Origin: Bradyrhizobium arachidis
GTDB taxonomy: Bacteria > Pseudomonadota > Alphaproteobacteria > Rhizobiales > Xanthobacteraceae
Length of the DNA: 64,000 nt
Assembly: GCF_015291705.1 (NCBI RefSeq)
Contig: NZ_CP030050.1
Location: forward strand, 8,804,001-8,868,000
Direction of reading: 5' to 3'
Each line of letters starts with the position of its first letter. Position 1 is the first letter of the stretch. The notes under the pieces were generated by a model that saw nothing but the letters and a program-made list of their open reading frames with translations, was not told where the DNA came from and did no database searches. Below are positions 1 through 64,000 of the stretch, piece after piece. Both the position numbers and the translations under genes were made by a program.

Positions 1-2
1 GC

Positions 3-590
3 GTGATCGAGCTCGACCCCAACGGCAAGCTTCAATTCGGCGCGGCGGCCGAGCCGACGCCACGCTTCGACGTGCTGCTGCCGCCGCTGGTGCGCGCCGC
101 CCCCGTTGGCGCGGTGTTCGAATGGCGGCCGGATGCCGAGATCATGAAGCTTGCGACGCGCGTGCGCGACCAGGACGGGGCGGCACTGATCATCGACTAC
201 GGCCATCTGCGCAGCGATGCCGGCGACACCTTCCAGGCGATCGCGCGCCACACCTTCACCGATCCCTTGAAGGCGCCGGGACAGGCCGACGTCACCGCCC
301 ATGTCGACTTCCAGGCGCTAGCGCGTGCGGCGGAAGACGTCGGCGCGCGCGTCCACGGTCCGGTGACGCAGGGCGACTTCCTCAAGCGCGTCGGCATCGA
401 CACCCGCGCCGCCGCCCTGATGCAGAAGGCGACGCCGGAAGTCGCCACCGACATTTCCGTGGCGCTGAAGCGCCTCACTGATACCGGACGCAGCGGCATG
501 GGCTCGATGTTCAAGGTGCTCGGCATCTCCGAGCCTCGGCTGTCGGGCATTGCCGGCCTCAGCGATCTCGAGCAGGCCGGAGGCAATTGA
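3..590 (+). CDS. midA: MidA-family SAM-dependent methyltransferase, C-terminal part (5' end outside window)
   Basis: This open frame enters from the left edge and gives the last 195 residues of a class I SAM-dependent methyltransferase of the MidA/NDUFAF7 family (usually about 360-375 aa). NDUFAF7 methylates an arginine of the NDUFS2 subunit of respiratory complex I, and a similar complex I assembly role is inferred here. The visible part holds the family segment ALIIDYGH and the following DTFQAI and HVDFQALA stretches, then the usual C-terminal MGSMFKVL region. The GTG at the left edge is internal and not a start. The stop overlaps the start of pgeF by one base (TGATG), so the two genes are probably co-transcribed. 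Confidence 0.85.
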   Translation: MIELDPNGKLQFGAAAEPTPRFDVLLPPLVRAAPVGAVFEWRPDAEIMKLATRVRDQDGAALIIDYGHLRSDAGDTFQAIARHTFTDPLKAPGQADVTAHVDFQALARAAEDVGARVHGPVTQGDFLKRVGIDTRAAALMQKATPEVATDISVALKRLTDTGRSGMGSMFKVLGISEPRLSGIAGLSDLEQAGGN

Positions 591-1357
591 TGACTCTCAC
601 TTCGTCGCTGCTCTCGGCGGTGCCCGGCCTGCGGCACGCCTTCTTCACCCGCGAGGGCGGCGTCTCCAGCGGCATCTATTCCGCGTTGAACGGCGGGCTC
701 GGCTCCAACGACGATCAGGCCCTCGTCGCGGAGAACCGCCGCCGCATGGCCGAGCATGTCGGCGTCGCGCCGGAGCGCTTCCTCAGCCTGCACCAGATCC
801 ATTCGCCCGACGTGCGCGTTGCCGAACTTCCGTGGCCGAGCGGGCCGCGCCCGAAGGGCGACGCGCTGGTGACGAACACGCCCGGCATCGCGCTCGGCGT
901 CTCCACCGCCGATTGCGGCCCGGTGCTGTTCGTCGATCCCAACGCGCGCGTCATCGGCGGCGCGCATGCCGGCTGGAAGGGTGCGCTCACCGGCGTTCTG
1001 GAAGCAACGATCTCGGCGATGGAAAAACTCGGCGCCACGCGCGGCGGCATCATCGCCGCGATCGGCCCCTTGATCCGGCAGGAGAGCTATGAGGTGGGCA
1101 ACGAGTTCGTGGCGCGCTTCATCGAGGCCGATGCGGACAATGCCATGTTCTTCATCCCCTCGGTGCGCGAGGGACACGCGATGTTCGATCTCGCCGGCTT
1201 CATCCGCAAGCGGCTCGAAGCTGCCGGCATCCTGATGATCGACGATCTCGGCCTCGACACCTACGCCGATGAGCGCTTCTTCAGCTACCGCCGCTCGGTG
1301 CATCGCAAGGAGCCGGATTACGGCCGCCACATCCACGCGATCGCGCTGGAGGGGTGA
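590..1357 (+). CDS. pgeF: Peptidoglycan editing factor PgeF (YfiH/laccase-domain family)
   Basis: The product is 255 aa, the normal length of the YfiH/PgeF family. It carries the family blocks FFTREGGVSSG, SLHQIHSPDV, STADCGPVLFVD, GGAHAGWKGAL and IGPLIRQESYEVG. These contain the conserved His-Cys-His metal or catalytic residues. Members were first called polyphenol oxidases. PgeF of E. coli removes wrongly incorporated L-Ser from peptidoglycan precursors, and related enzymes act on purine nucleosides. The ATG at 590 overlaps the midA stop by one base, and a TTG at 587 is a possible alternative start. It is followed by intergenic repeat A1. The family assignment is firm; the substrate is inferred. 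Confidence 0.9.
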   Translation: MTLTSSLLSAVPGLRHAFFTREGGVSSGIYSALNGGLGSNDDQALVAENRRRMAEHVGVAPERFLSLHQIHSPDVRVAELPWPSGPRPKGDALVTNTPGIALGVSTADCGPVLFVDPNARVIGGAHAGWKGALTGVLEATISAMEKLGATRGGIIAAIGPLIRQESYEVGNEFVARFIEADADNAMFFIPSVREGHAMFDLAGFIRKRLEAAGILMIDDLGLDTYADERFFSYRRSVHRKEPDYGRHIHAIALEG

Positions 1358-1373
1358 ACACAAGGGCAACCCT

Positions 1374-1473
1374 GTCATTTCGGGGCTCGCGTAGCGAGAA
1401 TATGGTGCGCAATTGCGCACCTGAGAATCTCGAGATTCCGGGTTCGATGCTTGCGCATCGCCCCGGAATGACG
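1374..1473. repeat. Intergenic palindromic repeat, family A copy 1
   Basis: A 100-bp element bounded by GTCATTTCGGGGC and the inverse CCCCGGAATGAC. It contains nested palindromes (CTCGCGTAGCGAG, GGTGCGCAATTGCGCACC and GAATCTCGAGATTC). Its core recurs in reverse orientation at 25127-25228 with about one mismatch over 44 bases, and a short form lies at 38886-38923. It is non-coding and lies between pgeF and the lipoprotein gene. Confidence 0.85.
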
Positions 1474-1554
1474 GTGGACAGGCGCGACGACAGTGGTCTG
1501 TGTCGCCTCTGCCCTAGACGTTAATGCATTTTAACGATATCGCTGCCCTCCATA

Positions 1555-2172
1555 ATGAGGGATGCGTCATTCATCTTGGGCCGCGCGGGTTCGCGCGTGC
1601 TGGCGGTCATGCTGCTGGCAGCGGCGACCGCGCTTGGCGGCTGCGCCGGTGGCGGCGGCAGTGCGGCCAACTCCTACGCGATGGCGCCGAGCACCGGGTC
1701 AGGAGCGACGGTGGCCTTCGAATCGATCGACGGGCCGCCGCCACAGGTTTTCGACCGCATGGTCGGCGTGCTCGACAGCGAATCCAAGCTGCGCAGCCTG
1801 TCCGTGGTCTCCCGCGAGGGGACGGCCGCCTACCGTGTGCGCAGCTACCTCTCCGCCCAGGTCGTCCGCGGCAAGACCGTGATCGCCTGGGTCTGGGACG
1901 TCTACGACGCCAACCAGCAGCGGGCGCTGCGCCTCTCCGGCGAGGAACCTACCTCCGCCAAGGGCGGCCGCGATCCTTGGACTGCGGCCGACGACCTCGT
2001 GCTGCGGAAGATCGCCCAGGCCGGATTCAGCGGACTTTCCAACATGATCAACGGGACGCCGGATGCCCCGGGCGCCGCTCCCGGCTTGCGGGGACCAGCG
2101 GTGGCGAGCGCCGTTCCGGCCGCGCCCGCGCCTGAGATGCCGGTCTCGGCGCTCGGCTATGCCGCGCAATAA
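1555..2172 (+). CDS. Conserved lipoprotein of unknown function
   Basis: The 205-aa product starts with an Arg-rich n-region and a hydrophobic segment, then a lipobox TALGGC with the acylated Cys at about residue 29. It is therefore predicted to be exported and lipid-anchored. The mature part begins Gly/Ser-rich and continues as a folded domain of about 130 residues (AAYRVRSYLSAQV, VIAWVWDVYDA). It ends in an Ala/Pro-rich tail. I recognise no enzymatic motif. The ATG at 1555 places the hydrophobic segment at the N-terminus, which supports that start. It lies alone between repeat A1 and prs. Confidence 0.75.
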   Translation: MRDASFILGRAGSRVLAVMLLAAATALGGCAGGGGSAANSYAMAPSTGSGATVAFESIDGPPPQVFDRMVGVLDSESKLRSLSVVSREGTAAYRVRSYLSAQVVRGKTVIAWVWDVYDANQQRALRLSGEEPTSAKGGRDPWTAADDLVLRKIAQAGFSGLSNMINGTPDAPGAAPGLRGPAVASAVPAAPAPEMPVSALGYAAQ

Positions 2173-2366
2173 CCCCCGCTAAACCACGGGCTCAGTTTGC
2201 CGCCAAGCCGTTGGCCCGACTCAGGATTTTCGAAGGGAAAACGTAGCATCCCGGGTTGCCATTGCACGCTTCGGCCTGATATTTGCTCGCTCGTCGTAAC
2301 CGTGCTCCCAGTGGGTATTCTCTGATGTTGAACGTCGTATCCAGCAAAGCGCGGGAGGAAGCGTCC

Positions 2367-3320
2367 ATGTCGGCCAAGAACGGCTCCATCAAGCTTGTCG
2401 CCGGCAACTCCAATCCGGCTCTCGCCCAGGCCATCGCGCAGGGCCTCGACCTGCCGCTGACCAAGGCGGTGGTCCGGCGCTTCGCCGACATGGAGATCTT
2501 CGTCGAGATCCAGGAGAACGTCCGCGGCTCGGATGCCTTCATCATCCAGTCGACCTCGTTCCCGGCCAACGACCATCTGATGGAGCTCTTGATCATCACC
2601 GACGCGCTGCGCCGTTCCTCGGCGCGCCGCATCACCGCGGTGCTGCCCTATTTCGGCTACGCAAGGCAGGATCGCAAGTCGGGTTCGCGCACGCCGATCT
2701 CGGCAAAGCTCGTCGCCAATCTGATCACGCAGGCCGGCGTCGACCGCGTCATGACGCTCGACCTCCATGCCGGCCAGATCCAGGGCTTCTTCGATATCCC
2801 GACCGACAATCTCTACGCGGCGCCGCTGATGGTGCGCGACATCAAGGAGAAGTTCGATCTCTCCAAGGTGATGGTGATCTCGCCCGACGTCGGCGGCGTG
2901 GCGCGCGCGCGCGGCCTCGCCAAGCGCATCAACACCCCGCTCGCCATCGTCGACAAGCGCCGTGAGCGTCCGGGCGAATCCGAGGTCATGAACGTGATCG
3001 GCGACGTCGCCGGCTACACCTGTATCCTCGTCGACGACATCGTGGACTCCGGCGGCACGCTGGTGAACGCGGCCGACGCGCTGATCGCCAAGGGTGCCAA
3101 GGACGTCTACGCCTACATCACCCATGGCGTGCTCTCCGGCGGCGCGGCCGCCCGCATCGCGGGCTCCAAGCTGAAGGAGCTCGTGATCACCGACTCGATC
3201 CTGCCGACCGACGCGGTGACCAAGGCGCCGAACATCCGCACGCTGCCGATCGGCAGCCTGATCTCCGACGCCATCGCGCGCACCGCGGCGGAAGAGTCGG
3301 TGTCGAGCCTGTTCGACTGA
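2367..3320 (+). CDS. prs: Ribose-phosphate pyrophosphokinase (PRPP synthase)
   Basis: The 317-aa product makes 5-phosphoribosyl-1-pyrophosphate from ribose-5-phosphate and ATP for purine, pyrimidine, NAD, His and Trp synthesis in the cytosol. Visible family features are the N-terminal KLVAGNSN, the ribose-5-P/ATP segment [10 protein letters not shown], the PDVGG(V)ARAR flexible-loop region and the PRPP-binding loop [12 protein letters not shown]. Although the frame is open further upstream, the ATG at 2367 is chosen because it gives the usual class I length and follows a GGGAGGAA ribosome-binding site at 2353-2360. Repeat B1 lies just after the stop, between this gene and the convergent coxG. 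Confidence 0.97.
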
Positions 3321-3353
3321 TCGTTTTCGGCTCTCACCGCTGGCGGCGAAATC

Positions 3354-3437
3354 GTAGGGTGGGCAAAGGCGCATAGCGCCGTGCCCACCTTCTTATTGGG
3401 ATGAGATCGTGGGCACGCTTGCGCTTTGCCCACCCTG
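3354..3437. repeat. Intergenic inverted repeat, family B copy 1
   Basis: Starts GTAGGGTGGGCAAAGGC and ends with the inverse GCGCTTTGCCCACCCT; the inner arms are CGTGCCCAC and GTGGGCACG. The same layout recurs at 15189-15277 and 54893-54981. It lies between the convergent prs and coxG, 15 bp from the coxG stop codon, and could fold as a long hairpin ending transcripts from either side. Confidence 0.85.
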
Positions 3438-3452
3438 CAAGAGCTACGAGAG

Positions 3453-3911
3453 CTAGCCTGCCTCGGCCTTCGCGCTCACCACGTCGGCAAACGACTTGAA
3501 GAACTCCCCGGCGAGCTTCGTCGCGGTCGAGTTGATCAGCCGCGCCCCTAGCTGGGCGAGCTTGCCGCCGATCTGCGCGTCGACCTCGTAGTGCAGCACC
3601 GTGACCTCGGCGCTCTCGGATTCCAGCCGCACCACCGCGCCGCCCTTGGCAAAACCGGCGACGCCGCCGGAGCCCTCGCCCGAGATGCGATAGGCGTTGG
3701 GCGGATCGAGATCGGACAGCGTCACCTTGCCGCTGAAGGTCGCTTTCACCGGACCGACCTTGAACACCACCGTCGCCGTCATCTCGTTCGGCGCGGTCAC
3801 GTCGAGCGACTGGCAGCCGGGAATGCACTGCTTCAGCACAGCGGGATCGTTCAGCGCCACCCACACCTGTTCACGCGAGGCAGGAATACGCTGGCTGTCG
3901 TTCATCTGCAT
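3453..3911 (-). CDS. coxG: CO dehydrogenase accessory protein CoxG (SRPBCC fold)
   Basis: The 152-aa product is the last gene of the cox cluster. It has the CoxG/SRPBCC signature: MNDSQRIPASREQVWVAL at the start, PGCQSL, and the repeated VGPVKATFSGKVTL strand. In Oligotropha CoxG recruits CO dehydrogenase to the cytoplasmic membrane, and related proteins contact quinones. This copy ends right after the core fold (FADVVSAKAEAG) and shows no hydrophobic C-terminal tail, so it is shorter than the roughly 200-aa anchored type I remember. It starts 6 bp downstream of coxF, which indicates co-transcription. Repeat B1 follows its stop closely. Confidence 0.9.
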   Translation of the reverse strand: MQMNDSQRIPASREQVWVALNDPAVLKQCIPGCQSLDVTAPNEMTATVVFKVGPVKATFSGKVTLSDLDPPNAYRISGEGSGGVAGFAKGGAVVRLESESAEVTVLHYEVDAQIGGKLAQLGARLINSTATKLAGEFFKSFADVVSAKAEAG

Positions 3912-3917
3912 GATCGG

Positions 3918-4754
3918 TCACTCTCTGCTTGCTGCTTGACTGGCGCGCTGGCCGCGCCGCCGTTCCCTGGTGATCTCGGCGAGGATCGACATCGCGATCT
4001 CCTCCGGCGTGATGGCGCCGAGATCGAGCCCGGCAGGCGCCTTGAAGTCATCGATCGCAGCGGCGCTGGCGCCTTCGGCAAGGAGTTTTGCGCGCAGCGA
4101 AGCCATCTTGCGACGGCTACCGACGAAGGCGTGATAGTCGGCTTTGGTCGCGACCGCCGCGCGGAGCGCCGCTTCATCACCCTTGCCCTGCGTCGAGACC
4201 ACGACGAAGCGTTTGGCATCGTTGAGCTCGCCGAGCTGGTAGCCGTCGATGATCGCATCGGCATCCGGCGGCGCCGCGAGCTCCGCAGCAGGCGCCGCGA
4301 GCGTGACGTGATAGCCAAGCACGCGCGCCTGCGCCGCAAGAGACAGCGCTACGGGGCTTGCACCGAGAATGACCAGCGAGGGATGCGGCAGCACCGGCTC
4401 CACGAAGATGTCCATGGTGCCCTTGCTCGGGCACATATTGCTGGCAAAGCGGATGCCGTCGCGGCTCTCGCCGGCGCTGACGCCGAGCTCGGCCAGCAGG
4501 TTTTCGGGCTGCACCGAGACCATGCGAGGCACGCCGTCGGCGAGCGCCTCGCGGGCCGCCTTCAGCACCGCGCCCCTGGCACAGCCGCCGCCGATCCAAC
4601 CCGCGACGATGGTGCCGTCGGCCGCAATGATCGCCTTGGCGCCAGCCTTCGCCGCGGTCACCGACACCGTCCGCACCACCGTCGCGAGCACGAAGGCACG
4701 CTCCGCGGCCTTCATCTGCGCGACGAGATCCAGCACTTCGATAGGGGCGGTCAT
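3918..4754 (-). CDS. coxF: CO dehydrogenase maturation factor CoxF (XdhC/CoxI family)
   Basis: The 278-aa product belongs to the XdhC/CoxI family, which helps deliver sulfurated molybdenum cofactor to molybdenum hydroxylases. The N-terminal domain has AIIAADGTIVAGWIGGGC with its conserved Cys. A Cys-containing NMCPSKGTMDIFVEPV segment follows. From about residue 135 there is a Rossmann-like XdhC_C domain (LVILGASPVALSLAAQAR). In Oligotropha, CoxF acts with CoxD and CoxE in finishing the Mo/Cu active site. The gene lies between coxE (11 bp gap) and coxG (6 bp gap), the order expected for coxF. It is often annotated simply as xanthine dehydrogenase accessory protein. Confidence 0.88.
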   Translation of the reverse strand: MTAPIEVLDLVAQMKAAERAFVLATVVRTVSVTAAKAGAKAIIAADGTIVAGWIGGGCARGAVLKAAREALADGVPRMVSVQPENLLAELGVSAGESRDGIRFASNMCPSKGTMDIFVEPVLPHPSLVILGASPVALSLAAQARVLGYHVTLAAPAAELAAPPDADAIIDGYQLGELNDAKRFVVVSTQGKGDEAALRAAVATKADYHAFVGSRRKMASLRAKLLAEGASAAAIDDFKAPAGLDLGAITPEEIAMSILAEITRERRRGQRASQAASRE

Positions 4755-4765
4755 CGCAACATCCC

Positions 4766-5974
4766 TCAGAGTTTTGCCAGATAAGGCTCGAGCGCACGCA
4801 GGCTGTTCAGCGAATTGGCGGGGGCATAGAGATCGACATGCGGCAGGGCCGCCTTGATGCCGCGCGCCTCGGGCGCATAGCCCTCCCAGGCCATCATCGG
4901 GTTGAGCCAGACGATGCGGCGGCAGCGCCGGTGCAACGCCGCCATTTCTCGTCCGAGCAAGGCTGCGTCACCGGTCTCGTAGCCGTCGGAGACGATCATC
5001 ACGCAGCTGCGCGAATGGATCACGCGGGCAGCGTGCCAGCGGTTGAAGGTCTGCAGGGACTCGCCGATCCTGGTGCCGCCGCCGGCGCCCTGCGCCATGA
5101 TCGAGAGCCGGTCGAGCGCGCGGCCGGCGTCCTTCTCCTTCATCGCGTCGGAGACATGAGCGAGCCGCGTGTGGAACAGGAACGCCTCGGCCTCGCGGAA
5201 CTGGTCGAGCACACCGTGGATGAAGCGCAGGAACACTGACGTGTACATGCTCATCGAGCCCGAGGCATCGAGCAGCACGACCAGCCGCAGCGGCTTGTCC
5301 TTGCGCCGACGCTTGACGAGGCTGATCGGCACCCCGCCGTGGCTGATGTTGCGATGGATGGTGCGCCGGAGGTCGAGCCGGTAACCGCGTCGTCGCGCCA
5401 GATCGCGCCGGGTCAGGCGCGTTCGCATCGCTTTGGCGAGCTGCGCTGCGGCCTCATGCGCTTGCGCGACTTGATCGGGATCGCTGAGCTTCCTGAAATC
5501 GACCTCGGCAAGATTGTCCGCGCGCGAGGCACCTTCCATGCGGCCCTCGCCGAAGCGGCCTTCCGGCGCATCGTCGGAGGAGGGAAGCTGATCGGTGACG
5601 GATTGGCTGCCGCCCTGCTCCGCCGACCTGTCCTGCAGGCTCTTCAACGAGGGATTACTGATGCCCGGCGTCGAACCAATCGTCCGGGAGCGCGAGCGCA
5701 CGCGCTTGCCCAGCCAGAACGCATCGAACAGCCCGTCGAACTTGTCCCAATCGCATTTGCGCGCCGAGAACAGGTGCTTGAACGCCGCGCGCAGAAGGTT
5801 CGGCCGGGCGGCATAACCCGCCGCCATCAGCGTCGCCGCATCCTGCCCTTCGGCGAGCCCGATGCGAAAGCCGGCGTCGCGCAGCGTGCGCAGGAAGGCG
5901 GCAAGCCTCGCGGACACGAAGCGCGAGACCTCGTCGAGGTCGTCATAGCCGGGACTGGAGCCGCAGCAGCTCAT
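4766..5974 (-). CDS. coxE: CO dehydrogenase maturation protein CoxE (VWA domain)
   Basis: The 402-aa product is a cytosolic von Willebrand A-type protein. The C-terminal half contains the MIDAS loop VVLLDASGSMSMYTS and the later VSDGYETGD. The N-terminal half is helical and begins with a Cys-containing MSCCGSSPGYDD. In Oligotropha the AAA+ protein CoxD and CoxE act together to build the [CuSMoO2] site. The ATG at 5974 overlaps the coxD stop in an ATGA arrangement, which decides the start over longer open-frame readings and implies translational coupling. It lacks a signal peptide. Confidence 0.92.
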   Translation of the reverse strand: MSCCGSSPGYDDLDEVSRFVSARLAAFLRTLRDAGFRIGLAEGQDAATLMAAGYAARPNLLRAAFKHLFSARKCDWDKFDGLFDAFWLGKRVRSRSRTIGSTPGISNPSLKSLQDRSAEQGGSQSVTDQLPSSDDAPEGRFGEGRMEGASRADNLAEVDFRKLSDPDQVAQAHEAAAQLAKAMRTRLTRRDLARRRGYRLDLRRTIHRNISHGGVPISLVKRRRKDKPLRLVVLLDASGSMSMYTSVFLRFIHGVLDQFREAEAFLFHTRLAHVSDAMKEKDAGRALDRLSIMAQGAGGGTRIGESLQTFNRWHAARVIHSRSCVMIVSDGYETGDAALLGREMAALHRRCRRIVWLNPMMAWEGYAPEARGIKAALPHVDLYAPANSLNSLRALEPYLAKL

Positions 5975-6837
5975 GCAACCTTCCCCAGCAGGCGTTGCGT
6001 GACCTCGCCCGTGACACGGGCACGGTCCTCCTGGGTCTTGAGCAAGCAGACCATCGTTTCGTGCACGGTCTCCGGCGCGTCGTGGAGGTCGCGGACGTCG
6101 AGCCCGACGAGGGCTGCGGCCCAGTCCAGCGTCTCCGCGACGCCCGGGACTTTGCGCAGCTCCTCCTTGCGCACGCCCTCGACCATGCGTGCGATCTGGA
6201 GCGAGAGCGATGGGCTCGCACCCGCGACGCGCGCCAGGATGATCCGGGTCTCGCGATCGACGTCGGGATAGTCGACGTAGTGGTAGAGACAGCGCCGGCG
6301 CAGCGCGTCCGACAGTTCGCGCGTGCCGTTCGAGGTCAGCACGACATGCGGGATCGTGATGGCGGGGATGGTGCCGAGCTCGGGGATCGAGACCTGAAAG
6401 TCGGACAGAAGCTCGAGCAGGAAAGCCTCGAACTCGTCGTCGGCACGGTCGATCTCGTCGATCAGCAGCACCGGCGCCTGGGCGCGGCGGATCGCGGCGA
6501 GCAGCGGGCGCTCCAGCAGGTATTTTTCCGAGAACACCTGGTCCTCGATGCTGTCGCTGCCGCGATGGGCCTGGATCGCCAGCAGCTGGCGCTGGTAGTT
6601 CCACTCGTAAAGTGCGGCGGACTGGTCGAGCCCTTCGTAGCATTGCAGGCGGATCAGCTCGGTCGCGTGCACCTTTGCCAGCGCCTTCGCCACCTCGGTC
6701 TTGCCGACGCCCGCCTCGCCTTCGAGCAGCAGCGGACGCCGCAGCAATTGCATCAGCGAGATCGCAGTCGCGAGGTCCGCATCGGCGATGTAGCCCGATG
6801 CAGCCAAGGCTTGTGCGATCTCGTCACGGCCTTTCAT
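5971..6837 (-). CDS. coxD: CO dehydrogenase maturation AAA+ ATPase CoxD (MoxR type)
   Basis: The 288-aa product is a MoxR-family AAA+ ATPase. It shows Walker A GEAGVGKT (residues 40-47), Walker B LLIDEIDRAD, the sensor-1 segment VLTSNGTREL and the arginine-rich ALRRRC box. CoxD is needed for insertion of sulfur and copper into the molybdenum site of CO dehydrogenase in Oligotropha; that role is taken from the family and the gene order. The gene starts 2 bp after coxL and overlaps coxE by 4 bp. Its partner is the VWA protein CoxE, the usual MoxR-VWA pairing. Confidence 0.94.
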   Translation of the reverse strand: MKGRDEIAQALAASGYIADADLATAISLMQLLRRPLLLEGEAGVGKTEVAKALAKVHATELIRLQCYEGLDQSAALYEWNYQRQLLAIQAHRGSDSIEDQVFSEKYLLERPLLAAIRRAQAPVLLIDEIDRADDEFEAFLLELLSDFQVSIPELGTIPAITIPHVVLTSNGTRELSDALRRRCLYHYVDYPDVDRETRIILARVAGASPSLSLQIARMVEGVRKEELRKVPGVAETLDWAAALVGLDVRDLHDAPETVHETMVCLLKTQEDRARVTGEVTQRLLGKVA

Positions 6838-6839
6838 CG

Positions 6840-9260
6840 TTACGCCACCGCGCCCAGATCCTTCGCCGCCTTCCAGTTGCGCCAGAAATCGTGCGGCATC
6901 TGGATGTGCGTCGAGCCCAGGAACGAGAACGCATCATTCACGGCGTTGGAGAAGGCCGGCACGCCGCCGACATTCGGGCTTTCGCCGACGCCCTTGGCGC
7001 CGATCGGGTGATGCGGCGACGGGGTGACGGTGAAATCGGTTTCCCAATGCGGGGTCTCCACCGCGGTCGGCATGAAGAAGTCCATGAACGAGCCGGTGAC
7101 GACGTTGCCGGCCTCGTCGTAGCGGATCTCCTGGCCCATTGCGATGGCGAAGGCTTCGGTGAGGCCGCCATGCACCTGTCCCTCGATGATCATCGGGTTG
7201 ATGCGGGTGCCGCAATCGTCGAGCGCGTAGAAGCGCCGGATCTTGTACACGCCGGTGTCGACGTCGATGTCCATCACGCAGAGATACGCGCCGAATGGAT
7301 AGGTCATGTTGGGCGGATCGTAATAGCTGACCGCTTCCAGCCCCGGCTCCATGCCCGGCGGCACCGAGTTGTACGCTGCCCAGCAGATATCCTTCATCGA
7401 CATGAATTTTTCCGGCAGACCCTTCACCCGGAAACCGTCGATGTCGAATTCGAGATCGTCCTCATGGACCTCGAGCTTGTAGGCCGCGATCATCTGCGCC
7501 TTGGCCTTGATTTTTCGCGCAGCCATCGCGATCGCGGCGCCCGCCACCGGCGTCGAGCGCGAGCCATAGGTGCCGAGCCCGTAGGGCGCGGTGTCGGTGT
7601 TGCCCTCCTCCACCATGATGTTGTCGGCGGGAATGCCGATCTCGGTCGCGATGATCTGGGCCCAGGTGGTCTCGTGACCCTGGCCCTGGCTCTTGGTGCC
7701 CATGCGCGCGATGCCCGCACCGGTCGGGTGCAAGCGGATCTCGCAGGAGTCGAACATCGCGATGCCGAGGATGTCGCAGTTTTTCGACGGCCCGGCGCCG
7801 ACGATCTCGGTGAAGAAGGAGACCCCCAGGCCCATGATCTCGCGGGTCTCGCCGCGCGCGAACGCCGCGCGCTTCTCCGCCTGCTCCTTCCGGAGCGCGG
7901 CGTAGCCGGTCGTCTCCATCATCTTGCGCATGGCGGTGTGGTAGTCGCCGGAATCGTATTCCCAGCCCAGCGCCGAGTGATACGGGAACTGCTCCGTCTT
8001 GATGAAGTTCTTCAGCCGCAGCTCCGCCGGGTCCATGTTGAGCTTCTGCGCCAGGATATCCATGGCGCGCTCGATGCAATAGGCGGCCTCCGTGACGCGG
8101 AACGAGCAACGGTAGGCGACGCCGCCGGGCGCCTTGTTGGTATAGACGCCGTCCACCGCCAGATGCGCGGTCGGGAAGTCATAGGAGCCGGTGACGATGT
8201 TGAAGAAGCCGGCCGGCCATTTCGACGGGTCGGCGCAGGCATCGAACGCGCCGTGATCGGCGAGCACGTGGACACGAAGCCCCGTGACTTTGCCCTCCTT
8301 CGTCGCGGCGATCTCGGTGGTCATGTGATAATCGCGCGCGAACGAGGTCGCAGTGAGGTTCTCGATGCGGTCCTCGACCCATTTCACCGGCTTGCCTGTC
8401 ACGATGGAGGCCACGGCCGCGCAAATATAGCCGGGATAGGCGCCGACCTTGTTGCCGAAGCCGCCGCCGATATCGGGCGCGATGACGTGAATCTTCTGCT
8501 CCGGCAGCTTCGCGATCAGCGCCACCACGGTGCGGATCACATGCGGCGCCTGGAAGGTGCCGTAGATCGTCAGCTCGCCCTTGATCTTGTCGAAGGAGCA
8601 GACGCACTGGCAGGTCTCCAGCGGCGACGGATGGGTGCGGTGGTAGGAGATCATCTCCTTGATCTTGACCTCGGCCTTGTTGAAGGCCGCGTCGGTCAGC
8701 TCCTTGTCGCCAACCGTCCACTCGAAGATGTGGTTGTGATGCTTGCGCGGGCCGTGCGCGCCCGAGGTCTTGCCGGCGAGGTCCTCGCGCAGCACCGGCG
8801 CATCCTGATCCATCGACTTGAAGGGATCGACCAGCGGCGGCAACGGCTCGTATTCGACCACGACCTTGTTGATGCCGTCATCGGCCGCGTAGCGGTCGGT
8901 GGCGACGACGAAAGCGACCTCCTGGTTCTGGAACAGCACCTTGCCGTCGGCGAGCACCATCTGAACGTCGCCGGCAAGCGTCGGCATCCAGGCGAGGTTG
9001 ACGGTCTTCAGCGTCTCGGCGGTGATCACCGCGAGCACGCCCGGCACCTTCAGCGCCTCGCTGTCGTCGATCTTCTTGACGCGCGCGTGCGGATGCGGCG
9101 AGCGGACGAAGTCGCCATGCAGCATGCCCGGCAGCTTGACGTCGTCGACGTAATTGCCCTTGCCTTGCGTGAAGCGGATGTCCTCGACACGCTTGCGCTT
9201 GCAGCCCATGCCTTCGAGTGCGGCTTCGCGTTGTTCCCGCGTGGGAGTCATGTCGTTCAT
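6840..9260 (-). CDS. coxL: Aerobic CO dehydrogenase large subunit, form I (Mo/Cu catalytic subunit)
   Basis: The 806-aa product is the catalytic subunit that oxidises CO to CO2 at a Mo-Cu centre with molybdopterin cytosine dinucleotide. The diagnostic loop AYRCSFR is encoded at 8097-8117, with the copper-binding Cys at residue 385 (Cys388 in Oligotropha). This is the form I signature; form II enzymes have AYRGAGR. Other motifs are the Mo-cofactor segment [12 protein letters not shown] and GAKGVGESP, whose Glu (about 760) is the catalytic base. The ATG at 9260 overlaps coxS by 4 bp and gives the normal length. A longer reading upstream runs through coxS and is rejected. Confidence 0.97.
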
Positions 9261-9757
9261 TCTGCGGCCTCCCGGAATTCCACGCCGTTGATCTTGGCGC
9301 TGGCGTATTGAATGGCTTTGACGATGTTCTGGTAGCCGGTGCAGCGGCAGATATTGCCGGAGATGCCCATCCGGATTTCCTGCTCGCTCGGCGAGGCGTT
9401 TTCCTTCAGCAGCCGATGCGCGCGCATGATCATGCCGGGCGTGCAGAAGCCGCATTGCAGGCCGTGCATCATGCGGAAACCTTCCTGAAGCGCCGACAGC
9501 GTGCCGTCGGCATTGGCCATGCCTTCGATCGTGGTGATGTCGCTTCCTTGCGCCTGCACCGCGAACATCGTGCAGGATTTGACGGACATGCCGTCGATAT
9601 CGACGGTGCAGGCGCCGCAATGCGTGGTCTCGCAGCCGATATGGGTGCCGGTCATCCCGAGATTCTCGCGGATGAAGTGCACCAGCAGCGTGCGCGGCTC
9701 GACGAGGCCTTCGACTTCGGCGCCGTTCACCTTCATGGTCACATGTGTTTTGGCCAT
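9257..9757 (-). CDS. coxS: CO dehydrogenase small subunit, [2Fe-2S] protein
   Basis: The 166-aa product carries both 2Fe-2S sites of the small subunit. The N-terminal ferredoxin-type cluster uses Cys42, 47, 50 and 62 ([16 protein letters not shown]). The C-terminal helical cluster uses Cys102, 105, 137 and 139 (QCGFCTPGM and GNICRCTGY). It passes electrons from the Mo site in CoxL to the FAD in CoxM. Spacing is 4-bp overlap with coxL and 12 bp from coxM, so the three structural genes are one transcript in the order M-S-L. Confidence 0.97.
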
Positions 9758-9769
9758 CGGTCCCCTCCC

Positions 9770-10633
9770 TTATTTCGCTCGGCTTGCTGCGCGCTGCAGC
9801 GCCCGCGTCACCATGATGCCGCCGACATGCTTTCTGTATTCGATCGGCCCGCGCGCATCCGCGGCCGGCGCCATGATCGCTTCGGCTGCCGTAGCGGCTT
9901 TCTTCAAGGTCGCGGCATCGAGGCTGGTGCCGATCACCGCCTTGGCGGCATCGACAGCCAGCAACGGCGTCTCGTGAACATTGGTGAGGCCGATCGAACA
10001 GGTCGCGACCTTGCCGCCGGACACGGTGAGGACGACGGCGGCCGCCGCGGTGGCGTAGTCGCCGACCTTGCGCTTGAGCTTTTCGTAGGCGTAGCCGTGG
10101 CCGGCCGGAGGCACGGGCACCGAGACGGAAGTGAGGATCTCGCCGGGCTCCAGCGCGGTGAAATAGGCGCCCTGGTAGAAATCGGCCGCCGCCACGTCGC
10201 GGGCGCCGCCGGCGCCTTCGAGGCGGTAGGTCGCGCCCAGCGTCATCATCAGGGCCGGCATGTCGTTGCCGGGATCGCCGTTGGCGACATTGCCGCCGAT
10301 CGTGCCGCGGTAGCGCACCTGCGGGTCGGCGATCAAAAGCGCAGCCTCATGCAGGATCGGCATCGCCTTGGCGACCTCGTCGGAGGCCAGCAGCTCATGC
10401 TGGGTGGTCATCGCGCCGATGACGAGATTGTTGCCGTCGTGGCGGATGCCCTTGAGGGCGGCGATGCCGTGCAGATCGATCAGATGGGCGGGGGTGGCAA
10501 GCCGAAGCTTCATCATCGGCACCAGGCTGTGCCCGCCGGCCAGCGGCCGCGCGTCCTCGCCGAGATCGGATAGAAGTTTGACGGCGTCGGCGACACTCGC
10601 CGGCCGGTAATAGCTGAATGAGCCCGGGATCAT
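9770..10633 (-). CDS. coxM: CO dehydrogenase medium subunit, FAD-binding
   Basis: The 287-aa product is the flavoprotein subunit that hands electrons from CO dehydrogenase to the respiratory quinone pool. FAD-binding motifs are AGGHS (residues 32-36) and TIGGN (111-115), as in the Oligotropha subunit. The ATG at 10633 is preceded by a strong GGAGGAG ribosome-binding site and starts the canonical MIPGSFSYYRP; the frame stays open upstream but has no homology there. Upstream in the leader lie a phased direct repeat at 10741-10773 and repeat C1. Confidence 0.96.
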   Translation of the reverse strand: MIPGSFSYYRPASVADAVKLLSDLGEDARPLAGGHSLVPMMKLRLATPAHLIDLHGIAALKGIRHDGNNLVIGAMTTQHELLASDEVAKAMPILHEAALLIADPQVRYRGTIGGNVANGDPGNDMPALMMTLGATYRLEGAGGARDVAAADFYQGAYFTALEPGEILTSVSVPVPPAGHGYAYEKLKRKVGDYATAAAAVVLTVSGGKVATCSIGLTNVHETPLLAVDAAKAVIGTSLDAATLKKAATAAEAIMAPAADARGPIEYRKHVGGIMVTRALQRAASRAK

Positions 10634-10721
10634 CGTCTCCTCCCATGATCGTCTCTGCGCGTGACGGCGCGGACGTTGGGACGGACGGTCACTCCCGGCG
10701 GGGCGAGCCGCAACATGAGCG

Positions 10722-10773
10722 GCACAAAGGCGGGCTTTTTGCACGAATTGCGGGTGGAAGAGCACGAATTGCG
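10722..10773 (-). promoter_or_regulatory. Candidate LytTR-type operator of the cox genes (21-bp phased direct repeats)
   Basis: GCACGAATTGCG occurs twice, at 10741-10752 and 10762-10773, exactly 21 bp apart. On the coxM coding strand each reads CGCAATTCGTGC, which contains TTnnnG. A weaker copy, GCACAAA, starts at 10722 (19 bp away). LytTR proteins bind direct repeats about 21 bp centre to centre, and the CO sensor RcoM binds triplets with this spacing. The site lies 108-140 bp upstream of the coxM start, and coxC upstream encodes a LytTR protein. Binding itself is inferred. Confidence 0.6.
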
Positions 10774-10794
10774 TCAGGGGGAGAGACCCTTCAC

Positions 10795-10930
10795 CTCTCC
10801 CCGCCTGCGGGGAGAGGTCGGATTGCATCGCAAGATGCAATCCGGGTGAGGGGGTACAGGTCTATCGAAGATCTCATCTGTGGAGAGAGGCCCCTCACCC
10901 CAACCCTCTCCCCGTAAGAACGGGGAGAGG
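10795..10930. repeat. Intergenic inverted repeat, family C copy 1
   Basis: Two hairpin modules, CCTCTCCCCGCCTGCGGGGAGAGG at the left and CCCTCTCCCCGTAAGAACGGGGAGAGGG at the right, flank an inner palindrome TTGCATCGCAAGATGCAA. Related copies lie at 17801-17927, 22715-22771 and 60633-60762. This one sits between coxC and coxM, just upstream of the putative operator, and might attenuate read-through from coxC. Confidence 0.85.
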
Positions 10931-10982
10931 GCGAAGTAAGAGCAAGCGGGGCGAGGGAGCGAGAGAGCTCGCCTCCTGACTT

Positions 10983-12173
10983 CTACGCCTGCCGCCGGTT
11001 CGCCAGCCCCAGCCGGGCCTTCACCTCGGCGATCTTGGCCCGGCTGACCGGCACCCGGTGCGGCGAGGGGCCATCGAGCTCGAGCACGGCACCGTCACCC
11101 TCTTTGCGGACCAGCGCGACATGGGGGATTGCGACGATATGGCTGCGGTGCACCCGCAGGAACAGCGAGGGATCGAGCTGGGCTTCCGCTTCCGAGATCG
11201 ACCAGGGGCACATCCGCTCGCGGGTGCCGTCATGGACGCGGGTGTAGTGCGCATCCGCGCGGACGCTGCGGATATTGGCGGTGTCGATGAAATGGGTGCC
11301 GTCGGCGCCCTCGACTGGCAGTCGCGGCGCCGGCGCGCGGGGCGGCTGGCCGAGGCCGCCGAGTGGCCCCATTGGCCGCAGCGCCACCGCCGAAATAACC
11401 GGCTCGGCGGGAGCGACCGGCGGCGAAACCGAATCTGCCACCGGAGAGGCTGCCGTCTGCCGCCGATCCGGCACCAGCGAGAGCAGGAAGCCGGCAGCGA
11501 TCACGAAGCACAGCACGGCCACGACGATCGACAATATCTGCTGCGACGCGGCAAGGCCGCCGCCGAGATGGTGATGGGCAGGACCGGTCAGCGGCTCGAA
11601 ATGCATGCCCAGCATCGCGGTGTAGTGCATGCCGGAGACGGCAATGCCGAATGCGATCGAGCTGACAATCAGCCGGACGCCCTCCTGCTGCGCCAGAAAG
11701 GCACGCAGACCGCCATAGGCGGTGACGATTGCGACCAGGATCGACAGCATCACCATCGCCGGGTTGTGCACGATGCCGAACGACCCGGCGAGCCCATGAA
11801 TGCCGACATAGTGCATGCTGGCGATACCGACGCCGAGCAGGACCGCGGATGAGGCCACCCGCTTCAAGCTGGGCTCACCGATCGAGACGAAGAACAAGGA
11901 GATGCCGACCACCAGCGCGCAGATCAGGAAGGAGATGATGGTGGGAAGGACCAGATAGACCGTGTCGGGCGGCAGCGGCGCGGCCAGCATGCCGACGAAA
12001 TGCATGGTCCAGATGCCGACGGCCAGGAACGCCGCCGCGCCCGCGAGCATCACGCGGTTGCTGACGCCGGGCGTGTTGCGGATGCGAGCCGCAAGCGCAA
12101 AGCCGGTATAGCCACCCAGGCTCGCGATCGCCACAGAGAGCGCGACGAGATAGGGATCGTGTCCTTCGAACAT
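10983..12173 (-). CDS. coxC: CoxC: MHYT membrane sensor with C-terminal LytTR DNA-binding domain
   Basis: The 396-aa product has an N-terminal integral membrane domain of about 255 residues with the three MHYT repeats MHFV (57), MHYV (120) and MHYT (182). MHYT domains are proposed to bind metal, perhaps copper, and sense gases such as CO, NO or O2. After a Pro/Ala-rich linker, residues 293-396 form a LytTR domain (SLFLRVHRSHIVAIPHV, then HRVPVSRAKIAEVKARLG). CoxC and CoxH of Oligotropha share this architecture. Position immediately upstream of coxM in the same direction supports the name. It is inferred to be a membrane-tethered one-component regulator of the cox genes. Confidence 0.88.
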   Translation of the reverse strand: MFEGHDPYLVALSVAIASLGGYTGFALAARIRNTPGVSNRVMLAGAAAFLAVGIWTMHFVGMLAAPLPPDTVYLVLPTIISFLICALVVGISLFFVSIGEPSLKRVASSAVLLGVGIASMHYVGIHGLAGSFGIVHNPAMVMLSILVAIVTAYGGLRAFLAQQEGVRLIVSSIAFGIAVSGMHYTAMLGMHFEPLTGPAHHHLGGGLAASQQILSIVVAVLCFVIAAGFLLSLVPDRRQTAASPVADSVSPPVAPAEPVISAVALRPMGPLGGLGQPPRAPAPRLPVEGADGTHFIDTANIRSVRADAHYTRVHDGTRERMCPWSISEAEAQLDPSLFLRVHRSHIVAIPHVALVRKEGDGAVLELDGPSPHRVPVSRAKIAEVKARLGLANRRQA

Positions 12174-12282
12174 GATCTTGCCAGCCGCCCCGTCTCCACG
12201 GCACGGCCTCCTCCCGCCGCCGACCTTACAGGGACGGCGGCGGGATTGACAATCAGCGGCGTGTGAGGGGCTGTTTCATCCG

Positions 12283-12458
12283 TCATCCTGAGGTGCGAGC
12301 CGTGAAGCGCACAGCGCTTCACGGGGAGCCTCGACGGATGCACGGCCCCCGATGCAGCCGGGCCGTCGCCCTTCGAGGCTCGCCGAAGAGGCGAGCACCT
12401 CCAGCGACAATGGCTTCGCCATTGCGCGGGGGTGACGGGTCGCGCTCCTCGGGATGAG
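12283..12458. repeat. Long intergenic inverted repeat, family E
   Basis: About 175 bp starting TCATCCTGAGGTGCGAGC and ending with CTCCTCGGGATGA. Inner palindromes are GTGAAGCGCACAGCGCTTCAC, CTCGCCGAAGAGGCGAG and AATGGCTTCGCCATT, and GAGCCTCGACGG pairs loosely with CCTTCGAGGCTC. It fills the space between coxC and the 3' end of ribH. I see no coding frame of interest in it. Only one copy is in this window. Confidence 0.7.
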
Positions 12459-12478
12459 AAGCGCGACTCGTTGCGTCC

Positions 12479-13036
12479 CTACACAATCCCCGCTGCGACC
12501 TGACCGCGCAGGCGCTCGAGGCCGAGCAATGTCTCCGCACAGGCCGCCGCGACCTCGACGCCCTTGATGGCGAAGTGCCGGCGGAAGAAATCGTAGTGCA
12601 CCTCGGTCTCGTGGAATTGCTGCGGCGTCAGCACCGCCGAGAACACCGGCACCTCGGTGCGCAGCTGCACGTCCATCAGCGCCTTGATCACGGTGTCGGC
12701 GACGAACTCGTGGCGATAGATGCCGCCGTCGACGACGAGGCCGGCCGCGACGATCGCGGTGTAGCGCCGCGTCTTGGCGAGGATCTGCGCGTGCAGCGGG
12801 ATCTCGAACGAGCCCGGCACCTCGAACACGTCGACATGGGTGAGGTGGCGCGCCTCGGCCTCCTTCATGAAGGCGATGCGGGCCTCCGCGACCACGTCGC
12901 GGTGCCAGCAGGCCTGCACGAAGGCCACCCGCTGCGGCTTGGCAAAGCGCGGATGCTCCGTCACCGGGTTCGATGGAACCGGCGGTTGGGTAGCTTCGGA
13001 CGTTTCGGTTTGGGGATCTTGCAACATCTGATTCAT
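12479..13036 (-). CDS. ribH: 6,7-dimethyl-8-ribityllumazine synthase (RibH2-like)
   Basis: The 185-aa product condenses 5-amino-6-ribitylamino-uracil with dihydroxybutanone phosphate in riboflavin synthesis. Family segments are VPGSFEIPLHAQ (substrate loop), GLVVDGGIYRHEFVADTVI (phosphate and His region) and VPVFSAVLTP. The HEFVA form and the C-terminal region resemble the decameric RibH2 type of Brucella and rhizobia. About 25 N-terminal residues (Gln/Thr/Pro-rich) precede the fold. The ATG at 13036 follows a GAAGGA site. An FMN riboswitch lies in its leader, so expression is expected to fall when FMN is high. Confidence 0.92.
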   Translation of the reverse strand: MNQMLQDPQTETSEATQPPVPSNPVTEHPRFAKPQRVAFVQACWHRDVVAEARIAFMKEAEARHLTHVDVFEVPGSFEIPLHAQILAKTRRYTAIVAAGLVVDGGIYRHEFVADTVIKALMDVQLRTEVPVFSAVLTPQQFHETEVHYDFFRRHFAIKGVEVAAACAETLLGLERLRGQVAAGIV

Positions 13037-13109
13037 GGCTTTCCTTCAAAGGACCAGAATCAGGGCACACGGAACGACAAACAGCCGCACCTTGCGATGC
13101 GTCTGCCAC

Positions 13110-13266
13110 CGACCGTTCTCTTTCATCCGGACTTTGACCGTCGGCTTCGGAGTTGCACCGAATCTGCTGACCCTTCCCTTCGGGATAACCCTCGCGGAAG
13201 GCGCTCGCGGGCTTAGGCCTTTCGGCCCTTACCGCCGGTGGGGACTTTCACCCCGCCCTGAGAACA
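13110..13266 (-). ncRNA. FMN riboswitch (RFN element) upstream of ribH
   Basis: Read on the minus strand, the leader begins GTTCTCAGGGCGGGGTGAAA (near 13265-13246) and continues TCCCCACCGGCGGTAAGG and GGCCGAAAGGCCTAAGCCC. It closes with GTCAAAGTCCGGATGAAAG and AGAACGG near 13112. These are the conserved blocks of the RFN element, and the first and last pair as P1. It ends about 74 nt before the ribH start. I see no clear U-tract after it, so control of translation start is the more likely output, which is an inference. Confidence 0.95.
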
Positions 13267-13672
13267 TCGGCCGCTCGGGATTGAGCGACCTAAAAGGAAA
13301 TATGACGCCGGTTCGGGGCCGCAGCAAGCGTGTTCCGCATGGGAAAACCGCATGGTCCCATGCCGCGATGGCGGTCCGGCCCTCGCGCGGCGGAATTAAC
13401 GATTGGCGCTTTCAGGGAATCCGATTCCGGTTTGTTCTCGTCGTTAAGAATTGTGGCCAAGAGATGAGCTGTGGACGAAGGAGTCCTGGCTTGTGGACGG
13501 ACTCGGCAGCCAGTTGCGCAGATTCCGCAAATCACATCAGTTGATCCGCGACAGGCCGCGCCGATCCTAGATCGCGAAAGCGACTCCCGGGATCGACGAC
13601 GTTTAGGGAGCGCGCGCCGGACCCAACCGCGTGCGTATCAAAGACAACAAGAAGGTAAGAGGTCGAGACGGC
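13267..13672. other. Intergenic stretch between the FMN riboswitch and the YbjN gene
   Basis: About 405 bp between two divergent units. It should hold the promoter for the riboswitch-ribH transcript (near 13270-13320) and the promoter for the YbjN-family gene. Short frames exist on both strands, but none has a ribosome-binding site or recognisable product. Two near-repeats TGTGGACG at about 13470 and 13492 are visible, with no known meaning. Confidence 0.5.
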
Positions 13673-14173
13673 ATGTCCCTGCTCGAAGGCAATATCGATT
13701 CCCGAAATCACCCGCTCGCGGTGGTCGAGGATATCGCTGCCAGCAACAACTGGCCGTTCGAACGCTCCGGCGAGGACGAACTCACCATTGTCTCCAAGGG
13801 ACAATGGACCGACTACCAGATCTCGTTCACCTGGATGGGCGAGATCGAGGCGCTGCATCTGGCCTGCGCGTTCGACATGAAGATTCCGCTCGCGCGCCGG
13901 GGCGAGGTGCAGCGGCTCGTCGCCGCGGTCAACGAGCAATTATGGATCGGCCATTTCGACCTGTGGACCAACACCGGCATGATCATGCATCGCCAGGCGC
14001 TGGTGCTGCCGGGCGGCCTCACCGCCTCGACCGCGCAATGCGAGGCCATGCTCGCCGGCGCCATCCATGCCTGCGAGCGCTACTTCCCGGCGTTCCAGTT
14101 CGTGGTGTGGGCCGGTAAGACCACCGCGCAGGCCATGGACGCAGCGATGTTCGACACGGTGGGCGAGGCGTAG
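13673..14173 (+). CDS. YbjN domain-containing protein
   Basis: The 166-aa product is a YbjN-family protein (a type III secretion chaperone-like fold). Features are an N-terminal NHPLAVVEDIAASNNWPFER helix, a strand segment GQWTDYQISFTWMGE, and a C-terminal ACERYFPAFQFVVWAGKT. E. coli YbjN affects motility and stress responses; the molecular role is unknown. The ATG at 13673 (MSLLEGNIDS) has a GGTAAGAGG-like site upstream; a GTG at 13631 would add 14 residues. In alphaproteobacteria this gene typically precedes proC, as here. Confidence 0.85.
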   Translation: MSLLEGNIDSRNHPLAVVEDIAASNNWPFERSGEDELTIVSKGQWTDYQISFTWMGEIEALHLACAFDMKIPLARRGEVQRLVAAVNEQLWIGHFDLWTNTGMIMHRQALVLPGGLTASTAQCEAMLAGAIHACERYFPAFQFVVWAGKTTAQAMDAAMFDTVGEA

Positions 14174-14290
14174 GCTTCGTGAGGGAGCCGCACCTCCCTC
14201 CTCCGTCGTCGGCGAACGCCGGGCCCATACCGCGTGATATCCCTTGTGGCACGCGGCTTGTTGCCAACATCTCGATCCATTAGAACCGCC

Positions 14291-14327
14291 TGTGGTTATG
14301 GGTCCCTGCGTTCGCAGGGACGACACC
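14291..14327. repeat. Short intergenic hairpin, family D copy 1
   Basis: TGTGGTTATGGGTCCCTGCG, a TTCG-type loop, then CGCAGGGACGACACC. Shared flanks (TGTGGTTATGGGTCC and GGGACGACACC) recur at 15697-15755, 15805-15864 and 52325-52361. It lies 10-20 bp before the proC start. Confidence 0.8.
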
Positions 14328-14346
14328 TTTTGCTTGGGTGATCGCA

Positions 14347-15171
14347 GTGGCAAACAGCACTCTCCAAAACATCACCGGCACCATCCTGCTCGCCGGCGCC
14401 GGCAAGATGGGCGGCGCGATGCTGACCGGATGGCTTGCCGGCGGGCTCGACCCGCGCCGCGTCGCGGTGGTCGATCCGTTCATCTCGCCCGAGATCACCG
14501 CGCTGGCCGCAAAAGGCGTCGCGCTCAATCCCGATGTCACGGCGGCAGGCACCGTCGAGACCATGGTCGTCGCGGTGAAGCCGCAGATGTTCCGCGAGGC
14601 CGGCGCCAGGCTGAAAGCGTTCGTGTCCGGCAAGACCTCGGTGGTCTCGATCATGGCGGGAACCACGATCGCCTCGCTCGAAGAGGTCATCGGCGGCGCC
14701 GTGGTGCGCGCAATGCCGAACACGCCGGCCGCAATCGGCCGCGGCATCACCGTGGCGGTTGCAGCGAAGAATGTCAGCGCCGCTCAGCGCGCCGTCGCCG
14801 ACGCGCTGCTGCGCGCCACCGGCTCGGTCGAATGGGTCGAGGATGAAGGCCTGATGGACGCGGTGACGGCCGTGTCCGGCTCGGGCCCGGCCTATGTGTT
14901 CCTGCTCGCCGAAGAGCTCGCGCGCGCCGGGGTCGAAGCCGGATTGCCCGAAGCGCTGGCGACGAAGCTTGCCCGCGAGACGGTCGCCGGCTCCGGCGAG
15001 CTGCTGCACCAGTCGGAGCTCCCGTCCGCAACGTTGCGCCAGAACGTGACCTCGCCCGGCGGCACCACCGCCGCGGCGCTCGGCGTGCTGATGGGCGAGC
15101 CGGGCTTGCGCGAACTGATGATCCGCGCCATCGCGGCGGCGACGCAGCGGTCGAAGGAATTGGCGAAGTAG
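14347..15171 (+). CDS. proC: Pyrroline-5-carboxylate reductase
   Basis: The 274-aa product reduces 1-pyrroline-5-carboxylate to proline with NAD(P)H. It has the N-terminal Rossmann motif ILLAGAGKMGGAML, the AVKPQMF segment and MPNTPAAIGRGIT. The C-terminal dimer domain carries the family signature TSPGGTTAAALGVL. The start is uncertain: GTG at 14347 (MANSTLQN) is preferred, while GTG at 14338 would add three residues. Neither has a good ribosome-binding site, and the stem-loop D1 sits directly upstream. The YbjN gene upstream is a usual neighbour. Confidence 0.93.
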   Translation: MANSTLQNITGTILLAGAGKMGGAMLTGWLAGGLDPRRVAVVDPFISPEITALAAKGVALNPDVTAAGTVETMVVAVKPQMFREAGARLKAFVSGKTSVVSIMAGTTIASLEEVIGGAVVRAMPNTPAAIGRGITVAVAAKNVSAAQRAVADALLRATGSVEWVEDEGLMDAVTAVSGSGPAYVFLLAEELARAGVEAGLPEALATKLARETVAGSGELLHQSELPSATLRQNVTSPGGTTAAALGVLMGEPGLRELMIRAIAAATQRSKELAK

Positions 15172-15188
15172 GACGGTGCCGTAGTGCC

Positions 15189-15277
15189 GTAGGGTGGGCA
15201 AAGCGAAGCGTGCCCACGATCTGTATCCATCACGGAGGAATGGTGGGCACGGCGCTTCGCGCCTTTGCCCACCCTAC
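15189..15277. repeat. Intergenic inverted repeat, family B copy 2
   Basis: GTAGGGTGGGCAAAGCGAAG at the left is mirrored by CGCCTTTGCCCACCCTAC at the right, with inner arms CGTGCCCAC and GTGGGCACG. It lies between the convergent proC and the thioesterase gene. It matches the copies at 3354-3437 and 54893-54981. Confidence 0.85.
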
Positions 15278-15287
15278 GAGATCCGGG

Positions 15288-15680
15288 CTACGCTCCGAGC
15301 CGCTTGTTGAACATCGCGACATTGACGAGCCCGCGCGCGTGACGTCCCTCGCCGAGCTTGCGCGCGCCTTCGAACGCCTCGACCTCGAAGCGGATGACGC
15401 GGCGCTCGACCGCGACGACCTTGGCCGTGGTTCGCACAGTCGCGCCGACCAGCGCCGCAGCGAGATGACGGATATCGACCTCGGTGCCGACCGTGACCCA
15501 GCCCGGCTGGAGCGCGACGCGGATCGCATCGCCCGACGTCATCTCCATCTCCAGGATCATCATGGGCGTCGCATAGACCATCGGCATGCCCGGCACGAAA
15601 TGCCCGACCGTGCGCTCGGCCGGCACCACCAGCGTGCGCTCGGCGCTCATGCCGACCTTGATGAAGTCGCGTGCGTCCAT
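15288..15680 (-). CDS. Thioesterase of the FlK-like hotdog family
   Basis: The 130-aa product has a hotdog-fold core like that of fluoroacetyl-CoA thioesterase FlK. The helix VYATPMMILEMEM carries the putative Thr (38) and Glu (44 or 46), and VDIRHLAAAL carries the His (72). FlK hydrolyses fluoroacetyl-CoA, but most members of the family act on unknown acyl-CoAs. The ATG at 15680 (MDARDFIKVGM) gives the family length; the frame extends 24 codons further but through repeat D2. It stands alone between repeats B2 and D2. Confidence 0.78.
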   Translation of the reverse strand: MDARDFIKVGMSAERTLVVPAERTVGHFVPGMPMVYATPMMILEMEMTSGDAIRVALQPGWVTVGTEVDIRHLAAALVGATVRTTAKVVAVERRVIRFEVEAFEGARKLGEGRHARGLVNVAMFNKRLGA

Positions 15681-15696
15681 GGGGGCCTCATACACA

Positions 15697-15755
15697 GTGT
15701 CGTCCCGGACAAGCGCGCCTAAAGCGCGCGCCGATCCGGGACCCATAACCACAGG
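15697..15755. repeat. Intergenic hairpin, family D copy 2
   Basis: GTGTCGTCCCGGA at the left and TCCGGGACCCATAACCACAGG at the right, with AAGCGCGCCTAAAGCGCGC between. It carries the same flanks as the other D copies, here in the inverse orientation to copy 3, which begins only 50 bp away. Confidence 0.8.
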
Positions 15756-15804
15756 ATCGAGTTTGGCGATGACTCGGAGTTACCAGCTCGCCAGATAACC
15801 ACTT

Positions 15805-15864
15805 CCTGTGGTTATGGGTCCCCGCGCCCGTGCGCAATTGCGCACTAGGCGGGGACGACACCTG
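15805..15864. repeat. Intergenic hairpin, family D copy 3
   Basis: CCTGTGGTTATGGGTCCCCGC at the left and GCGGGGACGACACCTG at the right, enclosing the palindrome GTGCGCAATTGCGCAC that also occurs inside family A. Together with copy 2 it makes a head-to-head pair in the thioesterase-tautomerase gap. Confidence 0.8.
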
Positions 15865-15885
15865 TATTTGCCGAACGAGCAGTGG

Positions 15886-16089
15886 CTATTTCTTCGCCGC
15901 CGCCGCGCGCTCCACGAAGGTCTTGCCGCCCTTCATCTTGTGGCGGAGCGGGGCTTCGTTGATCTGGATGACGACGGCATCGGCGTCGACGCCGAGATTC
16001 TTCACCAGCGCCTGGGTGATGTCGCGCATCATGCCGGCCTTCTGCTCGTCGGTGCGGCCCTCGGCCATGCTGACGGTGATCTCAGGCAT
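15886..16089 (-). CDS. 4-oxalocrotonate tautomerase family protein
   Basis: The 67-aa product is the size of a 4-OT subunit. It begins MPEITVSMAEG, leaving the catalytic amino-terminal Pro after Met removal. The segments RTDEQKAGMMRDITQALV and VVIQINEAPL match the family. 4-OT members isomerise unsaturated keto acids in aromatic catabolism, but no such genes are nearby, so the substrate is unknown. The start at 16089 is decided by the need for Pro at position 2, although the frame is open for 29 more codons upstream. Confidence 0.85.
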   Translation of the reverse strand: MPEITVSMAEGRTDEQKAGMMRDITQALVKNLGVDADAVVIQINEAPLRHKMKGGKTFVERAAAAKK

Positions 16090-16164
16090 TGTCTTCTCCC
16101 TGCTGTCGCGATGACCGGGCGCACCCCGGCCGTTCATGAAGGTGCGCATCAAACAAGACGTGGA

Positions 16165-16185
16165 TGCCCGGGACAAGCCCGGGCA
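16165..16185. repeat. Intergenic palindrome, family F
   Basis: TGCCCGGGACAAGCCCGGGCA is a palindrome with 8-bp arms, embedded in ACGTGGATG...TGACGG. From memory this is a very common intergenic element in Bradyrhizobium-type genomes. It lies between hisS (3' end) and the tautomerase gene, both on the minus strand, where it could end or process the hisS transcript. A related CCCGGGACAAAGCCCGGG lies after the CheY-like gene. Confidence 0.7.
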
Positions 16186-16204
16186 TGACGGCCTGCCGGA
16201 ATGG

Positions 16205-17725
16205 CTATCCCCACTTTACGTCATGGCGCGCGAGGACCTCGCGCACTTTTGAAACGAGATCGGCCTCGCTGCACGAGAACTGCGCCGGCCGCGTCTCGCG
16301 CCATTCCTGGTTGGAGGCGATCGCGGCGGCGGCTTTCGCGCCTTCGATCAGATCCTTGATCTGCAGCTCGCCGCGCGCCTTCTCATCCGAGCCCTGGATG
16401 ATCACGCAGGGGCTGTTGCGGCGATCGGCATATTTGAGCTGGTTGCCCATGTTCTTGGGATTGCCGAGATAGAGCTCGGCGCGGATGCCCGCTGTGCGCA
16501 AGGATGCCACCATCTTCTGATAGTCGGCGACGCGGTCGCGGTCGAACACGGTGACGACGACGGGGCCGAATTCGGGCCGCGTGTCGAGCTTGCCGAGCAA
16601 GGTCAGCGCAGCCTGCAGACGCGACACCCCGATCGAGAAACCGGTTGCCGGCACCGGCTCACCGCGGAAGCGCGAGACGAGGCCGTCGTAGCGACCACCG
16701 CCACCGACCGAGCCGAACCGCACCGGGCGGCCCTTCTCGTCCTTGGTCTCCAGCAACAGTTCAACCTCGTAAACGGGGCCGGTGTAATATTCGAGGCCGC
16801 GCACGACGGAGGGATCGATCTTGATGCGATCGGCGCCGTACCCCGACGCCGTCACCAGCTTCGCAATCTCTTCCAGCTCGCTGACGCCGGCCTGGCCGAC
16901 TTGGCTCTTGGCGAGGTAGGTTTCCGCCGCGGCAATCGCCTCTTTCCAATCGTCGCGCGGCTTGGTGATGGCGAGAACGACGTCGGCTTCTGCCTCACTC
17001 AAATTGGCGCCCTTGGTGAAGTCGCCCTTGCCTTCCTCACCGCCATCCCATCGTCCGGGACCAAGCAGCTTGCGCACTTCGTCGGCGGAGAACTTGTCGA
17101 GCTTGTCGATCGCGCGTAGCACGGTCAGGCGGCGTGCGGCGTTCTCGTCGCCGCCGAGGCCGATGGCTTCCAGAACGCCGTCGAGCACCTTGCGGTTGTT
17201 GACCTTCACGACATAGGAGCCGCGCGCAATGCCGAGCGCCTCCATCGTATCAGCGGCCATCATACAGATCTCGGCATCCGCCGCCGGCGTCGCCGAGCCG
17301 ACGGTGTCGGCGTCGAACTGCATGAACTGGCGGAAGCGGCCGGGGCCGGGCTTCTCGTTGCGGAACACGTAGCCGACGCGGTAGCTGCGATAGGGCAGGA
17401 CGAGACCATCGGTGCCGTAGCGCTCGCCGACATAGCGCGCGAGCGGTGCGGTCAGATCGTAGCGCAGCGAGATCCACTGCTCGTCGTCGTCCTGGAACGA
17501 GAACACGCCCTCGTTCGGGCGGTCCTGGTCGGGCAGGAACTTGCCGAGCGCGTCGGTGTATTCCATCGCCGGCGTCTCCACCGGCTCGAAACCGTAGAGC
17601 TCGTAGACGGCGCGAATCTTCTCGACCATCTCGCGCGTCGCCCGGATCGCGGCGGGATCGCGATCCTCGAGCCCGCGCGGCAGGCGCGCCTTCAGTTTCT
17701 GGGGTTTTTTGGGTTTCTCGGCCAT
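16205..17725 (-). CDS. hisS: Histidyl-tRNA synthetase
   Basis: The 506-aa product charges tRNA-His. It is a class II synthetase with motif 1 around [10 protein letters not shown] and [11 protein letters not shown]. Motif 2 is [19 protein letters not shown]. The His-specific loop is [15 protein letters not shown], followed by [10 protein letters not shown] and motif 3 [10 protein letters not shown]-terminal anticodon-binding domain runs from about residue 400 ([11 protein letters not shown]). The length is typical of alphaproteobacterial HisS, which carries insertions relative to E. coli. The Lys-rich start [14 protein letters not shown] is usual. It is separated from its neighbours by repeats F and C2. 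Confidence 0.97.
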
Positions 17726-17800
17726 GTCGTTCGTTGCAAGCTAGATAAGTCAACGTTGACTTACAACGTTGGCCTACAACCCGCAAACGGCGCCTTTTCA

Positions 17801-17927
17801 CCTCTCCCCGCTTGCGGGGAGAGGTCGGAATGCGCGCGGAACGCGCGGATTCCGGGTGAGGGGGACTCTCCGCGAGTCCAACTGCCACCGCCCTCACCCT
17901 GCCCTCTCCCCGCAAGCGGGGAGAGGG
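17801..17927. repeat. Intergenic inverted repeat, family C copy 2
   Basis: CCTCTCCCCGCTTGCGGGGAGAGG at the left, the inner palindrome CCGCGCGTTCCGCGCG (read on the minus strand), and CCCTCTCCCCGCAAGCGGGGAGAGGG at the right. The arrangement is the same as copy 1. It lies between hisS and the DUF2314 gene. Confidence 0.85.
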
Positions 17928-17935
17928 GAAGAGAC

Positions 17936-18460
17936 TTACGGCTGCTCCATCCGCGCCCTCAGCGCATCGGCATCCGCCTTCGGTAGCGACTTCAGTGTCG
18001 GCTTGATGGTTTCGCCGCCGACGATCTTGCCGTTGCGCATGAACATCCAGTCCGAGATGTCGGCTTCCGCGAACTTGACCGCGTCGCCCGCGTGCTTGCC
18101 GGGCAGGTCGCGCGGCTCGTTGGCGAAGAAACCCGAATAGGCCCCGTTCGGCAGCTTCTTCACCTCCGCGATCCAGATGTGCTCCCCGCCCTTGCGGGTC
18201 GAAAAGCGTACTTTCAGGGAATGGCCGGTCTCGGACGATTTTGGCGCGTCATAAGAGGCCCAGAACGTCGGCAGCGTGCCGCGGGCGCGCGCGATCGCGG
18301 CGTTCATCTCGGGGTCGGTGGTGCGCACGTCGACGATCGGCGAGCGGTCTTGCGCGACGACTTCCGGCGTGGGTCCGATGGTGAGGATGCCGAACACGGA
18401 GACGCCGGTGATGGCGGCGAGAACGGCCCACTTCAGCGGCTGGGAGAGTTTTGTTGCCAT
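17936..18460 (-). CDS. Exported DUF2314 (YegJ-like) protein
   Basis: The 174-aa product has one N-terminal hydrophobic segment (WAVLAAITGVSVFGILTIG, about residues 12-30) acting as signal or anchor, so it probably faces the periplasm. The rest is a DUF2314 domain: MNAAIARARGTLPTFW, then LKVRFSTRKGGEHIWIAEV and ADISDWMFMRNGKIVGGET. No enzymatic function is known for the domain. The ATG at 18460 is chosen because it gives a short n-region before the hydrophobic stretch. Repeat C2 follows the stop by about 9 bp. Confidence 0.8.
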   Translation of the reverse strand: MATKLSQPLKWAVLAAITGVSVFGILTIGPTPEVVAQDRSPIVDVRTTDPEMNAAIARARGTLPTFWASYDAPKSSETGHSLKVRFSTRKGGEHIWIAEVKKLPNGAYSGFFANEPRDLPGKHAGDAVKFAEADISDWMFMRNGKIVGGETIKPTLKSLPKADADALRARMEQP

Positions 18461-18555
18461 GATCGCGATGTCCAGGATGCTTGTTGTGTCCTGGCTTTGT
18501 CGCTTGTCGGCAGCAGCACGTTCAGTGCGCAATAAGCCACAAACCTTGCGCATTT

Positions 18556-18579
18556 CCCCTCTCCCGCGCGAGAGAGGGG
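18556..18579. repeat. Short hairpin of family C type
   Basis: CCCCTCTCCC, a short loop, then GAGAGAGGGG: a reduced form of the family C module lying 17 bp after the ilvE stop, where it could end ilvE transcripts. Confidence 0.55.
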
Positions 18580-18595
18580 AACGCGCAACTTGGTC

Positions 18596-19678
18596 TCACG
18601 ACACCTTGCGGATCCAGTTGTGCGGATCGTTGGTGCGGCCGTACTGGATGTCGATGAGCTGCTTGCGCAGGCCCATGGCGACGGGGCCGGCGGCGCCGCC
18701 CGAGATCTCGAAATCGCCGCTCACCGAGCGCACCTTGCCGATCGGCGAGATCACGGCTGCGGTGCCGCAGGCGAACGCTTCCTTCAGGCGGCCCGAGGCC
18801 GCATCCTTGCGCCACTGGTCGAGCGAGTACGACTCCTCGCGCACGGTCTTGCCGGCATCGCGGGCGAGCTTGATGATGGAGTCACGGGTGATGCCGGGCA
18901 GGATGGTGCCGAGCGGCGGCGTCGAAAGCGAGCCGTCGTCGAACACGAAGAACACGTTCATGCCGCCAAGCTCCTCGATGTAGCGGCGCTCGACCGCGTC
19001 GAGGAAGACGACCTGATCGCAGCCGTGCTGGATCGCTTCGGCCTGGGCGCGCAGGCTCGCGGCATAATTGCCGCCGCACTTGACGGCGCCGGTGCCGCCG
19101 ATGGCGGCGCGCGTGTAATTCTCCGAGACCCAGATCGAGACCGGCGCGGGTCCGCCCTTGAAGTAGGATCCAACAGGCGAAGCGATCACCGCGAAGATGT
19201 ATTCGGACGACGGCTTGACGCCGAGGAAGGTCTCGCTCGCGATCATGAAGGGACGCAGGTAAAGGCTGCCCTCGCCGCCCGGCATCCAGGCGCGGTCGAT
19301 GCGCACGACCTGCTCGACCGCTTCGATGAAGACGTCCTCAGGCAGCTGCGCCATCGCCATGCGATCGGCGGAGTCCTTGAAACGGCGCGCATTGGCGTCG
19401 GGACGGAACAGGTTCACGCCGCCGTCGTCGCGCTTGTAGGCCTTGAGGCCCTCGAAAATTTCCTGGGCGTAGTGCAGCACGGCGCCGGCCGGATCGAGCT
19501 GGAAGTTGGCGCGCGCCTCGATCTTCGCCTCGTACCAGCCGCCCTTGGCCTGGTTGTAGCGGACCACAGCCATATGATCGGTGAAGACCCGCCCGAAGCC
19601 GGGGTCCACCAGCTTGGCGACGCGGTCCTTCTCTGGCGTGGGATTGGATGCGGGCTGGATGTCGAATTTCATGCTCAT
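18596..19678 (-). CDS. ilvE: Branched-chain amino acid aminotransferase
   Basis: The 360-aa product transfers amino groups between glutamate and the keto acids of Leu, Ile and Val. It is a fold-type IV PLP enzyme of the BCAT group II: EIFEGLKAYKR, RLFRPDANA-like NLFRPDANARRF, and GAVKCGGNYAAS with the PLP-binding Lys. It also has the EELGGMNVFFVF strand and the C-terminal TAAVISPIGKV. The ATG at 19678 (MSMKFDIQPAS) fits the family length; upstream codons are Ala/Gly/Pro-rich and not conserved. It is divergent from the MarR operon across a 339-bp gap. Confidence 0.95.
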   Translation of the reverse strand: MSMKFDIQPASNPTPEKDRVAKLVDPGFGRVFTDHMAVVRYNQAKGGWYEAKIEARANFQLDPAGAVLHYAQEIFEGLKAYKRDDGGVNLFRPDANARRFKDSADRMAMAQLPEDVFIEAVEQVVRIDRAWMPGGEGSLYLRPFMIASETFLGVKPSSEYIFAVIASPVGSYFKGGPAPVSIWVSENYTRAAIGGTGAVKCGGNYAASLRAQAEAIQHGCDQVVFLDAVERRYIEELGGMNVFFVFDDGSLSTPPLGTILPGITRDSIIKLARDAGKTVREESYSLDQWRKDAASGRLKEAFACGTAAVISPIGKVRSVSGDFEISGGAAGPVAMGLRKQLIDIQYGRTNDPHNWIRKVS

Positions 19679-19951
19679 GTCCTTGCCTCCCGCTGCCGGT
19701 CGCGGCGCTGCTTTGGCGCCCGCCTGCCCGCTTCCGGGCCCGGCTGGCTTGATTGGGTTACTGGCCGGACCGCCGCCAGCCATGTTACGGCCGGTTTCCG
19801 TGGCCAGCATGTCGCCGAGGACATGCTTTTGCGGAAGGCGGAAGTCCAGTATGTTTTGCCGAAATGCCGCTCGACAATCGCACGGTAGATCTGCTCCGGC
19901 CGTCGCCGCCTGTCCGGCTCACTCCGGCCGTTCTGCTTCGATGCCACCCGA

Positions 19952-19975
19952 CACGAAACGATCTAAAGTTTCGTG
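19952..19975. promoter_or_regulatory. Candidate MarR operator palindrome
   Basis: CACGAAAC (19952-19959) and GTTTCGTG (19968-19975) are perfect inverted 8-bp arms around an 8-bp spacer. The dyad ends 42 bp before the start of the MarR gene, a common position for MarR autorepression. The rest of the 339-bp ilvE-MarR gap shows no gene. The operator role is inferred. Confidence 0.5.
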
Positions 19976-20017
19976 CGGGTCGATCGTTTTGTAACATTGA
20001 ACCCAAGATAAGTCAAT

Positions 20018-20560
20018 ATGCCTGACATAAATTTCGCAACTCCCTCTCAAGACGCCGCCGAGCCGCGGCCAGCCGTAGGCGACGGAGGCAATTTGCGCTG
20101 GGATATCATCGAGCTGCTGTTCTTCGCCTATCGCGATTTCGTCGGCGATCCCGACCAGGAGCTGGAGGCGTTCGGCTTCGGCCGGGCCCATCACCGGGTC
20201 ATGCATTTCGTTTATCGCTATCCCGGCCTGAAGGTTGCCGACCTGCTCGACGTCCTCAGGATCACGAAGCAATCGCTCGGCCGCGTGCTCAAGCAGCTGC
20301 TCGACGAGGGCTACATCGTGCAGAAGACAGGCGACAATGACCGCCGCCAGCGCCTGCTCTACGCGACGCCCAAGGGCGAGGCGCTGGTGCAGAAGCTCGC
20401 CGGGCTCCAGACCACACGGATCACGAAAGCGCTCGCCGAGATGGCGCCGCAGGACGCCGAGACCGTCAAGCGTTTCCTGCGCGCGATGATCGACCGCGAC
20501 GATCCGGACAAGGTGCTGGAGACGATCTTCGCTTCCGTCAATCAAGACAGCAAGGAGTGA
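20018..20560 (+). CDS. MarR-family transcriptional regulator
   Basis: The 180-aa product has the MarR winged-helix fold. A helix LRWDIIELLFFAYRDF is followed by the HTH region GLKVADLLDVLRITKQSLGR and the wing YIVQKTGDNDRRQRLLYATPKG. The DxRxR in the wing (DNDRRQR) is the conserved DNA-contact element. A 20-residue unstructured N-terminus precedes it. It overlaps the following response regulator gene by 4 bp, so the three genes form an operon with transcriptional and phosphorelay control together. The palindrome upstream suggests autoregulation. The ligand is unknown. Confidence 0.9.
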   Translation: MPDINFATPSQDAAEPRPAVGDGGNLRWDIIELLFFAYRDFVGDPDQELEAFGFGRAHHRVMHFVYRYPGLKVADLLDVLRITKQSLGRVLKQLLDEGYIVQKTGDNDRRQRLLYATPKGEALVQKLAGLQTTRITKALAEMAPQDAETVKRFLRAMIDRDDPDKVLETIFASVNQDSKE

Positions 20561-21288
20561 CCGTGCCGCTCGCTGCCACGCTCGCCCGACCGCCGGTGCA
20601 ACCGGCCGACGACGCCCCGCATCTTTTGCTGGTCGATGACGACCGCCGCATCCGCGATCTGCTGTCGCGCTTCCTCGCGGCCGAAGGCTACCGCGTCTCG
20701 ACCGCCGCCAGCGCCAGCGACGCGCGTTCAAAGCTGATGAGTCTGCATTTCGATCTGCTGATCCTCGACGTCATGATGCCCGGCGAAACCGGCTTCGATC
20801 TCGCCCGCTTCATCCGGACCTCGTCCTCGGTGCCGATCGTGATGCTGACCGCGCGGCACGAGGCGGAAGCCCGCATCGAAGGCTTGCAGATCGGCGCCGA
20901 CGATTACGTGGCAAAACCGTTCGAGCCGCGCGAGCTGGCGCTGCGCATCAACAACATCCTCAAGCGCGCAGCCCCGCCGCCGCAAACCGCAGCGGTCGAG
21001 AAGATCGCGTTCGGCCCCTATGTCTACCATCTCGAACGCGGCGAATTGCGCCAGGGCGAGGAGGTCATCCACCTCACCGACCGCGAGCGCGAGATGCTGC
21101 GGATCCTGTCGGAGACACCGGGCGAGACCGTGCCGCGCAGCGCGCTGACCGGCAATGGCAGCGTCAACGAACGCGCCGTCGACGTGCAGATCAACCGCCT
21201 CCGGCGCAAGATCGAGACCGATCCCGCCAATCCGCTGTTCCTCCAGGCGGTGCGGGGCATCGGCTACCGCCTGGTGGCCTCGCCATAA
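20557..21288 (+). CDS. OmpR/PhoB-family response regulator
   Basis: The 243-aa product has an N-terminal receiver domain, with the acidic pair at residues 27-29, phospho-accepting Asp71 in LLILDVMMPG and Lys120 in DYVAKPF. The C-terminal winged helix begins near residue 145 and ends AVDVQINRLRRKIETDP...VRGIGYRLV. It probably controls the targets of the histidine kinase encoded 18 bp downstream. The GTG at 20557 overlaps the MarR stop (GTGA). About 20 disordered residues precede the receiver. The target genes are unknown. Confidence 0.93.
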   Translation: MTVPLAATLARPPVQPADDAPHLLLVDDDRRIRDLLSRFLAAEGYRVSTAASASDARSKLMSLHFDLLILDVMMPGETGFDLARFIRTSSSVPIVMLTARHEAEARIEGLQIGADDYVAKPFEPRELALRINNILKRAAPPPQTAAVEKIAFGPYVYHLERGELRQGEEVIHLTDREREMLRILSETPGETVPRSALTGNGSVNERAVDVQINRLRRKIETDPANPLFLQAVRGIGYRLVASP

Positions 21289-21306
21289 ATCAGTGAAGCG
21301 CGAGCG

Positions 21307-22695
21307 ATGAGCACGATCGATACCGGCCTGACGCTGCTCAAGAGCGCCGCCGGCCGCGTCTCGGCCGCCAATGGCTGGATGGGCAATGCGTTCAAGGGCT
21401 GGATGCCGACCGGCCTCTATGCCCGCGCGCTGCTGATCATGATCGTGCCGATGGTGATCCTGCAATCGGTCGTCGCCTTCGTGTTCATGGAGCGGCACTG
21501 GAACACGGTGACGCGCCGCCTGTCGGCCGCGGTGGTGCAGGACATCGCCGCGCTGATCGATGTCTACAAGGGCTATCCGCAGGACAAGGACCGCGACCAG
21601 ATCCGCCGCATCGCGCAGCAGCGCCTCGGCCTCGTGGTCGACTTCCTGCCCGCCGGCGACATGCCGCCGCCGGGACCGAAACCGTTCTTCTCGCTGCTCG
21701 ACCAGACGCTGTCGGTGCAGCTCGGCCGCCAGATCGGCCGCTCGTTCTGGATCGACACGGTCGGCCGCTCCAACCTGGTCGAGATCCGTATCCAGCTCGA
21801 TGACGCCGTGATGCGCGTGTTTGCGCAGCGCAGTGCGGCCTATGCCTCGAACTCGGAGATCTTCCTGTTCTGGATGGTCGGCACATCCTCGATCCTCCTG
21901 ATCGTCGCAGTGCTGTTCCTGCGCAACCAGATCAAGCCGATCCTGCGCCTTGCCGACGCGGCGGAAAGTTTCGGCAAGGGCCGCGAAGCCCCGAACTTCA
22001 GACCCAGGGGCGCGCGCGAGGTGCGGCGCGCGGCGGTCGCCTTCATCGAGATGAAGTCGCGCATCGAGCGCACCATGGAGCAGCGGACCGCGATGCTCGC
22101 CGGCGTCAGCCATGACCTGCGCACAATCCTGACCCGCTTCAAGCTCGAGCTGGCGCTGATCGGCGAGAATCCCGAGCTCGAGGGCATGCGGAAGGACGTC
22201 GACGAGATGTCAATGATGCTGGAGGATTACCTCGCATTTGCCCGCGGCGATTCCGGCGAACAGTCGCAGCCGACCGACATGGCGCAGGCGCTCGAAGAGC
22301 TGCGCAGCGACGCCGAGCGCCACGGCCACACCGCGACCGTGGCGTTCCACGGCCTGCCCGTGGTGACGGTGAAGCCGGCCTCGTTCAAGCGCTGCCTCGC
22401 CAACCTCGTCACCAACGCCGCGCGCTACGGCAAGGCGATCGCCATCAACGGCCAGCGCGATCACCGCTATCTCACCGTCACCGTCGACGACGACGGCCCG
22501 GGTATCCCGGTGCATTTACGCGAAGAAGTGTTCAAGCCGTTCCTGCGGCTCGACAACGCCCGCAACCAGGACGAAGGCGGTACCGGCTTGGGGTTGGCGA
22601 TCGCCCGCGACATCGCCCGCTCCCATGGCGGCGACATCACGCTCGGCGACAGCCCGATGGGGGGATTGAGAGCGAGCGTGAGGATCCCGGTGTAG
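21307..22695 (+). CDS. EnvZ-like sensor histidine kinase
   Basis: The 462-aa product is an inner-membrane kinase. The first membrane helix is at about residues 40-61 and the second at 184-205, with a periplasmic domain of about 120 residues between (Pro-rich GDMPPPGPKP in its middle). A HAMP segment follows. The phospho-accepting His269 is in LAGVSHDLRTILTRF, then come the N box NLVTNAARYG and the G boxes DDDGPGIP and GGTGLGLAIA. The HDLRTxLTR form and the size are those of EnvZ-type kinases. It pairs with the response regulator upstream. Confidence 0.93.
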   Translation: MSTIDTGLTLLKSAAGRVSAANGWMGNAFKGWMPTGLYARALLIMIVPMVILQSVVAFVFMERHWNTVTRRLSAAVVQDIAALIDVYKGYPQDKDRDQIRRIAQQRLGLVVDFLPAGDMPPPGPKPFFSLLDQTLSVQLGRQIGRSFWIDTVGRSNLVEIRIQLDDAVMRVFAQRSAAYASNSEIFLFWMVGTSSILLIVAVLFLRNQIKPILRLADAAESFGKGREAPNFRPRGAREVRRAAVAFIEMKSRIERTMEQRTAMLAGVSHDLRTILTRFKLELALIGENPELEGMRKDVDEMSMMLEDYLAFARGDSGEQSQPTDMAQALEELRSDAERHGHTATVAFHGLPVVTVKPASFKRCLANLVTNAARYGKAIAINGQRDHRYLTVTVDDDGPGIPVHLREEVFKPFLRLDNARNQDEGGTGLGLAIARDIARSHGGDITLGDSPMGGLRASVRIPV

Positions 22696-22714
22696 CTGGC
22701 GCCGCGGAGACAGA

Positions 22715-22771
22715 CCCCTCGCCCGTCTCGCCGCTTCGCGGCGAGCCACCCTCTCCCACAAGGGGAGAGGG
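22715..22771. repeat. Intergenic inverted repeat, family C copy 3
   Basis: A shorter member: CCCCTCGCCCGTCTCGCCGC, an inner TTCGCGGCGAG, then CCCTCTCCCACAAGGGGAGAGGGG. It lies between the convergent histidine kinase and DUF3617 genes and may act as a terminator. Confidence 0.75.
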
Positions 22772-22785
22772 GAAGGACGACAGCC

Positions 22786-23316
22786 CTATTTCGGCAGCAG
22801 CGCCTTCAGCTTATCGACGTCGCGCACGTTCATCTTGAAGCCGCCGGGCATCACGATGTCGCCGGGCTTCTGGTCCGGCTTGCAGGCGCCCAGCCACTTC
22901 GCCTCTAACGTCATGGAGGTATCGCGGCCCGCGGCACCGGCAGCGCCGCCTTGCGCGTGCGAGGAGGTCTTCACAGTGTAGGCCGAGTTGAAATCGCCCG
23001 TGATCTCGGCATGCGAGGTCGTGCTGATGCCGGCGACGTTGCACTCGGAATCGCTGACATAGCCGGTCGCGGTCTTCTTGATGTCCTGCTTGGAGCAGAT
23101 CTGCTTGGCCATCGGGGAGACGTTGTTGCTCATCTCCTTGTCGACAGTCTCGTCGGTGCAGTGCTGCATGGTCATCTCAGGCATTGCCGAGCCGCTCCTG
23201 ACCATCTTCATTTCCCAGAGACCGGCCTTGCGCACCGGCAGGTCGTCGGCGCTGGCTGCGCCCGCCGACAGGACGAGGCAAAGGCTTGAGCCGAGCAAAG
23301 CGAGTTTGCGCGTCAT
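22786..23316 (-). CDS. Secreted DUF3617 domain protein
   Basis: The 176-aa product has a cleavable signal peptide (KLALLGSSLCLVLSAGAASA) and a DUF3617 domain: VRKAGLWEMKMV, then MTMQHCTDETVDKEM and ICSKQDIKKT. The Cys pattern (four in the mature part) suggests disulfides in the periplasm. The domain is widespread in proteobacteria with unknown function. It is followed on the same strand by the next small secreted gene upstream of it (23361-23654) with a 44-bp gap. Confidence 0.88.
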   Translation of the reverse strand: MTRKLALLGSSLCLVLSAGAASADDLPVRKAGLWEMKMVRSGSAMPEMTMQHCTDETVDKEMSNNVSPMAKQICSKQDIKKTATGYVSDSECNVAGISTTSHAEITGDFNSAYTVKTSSHAQGGAAGAAGRDTSMTLEAKWLGACKPDQKPGDIVMPGGFKMNVRDVDKLKALLPK

Positions 23317-23360
23317 GTTGGAGGCTCCCGGCTTGAGAGAGGCGGCGCTAGGCCGACGCC

Positions 23361-23654
23361 TCAGTACAGCGTGCGGATCGGCCGTTCGGCGGCGCCATAG
23401 GGCACCCAGCGGCAGGAGAACGAGATGTAGCCGCCCTCATAGGCCTGGACCGCGAGGAATTTCACGACCTTGCCGTAGCGCGCGCAGTGATCGACCGCGA
23501 CCTGACGGGCATCGACCTGCGTCGCCATCGAATAGGCGATGATGCCGCCGGTGTCGTTCCCCTTGAACGGCGGGACCGGAAGGAGGTCAGCACGCGCCGA
23601 CTGGCTCGCCAAAATACCCAGGGCGAGAAGGCCCGCGGCCGCAATGATTCGCAT
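23361..23654 (-). CDS. Small secreted protein of unknown function
   Basis: The 97-aa product begins with a clear signal peptide (MRIIAAAGLLALGILASQSARA, cleavage near residue 22). The mature part of about 75 residues includes FKGNDTGGIIAYSMATQVDA, a two-Cys core and a Trp-containing end. I do not recognise the family; similar short proteins are common in Bradyrhizobium. It is transcribed in the same direction as the DUF3617 gene and may share its transcript. Confidence 0.75.
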   Translation of the reverse strand: MRIIAAAGLLALGILASQSARADLLPVPPFKGNDTGGIIAYSMATQVDARQVAVDHCARYGKVVKFLAVQAYEGGYISFSCRWVPYGAAERPIRTLY

Positions 23655-23836
23655 TCCCGTTACTCCAATTGGTTGGCGGCAGTTTACGGCGCCGGGATGG
23701 AAGTGAAAAGAACCGAAGCCCTGCCGGGCGCGCCCTTACGGTCAACTCCTTGCCAAGTGTTGCCGCGCTGCACTTGACCCCGCCCGGCCTTCGCGTCACC
23801 GTCCCACCTTCGCAAGACCAGCTGTCCGGATTGCCC

Positions 23837-24298
23837 ATGCGCGCCCTCTCCCTGAAATCGCTCCGCTTCGCCGCCGTGTTCGGCCTCATGTTCGGAGCGC
23901 TGTCGCTCGGCGAGGCCAAGGCCGCCAATCCGCTCGAGCTGAACTTCTGGCTGAGCGGGCCGCGCTATGACGGCGCCGTCGCCGATTGCGACAGGGCGCT
24001 GCCGACGATCGCCAGCCAGTTCTGGGAGAAGGAAAGCTCGTTCTGGAATTCTCCGTTGAAGATCACGGGCTTCGCCGCCGTTCACGAGGTCGCCTTCCGG
24101 CCCTGGCAGTCCGACAACATTCCGCGCCGCTACTGCACCGGCGATGCCATGCTCAACGACGGCAAGGTGCGCAAGGTGCATTTCTCGATCGTCGAGGACG
24201 GCGGCTTTGCCGGCTACGGCAATGGTGTCGAATGGTGCGTGGTCGGGCTCGACCGCAACTGGGCCTACAATCCGGCCTGCCGCGCCGCCAGACAGTAA
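23837..24298 (+). CDS. Secreted protein of unknown function
   Basis: The 153-aa product has a signal peptide (residues 1-29, ending GEAKAA) and a compact mature domain. The mature domain contains LNFWLSGPRYDGAVADCD, KITGFAAVHEVAFRPWQ, RRYCTGDAMLNDGKVRKVHF and a C-terminal GVEWCVVGLDRNWAYNPAC. Four Cys suggest disulfide bonds. I recognise no named family. The ATG at 23837 puts the signal peptide at the N-terminus; the longer open frame upstream has no such feature. It precedes the RNase T2 gene by 118 bp. Confidence 0.75.
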   Translation: MRALSLKSLRFAAVFGLMFGALSLGEAKAANPLELNFWLSGPRYDGAVADCDRALPTIASQFWEKESSFWNSPLKITGFAAVHEVAFRPWQSDNIPRRYCTGDAMLNDGKVRKVHFSIVEDGGFAGYGNGVEWCVVGLDRNWAYNPACRAARQ

Positions 24299-24416
24299 TT
24301 CGAGAAGCCTGATTCGGCCCGATCAAGCGGCCGAACGTGGCTCGCATCAATTTTGTTCTTGAAATGTTCTTATCGCCTGCTAGGCTGACTGCACAGTCTA
24401 GTTGAGGGGCGTCGCC

Positions 24417-25109
24417 ATGTTTCATTCCAGATTGCATTCGTTCTCCCGCCTGATGATCTCGCTGACCCTGGCTGCCGGGCTGGTCATGCTGGCCGGCGGC
24501 GCCAAGGCCCAGGACAAGCGGCAGAACGCGCCCGGCGAATTCGATTTCTATGTGCTATCGCTGTCATGGTCGCCCTCGTTCTGCGAGGAGGCGGCGGAGC
24601 GCGGCGGCCGCTCCCAGATCCAGTGCAGCGGACGGCCCTACGCCTTCGTGGTGCACGGCCTGTGGCCGCAATATGAGAGCGGTTTCCCCGAATATTGCCA
24701 GCGGCCGGCGCCGCGGCTGAACCGCAACATCGTCTCCTCGATGCTCGATCTGATGCCGGCGCCGGGCCTGATCTTCAACGAGTGGGACAAGCACGGCACC
24801 TGCTCGGGCCTCGAAGGCCGCAGCTATTTCGAGACGATCCGCAAGGCGCGCGCCGCGATCAAGATTCCGGCCGAGTATCTCGACTTGTCGCAGGCCAAGA
24901 CCGTGGCGCCGGCGGAGGTCGAGGAGGCCTTCATCAGGGCCAATCCAGGCCTGAGCAATGCCGCCGTCTCGGTCACCTGCAACCGGACGCGGCTATCCGA
25001 AGTGCGCATCTGCCTCAGCAAGGATCTGCAATTCCGCGCCTGCGAGGAAACCGACCGCCGCGCCTGCCGCCGCGACCAGGTGACGATGCCGCCGATCAGG
25101 GGCGGTTGA
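24417..25109 (+). CDS. Secreted ribonuclease T2 family enzyme
   Basis: The 230-aa product has a signal peptide (cleavage about residue 31, GGAKAQ) and both catalytic blocks of RNase T2. CAS I is FVVHGLWPQ with His80, and CAS II is NEWDKHGTCSG with Glu122, Lys125 and His126. All catalytic residues are present, so a periplasmic or extracellular RNA-cleaving enzyme (E. coli RNase I type) is expected. Cys residues are compatible with the family disulfides. The ATG at 24417 is preferred over a TTG at 24402. Repeat A2 follows 17 bp after the stop. Confidence 0.93.
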   Translation: MFHSRLHSFSRLMISLTLAAGLVMLAGGAKAQDKRQNAPGEFDFYVLSLSWSPSFCEEAAERGGRSQIQCSGRPYAFVVHGLWPQYESGFPEYCQRPAPRLNRNIVSSMLDLMPAPGLIFNEWDKHGTCSGLEGRSYFETIRKARAAIKIPAEYLDLSQAKTVAPAEVEEAFIRANPGLSNAAVSVTCNRTRLSEVRICLSKDLQFRACEETDRRACRRDQVTMPPIRGG

Positions 25110-25126
25110 GGCACAACGCTCTCGTC

Positions 25127-25228
25127 GTCATTCCGGGATGGTGCGTTAGCACGGACCCGGAATCTCGAGATTCTCAGGTGCGCAATTGCGCACCATAGTT
25201 CGGTGCTAACGCACCACCCCGGAATGAC
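25127..25228. repeat. Intergenic palindromic repeat, family A copy 2
   Basis: A near-identical copy of the element at 1374-1473, placed in reverse orientation. The shared core includes CCCGGAATCTCGAGATTCTC and GGTGCGCAATTGCGCACCAT. The outer arms are GTCATTCCGGGATGGTGCGT and ACGCACCACCCCGGAATGAC. It lies between the RNase T2 gene and rlmJ. Confidence 0.85.
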
Positions 25229-25267
25229 GGCAGTTACTTTCATCGCGCGATGTCGTAACTCTGCGCC

Positions 25268-26128
25268 ATGAACTACCGCCACGCCTTCCACGCCGGCAAC
25301 TTCGCCGATGTCATCAAGCACATCGTGCTCGCGCGCATTCTCACCTACCTGCAGGACAAGCCGGGGGCGTTCCGCGTCATCGACACCCATGCCGGCGCCG
25401 GTCTCTACGATCTCGAAAGCGATGAGGCACGGCGCGGCGGCGAGTGGCTGACCGGCATCGCGCGGCTGATGCAGGCGCGTCTGTCGAACGAGACCGCGGC
25501 GCTGACGAAACCCTATCTCGACATCGTCCGCGCCTTCAATCCGAAGGGCGAGCTCAAGGCTTATCCGGGCTCGCCGCTGATCGCGCGCGGCCTGCTGCGG
25601 CCGCAGGACCGGCTCGTTGCCTGCGAGCTCGAGCCGAAAGCGCGCAAGGCGCTGATCGACGTGCTGCGCCGCGACGAACAGGCGCGCGTGGTCGATCTCG
25701 ACGGCTGGGTTGCGCTGCCGGCCTTCGTGCCGCCGAAGGAGCGCCGCGGCCTCGTGCTGATCGATCCGCCGTTCGAGGCCAAAGATGAGTTCGAAAAGCT
25801 CGGCGAAGCCTTCGCAGCCGCCTTCGCGAAATGGCCGACCGGTATCTATGTAATCTGGTATCCAGCCAAGAATCGGCGCGCCACCGACACGCTGGCGCAA
25901 TCGGTGGCGCGGCTCGCAGCCGCAGCAAAGCCTCCGGGAAAATGTCTGCGTCTCGAATTCAGTGTCGCGCCGCAGCTTGATGGCGCAGCGCTCACATCCA
26001 CGGGACTCCTGATTGTCAATCCCCCCTACACGCTGCAAGGCGAGCTCAAGACCATCCTGCCCGAGCTGGAAATGCCGCTCGGCCAGGGCGGCGCTGCCAG
26101 ATTCCGATTAGAGGTACCTCGATCGTAA
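25268..26128 (+). CDS. rlmJ: 23S rRNA (adenine-2030-N6)-methyltransferase RlmJ
   Basis: The 286-aa product methylates A2030 of 23S rRNA with SAM. It begins with the family signature MNYRHAFHAGNFADVIKHIV. It has the SAM-binding loop VIDTHAGAGLYDL and catalytic motif IV LIDPPFE. The length is normal for RlmJ (YhiR). It was once described as a competence protein (ComJ-like) because it helps E. coli use DNA as nutrient. It stands alone, flanked by repeat A2 and the cold-shock gene. Confidence 0.95.
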   Translation: MNYRHAFHAGNFADVIKHIVLARILTYLQDKPGAFRVIDTHAGAGLYDLESDEARRGGEWLTGIARLMQARLSNETAALTKPYLDIVRAFNPKGELKAYPGSPLIARGLLRPQDRLVACELEPKARKALIDVLRRDEQARVVDLDGWVALPAFVPPKERRGLVLIDPPFEAKDEFEKLGEAFAAAFAKWPTGIYVIWYPAKNRRATDTLAQSVARLAAAAKPPGKCLRLEFSVAPQLDGAALTSTGLLIVNPPYTLQGELKTILPELEMPLGQGGAARFRLEVPRS

Positions 26129-26146
26129 CACTCCGGCATTCTTGGG

Positions 26147-26378
26147 AAAAAGATGCAGGAGCGGTAGTCAATCTGCGACGAACCGTATTATGCTGTTTGC
26201 GTGACTGGCTTTACGTTCCGCTTCCGCGAATGGTTGCGGCGGAGTGAAGGCCTAAGAAAGATCCGACCGGACTGCACGGTCCGCTCAAGGATGGCCAGCT
26301 CCCGGGCTTCGTAAGGCCCGGTCATGTCGTGACGTGAGTCTGCGTCGCGACGGAGGAGCAATGAGGGGGAGTTTCCCG
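26147..26378 (+). other. Long leader region before the cold-shock gene
   Basis: About 230 bp with no gene. The 3' half can fold into hairpins: CGGAC/GTCCG around 26270-26285 and CCGGGC/GCCCGG around 26308-26327. Cold-shock mRNAs often carry long structured 5' leaders that respond to temperature, so this is a candidate regulatory leader, or a small RNA. Nothing here proves transcription. Confidence 0.35.
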
Positions 26379-26594
26379 ATGGCCATGACGGGAACGGTTA
26401 AGTTCTTCAACGGCGAGCGCGGCTACGGATTCATCAAGCCGGACGACGGCGGTCGCGATGTCTTCGTTCACATCACCGCTGTTGAGCGGGCGGGATTGAA
26501 GGACCTTGCCGAAGGACAGCGTATTACTTTCGAAGTCGAACCGGACAAGAAGGGGAAGGGACCGAAGGCGGTTAACTTGGTCATCCTCTCCTAG
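26379..26594 (+). CDS. Cold-shock domain protein
   Basis: The 71-aa product is a single cold-shock domain (OB fold) that binds single-stranded RNA and DNA. RNP-1 is KFFNGERGYGFIKPD and RNP-2 is DVFVHITAV. The KAVNLVIL end is typical of the CspA class. Start choice is ATG 26379 (MAMTGTV) or 26385 (MTGTV); an upstream ATG at 26361 adds a non-conserved stretch. The preceding 230-bp leader may regulate it. Whether it is cold-induced cannot be told from the sequence. Confidence 0.93.
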   Translation: MAMTGTVKFFNGERGYGFIKPDDGGRDVFVHITAVERAGLKDLAEGQRITFEVEPDKKGKGPKAVNLVILS

Positions 26595-26605
26595 CGCGCC
26601 TGACT

Positions 26606-26634
26606 AAAAAAAATCCCGGCCGCGCGCGGCCGGG
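26606..26634 (-). terminator. Intrinsic terminator of the outer-membrane protein gene
   Basis: CCCGGCCGCGCGCGGCCGGG (26615-26634) is a perfect GC-rich hairpin. On the minus strand it is followed by ATTTTTTTT (26606-26614), the classical form. It lies 32 bp past the stop of the beta-barrel gene and also separates it from the convergent cold-shock gene. Confidence 0.9.
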
Positions 26635-26665
26635 AGGTGGTGTCCGGTATTTTCTTCTTCAGCTA

Positions 26666-27289
26666 TCAGAAGTGATAGTTCACGCCTGCGCGCACAACGC
26701 TGGCGCTATAGCCGTTGGACACGCCTGTAATTGCGAACTGGCTCGTCGACAGATTGATGTAGAGATATTCGAGCTTCGCGCTCCAGTTCGGCGCGAGGCC
26801 GACTTCGGCGCCTGCGCCGATGGTCCAGCCGGCGCTGGTGTGCGACTCGGTCCAGCCGAAGGTCTGCGCGCGCAGCTCGCCGAAGGCGAGGCCGGCGGTG
26901 CCGTAGAACAGCACGTTGCTGAACGCATAGCCGCCGCGCCCGCGCAGCGTGCCGAACCACGGATTGGAGAACTTCCACGGCGCGAACGTGTCGTCGGCGC
27001 CGGCTGCCTGGATGTCGCCCTCGACGCCGAACACCCACGGGCCGTTCTGGAAATTGTAGCCGGCCTGCACGCCGCCGACGAAGCCGGACGGCTTTGCCGG
27101 ATTGTTGTCGACCGAGCCCCACTCATAGCCGATGTTGCCGCCGAGATAGGGACCGGCCCAGCTATACGCGTTGAGGGGCTGATTGACGGTGTAAGGCGCA
27201 CCCTGCCCGTAATTGAGATCGGCGGCCTCCGCCGAAGCTGTCCAGCCGGCTGCAACCAACGCGGCTGCGCCCACAACGAACCACTTCAT
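26666..27289 (-). CDS. Outer-membrane beta-barrel protein (Omp25/Omp31-like)
   Basis: The 207-aa product has a signal peptide (KWFVVGAAALVAAGWTASAEA), then SWAGPYLGGNIGYEWG, the start of a typical alphaproteobacterial Omp25/Omp31-type eight-stranded barrel. Alternating aromatic strands continue (FVGGVQAGYNFQ, WVFGVEGDIQAAG, LEYLYINL), and it ends in Phe (VNYHF) as barrel proteins do for BAM assembly. The likely role is structural or as a small pore. The ATG at 27289 follows a GGAGAG site. It is terminated by the hairpin at 26606-26634. Confidence 0.92.
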   Translation of the reverse strand: MKWFVVGAAALVAAGWTASAEAADLNYGQGAPYTVNQPLNAYSWAGPYLGGNIGYEWGSVDNNPAKPSGFVGGVQAGYNFQNGPWVFGVEGDIQAAGADDTFAPWKFSNPWFGTLRGRGGYAFSNVLFYGTAGLAFGELRAQTFGWTESHTSAGWTIGAGAEVGLAPNWSAKLEYLYINLSTSQFAITGVSNGYSASVVRAGVNYHF

Positions 27290-27536
27290 CGGTACTCTCC
27301 AACACAACTGCCGTCCCCCGCGATGCCCGCGCCGCCGCGCGAGACCACCGCATGGTTACGGAACCACGACTTTTTCGCGTAAGATTTATCGAGAGTTTTA
27401 AGTAAAAGGCCTGTTAAGCCGGGTTACCGCGCTGTTAACAGGCTTAAGCAAGCGTTACCGGGAACTGCGCCGCCAGCCTGTGCGTGCGGCATGGCCGGAA
27501 CTTCAAATCGGCACCCCCAGCGCCTAAATTCGCTCC

Positions 27537-29591
27537 ATGGTTCACGATTCCCCCGACAGTCCGGACGAGCGCGCGCGCAAACCGGCCCGCCTTGCCGACG
27601 CCCCGCCGGAGAGCCTGACGCCGCCGGACCTCGATCCCGCCACCACCGGCGGCGAGGACGAGGACGACGCGCTGCTGCCTGACATCCTCGAAGAGAGCGG
27701 CGCGGTCGGCGAAGGCCCGCTGGCGACCGGCCATGAGGCGATCGAGCGCGCGGTCCGGCTCGCCCCGACCTCGCCCGGCGTCTACCGCATGCTCAATGCC
27801 AATGCCGACGTGCTCTATGTCGGCAAGGCCAAGAACGTCAAAAAGCGCCTGTCGAACTATGCGCGCCAGAGCGCGCCGCAGCCGGCGCGCATCCTGCGCA
27901 TGATCGCGGCCACGGTGACCGTGGAGATCGTCTCGACCAACACCGAGACCGAGGCGCTGCTGCTGGAAGCCAATCTCATCAAGCAGCTGCGGCCGCGCTT
28001 CAACGTGCAGCTGCGCGACGACAAATCGTTTCCCTATATCCTGATCACCGGCGACCATTGGGCGCCGCAGATCCTCAAGCATCGCGGCGCGCAGACCCGG
28101 CCCGGGCGCTATTTCGGCCCGTTCGCCTCCGCCGGCGCCGTCAACCGCACCATCACCGCGCTTCAGCGCGCGTTCCTGATCCGCTCCTGCACGGACTCCT
28201 TCTTCGAGAGCCGCACAAGGCCCTGCCTGCTGTACCAGATCCGCCGCTGCGCCGGTCCCTGCACCCGCGAGATCGACTTCGGCGGCTATACGACGCTGGT
28301 GCGCGAAGCGACCGACTTCCTCTCCGGCAAGAGCCATGCGGTGAAGCAGGAGCTTGCCGGCGAGATGGAGAAGGCCTCCGGCGAGCTCGAATTCGAGCGC
28401 GCCGCGCTCTACCGCGACCGCCTCGCTGCGCTGTCGGCGATCCAGTCGCAGCAGGGCATCAATCCGCGCACCGTGGAGGAAGCCGACGTGTTCGCCATCC
28501 ACCAGGAGGGCGGCTTCTCCTGCGTCGAGGTGTTCTTCTTCCGCACCGGCCAGAACTGGGGCAACCGCGCCTATTTCCCGCGCGCGGAGAAGACCTTCAC
28601 GCCCGAGGAAGTGCTGGGCTCCTTCCTCGCCCAGTTCTACGACGACAAGCCGCCGCCGAAGAACATCCTGCTCTCGCACGAAATCGAGGAGAGCGAGCTG
28701 CTCGCCAACGCGCTGTCGATCAAGGCCGGCCACAAGATCGAGGTCACCGCGCCCAAGCGCGGCGAGAAGAAGGAGCTGGTCGCCCACGCGCTGACCAATG
28801 CGCGCGAGGCGCTCGGCCGCAAGCTCGCGGACACCGCGACGCAAAGCCGCCTGCTCGACGCGATGGCGACCGCGCTGAGCCTGCCGCATGCGCCCAAGCG
28901 CATCGAGGTCTACGACAACAGCCACATCCAGGGCACCAACGCGGTCGGTGCCATGATCGTCGCGGGTCCCGACGGCTTCGTGAAGAACCAGTACCGCAAG
29001 TTCAACATCAAGTCGGAAGGGCTCACGCCGGGCGACGACTACGCCATGATGCGCGAGGTGCTGGAGCGCCGCTTCAAGCGCCTGATCAATCCGCCCGAGG
29101 ACGCCGCCGGCAAGGCGAAAGACGACGACTTCCCGCAATGGCCCGATCTCGTCATCATCGACGGCGGCCGCGGCCAGCTCAACGCCGTCCGGGAGATCTT
29201 TGCCAATCTCGGCCTGACCCAGGTGTCGCTGATGTCGGTCGCCAAGGGGCCGGACCGGGATGCCGGCCGCGAGACCCTGTTCATGCCGGAGCGCGAGGCG
29301 ATCAAGCTGGAGCCGCGCGATCCCGTGCTCTATTTCATCCAGCGGCTGCGGGACGAGGCCCACCGCTTCGTCATCGGCTCACACCGCAAGCTGCGCAAGA
29401 AGGACATCCGCGAGGCCGGTTTGCAGGAGATTCCGGGCATCGGCCCGTCGCGCAAACGCGCCTTGCTGCACCATTTCGGAACCCTGAAGGAGATCGAACG
29501 GGCCTCGATCGCCGATCTCGGCAAGGTTCCGGGGGTCAGCGCCGAGAGCGCCCGCCGGATTTTCGAGTATTTCCATCCCCAGCCGGGATGA
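27537..29591 (+). CDS. uvrC: UvrABC excinuclease subunit C
   Basis: The 684-aa product makes both incisions in nucleotide excision repair with UvrB. Order of domains: an acidic, Pro-rich N-terminal extension of about 70 residues, a GIY-YIG nuclease ([22 protein letters not shown]), a Cys-containing central part ([15 protein letters not shown]), and a UVR motif. The RNase H-like second nuclease follows ([19 protein letters not shown], and [11 protein letters not shown]), and C-terminal helix-hairpin-helix motifs come last ([13 protein letters not shown]). The extension is common in rhizobial UvrC. pgsA follows 93 bp later. Confidence 0.97.
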
Positions 29592-29684
29592 ACTAAAGGG
29601 GACAGGGTCATATGGTCGTCGCATCCCGTACCCCATGTGGGAGGAGCAGTTGACCTCAGGGCATCAGCGGTATTGGTAGGACGG

Positions 29685-30302
29685 ATGAACATCGCCACGA
29701 CACGAGGGACGACCAGCCGCGCGATGTCCCTCCCGAACATCCTGACCTATGGCCGGATCGCCGCGATCCCGGTCGTGGTCGGATGCATCTATGCGCAGTC
29801 GATCATGGACTATCCGCTGTGGCTGCGCTGGGTCGCGGTCGCCATCTTCATCGGCGCCGCGGTGACGGACTATCTCGACGGCTATTACGCGCGGATCTGG
29901 AATCAGCAATCGGCGTTCGGCCGGATGCTCGACCCGATCGCCGACAAGCTGCTGGTCGCCTCCTGCCTGCTGATGCTGGCCGCCGACGGCATCATCCATG
30001 GCTGGTCGCTGTGGGCCGCCATCGTGATCCTGTGCCGCGAGATCCTGGTCTCGGGCCTGCGCGAATATCTCGCCGCGCTCCGCGTCAGCGTGCCCGTGAC
30101 CAAGCTCGCCAAATGGAAGACCACGGTTCAGCTCGTCGCCATCGGCTTCCTGCTCGCAGGTCCCGCCGGCGATGAGGTCGTCCCCGTGGTCTCGCTGATC
30201 GGCCTCGTCCTGCTCTGGGCCTCGGCGCTGCTGACCATGTATACCGGCTACGACTATTTCCGCGCCGGCATCCACCACCTCATCAAGGAGGATGAGGGAT
30301 GA
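29685..30302 (+). CDS. pgsA: CDP-diacylglycerol-glycerol-3-phosphate 3-phosphatidyltransferase
   Basis: The 205-aa product is an inner-membrane enzyme that makes phosphatidylglycerol-phosphate. The CDP-alcohol phosphotransferase motif is complete: DYLDGYYAR, then GRMLDPIADK with the catalytic Asp residues. Several membrane helices follow. The ATG at 29685 has a TAGGACGG site; ATG 29724 (MSLPNILTYGR) is an alternative. It overlaps moaD by 4 bp (ATGA). The uvrC-pgsA-moaD-moaE order is common in alphaproteobacteria. Confidence 0.93.
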   Translation: MNIATTRGTTSRAMSLPNILTYGRIAAIPVVVGCIYAQSIMDYPLWLRWVAVAIFIGAAVTDYLDGYYARIWNQQSAFGRMLDPIADKLLVASCLLMLAADGIIHGWSLWAAIVILCREILVSGLREYLAALRVSVPVTKLAKWKTTVQLVAIGFLLAGPAGDEVVPVVSLIGLVLLWASALLTMYTGYDYFRAGIHHLIKEDEG

Positions 30303-30550
30303 AGGTGAAATACTTCGCCTGGGTGCGCGAGCGCATCGGCAAGGCCGAGGAGACTATCGAGCCGCCCGCGACCGTGCACACCGTCGAGGAGCTGATCGCC
30401 TGGCTGTCCGGCCAAAGCGAGGCTTACGCCTACGCCTTCGAGAAGCCAAAGGTGATCCGCGCCGCGATCGACCACGCCCACGTCAAGTCGGATGCCCCAA
30501 TCGCAGGCGCCCGCGAGATCGCGTTCTTCCCGCCGATGACCGGCGGCTAG
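30299..30550 (+). CDS. moaD: Molybdopterin synthase small subunit MoaD
   Basis: The 83-aa product is a ubiquitin-like sulfur carrier ending in the required Gly-Gly (PPMTGG). Its C-terminus is thiocarboxylated and feeds sulfur to MoaE to make molybdopterin from cPMP. The start YFAWVRERIGKAEE matches the MoaD fold. It overlaps pgsA by 4 bp and lies 4 bp before moaE. Molybdopterin made here is needed by the CO dehydrogenase encoded at 3.4-10.6 kb. Confidence 0.95.
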   Translation: MKVKYFAWVRERIGKAEETIEPPATVHTVEELIAWLSGQSEAYAYAFEKPKVIRAAIDHAHVKSDAPIAGAREIAFFPPMTGG

Positions 30551-30554
30551 GCTC

Positions 30555-31022
30555 ATGACCTGCCCCGTCACCATCCGCATCCAGGAAGACGATTTCGACA
30601 TCGCGCGCGAGATCGCGGTCCTGACCAAGAGCCGCACCGACATCGGCGCAGTCGTGAGCTTCTCCGGCATCTGCCGCGCCGATGAGGACAGTTCGAAGAT
30701 CTCGGCGCTCACACTCGAGCATTATCCCGGCATGGCGGAGGAAGAGATCCAGCGCCACGTCGACGAGGCCATCTCGCGCTGGCCGCTCAACGGCGTCACG
30801 GTCATCCACCGCGTCGGGCGGTTCATGCCCGGCCAGAACATCGTGCTGGTGCTCACTGCCTCGCAACACCGCCGGGCGGCGTTCGAGGCGGCCGAGTTCC
30901 TGATGGATTACCTGAAGACCAGCGCCCCGTTCTGGAAGAAGGAAGAGAGCGCCACCGGGACCGGCTGGGTCGAGGCCCACGCCCGTGACGACGAGGCCGC
31001 CGCACGCTGGACGAAATCCTGA
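30555..31022 (+). CDS. moaE: Molybdopterin synthase catalytic subunit MoaE
   Basis: The 155-aa product joins with MoaD in the heterotetrameric molybdopterin synthase. Signature segments are VSFSGICRADED, LTLEHYPGMAEEEI, IHRVGRFMPGQNIVLV and DYLKTSAPFWKKE, which includes the catalytic Lys. The ATG at 30555 lies 4 bp after moaD and the stop overlaps the prmB start by one base (TGATG), so all three are translationally coupled. Confidence 0.95.
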   Translation: MTCPVTIRIQEDDFDIAREIAVLTKSRTDIGAVVSFSGICRADEDSSKISALTLEHYPGMAEEEIQRHVDEAISRWPLNGVTVIHRVGRFMPGQNIVLVLTASQHRRAAFEAAEFLMDYLKTSAPFWKKEESATGTGWVEAHARDDEAAARWTKS

Positions 31023-32002
31023 TGGCAAGAGCATCGAAAAGAACAACGCGCGGCCGCGCCGCATCGAAACTTGCGAAAGCGGCACCCAAGCTCGCGAAGG
31101 TCGGTCGCGGCGAGCTGCTCACGCTGATCGATTTCGTCCGCTATGCGGTGAGCCGTTTCACCGAGGCCAAGCTCGCCTTCGCGCACGGCACGACCGATCC
31201 GGTCGCCGAGGCCGTGTTCCTGGTCTGCGAAGTCCTGCATCTGCATCCCGACCAGTTCGAGATCTTTGGCCATGCCTGCGTCACGGCGGCGGAAGGCAAG
31301 ACCCTGCTCGATCTCATCCATCAGCGCATCACCACGCGGAAGCCGACGGCCTATCTCGTCAACAAGATCTACATGCGTGGCCTGCCGTTCTATGTCGACG
31401 AGCGCGTCATCGTTCCGCGCTCCTTCATCGGCGAGCTGCTGGATTCGCATTTCGGCGGCGACGGCGAGCCCGGCTCGCTGATCGACGACCCCACGGGGGT
31501 CGAGCGCGTGCTCGATCTCTGCACCGGCTCGGGCTGCCTTGCGATTCTCGCCGCGCATCATTTCCCGAACGCCACGGTCGATGCCGTCGACGTCTCCAAG
31601 GGCGCGCTCGAGGTCGCCGCGCGCAATGTCAGCGAGCACGGGCTCGATGACCGCATCACGCTCCACCGCGGCGATCTGTTCGCCCCGCTCGGCGATGCCA
31701 GATATGACCTCATCATCACCAATCCGCCCTACGTCGATGCCGAAGGCATGGCGGCGCTGCCGCCCGAATGCCGGGCTGAGCCGAAGCTGGCCTTCGATGG
31801 CGGCGCCGACGGTCTCGACGTGGTCCGCCGGATCCTGCAAGACGCGCCCGATCACCTCACGGCGAATGGCGGCTTGATCTGCGAGATCGGCCGCGGCCGC
31901 GAGCTGGTTGACGAAGCCTTCCCGGAACTGCCGCTGTTGTGGCTGGACACGGAAGACTCCGAAGGCGAGGTATTCTGGATTTCGGCCGCCGACCTCGGCT
32001 GA
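31022..32002 (+). CDS. prmB: Ribosomal protein L3 N5-glutamine methyltransferase (PrmB)
   Basis: The 326-aa product belongs to the HemK/PrmC family. It has the SAM-binding loop VLDLCTGSGCLAIL and the glutamine-binding NPPY motif (LIITNPPYVDAEGM). The N-terminal helical domain (YAVSRFTEAKLAFAHGTTDP) is that of PrmB, which modifies ribosomal protein L3, rather than that of PrmC. A Lys/Arg-rich stretch of about 25 residues precedes the fold. It is the last gene of the pgsA-moaD-moaE-prmB string. Confidence 0.9.
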   Translation: MARASKRTTRGRAASKLAKAAPKLAKVGRGELLTLIDFVRYAVSRFTEAKLAFAHGTTDPVAEAVFLVCEVLHLHPDQFEIFGHACVTAAEGKTLLDLIHQRITTRKPTAYLVNKIYMRGLPFYVDERVIVPRSFIGELLDSHFGGDGEPGSLIDDPTGVERVLDLCTGSGCLAILAAHHFPNATVDAVDVSKGALEVAARNVSEHGLDDRITLHRGDLFAPLGDARYDLIITNPPYVDAEGMAALPPECRAEPKLAFDGGADGLDVVRRILQDAPDHLTANGGLICEIGRGRELVDEAFPELPLLWLDTEDSEGEVFWISAADLG

Positions 32003-32092
32003 TCCGTCGCGGCGATCACGGTCCAACGGAACAAGTCAAATTCGGCCACGTTCATCCCCCGATGCATTGTCTCGCTCTCGGAGGGTGTCCGC

Positions 32093-32680
32093 ATGCTCGC
32101 GCCATCGGGCGAATTGTTACGCGCCGGCGTGGCGCTCAAGCTCAATCACGTCAAACGCGCCGCTCAATCCTATCTGCGTGACCAGACCAGCCACGCAACC
32201 GGCAAGGTGACATCCTACGCCGTGGCCGGCGGGCTGTTCGCGGTCGCGGGCCTGTTCGTTGTCGCGGCATTTTTCGTCGGGCTGGTCGCCTTGTACCGCT
32301 GGATCGCGATCACCTACGGGCAATTCTGGGGCTTTGGCGCCGTCGCCGCCGTGCTGCTGGTGCTGGCCGCGGTCTGTGCCGGGATCGCGACGGCGCAGAT
32401 GAAGCGCAAGGCCAAGCCGATCGTGCCGCTTGCGAGCCGCCTGCGCGTGGCGATCGCGACGCCGCGGATCCCGCGCGGAACGGTCAAGCAGGCCGTGAAG
32501 GAGGTGGCGACGACGATTCCCCTCGCGCCGCTCGCACCCGGCGAACGCGGTCATGGCAACAGGAGCCGGCCGGTTCGCACCAACCGGCCCGTGCAGCTCG
32601 GCCTGATGCTCGCGGCGGTGGGGTTGCTGGGCGTCACGGCCGCGCGCCGGCGGCGCCACGGGCAAAGGATGGAGACGTGA
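32093..32680 (+). CDS. Phage-holin-superfamily-like small membrane protein
   Basis: The 195-aa product has a soluble helical N-terminus (about 45 residues), two central membrane helices (AVAGGLFAVAGLFVVAAFFVG and FGAVAAVLLVLAAVCAGI), a basic loop and a possible C-terminal membrane helix. This is the layout of the holin superfamily III / Actinobacterial Holin-X-like proteins found on many non-phage chromosomes. No phage genes are nearby, so lysis is not implied. A GGAGGG site precedes the ATG. It lies one base before the YihY gene and is likely co-transcribed. Confidence 0.7.
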   Translation: MLAPSGELLRAGVALKLNHVKRAAQSYLRDQTSHATGKVTSYAVAGGLFAVAGLFVVAAFFVGLVALYRWIAITYGQFWGFGAVAAVLLVLAAVCAGIATAQMKRKAKPIVPLASRLRVAIATPRIPRGTVKQAVKEVATTIPLAPLAPGERGHGNRSRPVRTNRPVQLGLMLAAVGLLGVTAARRRRHGQRMET

Positions 32681-32681
32681 C

Positions 32682-33812
32682 ATGCTGGTGCGGCGCTCCG
32701 AGCAGATCGACAGCTGGCTGCTGGTGGCGGCCACTGCCGTCTTCGTGCTGACGGCGGAGCGCTACTTCCAGGACTCCGGCCTGATCCGTCCGGGACCTCC
32801 GCAGGATCACCGCAACAGCGAGGCGAACTCACCGGAAACCAGCCCGGCCAGCGCGGCGACGCAGCCCGGCCACGGCCGCCGCTCGAAAAGCCCGTTCGCG
32901 ATTCCCTTCGCCGGCTGGAAGGACATCTTCTGGCGCACCTATCAGCGCATCGACGACGATCGCCTGCTCGCCACCGCCGGCGGCGTCGTGTTCTTCGGCC
33001 TGCTCGCGATCTTTCCGGCCGTCACGGCGCTGGTCTCGTCCTACGGACTATTCGCCGATCCCACCACCATCAGCGACAACCTCCAGAAGCTGGCAATGAT
33101 GCTGCCCCAGGGCACGTTTGAGATCGTCGAGGAGCAGGTCGGGCGCGTGGTGTCGAAGGGCAACACGGCGCTCGGCGCCACATTCCTGTTCGGCTTCGTG
33201 CTCGCGATCTGGAGCGCCAATGCCGGGGTCAAGGCGATCTTCGACGCGCTCAACGTCGCCTATGAGGAGCACGAGAAGCGCAGCTTCATCAAGCTGAACC
33301 TGGTGTCGCTGGCCTTCACGGTCGGTGGCATCGTCGCGCTCCTGGTGATGGTCGGCACCGTGGTCGCCTTCCCGCTCGCGCTCGATCATCTCGGCATCGC
33401 CCCCGAGAGCAAGCTGATCGTCGCGCTGGCGCGCTGGCCGCTGCTGTTCCTGATTCTCATGGTCGCGCTCGCCGTCCTCTACCGCTTCGCGCCAAGCCGC
33501 GATGCGCCGCGCTGGCAATGGCTGAGCCCCGGCGCGCTGACCGCCGCCATTCTCTGGATCGCCGGCTCGTCGCTGCTGTCCTGGTATCTCTCGTCCTTCG
33601 CCAATTACAACGCGACCTACGGCTCGCTTGGCGCGGCGATCGGCCTGATGATGTGGATGTGGATGTCGGCGATCGTCATCATGTTCGGCGCCGAGCTGAA
33701 CTCGGAGATCGAGCGGCAGACCCTGCGCGACACGACGACCGGTCGCCCCAAGCCGCTCGGCAGCCGCGAGGCGGTCTCGGCCGACACGGTCGGCGCCACC
33801 GCGCCGTTCTAG
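32682..33812 (+). CDS. YihY/BrkB-family inner-membrane protein
   Basis: The 376-aa product has one N-terminal hydrophobic segment (LLVAATAVFVLTAE), a Pro/Ser-rich linker, and then the YihY domain. That domain contains ATAGGVVFFGLLAIFPAVTAL, several membrane helices, and the conserved YNATYGSLGAAIGLMMWMWMS near the end. The family was once wrongly called RNase BN; its function in lipid or envelope biology is unsettled. It is followed by a hairpin at 33827-33849. The extra N-terminal helix plus linker is unlike the shortest members. Confidence 0.88.
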   Translation: MLVRRSEQIDSWLLVAATAVFVLTAERYFQDSGLIRPGPPQDHRNSEANSPETSPASAATQPGHGRRSKSPFAIPFAGWKDIFWRTYQRIDDDRLLATAGGVVFFGLLAIFPAVTALVSSYGLFADPTTISDNLQKLAMMLPQGTFEIVEEQVGRVVSKGNTALGATFLFGFVLAIWSANAGVKAIFDALNVAYEEHEKRSFIKLNLVSLAFTVGGIVALLVMVGTVVAFPLALDHLGIAPESKLIVALARWPLLFLILMVALAVLYRFAPSRDAPRWQWLSPGALTAAILWIAGSSLLSWYLSSFANYNATYGSLGAAIGLMMWMWMSAIVIMFGAELNSEIERQTLRDTTTGRPKPLGSREAVSADTVGATAPF

Positions 33813-33826
33813 CGGAGGACGACGAT

Positions 33827-33849
33827 CAGGCCGGAGTTGATCCGGCCTG
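33827..33849. terminator. Hairpin between convergent genes
   Basis: CAGGCCGG and CCGGCCTG are perfect 8-bp arms around a 7-bp loop. It lies between the stops of the YihY gene and the methyltransferase gene. No strong T-tract follows on either side, so termination is likely but not certain. Confidence 0.55.
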
Positions 33850-33862
33850 ACCACACTCGATT

Positions 33863-34696
33863 TCAGCGCTTGGTGATGACCGCTTCCAGATATTCGCTGT
33901 GCACGACGATCGTGCCGTCATCGGCATGGTTGAACTCGCCGAGCAGCGCCATGAGATCGCGCTTCAGCGCGGCCTGGCCGCTCTCGTCGAGCGCGGCGAA
34001 CGCCTTCAGCGTCGGCCCGTAGAAGGTCTTGAAGATTTCGAGCCAGTGGTCCGGCGAGCGGTAGCGGAACACGAACATGCGCGGCTCGGCCACGATCTCG
34101 GAAGCCTTGCTGCCGAACATCTCCTCGAGCCGAGCTGGGGTGCCCCACAGCGCAGGCGACTTCACGCCTGCCGGCGGGGCGATATGCTTGCCGATGGTCT
34201 TGAAGAGCTGGCCGATGAACCCCTGCGGCGTCCAGTTGGCGAGGCCGATCTTGCCGCCGGATTTGCAGACCCGCGCGAGCTCGGAGGCCGCCTTGTCCTG
34301 GTCCGGCGTGAACATCACGCCGAAGGTCGAGAGCACGACGTCGTAGCTGTTGTCCGCAAAGGGAAGCGCCTCGGCATCCGCCTCCCGGAATTCGACGGTC
34401 AGATGGTCCGCCGCCGCGCGCTCCTGCCCGCGCTTGAGCAGCGCCGGCACATAGTCCGTGGATGTGACGTCACACCAGCGCCGTGCTGCGGCCAATGTCG
34501 CATTGCCGTTGCCGGCGGCGACGTCCAGCACCTTGCTGCCGGCGCGTATGTCGAGTGCCTCACAGAGCTGCTCGCCGACGATCTGCAAGGTGGTGCCGAC
34601 GACGGCATAGTCGCCGGACGACCAGGCGCCATGCTGGCGCTGCTTGACGGCGGCAAGATCGGGTGTGGCTGGCTTGAGTGCGGCGGATGTCGACAT
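33863..34696 (-). CDS. Class I SAM-dependent methyltransferase
   Basis: The 277-aa product is a UbiE/arsenite-methyltransferase-like class I enzyme. The SAM loop is VLDVAAGNGNATLAAAR, the acidic strand TSTDYVPALL, the motif EADAEALPFADNSYDVVLS and the post-I motif FGVMF. A C-terminal half without clear motifs probably gives substrate specificity, which I cannot name. The ATG at 34696 (MSTSAALKPATPD) is preceded by a GGAG site. It is divergent from the winged-helix/TPR gene over a 123-bp gap, which may hold a shared control region. Confidence 0.85.
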   Translation of the reverse strand: MSTSAALKPATPDLAAVKQRQHGAWSSGDYAVVGTTLQIVGEQLCEALDIRAGSKVLDVAAGNGNATLAAARRWCDVTSTDYVPALLKRGQERAAADHLTVEFREADAEALPFADNSYDVVLSTFGVMFTPDQDKAASELARVCKSGGKIGLANWTPQGFIGQLFKTIGKHIAPPAGVKSPALWGTPARLEEMFGSKASEIVAEPRMFVFRYRSPDHWLEIFKTFYGPTLKAFAALDESGQAALKRDLMALLGEFNHADDGTIVVHSEYLEAVITKR

Positions 34697-34819
34697 GAGC
34701 AATCTCCTGCGGGTTGAAAACGCCGGGACGATAGGGCGCATGCGCATCGCTGGCCTTGAGAGCGGCGTTATTTTACGCTGAGGCCGCCTTGATTTCCGCG
34801 CGGGAGCCGAGGAGGGATT

Positions 34820-36382
34820 GTGACGTTTCAGTTCGAGGATTTCGTGCTCGATCCCGAGCGCCGCGAATTGCGGCGGGCGGATGCGCTCATCGCGCTCGAA
34901 CCTCAGGTGTTCGATCTCCTCATCTATCTCGTCCGCAACCGCGAGCGCGTGGTGACGCGGGACAATCTGCTCGACGCGGTCTGGAACGGCCGCGTCGTCT
35001 CGGAATCGACGCTGACCAGCCGGATCAATGCCGCCAGGCGCGCGGTCAATGACAATGGCGAGGAGCAGCGGCTGATCCGCACCATCGCACGCAAGGGCGT
35101 GCGCTTCGTCGGCGCGGTGATCGAGCGCTCGGATGCAGCGAAGCCGGCGGTCTTGTTGGCGCCCACGACCGCAGCGCCGACCGGACTGCCGCTGCCCGAT
35201 CGTCCCGCGATCGCCGTCCTGCCCTTCACCAACATGAGCGGCGAGGCCGAGCAGGATTATTTCTCCGACGGCATCAGCGAGGACATCATCACCGCGCTGT
35301 CGAAGCTGCGCTGGTTCTTCGTCATCGCGCGCAACTCCTCCTTCATCTACAAGGGCCGCACGGTGCATCTGCGGCAGGTCGCCGAAGAGCTCGGCGTGCG
35401 CTATGTCGTCGAAGGCAGCGTCCGCAGGGGCGGCGAGCGCGTCCGCATCACCGCGCAGCTCAACGACGTCGCCACCGGCAGTCATCTCTGGGCCGAGCGC
35501 TACGACCGCGAGCTCGCCGACGTCTTCGCCGTGCAGGACGAGATCACCGAAGCCATCGTCGCCGCGATCGAGCCGCAGCTTTACGCAGCCGAAAATTTTC
35601 GCGCCGAGCGCAAACCGCCCGACAGCATGGACGCCTGGGACCTCGTGATGCGCGCGCTGTCGCATTACTGGCGCGTGACGCGGCAGGACCATGTGGTGGC
35701 GCAGGCGCTGCTCGAAAAGGCCATCGCGCTCGACCCGAACTACGGCAAGGCGCTCGGCCTGCTCGGCACCAGCTACATGTTCACCGCGCATATGGGCTGG
35801 ATGGAGATGGCGAGCGCCATCACCGCCGCCGAGCGCGCGGCGCGCGCCGCGATCCGCGCCGACGACGAGGATGCCTGGGCGCACAACGCGCTCGGCCACG
35901 TCAACCTGTTCGCGCGGCGGTTCGACGACTCGCTCGCCGAATTCGAGACCGCGCTGCAGCTCAATCCGAATTTTGCGCTGGCACAGGGCTATTATGGACT
36001 GGCCTTGAGCTATTGCGGCCGCTGGCAGGAGGCCGACGAGGCGGCGCGCAGGGCGATCCGCCTCAGTCCGCGCGATCCCTATGCCCCCGTCTATTTCGGC
36101 ATCGCCGCCTATGCCCGCTTCCTCGGTAGCGACTACCCGGAAGCCATCCGCCTCGCCCAGGAATCCCTGCGCCAGCGCAGCGACTTCGTCGGCGCACACC
36201 GGGTGCTGACCGCGGCCGCGGGCATGGCCGGGCAAGCCGGGATCGCCCATGCCGCCCTGGAGGAACTCCGCCGCGCCCAGCCGAACGTGTCGCTGGCCTG
36301 GATCGCCGAGTTCATGCCGATCAAGCTCGCCGCCGACCGCGAGCACTACCTCGAGGGCTTTCGCCGCGCCGGATTGAGATAA
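34820..36382 (+). CDS. Winged-helix / TolB-like / TPR regulator
   Basis: The 520-aa product has an OmpR-type winged helix at residues 1-105 (EDFVLDPERRELRR...RTIARKGVRFVG). A TolB-N/FlgO-like domain follows at about 130-255 (AIAVLPFTNMSGEAEQDYF, SYVVEGSVRR-type RYVVEGSVRRGG). A row of tetratricopeptide repeats fills the C-terminus (AHNALGHVNLFARRFDDSL, FALAQGYYGLALSYCGRW). No receiver domain, cyclase catalytic domain or membrane segment is seen, although relatives are often mislabelled adenylate cyclase. The start is a GTG with a GGAGGG site. Likely a cytosolic transcription factor with protein partners; the targets are unknown. Confidence 0.85.
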   Translation: MTFQFEDFVLDPERRELRRADALIALEPQVFDLLIYLVRNRERVVTRDNLLDAVWNGRVVSESTLTSRINAARRAVNDNGEEQRLIRTIARKGVRFVGAVIERSDAAKPAVLLAPTTAAPTGLPLPDRPAIAVLPFTNMSGEAEQDYFSDGISEDIITALSKLRWFFVIARNSSFIYKGRTVHLRQVAEELGVRYVVEGSVRRGGERVRITAQLNDVATGSHLWAERYDRELADVFAVQDEITEAIVAAIEPQLYAAENFRAERKPPDSMDAWDLVMRALSHYWRVTRQDHVVAQALLEKAIALDPNYGKALGLLGTSYMFTAHMGWMEMASAITAAERAARAAIRADDEDAWAHNALGHVNLFARRFDDSLAEFETALQLNPNFALAQGYYGLALSYCGRWQEADEAARRAIRLSPRDPYAPVYFGIAAYARFLGSDYPEAIRLAQESLRQRSDFVGAHRVLTAAAGMAGQAGIAHAALEELRRAQPNVSLAWIAEFMPIKLAADREHYLEGFRRAGLR

Positions 36383-36527
36383 GCAGCTACGAGGCCGCTA
36401 TCCCCTCGAATCAACAATGATGTTAAGCTCGTGCGGCTTGGGGGAGCATGAGGCGTGACGGGGTTCGGACCGCGACCCGTGTTTTCCCGGCGTGAGGCAG
36501 TCAGCTCTTTGAGGCGTAACGCGCGGC

Positions 36528-38003
36528 ATGATTCGCATTTCGACGATCTTCATCGCCATCTGCATGGTTCTGGTCGCCGCCTCGCTCGGGCTGGTGCTCT
36601 ATTCGGTCGCCGGCATCAGCGGAACCGAATCCGCGATCGTGGCGCTGACCGCGCTGACCTTCCTGATCCTCTACAATGCGGTGTCGATGCGGCTGCGCGA
36701 CCGCAGCGATGTCGGCGGCCAGATCGCCGACCTCTCGCGCGGCACCGCCGACCTCGCCCGCCAGGTCGCCGAGTTCGGCCGCCGCCTCGCTGCGATCGAG
36801 GGACGTATCGCCTCGTCCAATTCGACCAACTCCGACCGCATCCAGTCGGTGGTCGGCGAGATCAATGAGCTCGGCGGGCTGGTCAAGCAGCTCGCCACCA
36901 CAGTGTCGGCGCATGAGGATCTCCTGGCCGGCGCGGCGCCACTGCCCTCTCCCGCTCCCGTCGCAAGTCTGGAAGCGGAGGCGCCAATCGATCTGGCCGC
37001 ACCGTTCGATCAGAAGCCGGTCGCACCTCCCCCGCTTGCCACTCCGCCATCGCGCCCGGCAGCACCCGCGGTCCAGACCCAGACCGCCCATCAGGCTCCC
37101 GCCGGTGGCCGCAACCAGACCCAAATGCTGGCAACGCTGCGCAACGCGGTCGACGAGAACCGCATCGACATCTTCCTTCAGCCGATGGTGACGCTGCCGC
37201 AGCGCAAGGTGCGGTTCTACGAAGCCGTGACGCGGGTGCGCGACGAGCGCGACCAGCTGATCGCGGCCGAGGAGTTCATCAGCATCGCCGAGGCCTCCGG
37301 GCTGATCGGGCGCATCGACAACATGGTGATGCTGCGCTGCGTGCAGGTGCTGCGGCGCCTGATGGTGCGCAACAAGGATGTCGGCGTGTTCTGCAACGTG
37401 GCGGCCTCCACGCTCGGCAATTCCACCACCTTCGCGCAATGCCTCGACTTCCTCGAAGCCAACCGGGCGCTGGCGCCCTCGCTGGTGCTGGAGTTCAAGC
37501 AGGCGACCTTCCGCAATCTCGGCCCGGCCGAGACCGAGAACCTCGCCGCGCTCGCCCAGCGCGGCTTCCGCTTCTCGATCGACCATGTCACCGATCTCAG
37601 GATCGAGCCGCGCGAGCTCGCCGATCGTGGCGTGCGCTTCATCAAGGTGCCGGCGACGCTGCTGCTCGACCCCAGGCAGGCGTCGGCCTCCGACATCCAC
37701 CCGTCCGATCTTTCCGACCTGCTCGGCCGTTTCGGCATCGACCTGATCGCCGAGCGGATCGAGGGCGAGCGCGCCGTGGTCGATCTGCTCGACTATGACG
37801 TGCGGTTCGGCCAGGGCTTCCTGTTCGCGCCGCCCCGGCCATTGCGGCCGGAGGGGGCATCTGCTACCGGCGGGGCCGCGCCGAACCAGGCGCAGGACAT
37901 TCAGGGATCCAATGGCTCCGCTTCCCCCAGCCCAAGCGCGACGTCAGCCGCAGCTCCGTCACAGCGCATCACCGGTAACGCCGCGCTCGCGCGCCGCATC
38001 TGA
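36528..38003 (+). CDS. TipF-like protein: membrane anchor, coiled coil and degenerate EAL domain
   Basis: The 491-aa product has two N-terminal membrane helices (about 5-27 and 33-53), a heptad-type coiled coil (about 60-130), a Pro/Ala-rich linker, and a C-terminal EAL domain (about 200-440). The EAL motif is changed to EAV (FYEAVTRVRDE). The DDFGTG-type loop is replaced by SIDHVTD, while the Lys (FIKVPATLL) and the QGFLF end remain. This suggests c-di-GMP binding without hydrolysis. Caulobacter TipF, which places the flagellum, has the same order. The name is by architecture, not proven orthology. Confidence 0.8.
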   Translation: MIRISTIFIAICMVLVAASLGLVLYSVAGISGTESAIVALTALTFLILYNAVSMRLRDRSDVGGQIADLSRGTADLARQVAEFGRRLAAIEGRIASSNSTNSDRIQSVVGEINELGGLVKQLATTVSAHEDLLAGAAPLPSPAPVASLEAEAPIDLAAPFDQKPVAPPPLATPPSRPAAPAVQTQTAHQAPAGGRNQTQMLATLRNAVDENRIDIFLQPMVTLPQRKVRFYEAVTRVRDERDQLIAAEEFISIAEASGLIGRIDNMVMLRCVQVLRRLMVRNKDVGVFCNVAASTLGNSTTFAQCLDFLEANRALAPSLVLEFKQATFRNLGPAETENLAALAQRGFRFSIDHVTDLRIEPRELADRGVRFIKVPATLLLDPRQASASDIHPSDLSDLLGRFGIDLIAERIEGERAVVDLLDYDVRFGQGFLFAPPRPLRPEGASATGGAAPNQAQDIQGSNGSASPSPSATSAAAPSQRITGNAALARRI

Positions 38004-38018
38004 TCGGCCACACACGTC

Positions 38019-38873
38019 ATGACCACGCTGCATTTCGCCCAAGGCCTGCGCGAGCTCGTGGGCGGCGTCGAGGTCGTGCTCAGCGACATCTGGGGCGTGG
38101 TTCATAACGGCCTCGAATCCTTCCCCGAAGCCTGCGAGGCGTTGCATACCTATCGCAGCCGCGGCGGTACGGTGATCCTGATCACCAACGCGCCGCGCCC
38201 GGCCGACTCCGTGCAGCGGCAACTGCGCAAGCTCGGCGTCGCCGACGAGACCTATGACGCCATCGTGTCATCGGGCGATCTGACCCGGCTCTATGTCGCC
38301 GAGCATCCCGGAAGCAAGATGTTCTGGCTCGGCCCCGAGCGCGACAATTCGATCTACCGCGGCCTCGATGCGACCACCGCGCCGCTGGAAGAGGCCGACT
38401 ACATTGTCTGCACCGGCCTCTATGACGACGAGACCGAGACGGCGGAAGACTATCGCGGCATGATGCTGAAGGCGCGCGAGCGCAAGCTGACGCTGGTCTG
38501 CGCCAACCCCGACATCGTCGTGGAGCGCGGCGACCGGCTGATCTATTGCGCCGGCGCCATCGCGGAGCTCTATCGGGAGCTCGGCGGCGAGGTGATCTTC
38601 TACGGCAAGCCGCACCGGCCGATCTACGAGCGCGCGATGCGGCTCGCCGGCGAACGCCAGGGCCATATGATCGACCGGAAGAAGGTGCTGGCGATCGGCG
38701 ATTCCGTCCGCACCGACCTGACCGGCGCGCGTGAGTTCGGCATCGACTGCCTGTTCGTCACCCGCGGCATCCATGCCGAGGAGTTCGAGGGCCTCGACCA
38801 GCTCGACCCGAACTCGGTGATGGAATTGTTCGGCCATCCGCCGAAGGCGCTGATGCGCGAATTGAAGTGGTGA
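38019..38873 (+). CDS. HAD-superfamily hydrolase, TIGR01459 type
   Basis: The 284-aa product is a subclass IIA HAD protein (NagD-like). Motif I is VVLSDIWGVVHNG, in which the usual second Asp is replaced by Trp; this DxWG form is typical of the TIGR01459 group as I recall it. Motif II is ILITNAPRP, motif III includes the Lys in FYGKPHRPIYE, and motif IV is VLAIGDSVRTDLTGA. The substrate is unknown; members are often called putative sugar phosphatases. It begins 15 bp after the TipF-like gene and may share its transcript. Confidence 0.88.
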   Translation: MTTLHFAQGLRELVGGVEVVLSDIWGVVHNGLESFPEACEALHTYRSRGGTVILITNAPRPADSVQRQLRKLGVADETYDAIVSSGDLTRLYVAEHPGSKMFWLGPERDNSIYRGLDATTAPLEEADYIVCTGLYDDETETAEDYRGMMLKARERKLTLVCANPDIVVERGDRLIYCAGAIAELYRELGGEVIFYGKPHRPIYERAMRLAGERQGHMIDRKKVLAIGDSVRTDLTGAREFGIDCLFVTRGIHAEEFEGLDQLDPNSVMELFGHPPKALMRELKW

Positions 38874-38885
38874 TTTTCTAGCTCT

Positions 38886-38923
38886 GTCATTCCGGGGCGC
38901 GCGAAGCGCGAACCCGGAATGAC
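38886..38923. repeat. Intergenic palindrome, family A short form
   Basis: GTCATTCCGGGGCGCGCGAAGCGCGAACCCGGAATGAC. The outer arms are the same as in the long family A copies, and the inner part is replaced by a GCGCGAAGCGCG hairpin. It lies 13 bp after the HAD gene stop. Confidence 0.8.
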
Positions 38924-38934
38924 GAACCCAGCAG

Positions 38935-38958
38935 AGAAAGCCCGGGACAAAGCCCGGG
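38935..38958 (-). terminator. Possible terminator of the CheY-like gene
   Basis: On the minus strand CCCGGGCTTTGTCCCGGG forms a hairpin followed by CTTTCTCT. It lies about 30 bp past the stop of the CheY-like gene. It resembles the family F palindrome at 16165-16185. Confidence 0.45.
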
Positions 38959-38988
38959 CCCTCCGAATTCAGCTGGCAGCTTTAGCGC

Positions 38989-39384
38989 TTACGCGCTCGC
39001 CATGTCCGGGAAGACCGCCTCGATCTTGGTCTTCAGCGTCGCCGCGTTGAACGGCTTGACGATGTAATTGTTCACGCCGGCCTTCTTGGCCGCGATCACG
39101 TTCTCGGTCTTCGATTCCGCCGTGATCATGATGAACGGCGTGGTGGCGAGGTTCGGATCCGCGCGCACTTCGCGCAGCAGGTCGTAGCCCGTCATCGGCT
39201 CCATGTTCCAGTCGGAAATCACAAGCCCGTATTTCTTGCCGCGCATCTTGTTCAGCGCCGCCGAACCGTCGCTGGCATCATCGATATTATCGAAGCCAAG
39301 CTGCTTCAGCAGATTCCGGATGATACGGATCATGGTGCTATAGTCATCCACCACCAGAACCGGCATCGACAAATCAACCGCCAT
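38989..39384 (-). CDS. Single-domain CheY-like response regulator
   Basis: The 131-aa product is a stand-alone receiver: acidic pair Asp13-Asp14 in VLVVDDYSTMIR, phospho-accepting Asp58 in LVISDWNMEPMTGYD, Thr/Ser in IMITAES and Lys110 in NYIVKPF. The DYSTMIRIIRNLLKQLGF start and DWNMEP are typical of chemotaxis CheY. No chemotaxis or flagellar gene is adjacent, but the TipF-like gene lies 1 kb away. Inferred role: flagellar motor control or a phosphate sink. Confidence 0.88.
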   Translation of the reverse strand: MAVDLSMPVLVVDDYSTMIRIIRNLLKQLGFDNIDDASDGSAALNKMRGKKYGLVISDWNMEPMTGYDLLREVRADPNLATTPFIMITAESKTENVIAAKKAGVNNYIVKPFNAATLKTKIEAVFPDMASA

Positions 39385-39613
39385 CTCGACTCCCCCAACG
39401 CATACCCAGGAATATTACGATCAGACCTGCCAGACCGGAGCCCGGCGGTTCCACGATCAAGGACTAGCATCAAGGCGTTAAACAGCCCGTTAACTGGGGA
39501 CGCCTTCGAAGAATTGAAATCGTGTTCAATTCGGCCGCACCCTCCCGCTTGACTTCATCCGGCCGGTCGCGCCACGGTCCCGGCCGGTCCCGCCGGCTCC
39601 GAGAATTCCCCTG

Positions 39614-40585
39614 ATGTCTCCGCCTTTTACCGTTATCCGCGACAGCACGCCGGATTCCGCCATTCCCCGGGGCGCCGTGGTCGCCATGGGCAATTTCGAC
39701 GGCGTTCATCTCGGCCATCGGGCCGTGATCGCCGCGGCCCTGGAAATGGGCCGGGCGCATGGCCGCCCTGCGCTGGCCTTGACCTTCGAGCCGCATCCGC
39801 GGCGGTTTTTCAGCCCCAACACCCCGCAATTCCGCTTGACGGATGAACGGGCCAAGCTGCGGCTACTGGCCGGCACCGGGCTCGCCGGCGCCGTGGTCAT
39901 GACCTTCGACAAGGCGCGCGCCGGCACCAGCGCGCAAGACTTCATTCACCATGACCTGATCGGGCGCCTCGGCGTCAGCGGCATCGCGGTCGGTTACGAC
40001 TTCCATTTCGGCAAAGGTCGCGTCGGCTCGCCGAGCCTGCTGGTCAACGAGGCGCCCCGGCTTGGCATCGAGGTCGACGTGCAGCCGCATATCGACATCG
40101 ACGAGCGGCCGGTGTCCTCCAGCGCGATCCGGATCGCGCTCGCCGAAGGCCTGCTCAATGATGCCACCACCATGCTGGGCGCACCCTGGTTCGTCACCGG
40201 CGAGGTGATCCACGGCGAGAAGCGTGGCCGCGACCTCGGCTACCCCACCGCCAATATCCAGTTGGATGCCAATTGCGGGCTCAAGCACGGCATCTATGCG
40301 GTGCGGGTCGGCCGCGGGCCTGAGCGGCTGGATGGGGTGGCGAGCTTCGGCCGCCGCCCAACCTTTGATAATGGCGCGCCCCTCCTGGAAATCTTCCTGT
40401 TCGACTTCAAGGGCGACCTCTACGGCCAGACGCTCGACTGTGCCTTCGTCGGCTTCATCCGCGAGGAGCTGAAATTCGACAGCCTGGAGGCCCTGATCCG
40501 CCAGATGGACGACGATTCCGCCCGCGCCCGCGCCATGCTGGCCGCCGCCCCCGACGCGTTTCCGCGGCTCGGCGTGATCGATTGA
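39614..40585 (+). CDS. ribF: Bifunctional riboflavin kinase / FAD synthetase
   Basis: The 323-aa product makes FMN from riboflavin and then FAD. The N-terminal nucleotidyltransferase domain has AMGNFDGVHLGHRAVI and TFEPHPRRFF, with ISSTxIR-like VSSSAIRIAL. The C-terminal kinase domain has GEKRGRDLGYPTANIQ and GRRPTFDNG. Its FAD is needed by CoxM and the flavin enzymes here. It is followed by ileS and lspA, an old conserved order (ribF-ileS-lspA) also seen in E. coli. Confidence 0.96.
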   Translation: MSPPFTVIRDSTPDSAIPRGAVVAMGNFDGVHLGHRAVIAAALEMGRAHGRPALALTFEPHPRRFFSPNTPQFRLTDERAKLRLLAGTGLAGAVVMTFDKARAGTSAQDFIHHDLIGRLGVSGIAVGYDFHFGKGRVGSPSLLVNEAPRLGIEVDVQPHIDIDERPVSSSAIRIALAEGLLNDATTMLGAPWFVTGEVIHGEKRGRDLGYPTANIQLDANCGLKHGIYAVRVGRGPERLDGVASFGRRPTFDNGAPLLEIFLFDFKGDLYGQTLDCAFVGFIREELKFDSLEALIRQMDDDSARARAMLAAAPDAFPRLGVID

Positions 40586-40788
40586 GGCCCGAATCCGGCC
40601 CGCCGAACCTTTGCGCTTGCCTCGCCCGGCTGCTATGGAGGGCCCATGTTTGCGCGGCGCATCATAGGGATTAGCGGCCCGGCTTCCGCCTGAGCCTGAA
40701 GGCTCGGCGCAAGACCGGGATTTTGACGTTTCACCCCGCGATTCCCAATCGCCATCCGTTCCCGCGCCCTTCCGAGCCAGTCAGCCTC

Positions 40789-43700
40789 ATGTCCGAAAAG
40801 CCGCAAAAGTCCCAAAAGTCTGAAGCCAAAGACTATTCGAAGACCCTGTTCCTGCCGCAGACCGAATTCCCGATGCGCGCCGGCCTGCCGCAGCGCGAGC
40901 CGGAGATCCTGAAATACTGGAACGACATCGGTCTCTACGACAAGCTGCGCAAGGACGCCGAGGGCCGCGCCAAGTTCGTGCTGCATGACGGCCCGCCCTA
41001 TGCCAACGGCAACATCCATATCGGGCATGCGCTGAACAAGATCCTCAAGGACGTCGTGACCAAGAGCCAGCAGATGCTCGGCTTCGACTCCAACTACGTG
41101 CCCGGCTGGGACTGCCACGGCCTGCCGATCGAATGGAAGATCGAGGAGGAGAACTACCGCAAGAAGGGCAAGCAGAAGCCCGATTTCCGCGACTCCGCCG
41201 CGATGGTGGCGTTCCGGAAAGAATGCCGTGCCTATGCGACGCACTGGATCAACGTGCAGCGCGAGGAGTTTAAGCGCCTCGGCATCATCGGCGACTGGGA
41301 TCATCCCTATCAGACCATGAGCTATCCGGCCGAAGCGCAGATCGCGCGCGAGCTGATGAAGTTCGCGGCCAACGGCACGCTGTATCGCGGCTCCAAGCCG
41401 GTGATGTGGAGCGTGGTCGAGAAGACTGCGCTCGCGGAAGCCGAGGTCGAGTACGAGGACTACACCTCCGACATGGTCTGGGTGAAATTCCCGGTCACCT
41501 CGCCTGCGCATGGCGCGCTCGCCAATGCCTCGGTCGTGATCTGGACCACGACGCCCTGGACGCTGCCGGGCAACCGCGCCATCTCGTTCTCGCCGAAGAT
41601 CGCCTACGGCCTCTATAAGGTCACGGACGCGCCCGCCGACAATTGGGCCAAGACCGGCGATCTCCTGATCCTGGCCGATGCGCTCGCCGCAGAGGTGTTC
41701 AAACAGGCGCGCGTCACCTCTTACGAGAAGGTGCGCGACATTCCCGGCGACACGCTGGACGCGGTCGAATGCGCCCATCCCCTGCGCGGCCTCGGCGGCG
41801 GTTACGAGTTCATCGTGCCGCTGCTCGCCGGCGAGCATGTCACCGACGACACCGGCACCGGCTTTGTGCACACCGCACCGAGCCACGGCCGCGAGGACTT
41901 CGACGTCTGGATGGCCAACACCCGCGAGCTCGATGCGCGCGGCATCTCGACTGCGATCCCCTATACCGTCGACGAGAACGGCGCCTACACCGCACAGGCC
42001 CCCGGCTTCACCGGCAAGCGCGTGCTCAACGACAAGGGCGAGAAGGGCGATGCCAACGAGGCCGTGATCAAGGCGCTGATCGAGGGCGGCAAGCTGCTCG
42101 CGCGCGGCCGTCTCAAGCACCAATATCCGCACTCCTGGCGCTCGAAGAAGCCGGTGATCTTCCGCAACACGCCGCAATGGTTCATCGCGATGGACAAGGA
42201 CGTCAGCGAGAACGGCCATGCGAAGAAGGGCGACACGCTGCGCGCCCGCGCGCTGCATGCGATCTCGGTCACGCAATGGGTGCCGCCGTCGGGCGAGAAC
42301 CGCATCAACGGCATGATCGCCAATCGTCCGGACTGGGTGATCTCGCGCCAGCGCGCTTGGGGCGTGCCGATCGCCGTATTCGTGCGCGAGAAGGCCGACG
42401 GCTCTGCCGAGATCCTCCAGGACGAGATCGTCAACCAGCGCATCGCGGAAGCCTTCATGGAGGAAGGCGCCGACGCCTGGTACATGGACGGCGCCCGCGA
42501 GCGCTTCCTCGGCTCCCGCGCGAGCGAAGACTGGAAGAAGGTCGACGACATCTGCGACGTCTGGTTCGATTCCGGGTCCACGCACGCCTTCGTGCTCGAG
42601 GATCGCCAGAACTTCCCGCAGCTCGGCAACATCGTCCGCAAGGTCGACGGCGGCGAAGACACCGTGATGTATCTCGAAGGCAGCGACCAGCATCGCGGCT
42701 GGTTCCACTCCTCGCTGCTGGAAAGCGCCGGCACGCGCGGCCGCGCGCCCTACGACATCGTGCTGACCCACGGCTTCACGCTCGACGAGAACGGCCGCAA
42801 GATGTCGAAGTCGCTCGGCAACACTGTCGAGCCACAGAAGGTGATCAAGGATTCCGGCGCGGACATCCTGCGCCTGTGGGTCTGCGCCACCGACTATGCC
42901 GACGACCAGCGCATCGGCCCGGAGATCCTGAAGAACACCATCGAGACCTATCGCAAGCTGCGCAACTCGCTCCGCTGGATGCTCGGCACGCTGCATCACT
43001 TCAAGGCAAGCGAGAAGGTCGCCTATGCCGACATGCCCGAGCTCGAGCGGCTGATGCTGCACGAGCTGGCCGGCCATGCCGAAACCATCCGCAAGGCCTA
43101 TGCCGCGTTCGATTACAAGACCGTGGTCGCAAGCCTGTCGGCTTTCATGAACTCCGAGCTGTCGGCGTTCTACTTCGACATCCGCAAGGACACGCTGTAT
43201 TGCGATCCGCCGTCCTCGGTGGCGCGCAAGGCGGCGCTCACCGCCATCGAGCTGTTGTGCGATGCTCTCTTGAAGTGGCTCGCGCCGATCCTGAGCTTCA
43301 CGACGGATGAGGCCTGGCGGATGTTCCGCCCCAACGCGGAGCCGTCGGTCCATTTGACCTTGTTCCCGACCGACATCGAGCAGCTGCGCGACGACAAGCT
43401 CGCCGCAAAGTGGGAGACGATCCGCGACATTCGCCGCGTCGTGACCGGCGCGCTTGAGCTCGAGCGCGCCGCCAAGAACATCGGCTCGTCGCTGGAGGCC
43501 TCGCCGGTGATCTATGTCGCCGACAGGGACATGATGATGACGCTGTTCGATGTCGATCTCGCCGAAGTCTGCATCACCTCGAACTACGAGGTGCGCGAGG
43601 GCGAGGCGCCGGCGAGCGCGTTCCGCCTCGATGCCGTGCCCGGCGTCGCGGTCGTGGTCGAGAAGGCGGTCGGCACCAAATGCGCCCGCTCCTGGAAGAT

Positions 43701-43797
43701 CTCGCCGACCGTCGGCGAGGACGCCGAATATCCCGACGTCACCCCGCGCGATGCTCAGGCACTGCGCGAATGGAAGGCGTTGGGCGTGAGCGTCTGA
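40789..43797 (+). CDS. ileS: Isoleucyl-tRNA synthetase
   Basis: The 1002-aa product charges tRNA-Ile and has an editing domain. Class I motifs are HIGH (residues 77-80, in [15 protein letters not shown]) and KMSKS ([11 protein letters not shown]). The editing domain includes [12 protein letters not shown]. The C-terminal end reads [13 protein letters not shown] and later [12 protein letters not shown], where E. coli IleS has two Cys-x2-Cys zinc knuckles; only one Cys is left here. The ATG at 40789 ([10 protein letters not shown]) is preferred over longer readings. It lies between ribF and lspA. Confidence 0.96.
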
Positions 43798-43807
43798 TCG
43801 GCCAGCC

Positions 43808-44302
43808 ATGACCCCGCTCCGCGCCGGCATCCTCTCGGCCGTGGTCACGGTCATCCTCGACCAGGCCTCGAAACTCTGGCTGCTCAACGTGTTCGACCTC
43901 GCCCGTCGCGGCGTGGTGCGGGTGACGCCGTTCTTCGACCTGGTGCTGGCCTGGAACATCGGCATCAGCTTCGGCTGGCTCCAGAACGACGGCCAGGCGG
44001 CGCAAATCGCGCTGATGGCGGTCAAGGCCATTGCCGTGGTGGCGCTGGCGATCTGGATGGCCCGCTCGCACACCCTGCTGGCGACGGTCGCGCTCGGCCT
44101 GATCATCGGGGGCGCGATCGGCAACGGTATCGATCGCCTCGCCTATGGCGCGGTGGTCGATTTCGCCCTGCTCCACGTCGAGATAGCCGGAAATACCTAT
44201 AATTGGTACGTGTTTAACCTCGCCGACGTGGCCATCGTTGCTGGGGTGGCGGGGCTATTGTATGATTCCTTCCTGGGGGTACCCGCCGCAAAAGCGCCCT
44301 GA
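43808..44302 (+). CDS. lspA: Lipoprotein signal peptidase (signal peptidase II)
   Basis: The 164-aa product is an inner-membrane aspartyl protease that cuts prolipoproteins after diacylglyceryl transfer. The two catalytic Asp motifs are visible, GNGIDRLAYGAVVDF and NLADVAIVAG, and four membrane helices are predicted. It begins 10 bp after ileS. Its substrates include the lipoprotein at 1.6-2.2 kb. Confidence 0.96.
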   Translation: MTPLRAGILSAVVTVILDQASKLWLLNVFDLARRGVVRVTPFFDLVLAWNIGISFGWLQNDGQAAQIALMAVKAIAVVALAIWMARSHTLLATVALGLIIGGAIGNGIDRLAYGAVVDFALLHVEIAGNTYNWYVFNLADVAIVAGVAGLLYDSFLGVPAAKAP

Positions 44303-44398
44303 TCCCGGCCGATACGGACCGGCAGGTGGAACCCTGTTTTTGCGAGGGTTAGGCCGCGAGCGAGCGGCAATCTGCCACAATATGGAACAGGTACAGTG

Positions 44399-45124
44399 AT
44401 GCGCAGCTCGAAGACCAGCGGTTCAATGGTTCGAGATCCCCAAGGCGGGCTCTGGCGGGCGTTGAAAGTGTCCGCTGTCGCGCTCGGCATCGGTCTCGTC
44501 ATGGCAGCAGGCGCCGCCCGCGCCGGTGACGACGATGATGAAGATGACGGGATGACCTTCGAAGAGAAGCTCATCGACAATCTGATGTCCGGCATCGGCG
44601 CCAAGAGCATGGAAAAGCCCGGCATCGAATACCGCGAGCGCTCGCCGCTGGTCGTGCCGCCGAAGCTCGACCTGCCGCCGCCGGCCGGCGCCCAGGCCAA
44701 GAATGCGCCGAACTGGCCAAAGGACCCCGACGAGAAGCGCCGCAAGGAGGCCATCGCCGCGCGGAAGAAGGCCGTCAAGGCAACCGAGAGCTGGCAGGCG
44801 GGCCGCACGCTTTCACCGGCCGAGATGGAAGTCGGCAGGACCGCAGCCCCCGAGCGTACCAGCAACGATCCGATTCAGCCGGGCACGAACTCCAATCCGT
44901 CGCTGAGCCCCGCCCAGCTCGGTTTCACGGGCGGCCTGTGGGGCATGATGAAGGGCGGCACGCCCGAAGAAAAGCAATTCACCAGCGAGCCGCCGCGCCA
45001 GTCCCTGGTCGAGCCCCCGCCGGGCTACCAGACGCCTTCGCCGAACTACGCCTACGGCGCCGGCAAGGACAATACGAAAAAGACCTACTTCGACATCATG
45101 TCGGGCAAGGACAAGGAACAATAG
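44399..45124 (+). CDS. Exported low-complexity protein of unknown function
   Basis: The 241-aa product has a signal peptide (ALKVSAVALGIGLVMAAGAARA), then a run of Asp and Glu (GDDDDEDDG), a short conserved helix FEEKLIDNLMSGIGAK, and long Pro-, Lys- and Gly-rich parts. It ends TYFDIMSGKDKEQ. It looks largely disordered and periplasmic. I recognise no named family; similar proteins follow lspA in related genomes and precede M16 peptidase genes, so an envelope role is possible. A GTG at 44396 is an alternative start. Confidence 0.75.
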   Translation: MRSSKTSGSMVRDPQGGLWRALKVSAVALGIGLVMAAGAARAGDDDDEDDGMTFEEKLIDNLMSGIGAKSMEKPGIEYRERSPLVVPPKLDLPPPAGAQAKNAPNWPKDPDEKRRKEAIAARKKAVKATESWQAGRTLSPAEMEVGRTAAPERTSNDPIQPGTNSNPSLSPAQLGFTGGLWGMMKGGTPEEKQFTSEPPRQSLVEPPPGYQTPSPNYAYGAGKDNTKKTYFDIMSGKDKEQ

Positions 45125-45322
45125 CGTTCCTGTCCGCTGCGACATCCTGACCGAAGCGGACCTGGCACCGGCGGCCCCTGCACGCCGGACGCAATCGATA
45201 AATTGCCTATCAGTAACTTGCCTACCCGTTGCGTTCTCTGCTTCGTGACGCGAAGCCTCAGCCGCGCGGTGTAGCATACCGCGCCACCGAGCCGGACATC
45301 CGGACCTCGGCCTTTCATAAGG

Positions 45323-46717
45323 ATGATGATGTCCTCTTACCGATCGGCTGCCTGCCTTCTTGCCGCGCTGCTTTCGACGAGCGTCCTCTCAGCCAGCGCC
45401 CTCGCTCAGACCACTGTGACATCGGCCCCGCCCGCCAGCTTTACGCTCGGCAACGGCATGCAGGTCGTGGTGATCCCGGATCACCGCACGCCCGTGGTCA
45501 CCGAGATGATCTGGTACAAGGTCGGCTCGGCCGACGAGACGCCGGGCAAGTCCGGCCTCGCGCACTTCCTCGAGCATCTGATGTTCAAGGGCACCTCGAA
45601 ACATCCGGTCGGCGAATTCTCCCAGACCGTGCTCCGCGTCGGCGGCAACGAGAACGCCTCGACCTCGGTCGACTACACCAACTACTACCAGCGCGTTCCG
45701 AAAGAGCAGCTGCCGACCATGATGGAGTTCGAGGCCGACCGCATGACCGGCCTGATCCTCAAGGACGAGAACGTGCTGCCCGAGCGCGACGTCGTGCTCG
45801 AAGAGTACAACATGCGCGTCGCCAACAATCCGGACGCGCGGCTCAACGAGCAGATCATGGCCGCGCTCTATCTCAACCATCCCTACGGCCGGCCGGTGAT
45901 CGGCTGGCACCAGGAAATCGAGAAGCTCGATCGCGAGGATGCGCTCACCTTCTACCGCCGCTTCTACGCGCCGAACAACGCGATCCTGGTGATCGCCGGT
46001 GACGTCGAGGCCGCCGACATCCGCCCGCTGGTCGAGCGCAATTTCGGCGCGATCCCCGCCCAGCCCGCGATCCCGGCGCGGCGCGTCCGCCCGCAGGAGC
46101 CGGAGCCGGCGGCGCCGCGCACCGTCACGCTGGCCGACCCGCGCGTCGAGCAGCCGAACCTGCGGCGCTATTATCTCGTGCCCTCGGCGACGACCGCCGC
46201 GGCCGGCGAAAGCGCAGCGCTCGACGTGCTGGCGCAGCTGATGGGCAGCGGCAGCAACTCCTATCTCTACCGCGCCCTCGTCGTCGACAAGCCGCTCGCG
46301 GTCTCCGCCAGCGCCAGCTATTCGAGCATCTCGCTCGACCCGACCCAGTTCGCGATCTCGGCCGCGCCGAAGCCCGGCGTCAGCTTTACCGAGGTCGAGC
46401 AGGTGATCGACGGCGTCATCGCCGACATCGCGCAGAACCCGATCCGCGCCGAGGACCTCGAGCGGGTGAAGACCCAGCTCATTGCCGAAGCGATCTACGC
46501 CCAGGACAATCAGGCGGTGCTCGCGCGCTGGTATGGCGGCGCGCTGACCACGGGCCTTTCGATCGAGGATATCAGGAGCTGGCCGGACCGCATCCGCGCG
46601 GTCACCGCCGAACAGGTGCGCGCAGTTGCGCAGAAATGGCTCGAGAAGAAGCGATCGGTGACCGGCTATCTGATCAAGGACACCGCCACCGCCAAGCGCG
46701 AGGAGAAGCGTTCGTGA
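45323..46717 (+). CDS. M16-family zinc metallopeptidase, catalytic subunit
   Basis: The 464-aa product has a signal peptide (ACLLAALLSTSVLSASALAQ) and the inverted zinc motif HxxEH in LAHFLEHLMFKGTSKHP. Downstream comes the third ligand Glu in the VVLEEYNMR region. The two-domain M16B layout (about 440 aa) is complete. It is a periplasmic processing or degrading peptidase of the PqqL/pitrilysin type. It overlaps by 4 bp (GTGA) with a second M16 gene lacking the motif, so the two likely form a heterodimer. Confidence 0.93.
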   Translation: MMMSSYRSAACLLAALLSTSVLSASALAQTTVTSAPPASFTLGNGMQVVVIPDHRTPVVTEMIWYKVGSADETPGKSGLAHFLEHLMFKGTSKHPVGEFSQTVLRVGGNENASTSVDYTNYYQRVPKEQLPTMMEFEADRMTGLILKDENVLPERDVVLEEYNMRVANNPDARLNEQIMAALYLNHPYGRPVIGWHQEIEKLDREDALTFYRRFYAPNNAILVIAGDVEAADIRPLVERNFGAIPAQPAIPARRVRPQEPEPAAPRTVTLADPRVEQPNLRRYYLVPSATTAAAGESAALDVLAQLMGSGSNSYLYRALVVDKPLAVSASASYSSISLDPTQFAISAAPKPGVSFTEVEQVIDGVIADIAQNPIRAEDLERVKTQLIAEAIYAQDNQAVLARWYGGALTTGLSIEDIRSWPDRIRAVTAEQVRAVAQKWLEKKRSVTGYLIKDTATAKREEKRS

Positions 46718-48081
46718 CCTATCCCTTCCTTCGACGCGTTGCATTCTCCCTTGCCACCGGCGCGGCGCTCGCGCTCGCGAGCATCTCGCCATCGCAAGCG
46801 GCCGCAAAGATCCAGCGCCTGGTCTCCCCCGGCGGCATCGAGGCCTGGTTCGTCCAGGACGCGACCGTGCCACTCATCGCCATGGAATATTCGTTTGCCG
46901 GCGGCTCGGCACAGGATCCCAAGGACAAGTCGGGTGTCGCCAACCTCGTCGGTGACCTGCTTGACGAAGGCTCCGGCGATCTCGACTCCAAGACCTTCCA
47001 TGAGCGGCTCGACCGCCGCGCCATCGAGCTCTCCTTCAGCGCCACCCGCGACACGTTCCGCGGCAGCCTGCGCATGCTGCGCGACAACAAGGACGAGGCC
47101 TTCGACCTGCTCAGGAGCGCGCTGACCTCGCCGCATTTCGACACTGCCGATGTCGAGCGCATCCGCTCGCAGGTTCTCTCCGGCCTGCGCCGCGAGACCA
47201 CCAACCCGACCTCGCTGGCGAGCCGCAAGTTCCTCGAGGTCGCCTTCGGCGATCATCCCTATGGGCGGCAGACCAACGGCACCCTCGACAGCGTGCCGAC
47301 CATCTCGGTCGCCGATCTGAAGGATTATGTCGGCCGCGTGCTCGCCAAGGACGGGCTGAAGGTCGCGGTGGTTGGCGACGTCGATCCCGAGACCCTCGGC
47401 AAGCTGCTCGACCACACCTTCGGCAGTCTTCCCGCCAAGGCTAACCTCACGCCGGTCCCGGACATCGAGGCGGCCAAGCCGCCGCAGCGCACCTTCGTGA
47501 CGCTCGACGTGCCGCAGACCGTCATCACCTTCGGCGGCCCCGGCGTGAAGCGCAGTGATCCGAACTTCATGGCGGCCTATGTCGTCAACCACATCCTGGG
47601 CGGCGGCGGACTGTCCTCGCGGCTCTATCGCGAGGTGCGCGAGAAGCGCGGCCTCGCCTATTCGGTGTTCGAATCGCTGCTCTGGATGGAACATTCGGCG
47701 GTCTTCATCGGCAACACCGGCACCCGCGCCGACCGTGCCGGCGACACCATCGATGCCATCGACAAGGAGGTGCGCCGCATCGCCGAGGAGGGCCCGACGC
47801 AGAAGGAGCTCGACGAGGCCAAGTCCTACCTCAAGGGCTCCCAGATGCTGGCGCTCGACACCTCCTCCAAGCTCGCCCAGGCGCTGCTGCAGTACCAGCA
47901 GGACAAGCTGCCGATCGACTATATCGAGAAGCGCAACGCCATAGTCGACGCGGTGACGCTGGACGACGCAAAGGCGGCCGCCAAGCGGCTGTGGGGCCAG
48001 GGCCTGCTGACCGTGGTCGTCGGCCGCGCCCCGCAGGCCGCCGCGCAGCCGGCGGCAGCACCGGCGACGAAGTCGAACTGA
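46714..48081 (+). CDS. M16-family peptidase, non-catalytic partner subunit
   Basis: The 455-aa product has a signal peptide (FLRRVAFSLATGAALALASI) and an M16 fold. Where HxxEH should be it reads GVANLVGDLLDEGS, so it cannot bind zinc. The C-terminal domain is intact, with NHILGGGGLSSRLYREVREKRGLAY, the Arg/Tyr pair that shapes the active site in trans. This is the alpha-subunit type of heterodimeric M16B peptidases. The GTG start at 46714 overlaps the previous stop, which decides it over an upstream reading in the wrong context. Confidence 0.92.
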   Translation: MTYPFLRRVAFSLATGAALALASISPSQAAAKIQRLVSPGGIEAWFVQDATVPLIAMEYSFAGGSAQDPKDKSGVANLVGDLLDEGSGDLDSKTFHERLDRRAIELSFSATRDTFRGSLRMLRDNKDEAFDLLRSALTSPHFDTADVERIRSQVLSGLRRETTNPTSLASRKFLEVAFGDHPYGRQTNGTLDSVPTISVADLKDYVGRVLAKDGLKVAVVGDVDPETLGKLLDHTFGSLPAKANLTPVPDIEAAKPPQRTFVTLDVPQTVITFGGPGVKRSDPNFMAAYVVNHILGGGGLSSRLYREVREKRGLAYSVFESLLWMEHSAVFIGNTGTRADRAGDTIDAIDKEVRRIAEEGPTQKELDEAKSYLKGSQMLALDTSSKLAQALLQYQQDKLPIDYIEKRNAIVDAVTLDDAKAAAKRLWGQGLLTVVVGRAPQAAAQPAAAPATKSN

Positions 48082-48201
48082 CCCCCTTCTCTATGCGGTT
48101 CATCAAATGGCCGAGCTTAGCCCGGCCATTTGCGTTTTTATCGGCGCCATTGCCGAACGTGGACGTCCGCGATATGTCCGGACATCAGAAATGGTGCCAT
48201 C

Positions 48202-48618
48202 ATGCTGCGGATATCCCGCGACCTCGTCATCGACGAGGACGACATCGAGATCGGCTTTGTCCGCGCCTCCGGCCCGGGCGGGCAGAACGTCAACAAGGTC
48301 GCGACCTCGGCGCAACTGCGCTTCGACACAGGCAAGCTGACGATTCCGGAGGACGCAGCCATCCGGCTCGCCCGCATCGCCGGCCAGCGCATGACCAAGG
48401 ACGGCGTGATCGTGATCCACGCCCAGCGCTTCCGCACCCAGGAGCGCAACCGCCAGGACGCCATCGACCGCCTCGTCGAGATCCTCAAGGAGGCCATGGT
48501 GCGCCCGACGCCGCGCCGCGCGACGCGGCCGACCTACGCCTCCAAACAGCGCCGGCTCGACGGCAAGAAGCGCCGCAGCGACGTCAAGGCCGGCCGCGGC
48601 GGCCGCTTCAACGATTAG
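48202..48618 (+). CDS. arfB: Alternative ribosome-rescue factor ArfB (YaeJ)
   Basis: The 138-aa product releases peptides from stalled ribosomes lacking a stop codon. It has the GGQ catalytic motif in RASGPGGQNVNKVATSA and a basic, unstructured C-terminal tail (PRRATRPTYASKQRR, KKRRSDVKAGRGGRF) that enters the empty mRNA channel. The length matches YaeJ rather than RF1/RF2. The ATG at 48202 (MLRISRDLVI) is chosen as the domain start. It is followed by a strong hairpin terminator. Confidence 0.93.
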   Translation: MLRISRDLVIDEDDIEIGFVRASGPGGQNVNKVATSAQLRFDTGKLTIPEDAAIRLARIAGQRMTKDGVIVIHAQRFRTQERNRQDAIDRLVEILKEAMVRPTPRRATRPTYASKQRRLDGKKRRSDVKAGRGGRFND

Positions 48619-48630
48619 CAAGCACTAGCG

Positions 48631-48661
48631 AAAACTCCGGCCGCATGGCGACCGGAGTTTT
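48631..48661. terminator. Bidirectional intrinsic terminator
   Basis: AAAACTCCGG, a CCGCATGGCGA centre, and CCGGAGTTTT form a hairpin with A-rich and T-rich ends, usable in both directions. It separates arfB (plus) from the small secreted protein gene (minus). Confidence 0.88.
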
Positions 48662-48680
48662 GCCATTTCAGCCAGCGGGA

Positions 48681-48983
48681 CTAGTAACGCTTGGACGGGG
48701 CTGCACCGCCAGTCGCGGCATCGTCGGCGGTCCCCTTGTGCACAGCGCTGCCCGTGGTGCCGACCGTGCCGCGGGTACCCTTGGTCGACTTCATGCCGGT
48801 CTTCTCACCCGCCGCGCCGGGCTGAGCGTTCATCTCCTCATCGCCACTGCCCATCGTGCCTTGCATCGGCTTGCTTTGCACGGTGCCGCCGGTCTTGGCA
48901 GGCGGCGCGCCTTGCGCGAGAACGGGCGTCGCAATGAGAGCCGACAGGGCGCATGCGATCATCGAGGTCTTCACCAACTTCAT
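48681..48983 (-). CDS. Small secreted Gly/Thr-rich protein
   Basis: The 100-aa product has a signal peptide (MIACALSALIATPVLAQ) and a low-complexity mature part rich in Gly, Thr, Lys and Ala (KTGMKSTKGTRGTVGTTG). No fold or function is recognised. The ATG at 48983 is preceded by a GGAG site, and much longer readings upstream have no support. It is divergent from the cytochrome gene. Confidence 0.7.
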   Translation of the reverse strand: MKLVKTSMIACALSALIATPVLAQGAPPAKTGGTVQSKPMQGTMGSGDEEMNAQPGAAGEKTGMKSTKGTRGTVGTTGSAVHKGTADDAATGGAAPSKRY

Positions 48984-49288
48984 CCATTTCTCCTGGATTT
49001 TTCGCGATGAATGGCTCGGCGGCTCCCACGCCGCTCGTCTGCACCGGCCATCGCATCGCGCAAAGAGTTCAAGCGGCGCGGTCGACATGCAATGCGCATG
49101 GTGTGGTGATCGTTTAGGGATTTGACGGCGCTTTCGCGGAATTGTGCTCCGCATATAAGGCAGCGCGGAACACCACATGCCGCGCACATCTCCGCGCGCA
49201 GCGAAATAGCCCGCTACTACCACCGCATCTTTGGCGACGCCTAGAGTTTGCGCACGCTGGATTTGATGTGGACGGGCGAGCCTTGACG
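48984..49288. other. Divergent intergenic region before the cytochrome c gene
   Basis: About 305 bp between a minus-strand and a plus-strand start. It should hold promoters for both, but I see no clear sigma-70 pair, palindrome or repeat. Short frames present here have no supporting features. Confidence 0.45.
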
Positions 49289-49675
49289 ATGCGCGCAATC
49301 GTGCTGGGATTGTGCACCGCGATGGTGCTGGTGGTGCGGATCGCCGATGCGCAAATGCCGTTGCCGGCCGCAAGGTCGCCGGACGGCGCGACGCTGTTCA
49401 AGCAGCAATGCGCGGTGTGCCACACCACAAGCGCATCGGAGCCGACGCGGCAAGGGCCGCCACTGGTGAAGATCGTCGGCCGCCCAGCCGGCAAGGTCGA
49501 GGGCTTCAAATACTCGGACGCCCTCGCGAAGGCGGACTTCGCCTGGGACGAGACCAGGCTCGATGCATGGCTGACCAATCCGCAAGCCGTCGTTCCCGGC
49601 GTGACCATGGTGTACCGGCAGGCCAAGCCGGAGACGCGCGCCGCCATCATCGCCTACCTCAAGGAGCAGAACTGA
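49289..49675 (+). CDS. Class I cytochrome c
   Basis: The 128-aa product has a signal peptide (VLGLCTAMVLVVRIADAQ), one haem c site CAVCH, and a downstream axial Met in PGVTMVY. KYSDAL and WLTNPQ are typical of mitochondrial/c2-type cytochromes. It is periplasmic. It starts a run of four genes with a VOC protein, a Tat-exported small subunit and a GMC oxidoreductase, so it is a candidate electron acceptor for that dehydrogenase. The ATG at 49289 is chosen for the signal peptide. Confidence 0.88.
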   Translation: MRAIVLGLCTAMVLVVRIADAQMPLPAARSPDGATLFKQQCAVCHTTSASEPTRQGPPLVKIVGRPAGKVEGFKYSDALAKADFAWDETRLDAWLTNPQAVVPGVTMVYRQAKPETRAAIIAYLKEQN

Positions 49676-50071
49676 ATGGCAAAACCCGTTCATTCCATGA
49701 TCCGCGTGCTGGATGAGGCCCGCTCGCTCGACTTCTACAGGCGCGCCTTCGGCCTGGAGGTCGCCGACCATCTGAAATTCGCGGACTTCGCCCTGATCTA
49801 TCTGCGTCACCCCTCCTCACCTTTTGAGGTCGAGCTGACGGTCAATTTCGATCGCAAGGAGCCATATGCGCTCGGCGACGGCTACGGCCATCTCGCGGTG
49901 GTGGTCGAGGATCTCGACGCCGAACACGCCCGCTTCGAGCGCGAGAAGCTCGCTCCAGGGCCGCTACGCGACTTCAAGCACGACGGCAGGACGCTGGCGC
50001 GCTTCTTCTTCGTCAGCGATCCCGACGGCTACAAGATCGAGGTGATCCAGCGGGGCGGACGCTTCGGCTGA
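49676..50071 (+). CDS. VOC-superfamily protein (glyoxalase I-like)
   Basis: The 131-aa product shows the beta-alpha-beta-beta-beta VOC modules: SMIRVLDEARSLDFYRRAFG, then FEVELT, GYGHLAVVVEDLD and FFVSDPDGYKIEVIQR. The residues His7, Glu52-like, His73-like and Glu near the end fit the metal-ligand places of lactoylglutathione lyase. Substrate is uncertain; methylglyoxal-glutathione is possible. The gene starts on the base after the cytochrome c stop and is clearly co-transcribed. Confidence 0.85.
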   Translation: MAKPVHSMIRVLDEARSLDFYRRAFGLEVADHLKFADFALIYLRHPSSPFEVELTVNFDRKEPYALGDGYGHLAVVVEDLDAEHARFEREKLAPGPLRDFKHDGRTLARFFFVSDPDGYKIEVIQRGGRFG

Positions 50072-50115
50072 TCAAGTTCAAAAACCCAAATCACAAAAAT
50101 CCACGGAGGAATGCC

Positions 50116-50664
50116 ATGAGAGAAGTCGATCGTCGAAGCAAGCACAGCCGCCGCGTCTTTCTCAAGGGCGCGGCGACCGCCGTGCCGGTCGTGGCCGCAG
50201 CCACCAGCGTCGGTGTCAGCATCGAGAGCGCCTGGGCCGACGATGCCACCGCGCTTTCGCCCGCGACGATGAAGACGCTGCTGAAGGTCGCGCGCGACAT
50301 CTATCCGCACGATGTGCTCGGCGACAGCTACTACATCACCGCGATCAAGCCGTGGGACGGCAAGGCGGCCAAGGATCCCGCCGTCAAGGCTCTCATCAGC
50401 GACGGCATCGCAAGGCTCGATCAGAACGCGAAGGATCGTCACAAGGCGCCCTATGCCGAGGTGCAATGGGAAGCCGATCGCGTGGTGCTGCTGAAGGAGA
50501 TCGAGGGAAGCGACTTCTTCCAGAAGGTGCGCGGCGACCTCGTCGTCTCGCTCTACAACCAGAAAGAGGTCTGGCCGCGGTTCGGCTACGAGGGCTCCTC
50601 CGCCGAGCATGGCGGCTACATCAACCGCGGCTTCGCCGATATCGACTGGCTGCCGAAGGCTTAA
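50116..50664 (+). CDS. Tat-exported gluconate 2-dehydrogenase subunit 3-like protein
   Basis: The 182-aa product has a twin-arginine signal (SRRVFLKGAATAVPVVAAAT). It then has the small-subunit domain: LSPATMKTLLKVARDIYPHD, and the end FGYEGSSAEHGGYINRGFADIDWLP. These proteins are the gamma or small subunits of membrane-linked GMC dehydrogenases. They have no cofactor but carry the large subunit out through Tat. It lies 27 bp before the GMC gene, which has no signal peptide of its own, so hitchhiker export is expected. Confidence 0.9.
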   Translation: MREVDRRSKHSRRVFLKGAATAVPVVAAATSVGVSIESAWADDATALSPATMKTLLKVARDIYPHDVLGDSYYITAIKPWDGKAAKDPAVKALISDGIARLDQNAKDRHKAPYAEVQWEADRVVLLKEIEGSDFFQKVRGDLVVSLYNQKEVWPRFGYEGSSAEHGGYINRGFADIDWLPKA

Positions 50665-50691
50665 AGGCCACCCAGGTTCAGGAGAACGCAG

Positions 50692-52260
50692 ATGGCAAAA
50701 TTCGATCTGAACGACAGCGGCGTTGTGGTGATCGTCGGCTCCGGTGCCGGCGGCGGCACGCTGGGCAACGAGCTCGCGCAGAAGGGCGTCAAGGTCGTCA
50801 TCCTGGAAGCAGGTCCCCGCATCGAGAACCAGGATTTCGTCAATGACGAGTGGGAGAGTTTTTCCCAGCTCGCCTGGACCGATGCGCGCACCACGTCCGG
50901 CACGTGGCGCGTTGCGAAAGACTTCTCGGGCCTGCCCGCCTGGATCGTCAAGGCAGTCGGCGGTTCCACGACCCATTGGGCCGGCGCCTCGCTCCGCTTC
51001 GACGAGCACGAGTTCAAGGTGAAGAGCACCTATGGCAACATTCCCGGCGCGAACCTTCTGGACTGGCCGGTCACGCTGGCCGAGATGGAGCCATGGTACG
51101 CCAAGGCCGAGAACAAGATGGGCGTGACCCGAACCAACGGCATTCCCGGACTTCCCGGCAACAATAACTTCAAAGTGCTGGAGGCCGGCGCCAGGAAGCT
51201 CGGCTACAAGACCGTGCACACCGGCAACATGGCGATCAACAGCCAGCCGCGCGATGGCCGCGGCTCCTGCCAGCAGATCGGCTTCTGCTTCCAGGGCTGC
51301 AAGTCCGGCGCCAAATGGTCGACGCTCTACACCGAGATCCCCAAGGGCGAGGCGACCGGCAACCTTGAAGTTCGCCCAAGCAGCATGGTGGTCAAGATCG
51401 AGCATGACGCGAGCGGCAAAGTGACCGGCGTCGTCTATGCCGACGAGAGCGGGGCGATGCAGCGCCAGAAGGCGCGTATCGTCGCGGTCGCCGGCAATTC
51501 GATCGAAAGCCCGCGGCTGCTGCTCAACAGCGCCTCGACCATGTTCCCCGACGGCCTTGCCAACTCATCGGGCCAGGTCGGGCGCAACTACATGCGGCAC
51601 ATGACCGGCAGCGTCTACGCCGTGTTCGAGAAATCGGTGCACATGTATCGCGGCACCACCATGGCCGGCATCATCCGCGATGAATCCGTCAACGATCCGA
51701 AGCGCGGCTTCGTCGGCGGCTACGAGATGGAGACGCTGTCGATCGGCCTGCCCTTCATGGCCGCGTTCCTCAACCCCGGCGCCTGGGGCCGTTCGTTCAC
51801 GTCGGCGCTCGACGGCTATCCCAGGATGGCCGGCATGTGGCTGGTCGGCGAGGACATGCCGCAGGAAACCAACCGCATCACGCTCGACCCGGTCGTGAAG
51901 GACAAGCACGGGCAGGCGGTTGCGAGCGTGCACTTCGACGACCATCCCAACGACATCGCGATGCGCGCACATGCCTACAAGCAGGGTGCCGCGGTCTATG
52001 ATGCCGTCGGCGCCACCGTGACCTATCCGACACCGCCCTATCCGAGCACGCACAACCTCGGCACCAACCGGATGAGCGAGAAGCCGCGCGACGGCGTAGT
52101 CAACAAGTTCGGGCAGAGCCACGATATCAAGAACCTGTTCGTCTCCGACGGCAGCCAGTTCACCAGCGGCGCGGCCTGCAACCCGACGCTGACCATCGTG
52201 GCGCTGGCGATCCGCCAGGCGGATTACATTGCGGGCGCGATGCAGAAGAAGGAGATTTGA
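50692..52260 (+). CDS. GMC-family FAD oxidoreductase (large subunit)
   Basis: The 522-aa product has the N-terminal FAD fold VVIVGSGAGGGTLGNELAQ with VVILEAGPR. It also has the GMC signature region GGSTTHWAGASLRF, a Cys-rich insert (RGSCQQIGFCFQGCKSG) and the C-terminal STHNLGTNRMSE and GAACNPTLTIVALA. It resembles gluconate/sorbitol/glucose dehydrogenase large subunits that pass electrons to a cytochrome c. No signal peptide is seen. Together with the genes upstream it forms a likely periplasmic dehydrogenase. The substrate is unknown. Confidence 0.92.
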   Translation: MAKFDLNDSGVVVIVGSGAGGGTLGNELAQKGVKVVILEAGPRIENQDFVNDEWESFSQLAWTDARTTSGTWRVAKDFSGLPAWIVKAVGGSTTHWAGASLRFDEHEFKVKSTYGNIPGANLLDWPVTLAEMEPWYAKAENKMGVTRTNGIPGLPGNNNFKVLEAGARKLGYKTVHTGNMAINSQPRDGRGSCQQIGFCFQGCKSGAKWSTLYTEIPKGEATGNLEVRPSSMVVKIEHDASGKVTGVVYADESGAMQRQKARIVAVAGNSIESPRLLLNSASTMFPDGLANSSGQVGRNYMRHMTGSVYAVFEKSVHMYRGTTMAGIIRDESVNDPKRGFVGGYEMETLSIGLPFMAAFLNPGAWGRSFTSALDGYPRMAGMWLVGEDMPQETNRITLDPVVKDKHGQAVASVHFDDHPNDIAMRAHAYKQGAAVYDAVGATVTYPTPPYPSTHNLGTNRMSEKPRDGVVNKFGQSHDIKNLFVSDGSQFTSGAACNPTLTIVALAIRQADYIAGAMQKKEI

Positions 52261-52324
52261 CCTCAGGTTGCCATCGCGATCGCCCGGACGGCGATGAAGA
52301 GGGATTACGTATCCCCACCCAAGA

Positions 52325-52361
52325 TGTCGTCCCCGCGAAAGCGGGGACCCATAACCACAGG
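52325..52361. repeat. Intergenic hairpin, family D copy 4
   Basis: TGTCGTCCCCGCGAAAGCGGGGACCCATAACCACAGG, the same flanks as the other D copies. It lies 64 bp after the GMC gene stop. Confidence 0.8.
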
Positions 52362-52425
52362 GAGCAGTTTGACGAAAATCAGCCGTCCGGTACTCAGATC
52401 ACCTGCGCTCGATGGATTCCGCGGT

Positions 52426-52455
52426 ATGAGTCCCGGCGTTCGCCGGGACGACACC
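52426..52455. repeat. Intergenic hairpin, family D half copy
   Basis: ATGAGTCCCGGCGTTCGCCGGGACGACACC, sharing the GGGACGACACC end of family D. It follows copy 4 by 65 bp in the opposite orientation. The remaining sequence of the 52261-52486 gap holds nothing else I recognise. Confidence 0.6.
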
Positions 52456-52486
52456 GAGATTGTGGATACGGCTCTCGCTGTAGCGG

Positions 52487-52804
52487 CTACTCGGCCGCGT
52501 CGAGAATCTGCGCCACCGTGGGCTTGAACTCCGGCACCGGCACCGTGCTCCGGGAGCGATAGATCAAACACGAACACCGCAGCAGCGAGGCGAAATTGTT
52601 GACCTCGCCGTGGTGGTCGAGCACCTCGTTGTAGAGCGTGGTCAGGAACTTGCCGAGGCTCATGCTCTCCTTGGCCGCGATCTCCTCCAGCGTGTCCCAG
52701 AATGCCATCTCGAGCCGGATCGAGGTGCAGTGCCCGCCGATCCGCAAAGAGCGGGTCTGGGATTCGTAGTCGCGTTGGGGCTGGTGCGCGAAGAGATGGC
52801 ACAT
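52487..52804 (-). CDS. Ribbon-helix-helix domain protein
   Basis: The 105-aa product contains a ribbon-helix-helix core of the RHH_4 type: TSIRLEMAFWDTLEEIAA, then SLGKFLTTLYNEV. An N-terminal MCHLFAHQPQRDYESQ and a C-terminal segment with two Cys follow. RHH folds bind DNA as dimers, so a small repressor or a protein-binding adaptor is likely. The ATG at 52804 follows a GGGAGGA site. It is divergent from mutL over 266 bp. Confidence 0.85.
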   Translation of the reverse strand: MCHLFAHQPQRDYESQTRSLRIGGHCTSIRLEMAFWDTLEEIAAKESMSLGKFLTTLYNEVLDHHGEVNNFASLLRCSCLIYRSRSTVPVPEFKPTVAQILDAAE

Positions 52805-53041
52805 GGCGTCCTCCCGTCCTGTTGCCATTTTTTCACGATGCTACACCGCGGCCACGCACCCCACAATCAGGACGGTCACTGGAAATCGCATGATCCGGCT
52901 TGCGCGATTTTCTTGAACGTCCAATGTCTTCAATGTGATAGGCAGCCCTCTTCCCCAGGCCGCGACACCGCTGTTGCCCAACACATGCTTTTGACGCAAC
53001 ACGGCTTAAGATAGCCGCCGCCAGCGAATCCAGATCGCAAG

Positions 53042-53070
53042 CCCAAGCCCAGAGCCCAAGCCCAGAGCCC
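53042..53070 (+). repeat. 13-bp tandem repeat at the mutL start
   Basis: The unit CCCAAGCCCAGAG is repeated twice and a third partial CCC follows, ending exactly at the mutL ATG. It fills the place where a ribosome-binding site should be, and none is visible. Confidence 0.8.
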
Positions 53071-54885
53071 ATGCCCGTCCGCCAATTGCCAGAGCAGGTC
53101 GTCAACCGCATCGCCGCCGGCGAGGTGGTCGAGCGTCCGGCGAGCGTGGTCAAGGAACTCGTCGAGAACGCCATCGACGCCGGCGCGAGCCGGATCGACG
53201 TCTTCACCGATGGCGGCGGACGACGGCGGATCGGCATCACCGACGACGGCAGCGGCATGACCGCTAGAGACCTGGCGCTCGCGGTCGAGCGCCACGCGAC
53301 CTCCAAGCTCGACGACGAGGATCTGCTCCAGATCCGCACGCTTGGGTTCCGCGGCGAGGCGCTGCCCTCGATCGGCTCGGTGGCGCGGCTGTCCATCACC
53401 ACGCGGCACGCGAGCGAGCCGCATGCCTGGGCGCTCAATGTCGAGGGCGGCGACAAGTCCGAGATCATGCCGGCGGCGCTGGCGCATGGCACGCGCGTCG
53501 AGGTCAACGACCTCTTCTACGCGACGCCGGCACGGCTGAAATTTTTGAAAACCGACCGCACCGAGGCGGAGGCGATCCGCGAGGTGGTGCGACGCCTTGC
53601 GATGGCGCGGCCCGACGTCGCCTTCACGCTCGCCGGCGAGGAGCGCGCGCCGGTGACCTGGGCCGCGGCCCTGCCCGGCGCCGCCGGCCGGCTGACGCGG
53701 CTCGGCGACATCCTGGGCGCAGAATTCCGCAGCCATGCCTTTGAAGTCCATGCCGAGCGCGAGGGCGTCGTCGTTGCCGGCTATGCGGCAGCCCCCGCGC
53801 TGACCAAGGCCAATGCGCTCGGGCAATATCTCTTCGTCAACGGCAGACCCGTCCGCGACAAGCTGATCCTCGGGGCGGTGCGTGGGGCCTATGCCGACTA
53901 TCTGCCGCGCGACCGGCATCCGGTGCTGGCGCTGTTCGTCACGCTCGATCCGCGCGAGGTCGATGCCAACGTGCATCCGGCCAAAACCGAGGTGCGCTTC
54001 CGTAATGCCGGCCTCGTCCGCGCGCTGATCGTGCACGGATTGAAGGAAGGGCTTGCGCGCGAGGGCCGCCGCACCGCCGCCAACAGCGGCGAGAGCGCCT
54101 TGGCCTCGTTCCGGCCTGCCTTCGCGCCGCAGCGCTCCGCAGGCTGGGACTGGCGCGCCTCGCCGTCGGCTCCGGTCGCGCCGATGCCGCCATTCGAAGG
54201 CTCCGCCGCGCCCGTCTTCGCCGAGCGCGCGCAGGCTGCGTTCGATGTCGGCGCGCCCAGCGCGGACATCAGGTTCGAGACGCAGCCGGTGGCTGACCTT
54301 GTCGACCGCCCGCTCGGTGCGGCGCGCACGCAGATTCACGAGACCTACATCGTCTCGCAAACCCGCGACGGCCTCATCATCGTCGACCAGCATGCCGCGC
54401 ATGAGCGCATCGTCTATGAGCGGCTCAAGGCTTCACTGGCGGCCAACGGCGTGCAGCGGCAGATTCTCCTGATCCCCGAGATCGTCGAGATGGACGAGGC
54501 CACCGTGGAGCGCCTGCTGGAGCGCAGCGATGAACTTGCGTCATTTGGCCTAGCGATCGAATCCTTCGGCCCTGGCGCGGTCGCGGTGCGCGAGACGCCG
54601 TCGCTGCTCGGCAAGACCAACGCTGGCGGGCTGCTGCGCGATCTCTCCGAGCATATGGCCGAATGGGACGAGGCTCTGCCTCTCGAGCGCCGCCTGATGC
54701 ACGTCGCCGCCACCATGGCCTGCCACGGCTCGGTGCGCGCCGGCCGCAGATTGCGCCCGGAGGAGATGAACGCTCTGCTCCGCGAGATGGAGGAGACGCC
54801 GAACTCCGGCCAGTGCAACCACGGCCGGCCGACGTATGTCGAGTTGAAGCTGTCGGACGTGGAGAAGCTGTTCGGGCGGCGGTGA
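53071..54885 (+). CDS. mutL: DNA mismatch repair protein MutL (endonuclease type)
   Basis: The 604-aa product links MutS to downstream steps of mismatch repair. The GHKL ATPase part has RIAAGEVVERPASVVKELVENAIDAG, DDGSGM and GFRGEALPSI. A Pro/Ala-rich linker follows. The C-terminal domain holds the endonuclease motif DQHA(x2)E(x4)E at residues 439-450 (DQHAAHERIVYE) and the late CNHGRPT and FxR motifs (FGRR). This predicts a nicking MutL, as expected in bacteria without MutH. There is no evident ribosome-binding site; a tandem repeat abuts the ATG. Confidence 0.97.
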   Translation: MPVRQLPEQVVNRIAAGEVVERPASVVKELVENAIDAGASRIDVFTDGGGRRRIGITDDGSGMTARDLALAVERHATSKLDDEDLLQIRTLGFRGEALPSIGSVARLSITTRHASEPHAWALNVEGGDKSEIMPAALAHGTRVEVNDLFYATPARLKFLKTDRTEAEAIREVVRRLAMARPDVAFTLAGEERAPVTWAAALPGAAGRLTRLGDILGAEFRSHAFEVHAEREGVVVAGYAAAPALTKANALGQYLFVNGRPVRDKLILGAVRGAYADYLPRDRHPVLALFVTLDPREVDANVHPAKTEVRFRNAGLVRALIVHGLKEGLAREGRRTAANSGESALASFRPAFAPQRSAGWDWRASPSAPVAPMPPFEGSAAPVFAERAQAAFDVGAPSADIRFETQPVADLVDRPLGAARTQIHETYIVSQTRDGLIIVDQHAAHERIVYERLKASLAANGVQRQILLIPEIVEMDEATVERLLERSDELASFGLAIESFGPGAVAVRETPSLLGKTNAGGLLRDLSEHMAEWDEALPLERRLMHVAATMACHGSVRAGRRLRPEEMNALLREMEETPNSGQCNHGRPTYVELKLSDVEKLFGRR

Positions 54886-54892
54886 CGGTGCA

Positions 54893-54981
54893 GTAGGGTG
54901 GGCAAAGCGAAGCGTGCCCACCACCTATCACGATCATGGAAAGTTCGTCGGCACGGCGCGTTGCGCCTTTGCCCACCCTAC
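54893..54981. repeat. Intergenic inverted repeat, family B copy 3
   Basis: GTAGGGTGGGCAAAGCGAAG at the left and CGCCTTTGCCCACCCTAC at the right, almost identical to the copy at 15189-15277. It lies between the convergent mutL and rsmD. Confidence 0.85.
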
Positions 54982-54999
54982 GGCACTACGGCACCAGCG

Positions 55000-55554
55000 C
55001 TACGGCCTCTTCAAAAACACAAACTCGGTGTCGTCGTACGCCCGTCGCTCCAGCTCCTCAAACCCTTCCGGCGTCACGAACTGCGCGGCTCTCGCCTCTT
55101 CCACCACCAGCAGTGCGCCCGATGTCAGCCAGCCGCCGTCACGCAAGGACGCGAGCGCCTTCTCCGCAAAGCCCTTGCCATAGGGCGGATCGAGGAAGAC
55201 CAGCGAGAATGGCTCGACGGGGTGCGCTGGGCCGAGATCGGTGGCATCGCGGCGATAGACTTTGGTGACGCCGCCGAGGCCGAGCGTCTCGACATTGTTG
55301 CGCAGCAGCGCCCGCGCCTCCGCGCCGTTGTCCACGAATAGCGTGAACTTCGCGCCGCGCGAGGACGCCTCGATGCCGAGCGCGCCGGTGCCGGCGAAGA
55401 GATCGAGCACGCGCGCATCCTCGATCGGATCGTCATAGGCGTGCACGAGGATGTTGAACACGGCCTCGCGCAGGCGGTCCGCCGTCGGGCGGATGTCGCG
55501 CGAGGACGGTGAGGCGAGATTGCGCCCCTTCAACCTGCCGCCGACGACGCGCAA
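55000..55554 (-). CDS. rsmD: 16S rRNA (guanine-966-N2)-methyltransferase RsmD
   Basis: The 184-aa product methylates G966 of 16S rRNA. The start MRVVGGRLKGRNLASP and the RPTADRLREAVFNIL segment are family signatures. The SAM loop is VLDLFAGTGALGIEA and the catalytic motif is FLDPPYGKG. It begins one base after the rluB stop on the same strand, so rluB-rsmD is an operon of two rRNA-modifying enzymes. Confidence 0.95.
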   Translation of the reverse strand: MRVVGGRLKGRNLASPSSRDIRPTADRLREAVFNILVHAYDDPIEDARVLDLFAGTGALGIEASSRGAKFTLFVDNGAEARALLRNNVETLGLGGVTKVYRRDATDLGPAHPVEPFSLVFLDPPYGKGFAEKALASLRDGGWLTSGALLVVEEARAAQFVTPEGFEELERRAYDDTEFVFLKRP

Positions 55555-55555
55555 G

Positions 55556-57565
55556 CTAATCCTCCCGCGGCGTCAGGTCGCGCTTGCCGTGATAGCCGCG
55601 TTTGGGACGACGCGGCGGGCCGTAGCCGTTCGCTTCCATCTCGTTGCGCTCGCGCGCCTCCTCGCTGCCGGTGCGCTGCACCAGCACGCGGCGGCCCTTG
55701 CGGTCGGCGATCACGGCGCGCTTGCTGGCGGGCTTCTTCGCGCTCGGCGCGTCGTCGACGCGCGAGGATTTCGACGGCACGTCGAATTCGGCGCCCGACT
55801 TCTCGATCACCTTGTCACCGAGCTGCTCGCGCAGCACGCGTGACTTGATCTCGTCGACCTGGCCTTCGGGGATCTCGCCGAGCTGGAACGGGCCATAGGA
55901 GACCCGGATCAGCCGGTTCACCTCGAGCCCGAGATGAGCGCAGACATTGCGCACCTCGCGGTTCTTGCCCTCGCGGATCGCGAACACCAGCCAGACATTG
56001 GCGCCCTGGTCGCGTTCCAGCGTCGCCTCGATCGGACCGTATTTGACGCCCTCGACCTCGATGCCGCTCTTGAGCGCGTCGAGCTGCGCCTGGGTGACGT
56101 CGCCATGGGCGCGGACGCGGTAGCGGCGCAGCCAACCGGTGTCGGGCAGCTCGAGCGTGCGCGCAAGACCGCCGTCGTTGGTGAGCAGCAGCAGGCCTTC
56201 CGTGTTGAAGTCGAGCCGGCCGACGCTGATCAGCCGCGGCAGGCCTTCGGGCAGATTGTCGAACACAGTCGGACGTCCTTCGGGATCGTCATGCGTCGTC
56301 ATCAGCCCGCGCGGCTTGTGGTAGAGGAACAGCCGCGTGCGCTCGCGCGGCGGCAACGGCTTGCCGTCGACCAGGACGACGTCGTTCTGCGTGATGTCGA
56401 GCGCGGGCGAGTTGATCACACGCCCGTTGACGGTGACGCGGCCCTGCGTGACCATCTCCTCGGCGTCGCGGCGCGAGGCGAGGCCCGCACGGGCCAGCGC
56501 CTTGGCGATGCGCTCGCCGGTCTTCTTCGGCTTCGGCGCCTCGTCGCGGCGCGGCCGCCCCTCGAAATCGCGGTCGCGCTCGCGATAGGCGCCGCGGCCG
56601 CCGAAGGCCGGACGCTTCTCGAAGATCCTGCTGTCGTCCTCGTTGTCGCGGCGTGGACGGTCGCGGAAGCGGCCCTCGCTGCGCGGATGCTCCTGCCAGT
56701 CCATGCGGCCTTCCGGCCGCCCCTCGCGCGAGCGGTTGAACCGCGGACGATCGTCACCGGACCGCTCCTCGCGCGGACGCGAGAAACGCGGGCGATCATC
56801 ACCGCCCTCGTCGCGGCGTCGCGAGAAACGCGGACGGTCCTCGCCGCCGCGACCACCCTCACGACGGTCGTCGCGCTGACGCCAGGGCTTCTCGTCGCCG
56901 CGATCGCGGCCGCCGAAATCCTTGTCGAAGGACTTGCGCGGACGGTCGCCGCGCGGGCCCGCATCGCGCTTCTGCCACGGCTTGGAATCGCCGCGCTCGC
57001 CACGATCGCGCGCACGGTCACCGCGATCTCCACGGTCGCCGCCCCGCGAAAACTTCCGCTCGCCGTCGAACTTGCGCTCGGGACGCTCGCCGCGCGGCGC
57101 ATAGGGCCGCTTCTCGCCGAACTTCCTCTCACCACCGGACCGGCCGGCCGGCCGCGACTCGTCGCGATCCCGGCTGCGCGGCGGACGGTCGTCGCGGCCA
57201 TGGGACGGGCGGTCGCCACGCGGCTTGAACGGCCGCTTCTCGCCATCGCGCGAGGAGCGATCGGAGAAGGGACGGTCGCCACGCGGCTTGAAGCTGCGCT
57301 CGCCGCGGCCTTCGCCGCCGCGGTCATCGCGCTTGAAGCGCGGGCGGTCGGAGAAATCGCGGCGCGGGGCATCGCCGTCCTCGCGGCGGCGGAACGGGCG
57401 GCTGTCGCGGTCGCCACGGGGCGGACGGCTGTCGCGGTCGCCTTTGCCCTCGAAGCCGCGCTTGGCGAACTTCTTCTCGGGGCCGCGCGGCTTGCCGCTG
57501 CGGCCGCCTTTGGCCGGGCCTCGCCGGCCGCGGGAATCGTTGTCTTTGTCGCTGTCGCGAGGCAT
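55556..57565 (-). CDS. rluB: RluB-type 23S rRNA pseudouridine synthase with long RGD-rich N-terminus
   Basis: The 669-aa product has a folded part starting near residue 348: an S4 RNA-binding domain (ERIAKALARAGLASRRDAEE) and an RsuA/RluB catalytic domain with VGRLDFNTEGLLLLTNDG, Asp452 being the catalytic residue. It probably makes Psi2605 in 23S rRNA. The first 345 residues are almost only Arg, Asp, Gly, Lys, Pro, Ser and Phe, with recurring DDRPRFSR-type units, and should be disordered and RNA-binding. A basic tail of about 75 residues closes the protein. ATG 57565 is preferred; GTG 57577 is possible. Confidence 0.92.
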   Translation of the reverse strand: MPRDSDKDNDSRGRRGPAKGGRSGKPRGPEKKFAKRGFEGKGDRDSRPPRGDRDSRPFRRREDGDAPRRDFSDRPRFKRDDRGGEGRGERSFKPRGDRPFSDRSSRDGEKRPFKPRGDRPSHGRDDRPPRSRDRDESRPAGRSGGERKFGEKRPYAPRGERPERKFDGERKFSRGGDRGDRGDRARDRGERGDSKPWQKRDAGPRGDRPRKSFDKDFGGRDRGDEKPWRQRDDRREGGRGGEDRPRFSRRRDEGGDDRPRFSRPREERSGDDRPRFNRSREGRPEGRMDWQEHPRSEGRFRDRPRRDNEDDSRIFEKRPAFGGRGAYRERDRDFEGRPRRDEAPKPKKTGERIAKALARAGLASRRDAEEMVTQGRVTVNGRVINSPALDITQNDVVLVDGKPLPPRERTRLFLYHKPRGLMTTHDDPEGRPTVFDNLPEGLPRLISVGRLDFNTEGLLLLTNDGGLARTLELPDTGWLRRYRVRAHGDVTQAQLDALKSGIEVEGVKYGPIEATLERDQGANVWLVFAIREGKNREVRNVCAHLGLEVNRLIRVSYGPFQLGEIPEGQVDEIKSRVLREQLGDKVIEKSGAEFDVPSKSSRVDDAPSAKKPASKRAVIADRKGRRVLVQRTGSEEARERNEMEANGYGPPRRPKRGYHGKRDLTPRED

Positions 57566-57685
57566 GAATAATCTCACTTAAGGAGGCGGCGCGGGAGCAG
57601 TGCGCGCGCTCGTTCCGAGCCGCATGCTCAGGCAAAACCGGTAAGCACTTCTGCTGAAGGCGCAGCTACTAGCAGGTTTCTTTGG

Positions 57686-58144
57686 ATGATACGAGGCTTG
57701 AAAGCCCCCTCTTTCATGGATTTGGCGCTCAAGACGGCCGAAAATGCCGGAAAAGCGGGCGAAGTTCCGATCGGATGCGTGGTGGTCCGCGATTACGAGG
57801 TCATCGCCACCGCCGGCAACCGGACGCTGACCGACCATGACCCCACCGCCCATGCCGAACTCGTTGCGCTGCGCGAGGCGGCCAGGAAAATCGGCAGCGA
57901 GCGCCTCGTCGACTGCGACCTCTACGTGACGCTGGAGCCGTGCACCATGTGTGCGGGCGCGATCTCCTTTGCAAGGGTGCGCCGGCTCTATTACGGCGCC
58001 GCCGACCCCAAGGGCGGCGCGGTCGAATCCGGCGTGCGGTTCTTCGCCTCGCCGACCTGTCACCACGCCCCGGATGTCTATTCCGGCGTCGGCGAGAGCG
58101 AGGCGGCGCGGCTGCTCAAGGAGTTCTTCCGGGAGCGGCGCTAA
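57686..58144 (+). CDS. tadA: tRNA-specific adenosine deaminase
   Basis: The 152-aa product converts A34 to inosine in tRNA-Arg (ACG). The zinc motifs HAE (TAHAELVAL) and PCxxC ([11 protein letters not shown]) are present, with the catalytic Glu. The start may be ATG 57686 or 57716 ([12 protein letters not shown]); the latter fits the fold more closely. It is divergent from rluB across about 120 bp, and its 3' end overlaps the stop of the convergent dehalogenase gene by 4 bp. Confidence 0.95.
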
Positions 58145-59046
58145 GGCGCGAGGAAGAACTCGCGCAGCGCCTTCGCGGTCACATCCGGGTTCTCCTCCGT
58201 GAGAAAGTGCCCGGAATCCACGGGCATGCCGTCGACATTGGTCGCCCATTGCTTCCATGTATCGAGCGGCGTCGCGGCGGCCTGCGCGATGCCGGCATTG
58301 CCCCACAGCGCCAGCATCGGCACCGTGATCTTCTTGCCGGCCTCGAAATCGGCCTTGTCGAGGTCGTAGTCGAAATAGGCGCCGGCGCGGTAATCCTCGC
58401 ACATCGCATGGACGCGTGCGGGGTCGCGGAACGGGGCGAGGTAATGTTCGAGCGCGCGCTTGTCGATCGCATCCAGCGTCTTCGACTTGGTCTGGCTCGC
58501 CATCTTGAAGCGCAGGAAGAACTCGCCATTGCCCGAGATCAGCGTCTCCGGCAGCGGCGCGGGCTGGGCCAGAAAAGTCCAGTGATAGATCTTCAGCGCA
58601 TAGGCGCGGTTCATCCGCTCCCAGTAATTATAGGTCGGCAGGATATCGAGTACGGCGAGCTTCGACAGCCGTCCGGGATGATCGAGCGCCAGGCGATACG
58701 ACACGCGGCCACCGCGGTCGTGACCGACGAGCGCAAAGTGCACATGGCCGAGCCGCTCCATCGCCTCGACCATGGCTTTCGCCATCGCGCGCTTGCTGTA
58801 GGGGATGTGCAGCGCATCGCTCTCGGGCATGTCGGACCAGCCATAGCCGGGCAGGTCGGCGATGATCAGCGTGAACCTGTCGGCAAGCTCAGGCGCCACG
58901 CGGTGCCACATCACATGCGTCTCGGAGAAGCCGTGCAGCAGCAGCAGCGGCGGCCCGCTGCCGCCGACGCGGGCGAAGATGCTGCCGAAGGAGGTGTTGA
59001 TCCATTCCGAGGCGAAGCCGGGATAGAGGTCGGCGAGATCGGACAT
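58141..59046 (-). CDS. Fluoroacetate/haloacetate dehalogenase-type alpha/beta hydrolase
   Basis: The 301-aa product matches the R. palustris fluoroacetate dehalogenase (RPA1163) almost position for position, as I remember that protein. The nucleophile is Asp110 ([12 protein letters not shown]), with carboxylate-binding Arg111 and Arg114. The other triad members are Asp134 and His280 (SGHFL), and the halide pocket is His155, Trp156 and Tyr219. The one notable difference is Gln at 185 (KMASQT), where the reference has Trp185. Haloacetate hydrolysis is thus likely, but substrate range may differ. It is cytosolic, with no signal peptide. The ATG at 59046 aligns with the reference start. Confidence 0.88.
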
Positions 59047-59236
59047 CTTTCTGCATCCTTGTCTGGTCGGTCGCGGGGGCGCCTCGACATGACAGTCGAA
59101 AACAACCCCATGCACAGTAGCACGGTGAGATCGGCAGAGGACGCTAAGTCCAACGGCCGACTACGCATTTCTGGAATGTCGGTGTGGCGGCGCGATGGCG
59201 CGAAGTTTCTTTGCGCGCGCAGCGGCAAAAAGCCTG

Positions 59237-60520
59237 TCAGCCCTTGGCCTTCTCCGCTTCCACCGCCTGCCAGCCGATGTCGCGGCGGCAGAAGCCGTCC
59301 GGCCAGTTGATGCGGTCGACAGCCTGATAGGCGCGGCTCTGCGCCTCTGTGACAGTCTTGCCGAGCGCGCAGACATTGAGCACGCGGCCGCCATTGGCGA
59401 GGATCGCACTTTCCTTCTCGACCGTGCCGGCGTGGAAGATCTCGACGGTCTCCACCTTGGCTGCGTCATCGAGCCCCTCGATGCGCGTGCCCTTCTGGTA
59501 GTCGCCGGGATAGCCCTTCGCCGCCATCACCACGGTCAGCGCGGATTCCGGATACCAGCGCAGATCGAAATGCTTCAACTCCCCGTCGCAGGCGGCGATG
59601 AACGCCGGCACGATGTCCGACATCATGCGCAGCATCAGCACCTGGCACTCGGGATCGCCGAAGCGCACGTTGAACTCGAACAGCTTCGGCCCCTGCGTCG
59701 TCAGCATGATGCCGGCGTACAGGATGCCGCGGAACGGCGTGCCGCGCTTTTTCATGCCGGCGACCGTCGGCAAAATGATCTTGGCCATGATCGCGTCGTG
59801 GATCGCGGGCGTGACCAGCGGCGTCGGCGAATAGGCGCCCATGCCGCCGGTGTTCGGGCCGACATCATGGTCGAACACGCGCTTGTGGTCCTGCGCCGAG
59901 GCGAGCGGGATGGCCGTCTCGCCGTCGCACAGCGCGAAGAAGCTGATCTCGCGGCCGGGCAGAAACTCCTCGATCACGACCTCCGCGCCGGCCTCGCCAA
60001 AAGCGCCCTCGAACATCATGGCGATGGCGTCCTCGGCCTCGCGCACGGTCTTGGCGACGACGACGCCCTTGCCGGCGGCAAGGCCGTCGGCCTTGACGAC
60101 GATCGGCGCGCCCTGGCTGTTGACGTAGTCGCGCGCATCCTCAGGCTTGGTGAAGCGCTTGTAGGCGCCGGTCGGAATGCCGAATTCGGTGCAGAGCGCC
60201 TTGGTGAAACCCTTGGAGCTTTCGAGCTGGGCCGGGATCTTGTTCGGACCGAACGCCTTGATACCGGCGGCCGAGAGATCATCGACGATGCCGGCGGCGA
60301 GCGGCGTCTCCGGGCCGACCACCACGAGCTCGACCGCATTCTTCTTGCAGAACTCGATCACCGCGGCATGGTCGGCGATATCGAGCGCCACGCACTCCGC
60401 CTCGCGCGCCATGCCGGCATTGCCGGGCGCGCACCAGAATTTGGTCACCAGGGGAGAAGCTGCGATCTTCCACGCCAGGGCATGTTCGCGGCCGCCGGAA
60501 CCGAGCAGGAGAATGTGCAT
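59237..60520 (-). CDS. purD: Phosphoribosylamine-glycine ligase (GAR synthetase)
   Basis: The 427-aa product carries out step two of purine synthesis. It is an ATP-grasp enzyme: start [29 protein letters not shown]-binding [16 protein letters not shown], the PurD signature [11 protein letters not shown] and GGMGAYSP. The ATG at 60520 starts directly at the first strand; the open frame upstream is not conserved. It lies alone between the dehalogenase gene and repeat C4. Its substrate line begins with the PRPP made by Prs. Confidence 0.97.
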
Positions 60521-60605
60521 CGAAGGCTCAGAATAAGGGGTTTTGCTGGGGGCGGAGGTCGCACGAATCGGGGCGGGCCTCAAGGGGAAACGCCTGACGC
60601 TCCCC

Positions 60606-60762
60606 GTCATTCCGGGGCGACTTGCTCCGCTGCCCCTTCTCCCCTTGCGGGAAAAGGTGGCGCGCGAATGCGCGCCGGATGAGGGGTTGCATCCGCGAAC
60701 TCCTCACCCGAGCGAGCCTGTGTCTACCAGCGGAAATGCCCTCTCCCGCAAGGGGAGAGGGC
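60606..60762. repeat. Family A half-element joined to family C copy 4
   Basis: GTCATTCCGGGG (60606-60617) is one arm of family A. From 60633 comes a family C element: CCCCTTCTCCCCTTGCGGGAAAAGG, the inner GCGCGAATGCGCGC, and CCCTCTCCCGCAAGGGGAGAGGG. It fills the purD-regulator gap. Confidence 0.75.
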
Positions 60763-60793
60763 ACAGCAAGCCGCACCGCGATGACGATCGCGT

Positions 60794-61096
60794 CTACACC
60801 TGCTTCCCCGCAATGATCTCCTGCAACGTCGCGACGTGCCGCGCGAAGGCGCCGCGGCCGGCTGCCGTAGCGGTGACGGTAGTCTGCGGTTTCTTGCCGA
60901 CGAAGGCCTTGTCGACCGAGACGTAGCCGGCCTTGGCCAAGGTCTCGATATGGGCGCCGAGATTGCCGTCGGTGGCACCGGTGAGCTTCTTGAGGCGGGA
61001 GAATTCGAGACCCGCGGCGGCGGTCGGCAGCGAATTCAGGGCGGCCATGATCTTCAAGCGCAACGGCTGGTGGATGATGTCGTCGAGCTCGGCCAT
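60794..61096 (-). CDS. Small winged-helix transcriptional regulator
   Basis: The 100-aa product is one winged-helix domain of the HTH_34/MarR-like type: IIHQPLRLKIMAALNSLP, recognition region LEFSRLKKLTGATDGNLGAHIETL, and wing YVSVDKAFVGKKPQTTVTATAAG. Such proteins bind DNA as dimers, often repressing their own operon. It is the last of three genes (hydrolase, membrane protein, regulator) and lies 4 bp after the second. Two AGAGNNCTCT palindromes at the operon promoter are candidate binding sites. Confidence 0.88.
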   Translation of the reverse strand: MAELDDIIHQPLRLKIMAALNSLPTAAAGLEFSRLKKLTGATDGNLGAHIETLAKAGYVSVDKAFVGKKPQTTVTATAAGRGAFARHVATLQEIIAGKQV

Positions 61097-61100
61097 GGCG

Positions 61101-61655
61101 CTAGCTCCGCCGCATCCAGAGGCCGCCGACGATCAGGCCGGCGCCGTTGACGACGGCCATCCAGGGCAGGAAGGCATCGCCGGTGGCGAAGAAATAACCG
61201 ATCAGCGTCAGCGCGGTGATCGCGAGCGCGATCACGACGAAGGCTGTGCCGAACCACAGCCCTGCCAGCGCATAGAACAGCATGAAATAGATGGTCCAGA
61301 ACGTGCCTTGTTGACGCGGCGTGAAATGGCTGAGCACGTGCGCGCAGAGGAAGCCGAAGGCGATGAACATCACAAAGGCGAGCAGCATCCGCATGTCGAA
61401 GCTGCGAACCCCGGTCGCAGTCTGGTTCATCGTGCTGATCGCGAACGAGCCGGCGATGCCGAAGACGTAGACGGCGAACCAATAGTAATAAGCGCCGTGC
61501 GGCCACAGCCAGGTCGCCATGTTGGCGACGAACACCAGCACGCCCCACATGATCATCATCTGGCTGGCGAGATCGTAGATGCGCGACTGCCGCACGCGCT
61601 GGACGATGTCGTCGATCTCGGCCAGCGCGGCAGTGGCCTCCTTGCTGTCGATCAT
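61101..61655 (-). CDS. Multi-spanning membrane protein of unknown function
   Basis: The 184-aa product has about five membrane helices (for example MMIMWGVLVFVANMATWLW, YWFAVYVFGIAGSFAI, MLLAFVMFIAFGFLCAHVL) after a 30-residue cytosolic helix (ATAALAEIDDIVQRVRQS). No transporter or enzyme motif is seen. It overlaps the hydrolase gene by 4 bp and is followed after 4 bp by the winged-helix gene. In related operons such membrane proteins sit next to HTH_34 regulators, which suggests a functional pair. The role is unknown. Confidence 0.8.
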   Translation of the reverse strand: MIDSKEATAALAEIDDIVQRVRQSRIYDLASQMMIMWGVLVFVANMATWLWPHGAYYYWFAVYVFGIAGSFAISTMNQTATGVRSFDMRMLLAFVMFIAFGFLCAHVLSHFTPRQQGTFWTIYFMLFYALAGLWFGTAFVVIALAITALTLIGYFFATGDAFLPWMAVVNGAGLIVGGLWMRRS

Positions 61656-62662
61656 GACTGGTTCGCTCCCCGCGTCGCCACGTCCTCGGCGATCGCGTTG
61701 ACCGCCTTCGGATTGGTGACCATGCCCATGTGGTTGACACCCTCGATCAGCTTGACGTCGACGGACGGCCTGATGGCCTGCACGGTCTCGGCATATTTGC
61801 CGGAGATCATCATCTCGTCTTCAGCGCCGCCGAAGATCGTCATGGGATGCGTCACGGCCGGCAGATCGAGGCGATAGCCGCGCGTCGCAAAGTTGCGCAT
61901 CAGGCGGTCGGAATAGGTCGGCGTGAGGAAGCGCTCCGAATTCGCAGGCACCGCGAAGGCGAGCACCGGGAGCTGCGCGCAGCAGTCGATGCCGAGCTTG
62001 CGCAGCGCGGCGAGGCCGAGGAAGCGCGGGATGTCGGCGCTGGCCCAGCCGCCGGAATGCGGCATGTTGGTCGGCGCGTCATAGCCGAGATAGGGCGCGA
62101 CCAGCACGGTGCGGACAAACAGGTCCTGCACGATCGGAGTGGCGGCGATGCGCAGCGAGAAGCCGCCGCCGGCGGAATGGCCGATCAGGGTCAGCGGCAA
62201 ATCAGGCGCGCTCTTGCGGACATGGGCGACAAAATCGACGAGATCGTCCTCGAGCTGGCCGACGTAGCCGATATCGCCGCGCGTGCCCGAGGCACCGTGA
62301 CCGCGCGTGTCCAGCGCCCAGGTCTCCACGCCGTGCGTGGCGAGCGCCGCCGTCAAGGCGTGATTGACCGTGCCGGAAGAGCCGGACGAGCCATGGATGA
62401 AGATCGCGCCGCGCGCGGTGGCCGAACCGCCCGCCGCGTAATGGCGATAACCGAGCCAGGTGCCGTCACGGGCCTGGAAGCGCTCCAGCGCCGGCAGGGT
62501 CGTCATGTCGACGCCCTTGCGGGAGTCGGACACCGAGTGCAGCTCCGGCGGCCGCTCCAGCGGGGTCGCGATCAGGGCGGTGAAGATCAGCGCCACGGCA
62601 CCGATCGCGCACAGGCCCCATTTCAGCAGGCTCAGAGCACCTCGCAGCAATTGCATCGCCAT
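61652..62662 (-). CDS. Membrane-anchored alpha/beta hydrolase
   Basis: The 336-aa product begins with a hydrophobic anchor or signal ([21 protein letters not shown]) and then an alpha/beta hydrolase: oxyanion region [21 protein letters not shown], nucleophile elbow [12 protein letters not shown] (Ser) and a final His in VNHMGMV. It resembles lysophospholipase/monoglyceride-lipase-like enzymes. Active site residues are complete, and the substrate is probably a lipid or ester. It is the first gene of the operon, with a GGAG site before the ATG and a promoter at 62692-62727. Confidence 0.88.
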
Positions 62663-62691
62663 GGCCGGACTCCGTAAAACTCATCGTCAAT

Positions 62692-62727
62692 AGAGAACTC
62701 TATAATACAGAGTACTCTTTCGATCAA
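62692..62727 (-). promoter_or_regulatory. Promoter with two palindromic operators for the hydrolase operon
   Basis: On the minus strand TTGATC (62722-62727), a 17-bp spacer and TATAGA (62699-62704) make a good sigma-70-type promoter. The palindrome AGAGTACTCT (62709-62718) lies in the spacer. AGAGAACTCT (62692-62701) overlaps the end of the -10 box. The two dyads are 17 bp apart. Such placement fits a repressor, most simply the winged-helix protein at the end of the operon; that link is inferred. Confidence 0.6.
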
Positions 62728-62781
62728 TCCCCGGATTGGCACTGCGCGGCGAAAATCCTTAACGTCGGGTCCGACCCCAAA

Positions 62782-64000
62782 ATGCCGAATCGATTGCCGA
62801 TGCCGCCTGCGGAACAACTTCACAACGCGCCCGAATTCACCGTCTCCGAGCTCTCACAGTCCCTGAAGCGGACGGTGGAGGACACCTACGGCCATGTCCG
62901 GGTCCGCGGCGAGATCTCCGGCTTTCGCGGCGCCCACTCCTCCGGTCACTGCTATTTCGCGCTCAAGGACGAGAGTGCCAAGATCGAGGCGGTGATCTGG
63001 AAGGGCGTGCACGGCCGCATGCGCTTCAAGCCCCAGGAGGGGCTCGAGGTCATCGCCACGGGCAAGCTCACGACCTATCCGGGCTCCTCGAAATACCAGA
63101 TCGTCATCGAGGCGCTGGAGCCGGCCGGCATCGGCGCGCTGATGGCGCTGATGGAGGAGCGCAAGAAGAAGCTCGCCGCCGAAGGCCTGTTCGACGAGGC
63201 GCGCAAGCAGCTCTTGCCATGGCTGCCGGAGGTGATCGGCGTCGTCACCTCGCCGACCGGCGCCGTGATCCGCGACATCCTGCATCGGCTCGAGGACCGC
63301 TTCCCGCGCCGCGTGCTGGTTTGGCCGGTCAAGGTGCAGGGCGAAGGCTCGGCCGAGCAGGTCGCGGCCGCGATCCGCGGCTTCAACGCGCTGCCGGAGG
63401 GCGGCAAGATCCCGCGGCCCGACGTGCTGATCGTGGCGCGCGGCGGCGGCTCGCTGGAGGATCTCTGGTCGTTCAACGAGGAGATCGTGGTCCGTGCCGC
63501 AGCCGAGAGCATGATCCCGCTGATCTCGGCCGTGGGCCACGAGACCGACATCACGCTGATCGATTTCGTCGCCGACAAGCGCGCGCCGACGCCGACGGCG
63601 GCGGCCGAGATGGCTGTCCCCGTGCGCAGCGAATTGTTCGTCGAGGTCGCCGATCTCGGTCGCCGCACCCGCGCCTATTGGCAGCGCGCCCAGGAGAGCC
63701 GCCGCAGCGAATTGCGCGCCGCCGCGCGCGCGCTGCCGGCCGCAGGTGATCTCCTGGCGATCCCCCGGCAGCGGCTGGATTCAGCGGGCGCGTCCCTGCC
63801 CCGCTGCCTTAAGGCCAACACGCATGCGCATTTCCGCAGGTTCACCGCGGCCAGCTCAAAGCTGACGCTGCGGGTGCTGCACGGCCAGATCTCGCAGGCC
63901 GATCACCGCCTCACCGTATGCGGCGAGCGGCTTGGCCTTTCCGCACGCTCGCTGCTGCGGCAGCGGCGCGACCGCTTTGCCGGGCTCGAGGTGCGCCTGC
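62782..64000 (+). CDS. xseA: Exodeoxyribonuclease VII large subunit, N-terminal part (runs off the window)
   Basis: The frame from ATG 62782 stays open to the right edge and gives the first 406 residues. The N-terminal OB-fold DNA-binding part begins [20 protein letters not shown], with [10 protein letters not shown] and HCYFALKDE. The catalytic core follows: [48 protein letters not shown] and [10 protein letters not shown]. With XseB it degrades single-stranded DNA. ATG 62800 is an alternative start. It is divergent from the hydrolase operon. Confidence 0.96.

Follow-up and report, generated by a model that had tools for sequence, protein, structure and literature searches.

A phased triplet of direct repeats conserved upstream of coxM as a probable operator of the membrane-bound LytTR regulator CoxC

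The 64,000-nucleotide stretch of Bradyrhizobium arachidis DNA analysed here (the window) carries a cox cluster on its minus strand. The product of coxC (10983..12173) is an MHYT membrane sensor with a LytTR DNA-binding domain, as judged from three Pfam MHYT stretches and a Pfam LytTR match, in line with the earlier note, which had called the adjacent CoxC a LytTR protein. After a gap of 349 bp comes coxM (9770..10633, start at 10633; Pfam FAD_binding_5 and CO_deh_flav_C), the first gene of the presumed target operon, and then, in this order, coxS, coxL, coxD, coxE, coxF and coxG, presumed to be the rest of it (3453..9757, minus strand; Pfam and NCBIfam matches). The window CoxL clears the TIGR02416 cut-off, and the genes from coxM to coxG probably form one transcript. 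A genome-wide search returned a single LytTR match in this genome, CoxC, which is thus encoded alongside its candidate site; as no second LytTR protein was found, neither was an RcoM.

The repeats lie inside the coxC-coxM gap, 89-135 bp before coxM. GCACGAATTGCG occurs on the plus strand at 10741-10752 and again at 10762-10773, a start-to-start distance of 21 bp, and a weaker third copy, beginning GCACAAA at 10722-10728, stands 19 bp away. Read on the minus strand, which is the coding strand of coxM, the three cores are TTCGTGC-TTCGTGC-TTTGTGC with steps of 21 and 19 bp, and the corresponding words TTCGTGCT, TTCGTGCA and TTTGTGCC each match TTNNNGCN. Repeat 1 (CGCAATTCGTGC, 10762..10773, core TTCGTGC at 10762-10768) is the farthest from coxM, repeat 2 has the same sequence (CGCAATTCGTGC, 10741..10752, core TTCGTGC at 10741-10747), and repeat 3 is the weaker TTTGTGC (10722..10728), all on the minus strand. 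The 12-bp direct repeat, its 21-bp spacing, the weaker copy 19 bp on and the TTnnnG half-sites on the coding strand are therefore present as the earlier note had described them. GCACGAATTGCG also resembles the -24/-12 pair of a sigma-54 promoter, but its halves are too close, judging by eye against the consensus, and this candidate was rejected.

Two other features of the gap were seen. The sequence TGACGCA just before repeat 1 (10769-10776 in the window, and in relatives) is nearly invariant, with 1.7-2.0 bits per base; this exceeds what a LytTR half-site needs and may reflect a longer half-site or a second factor. Between coxC and the repeats, at 10794-10931, there are palindromes of the form CCTCTCCCCGC-N2-GCGGGGAGAGG, which has three occurrences in the window, and CGGATTGCATC-N4-GATGCAATCCG; such palindrome inserts probably explain part of the differences in gap length among relatives.

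Taken by itself the repeat pair is only mildly unusual in the window. Exact direct repeats 12 bp or longer, with distances of 12-59, number six in the 64 kb, and two of these have a distance of 21, namely the pair discussed here and another at 4270. Nor is the 12-mer rare in the 9.87 Mb single-contig genome, with 6 exact copies and 123 sites at one mismatch or fewer, against 41 for the reversed pattern. The triplet is rare: when both strands of the window were scanned, a threefold TTNNNGC array with 17-22 bp spacing was found once, and a 21/19 array reaching 14/18 or more against TTCGTG likewise once, with a score of 17/18.

The repeats are conserved across orthologous coxC-coxM gaps, which is the check that the earlier note had proposed. 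We collected 110 CoxC loci, 30 from the genus and the best 80 of 240 from GTDB genomes; 106 had coxM downstream and gave 89 distinct gaps, that of the window included, while L022, L049, L067 and L093 were dropped for having no coxM in the stretch (explained in L022 by an insertion). A 21/19 triplet scoring at least 14/18 is present in 84 of these 89 gaps, the best 80 of 240 GTDB loci being included, versus 0.16% of 8,900 dinucleotide shuffles. When both steps were varied from 10 to 33 bp (L080 left out), the 21/19 combination had the highest mean score, 16.07 versus 11.05 (sd 0.82) overall, and the best antisense value was 10.9. Over the 84 gaps the cores of repeats 1, 2 and 3 hold 1.86, 1.75 and 1.32 bits per base, and the first spacer 0.25 bits. 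A strict TTNNNGC triplet had proved too narrow a conservation test (13/89 gaps; antisense 2/89) and was replaced by the scored TTCGTG core. The second exact repeat at 4270 could suggest that the pair in front of coxM arose by chance, but this is contradicted by the triplet in 84 of the 89 gaps, again with the best 80 of 240 included, and we regard it as extremely improbable.

Conservation extends to more distant relatives. An order-wide search with the CoxC of Afipia carboxidovorans OM5 as query matched 40 of 397 genomes, from which 30 loci were fetched; together with four plasmid loci these made 34, of which 33 had coxM downstream and, after removal of 5 window-type gaps, 28 distant gaps remained. 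Their CoxC proteins are 31-100% identical to that of OM5, OM5 itself being among them. In 27 of the 28 a GCATTTCGTGC-like pair stands at 19-22 bp, equalled by at most 2 of 200 mononucleotide shuffles; L149 is the failing gap (11/200), and among single spacings 20 bp performs best. Of five Rhodobacterales plasmid records with coxM, three were examined; all three carry CoxC, and they scored 17/18, 16/18 and 13/18 (0, 0 and 1 of 100 shuffles). Thermomicrobium roseum, where CoxC is not annotated next to coxM, gave no repeat signal (30/100 shuffles).

The repeats also follow CoxC. Within the genus, a pattern spanning repeats 1 and 2, with 3 mismatches allowed, matched 90 of 242 genomes, that is, 90 of the 91 with an own-type CoxC and 0 of the 151 others, 14 genomes with merely MHYT-type, 44%-type or fragment matches being tallied as not own-type; the one own-type genome that it missed, G226, carries a 20/20 variant, and a reversed control pattern matched 2 genomes. 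All 92 genus genomes with coxM have CoxC (90 own-type, 2 of the 44% type). This co-occurrence shows linkage only, since operator and coxC share one cluster, and as the genus offers no coxM without CoxC, a class-wide draw of 385 genomes, with 17 coxM loci outside the own genome, replaced the intra-genus control. Where CoxC is adjacent, all 13 class-wide loci carry the pair within 450 bp upstream of coxM (at most 1/200 shuffles), and 11 of the 13 pass the stricter triplet test on 300 bp upstream (at most 1/100), the failures being L161 (6/100) and L163 (86/100). No pair was found at three loci without an adjacent CoxC, L168, L172 and L174 (19, 14 and 127 of 200 shuffles), although L172 offers merely 299 bp upstream and is thus weak evidence. 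The remaining locus without an adjacent CoxC, L159, does have the pair (0/200), and a CoxC is encoded 11 kb away on the same contig.

A regulator from outside the LytTR family might instead read the repeats, given that binding of CoxC here is a prediction from sequence. Against this stand the LytTR-type half-sites and spacing, the single LytTR protein of the genome, the OM5 triplets described below and the way the repeats track CoxC class-wide, even with CoxC 11 kb away; we find such a reader improbable. CoxC itself looks like a near single-target regulator, because 89 of the 90 matched genus genomes hold one pattern site; the other holds two. The second match in that genome (G235, at L117) was rejected as an operator, since by eye it resembles a 21-bp tandem repeat in which the spacer is conserved too.

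Several records deserve a separate remark. Genome G182 has two cox sets, an own-type CoxC with coxM on contig C1, and on C2 a CoxC of 44% identity together with a coxM of 69% identity; the coordinates of the C2 set are those of the Bradyrhizobium betae plasmid locus L113. The record titled Frankia sp. RB7 (L051) has a CoxC 90% identical to that of the window and a gap identical to that of a Bradyrhizobium-group genome (G081), and the one titled Arenimonas sp. (L106) groups with Rhizobiaceae; probably these two record names are wrong or the assemblies are mixed.

Natural insertions separate the two neighbours of the site. In three genomes 1.4-3.5 kb separate coxC from the operator. The intervening stretch holds an IS481-like transposase in L119, a tannase-family gene in L118 and, in L121, an ORF that matches no Pfam family; the operator is still 136-195 bp from coxM. 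In these three cases it stays near coxM, not coxC. On plasmids of Sinorhizobium meliloti AK83 and T073 (L115, L126) an 18/18 triplet follows coxC and is itself followed by an ORF with an EAL domain, and no coxMSL was found in the 5-6 kb examined around coxC; CoxC may here have acquired a cyclic-di-GMP gene as a new target, or the arrangement may be a remnant.

Downstream of the repeats we predict a promoter, with a -35 box TTGCGG (10708..10713, minus strand) 15 bp on from where repeat 3 begins and, beyond a 17-bp spacer, a -10 box GACCGT (10685..10690, minus strand), whose A at +24 and T at +28 are conserved in window-type gaps; transcription of coxM would then begin near 10678 on the minus strand. 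B. japonicum promoters are given as TTG-N(16-18)-TATA in a start-site map of strain USDA 110 (PMC4842269). A consensus scan found no promoter. The distance between repeats and box was followed in 106 gaps, the 89 window-type ones (best 80 of 240 GTDB loci included) and 17 of the 28 distant ones, 11 having been left out because their third repeat is unclear by eye: counted from the beginning of repeat 3, the TTG starts at 15 bp in 75 gaps, at 26 bp in 29 and at 27 bp in 2. With the 89 window-type gaps alone (best 80 of 240 included), where no choice was made by eye, 60 have the TTG at 15 bp and the other 29 have it at 26 or 27 bp. Among these window-type gaps the -10 A at +24 from the TTG is found in 55/60 of the shorter and 27/29 of the longer form, and the T at +28 in 54/60 and 25/29. 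The TTG stands equally far from coxM in both forms (median 80), which differ from each other by 11-12 bp, about one helical turn. On a CoxC tree, a quick one with many weak forks and long branches, at least 8 changes between the forms are required, and branches supported at 95 or higher impose 3 of them. The operator is thus, by prediction, in fixed phase to a conserved -35 box, which the earlier note had not foreseen. The -10 box is not conserved in the distant 15-bp group (A 2/15, T 7/15), and the TTG at 15 bp holds in merely 5 of the 13 class-wide CoxC loci. Upstream of coxM in L159 (genome G888) the third repeat is weak and there is perhaps a fourth 20 bp on, which by eye would restore the 15 bp to the TTG.

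Lying between two genes of the same direction, the repeats could conceivably work at the RNA level, forming a leader or a terminator in the coxC-coxM gap. No covariation was found (term 0, 11 sequences), no terminator-like site was seen and all Rfam matches fall below the gathering score; moreover, the repeats are direct, not inverted, and stand upstream of the conserved promoter. We hold a role in RNA to be very improbable.

The type of operator is already known. OM5 CoxC is reported to bind and repress PcoxB, to read three TTNNNGCN repeats and to leave the DNA on CO with copper; the same paper, whose work concerned a single promoter in a single strain, presents it as the first MHYT protein for which gas sensing was shown and as prototypical of LytTR regulators bound to the membrane (PMC11347149). 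The main text of that paper names no site before coxM (PMC11347149). Neither the site described here nor its conservation, the rule on promoter distance or the PcoxB register proposed below turned up in searches of an open-access library. The window site shares with PcoxB the three TTNNNGCN repeats, the MHYT-LytTR CoxC and the cox cluster; however, PcoxB lies before coxB and the window site before coxM, and it is the coxM form that other species have kept. The published PcoxB repeats are 8-mers 18-21 bp apart, said to overlap the -35 box (PMC11347149), whereas in the window 15 bp lie between the start of repeat 3 and the predicted -35 box downstream of it, and the window spacers are 13 and 11 bp instead of 21 and 18.

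Compared with canonical LytTR operators of the AgrA/AlgR type (in part after PMC11347149), the window likewise has phased direct repeats about two helical turns apart, at 21 and 19 bp, but three half-sites in place of two. The RcoM operator of Paraburkholderia is also a LytTR triplet with 20-21 bp from start to start upstream of -35, given as TTCNNGCA with 12-13 bp spacers (PMC11347149). Repeat 2 of the window fits TTCNNGCA, repeats 1 and 3 do so only in part, and the spacers are 13 and 11 bp. The third repeat is 14 bp from the TTG in three RcoM-type promoters, close to the 15 bp of the window; these promoters lie on two plasmids, one of which encodes a regulator sharing 99% identity with a protein named RcoM 1. 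The reader differs, RcoM being a soluble haem-PAS protein and the candidate here the membrane-bound CoxC.

The PcoxB fragment reported to be bound by OM5 CoxC also holds TTCATGCG-TTGGTGGA-TTTGGGCA at positions 693, 714 and 734 of L112. Re-read in this way, after the sequences had been viewed (as was also the case for the RcoM comparison), PcoxB contains a triplet (L112:693-754) with 21/20 bp steps and a score of 14/18, with a TTG at 749, 15 bp after the third half-site, and a CCGC before the second half-site, in its conserved place. Such a triplet was met in 21 of 2000 shuffles of PcoxB, 3 of which included the TTG as well, and none of them the CCGC flank in addition; under a looser spacing test the figure was 7/200. 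On both strands of the 16 kb OM5 cox region only two triplets reach 14/18, this one and one in the 169-bp coxC-coxM gap (L112 3733, 20/20 bp, 15/18), both with a TTG at 15 bp; that OM5 would carry a triplet before coxB as well as before coxM had not been foreseen in the earlier note. The words changed in the published mutants lie at L112 705, 734 and 760, with steps of 29 and 26 bp that leave spacers of 21 and 18 bp, and the words in the published register score 10/18 against the conserved core. On our reading of the primers, the published repeat I mutation alters a base of the CCGC and the repeat II mutation alters the third half-site; the published binding data therefore also fit the re-read register. 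These comparisons suggest another register for the published operator, under which the spacing of the window would agree with that of PcoxB (21/20 from start to start).

On the strength of the triplet itself, its conservation, its ties to CoxC and coxM, the promoter phase and the design of the OM5 fragment, the three repeats are very probably the CoxC operator of the coxM promoter. The LytTR operator upstream of coxM postulated in the earlier note thus gains support from conservation, from the sole LytTR protein of the genome and from the OM5 fragment triplet. The LytTR domain of CoxC would dock immediately upstream of -35 on three half-sites spaced by two helical turns, repeat 3 from about -50, repeat 2 from -69 and repeat 1 from -90, and the membrane-bound CO sensor would so control the coxM promoter and with it the downstream genes. 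We infer both binding at the window site and the CO response, as well as the sign of control.

Granted a CoxC site, repression relieved by CO would be the likeliest mode, a view we favour by analogy, because OM5 CoxC represses PcoxB, which on re-reading has the same layout. CoxC could also bind and activate coxM through contact with RNA polymerase, like RcoM, in which case the repression of PcoxB seen in E. coli would not describe coxM. Activation is favoured by the position of the site upstream of -35, by the 11-12 bp jumps in its distance, close to a full helical turn, of which the tree needs at least 8 with 3 forced, and by the nearly identical layout, at 14 bp, of three RcoM-type promoters, RcoM1 being described as an activator (PMC11347149). 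Nevertheless, OM5 CoxC represses PcoxB, with the same 15-bp layout on re-reading, and leaves the DNA on CO (PMC11347149), a departure that would turn an activated coxM off. The re-reading of PcoxB thus shifts the odds from activation towards repression, and activation appears the less probable of the two, though a serious candidate. Tentatively, CoxC could be a phase-locked contact of RNA polymerase, as an activator or a polymerase holder, rather than a cover of the -35 box, with the published PcoxB register being off and the true operator a triplet phased at 20-21 bp.

In conclusion, a site kept at the CO dehydrogenase operon in many alphaproteobacteria would represent the general form of the CoxC operator. 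Its whole-turn distance rule to the promoter would make the choice between occlusion and polymerase contact testable.
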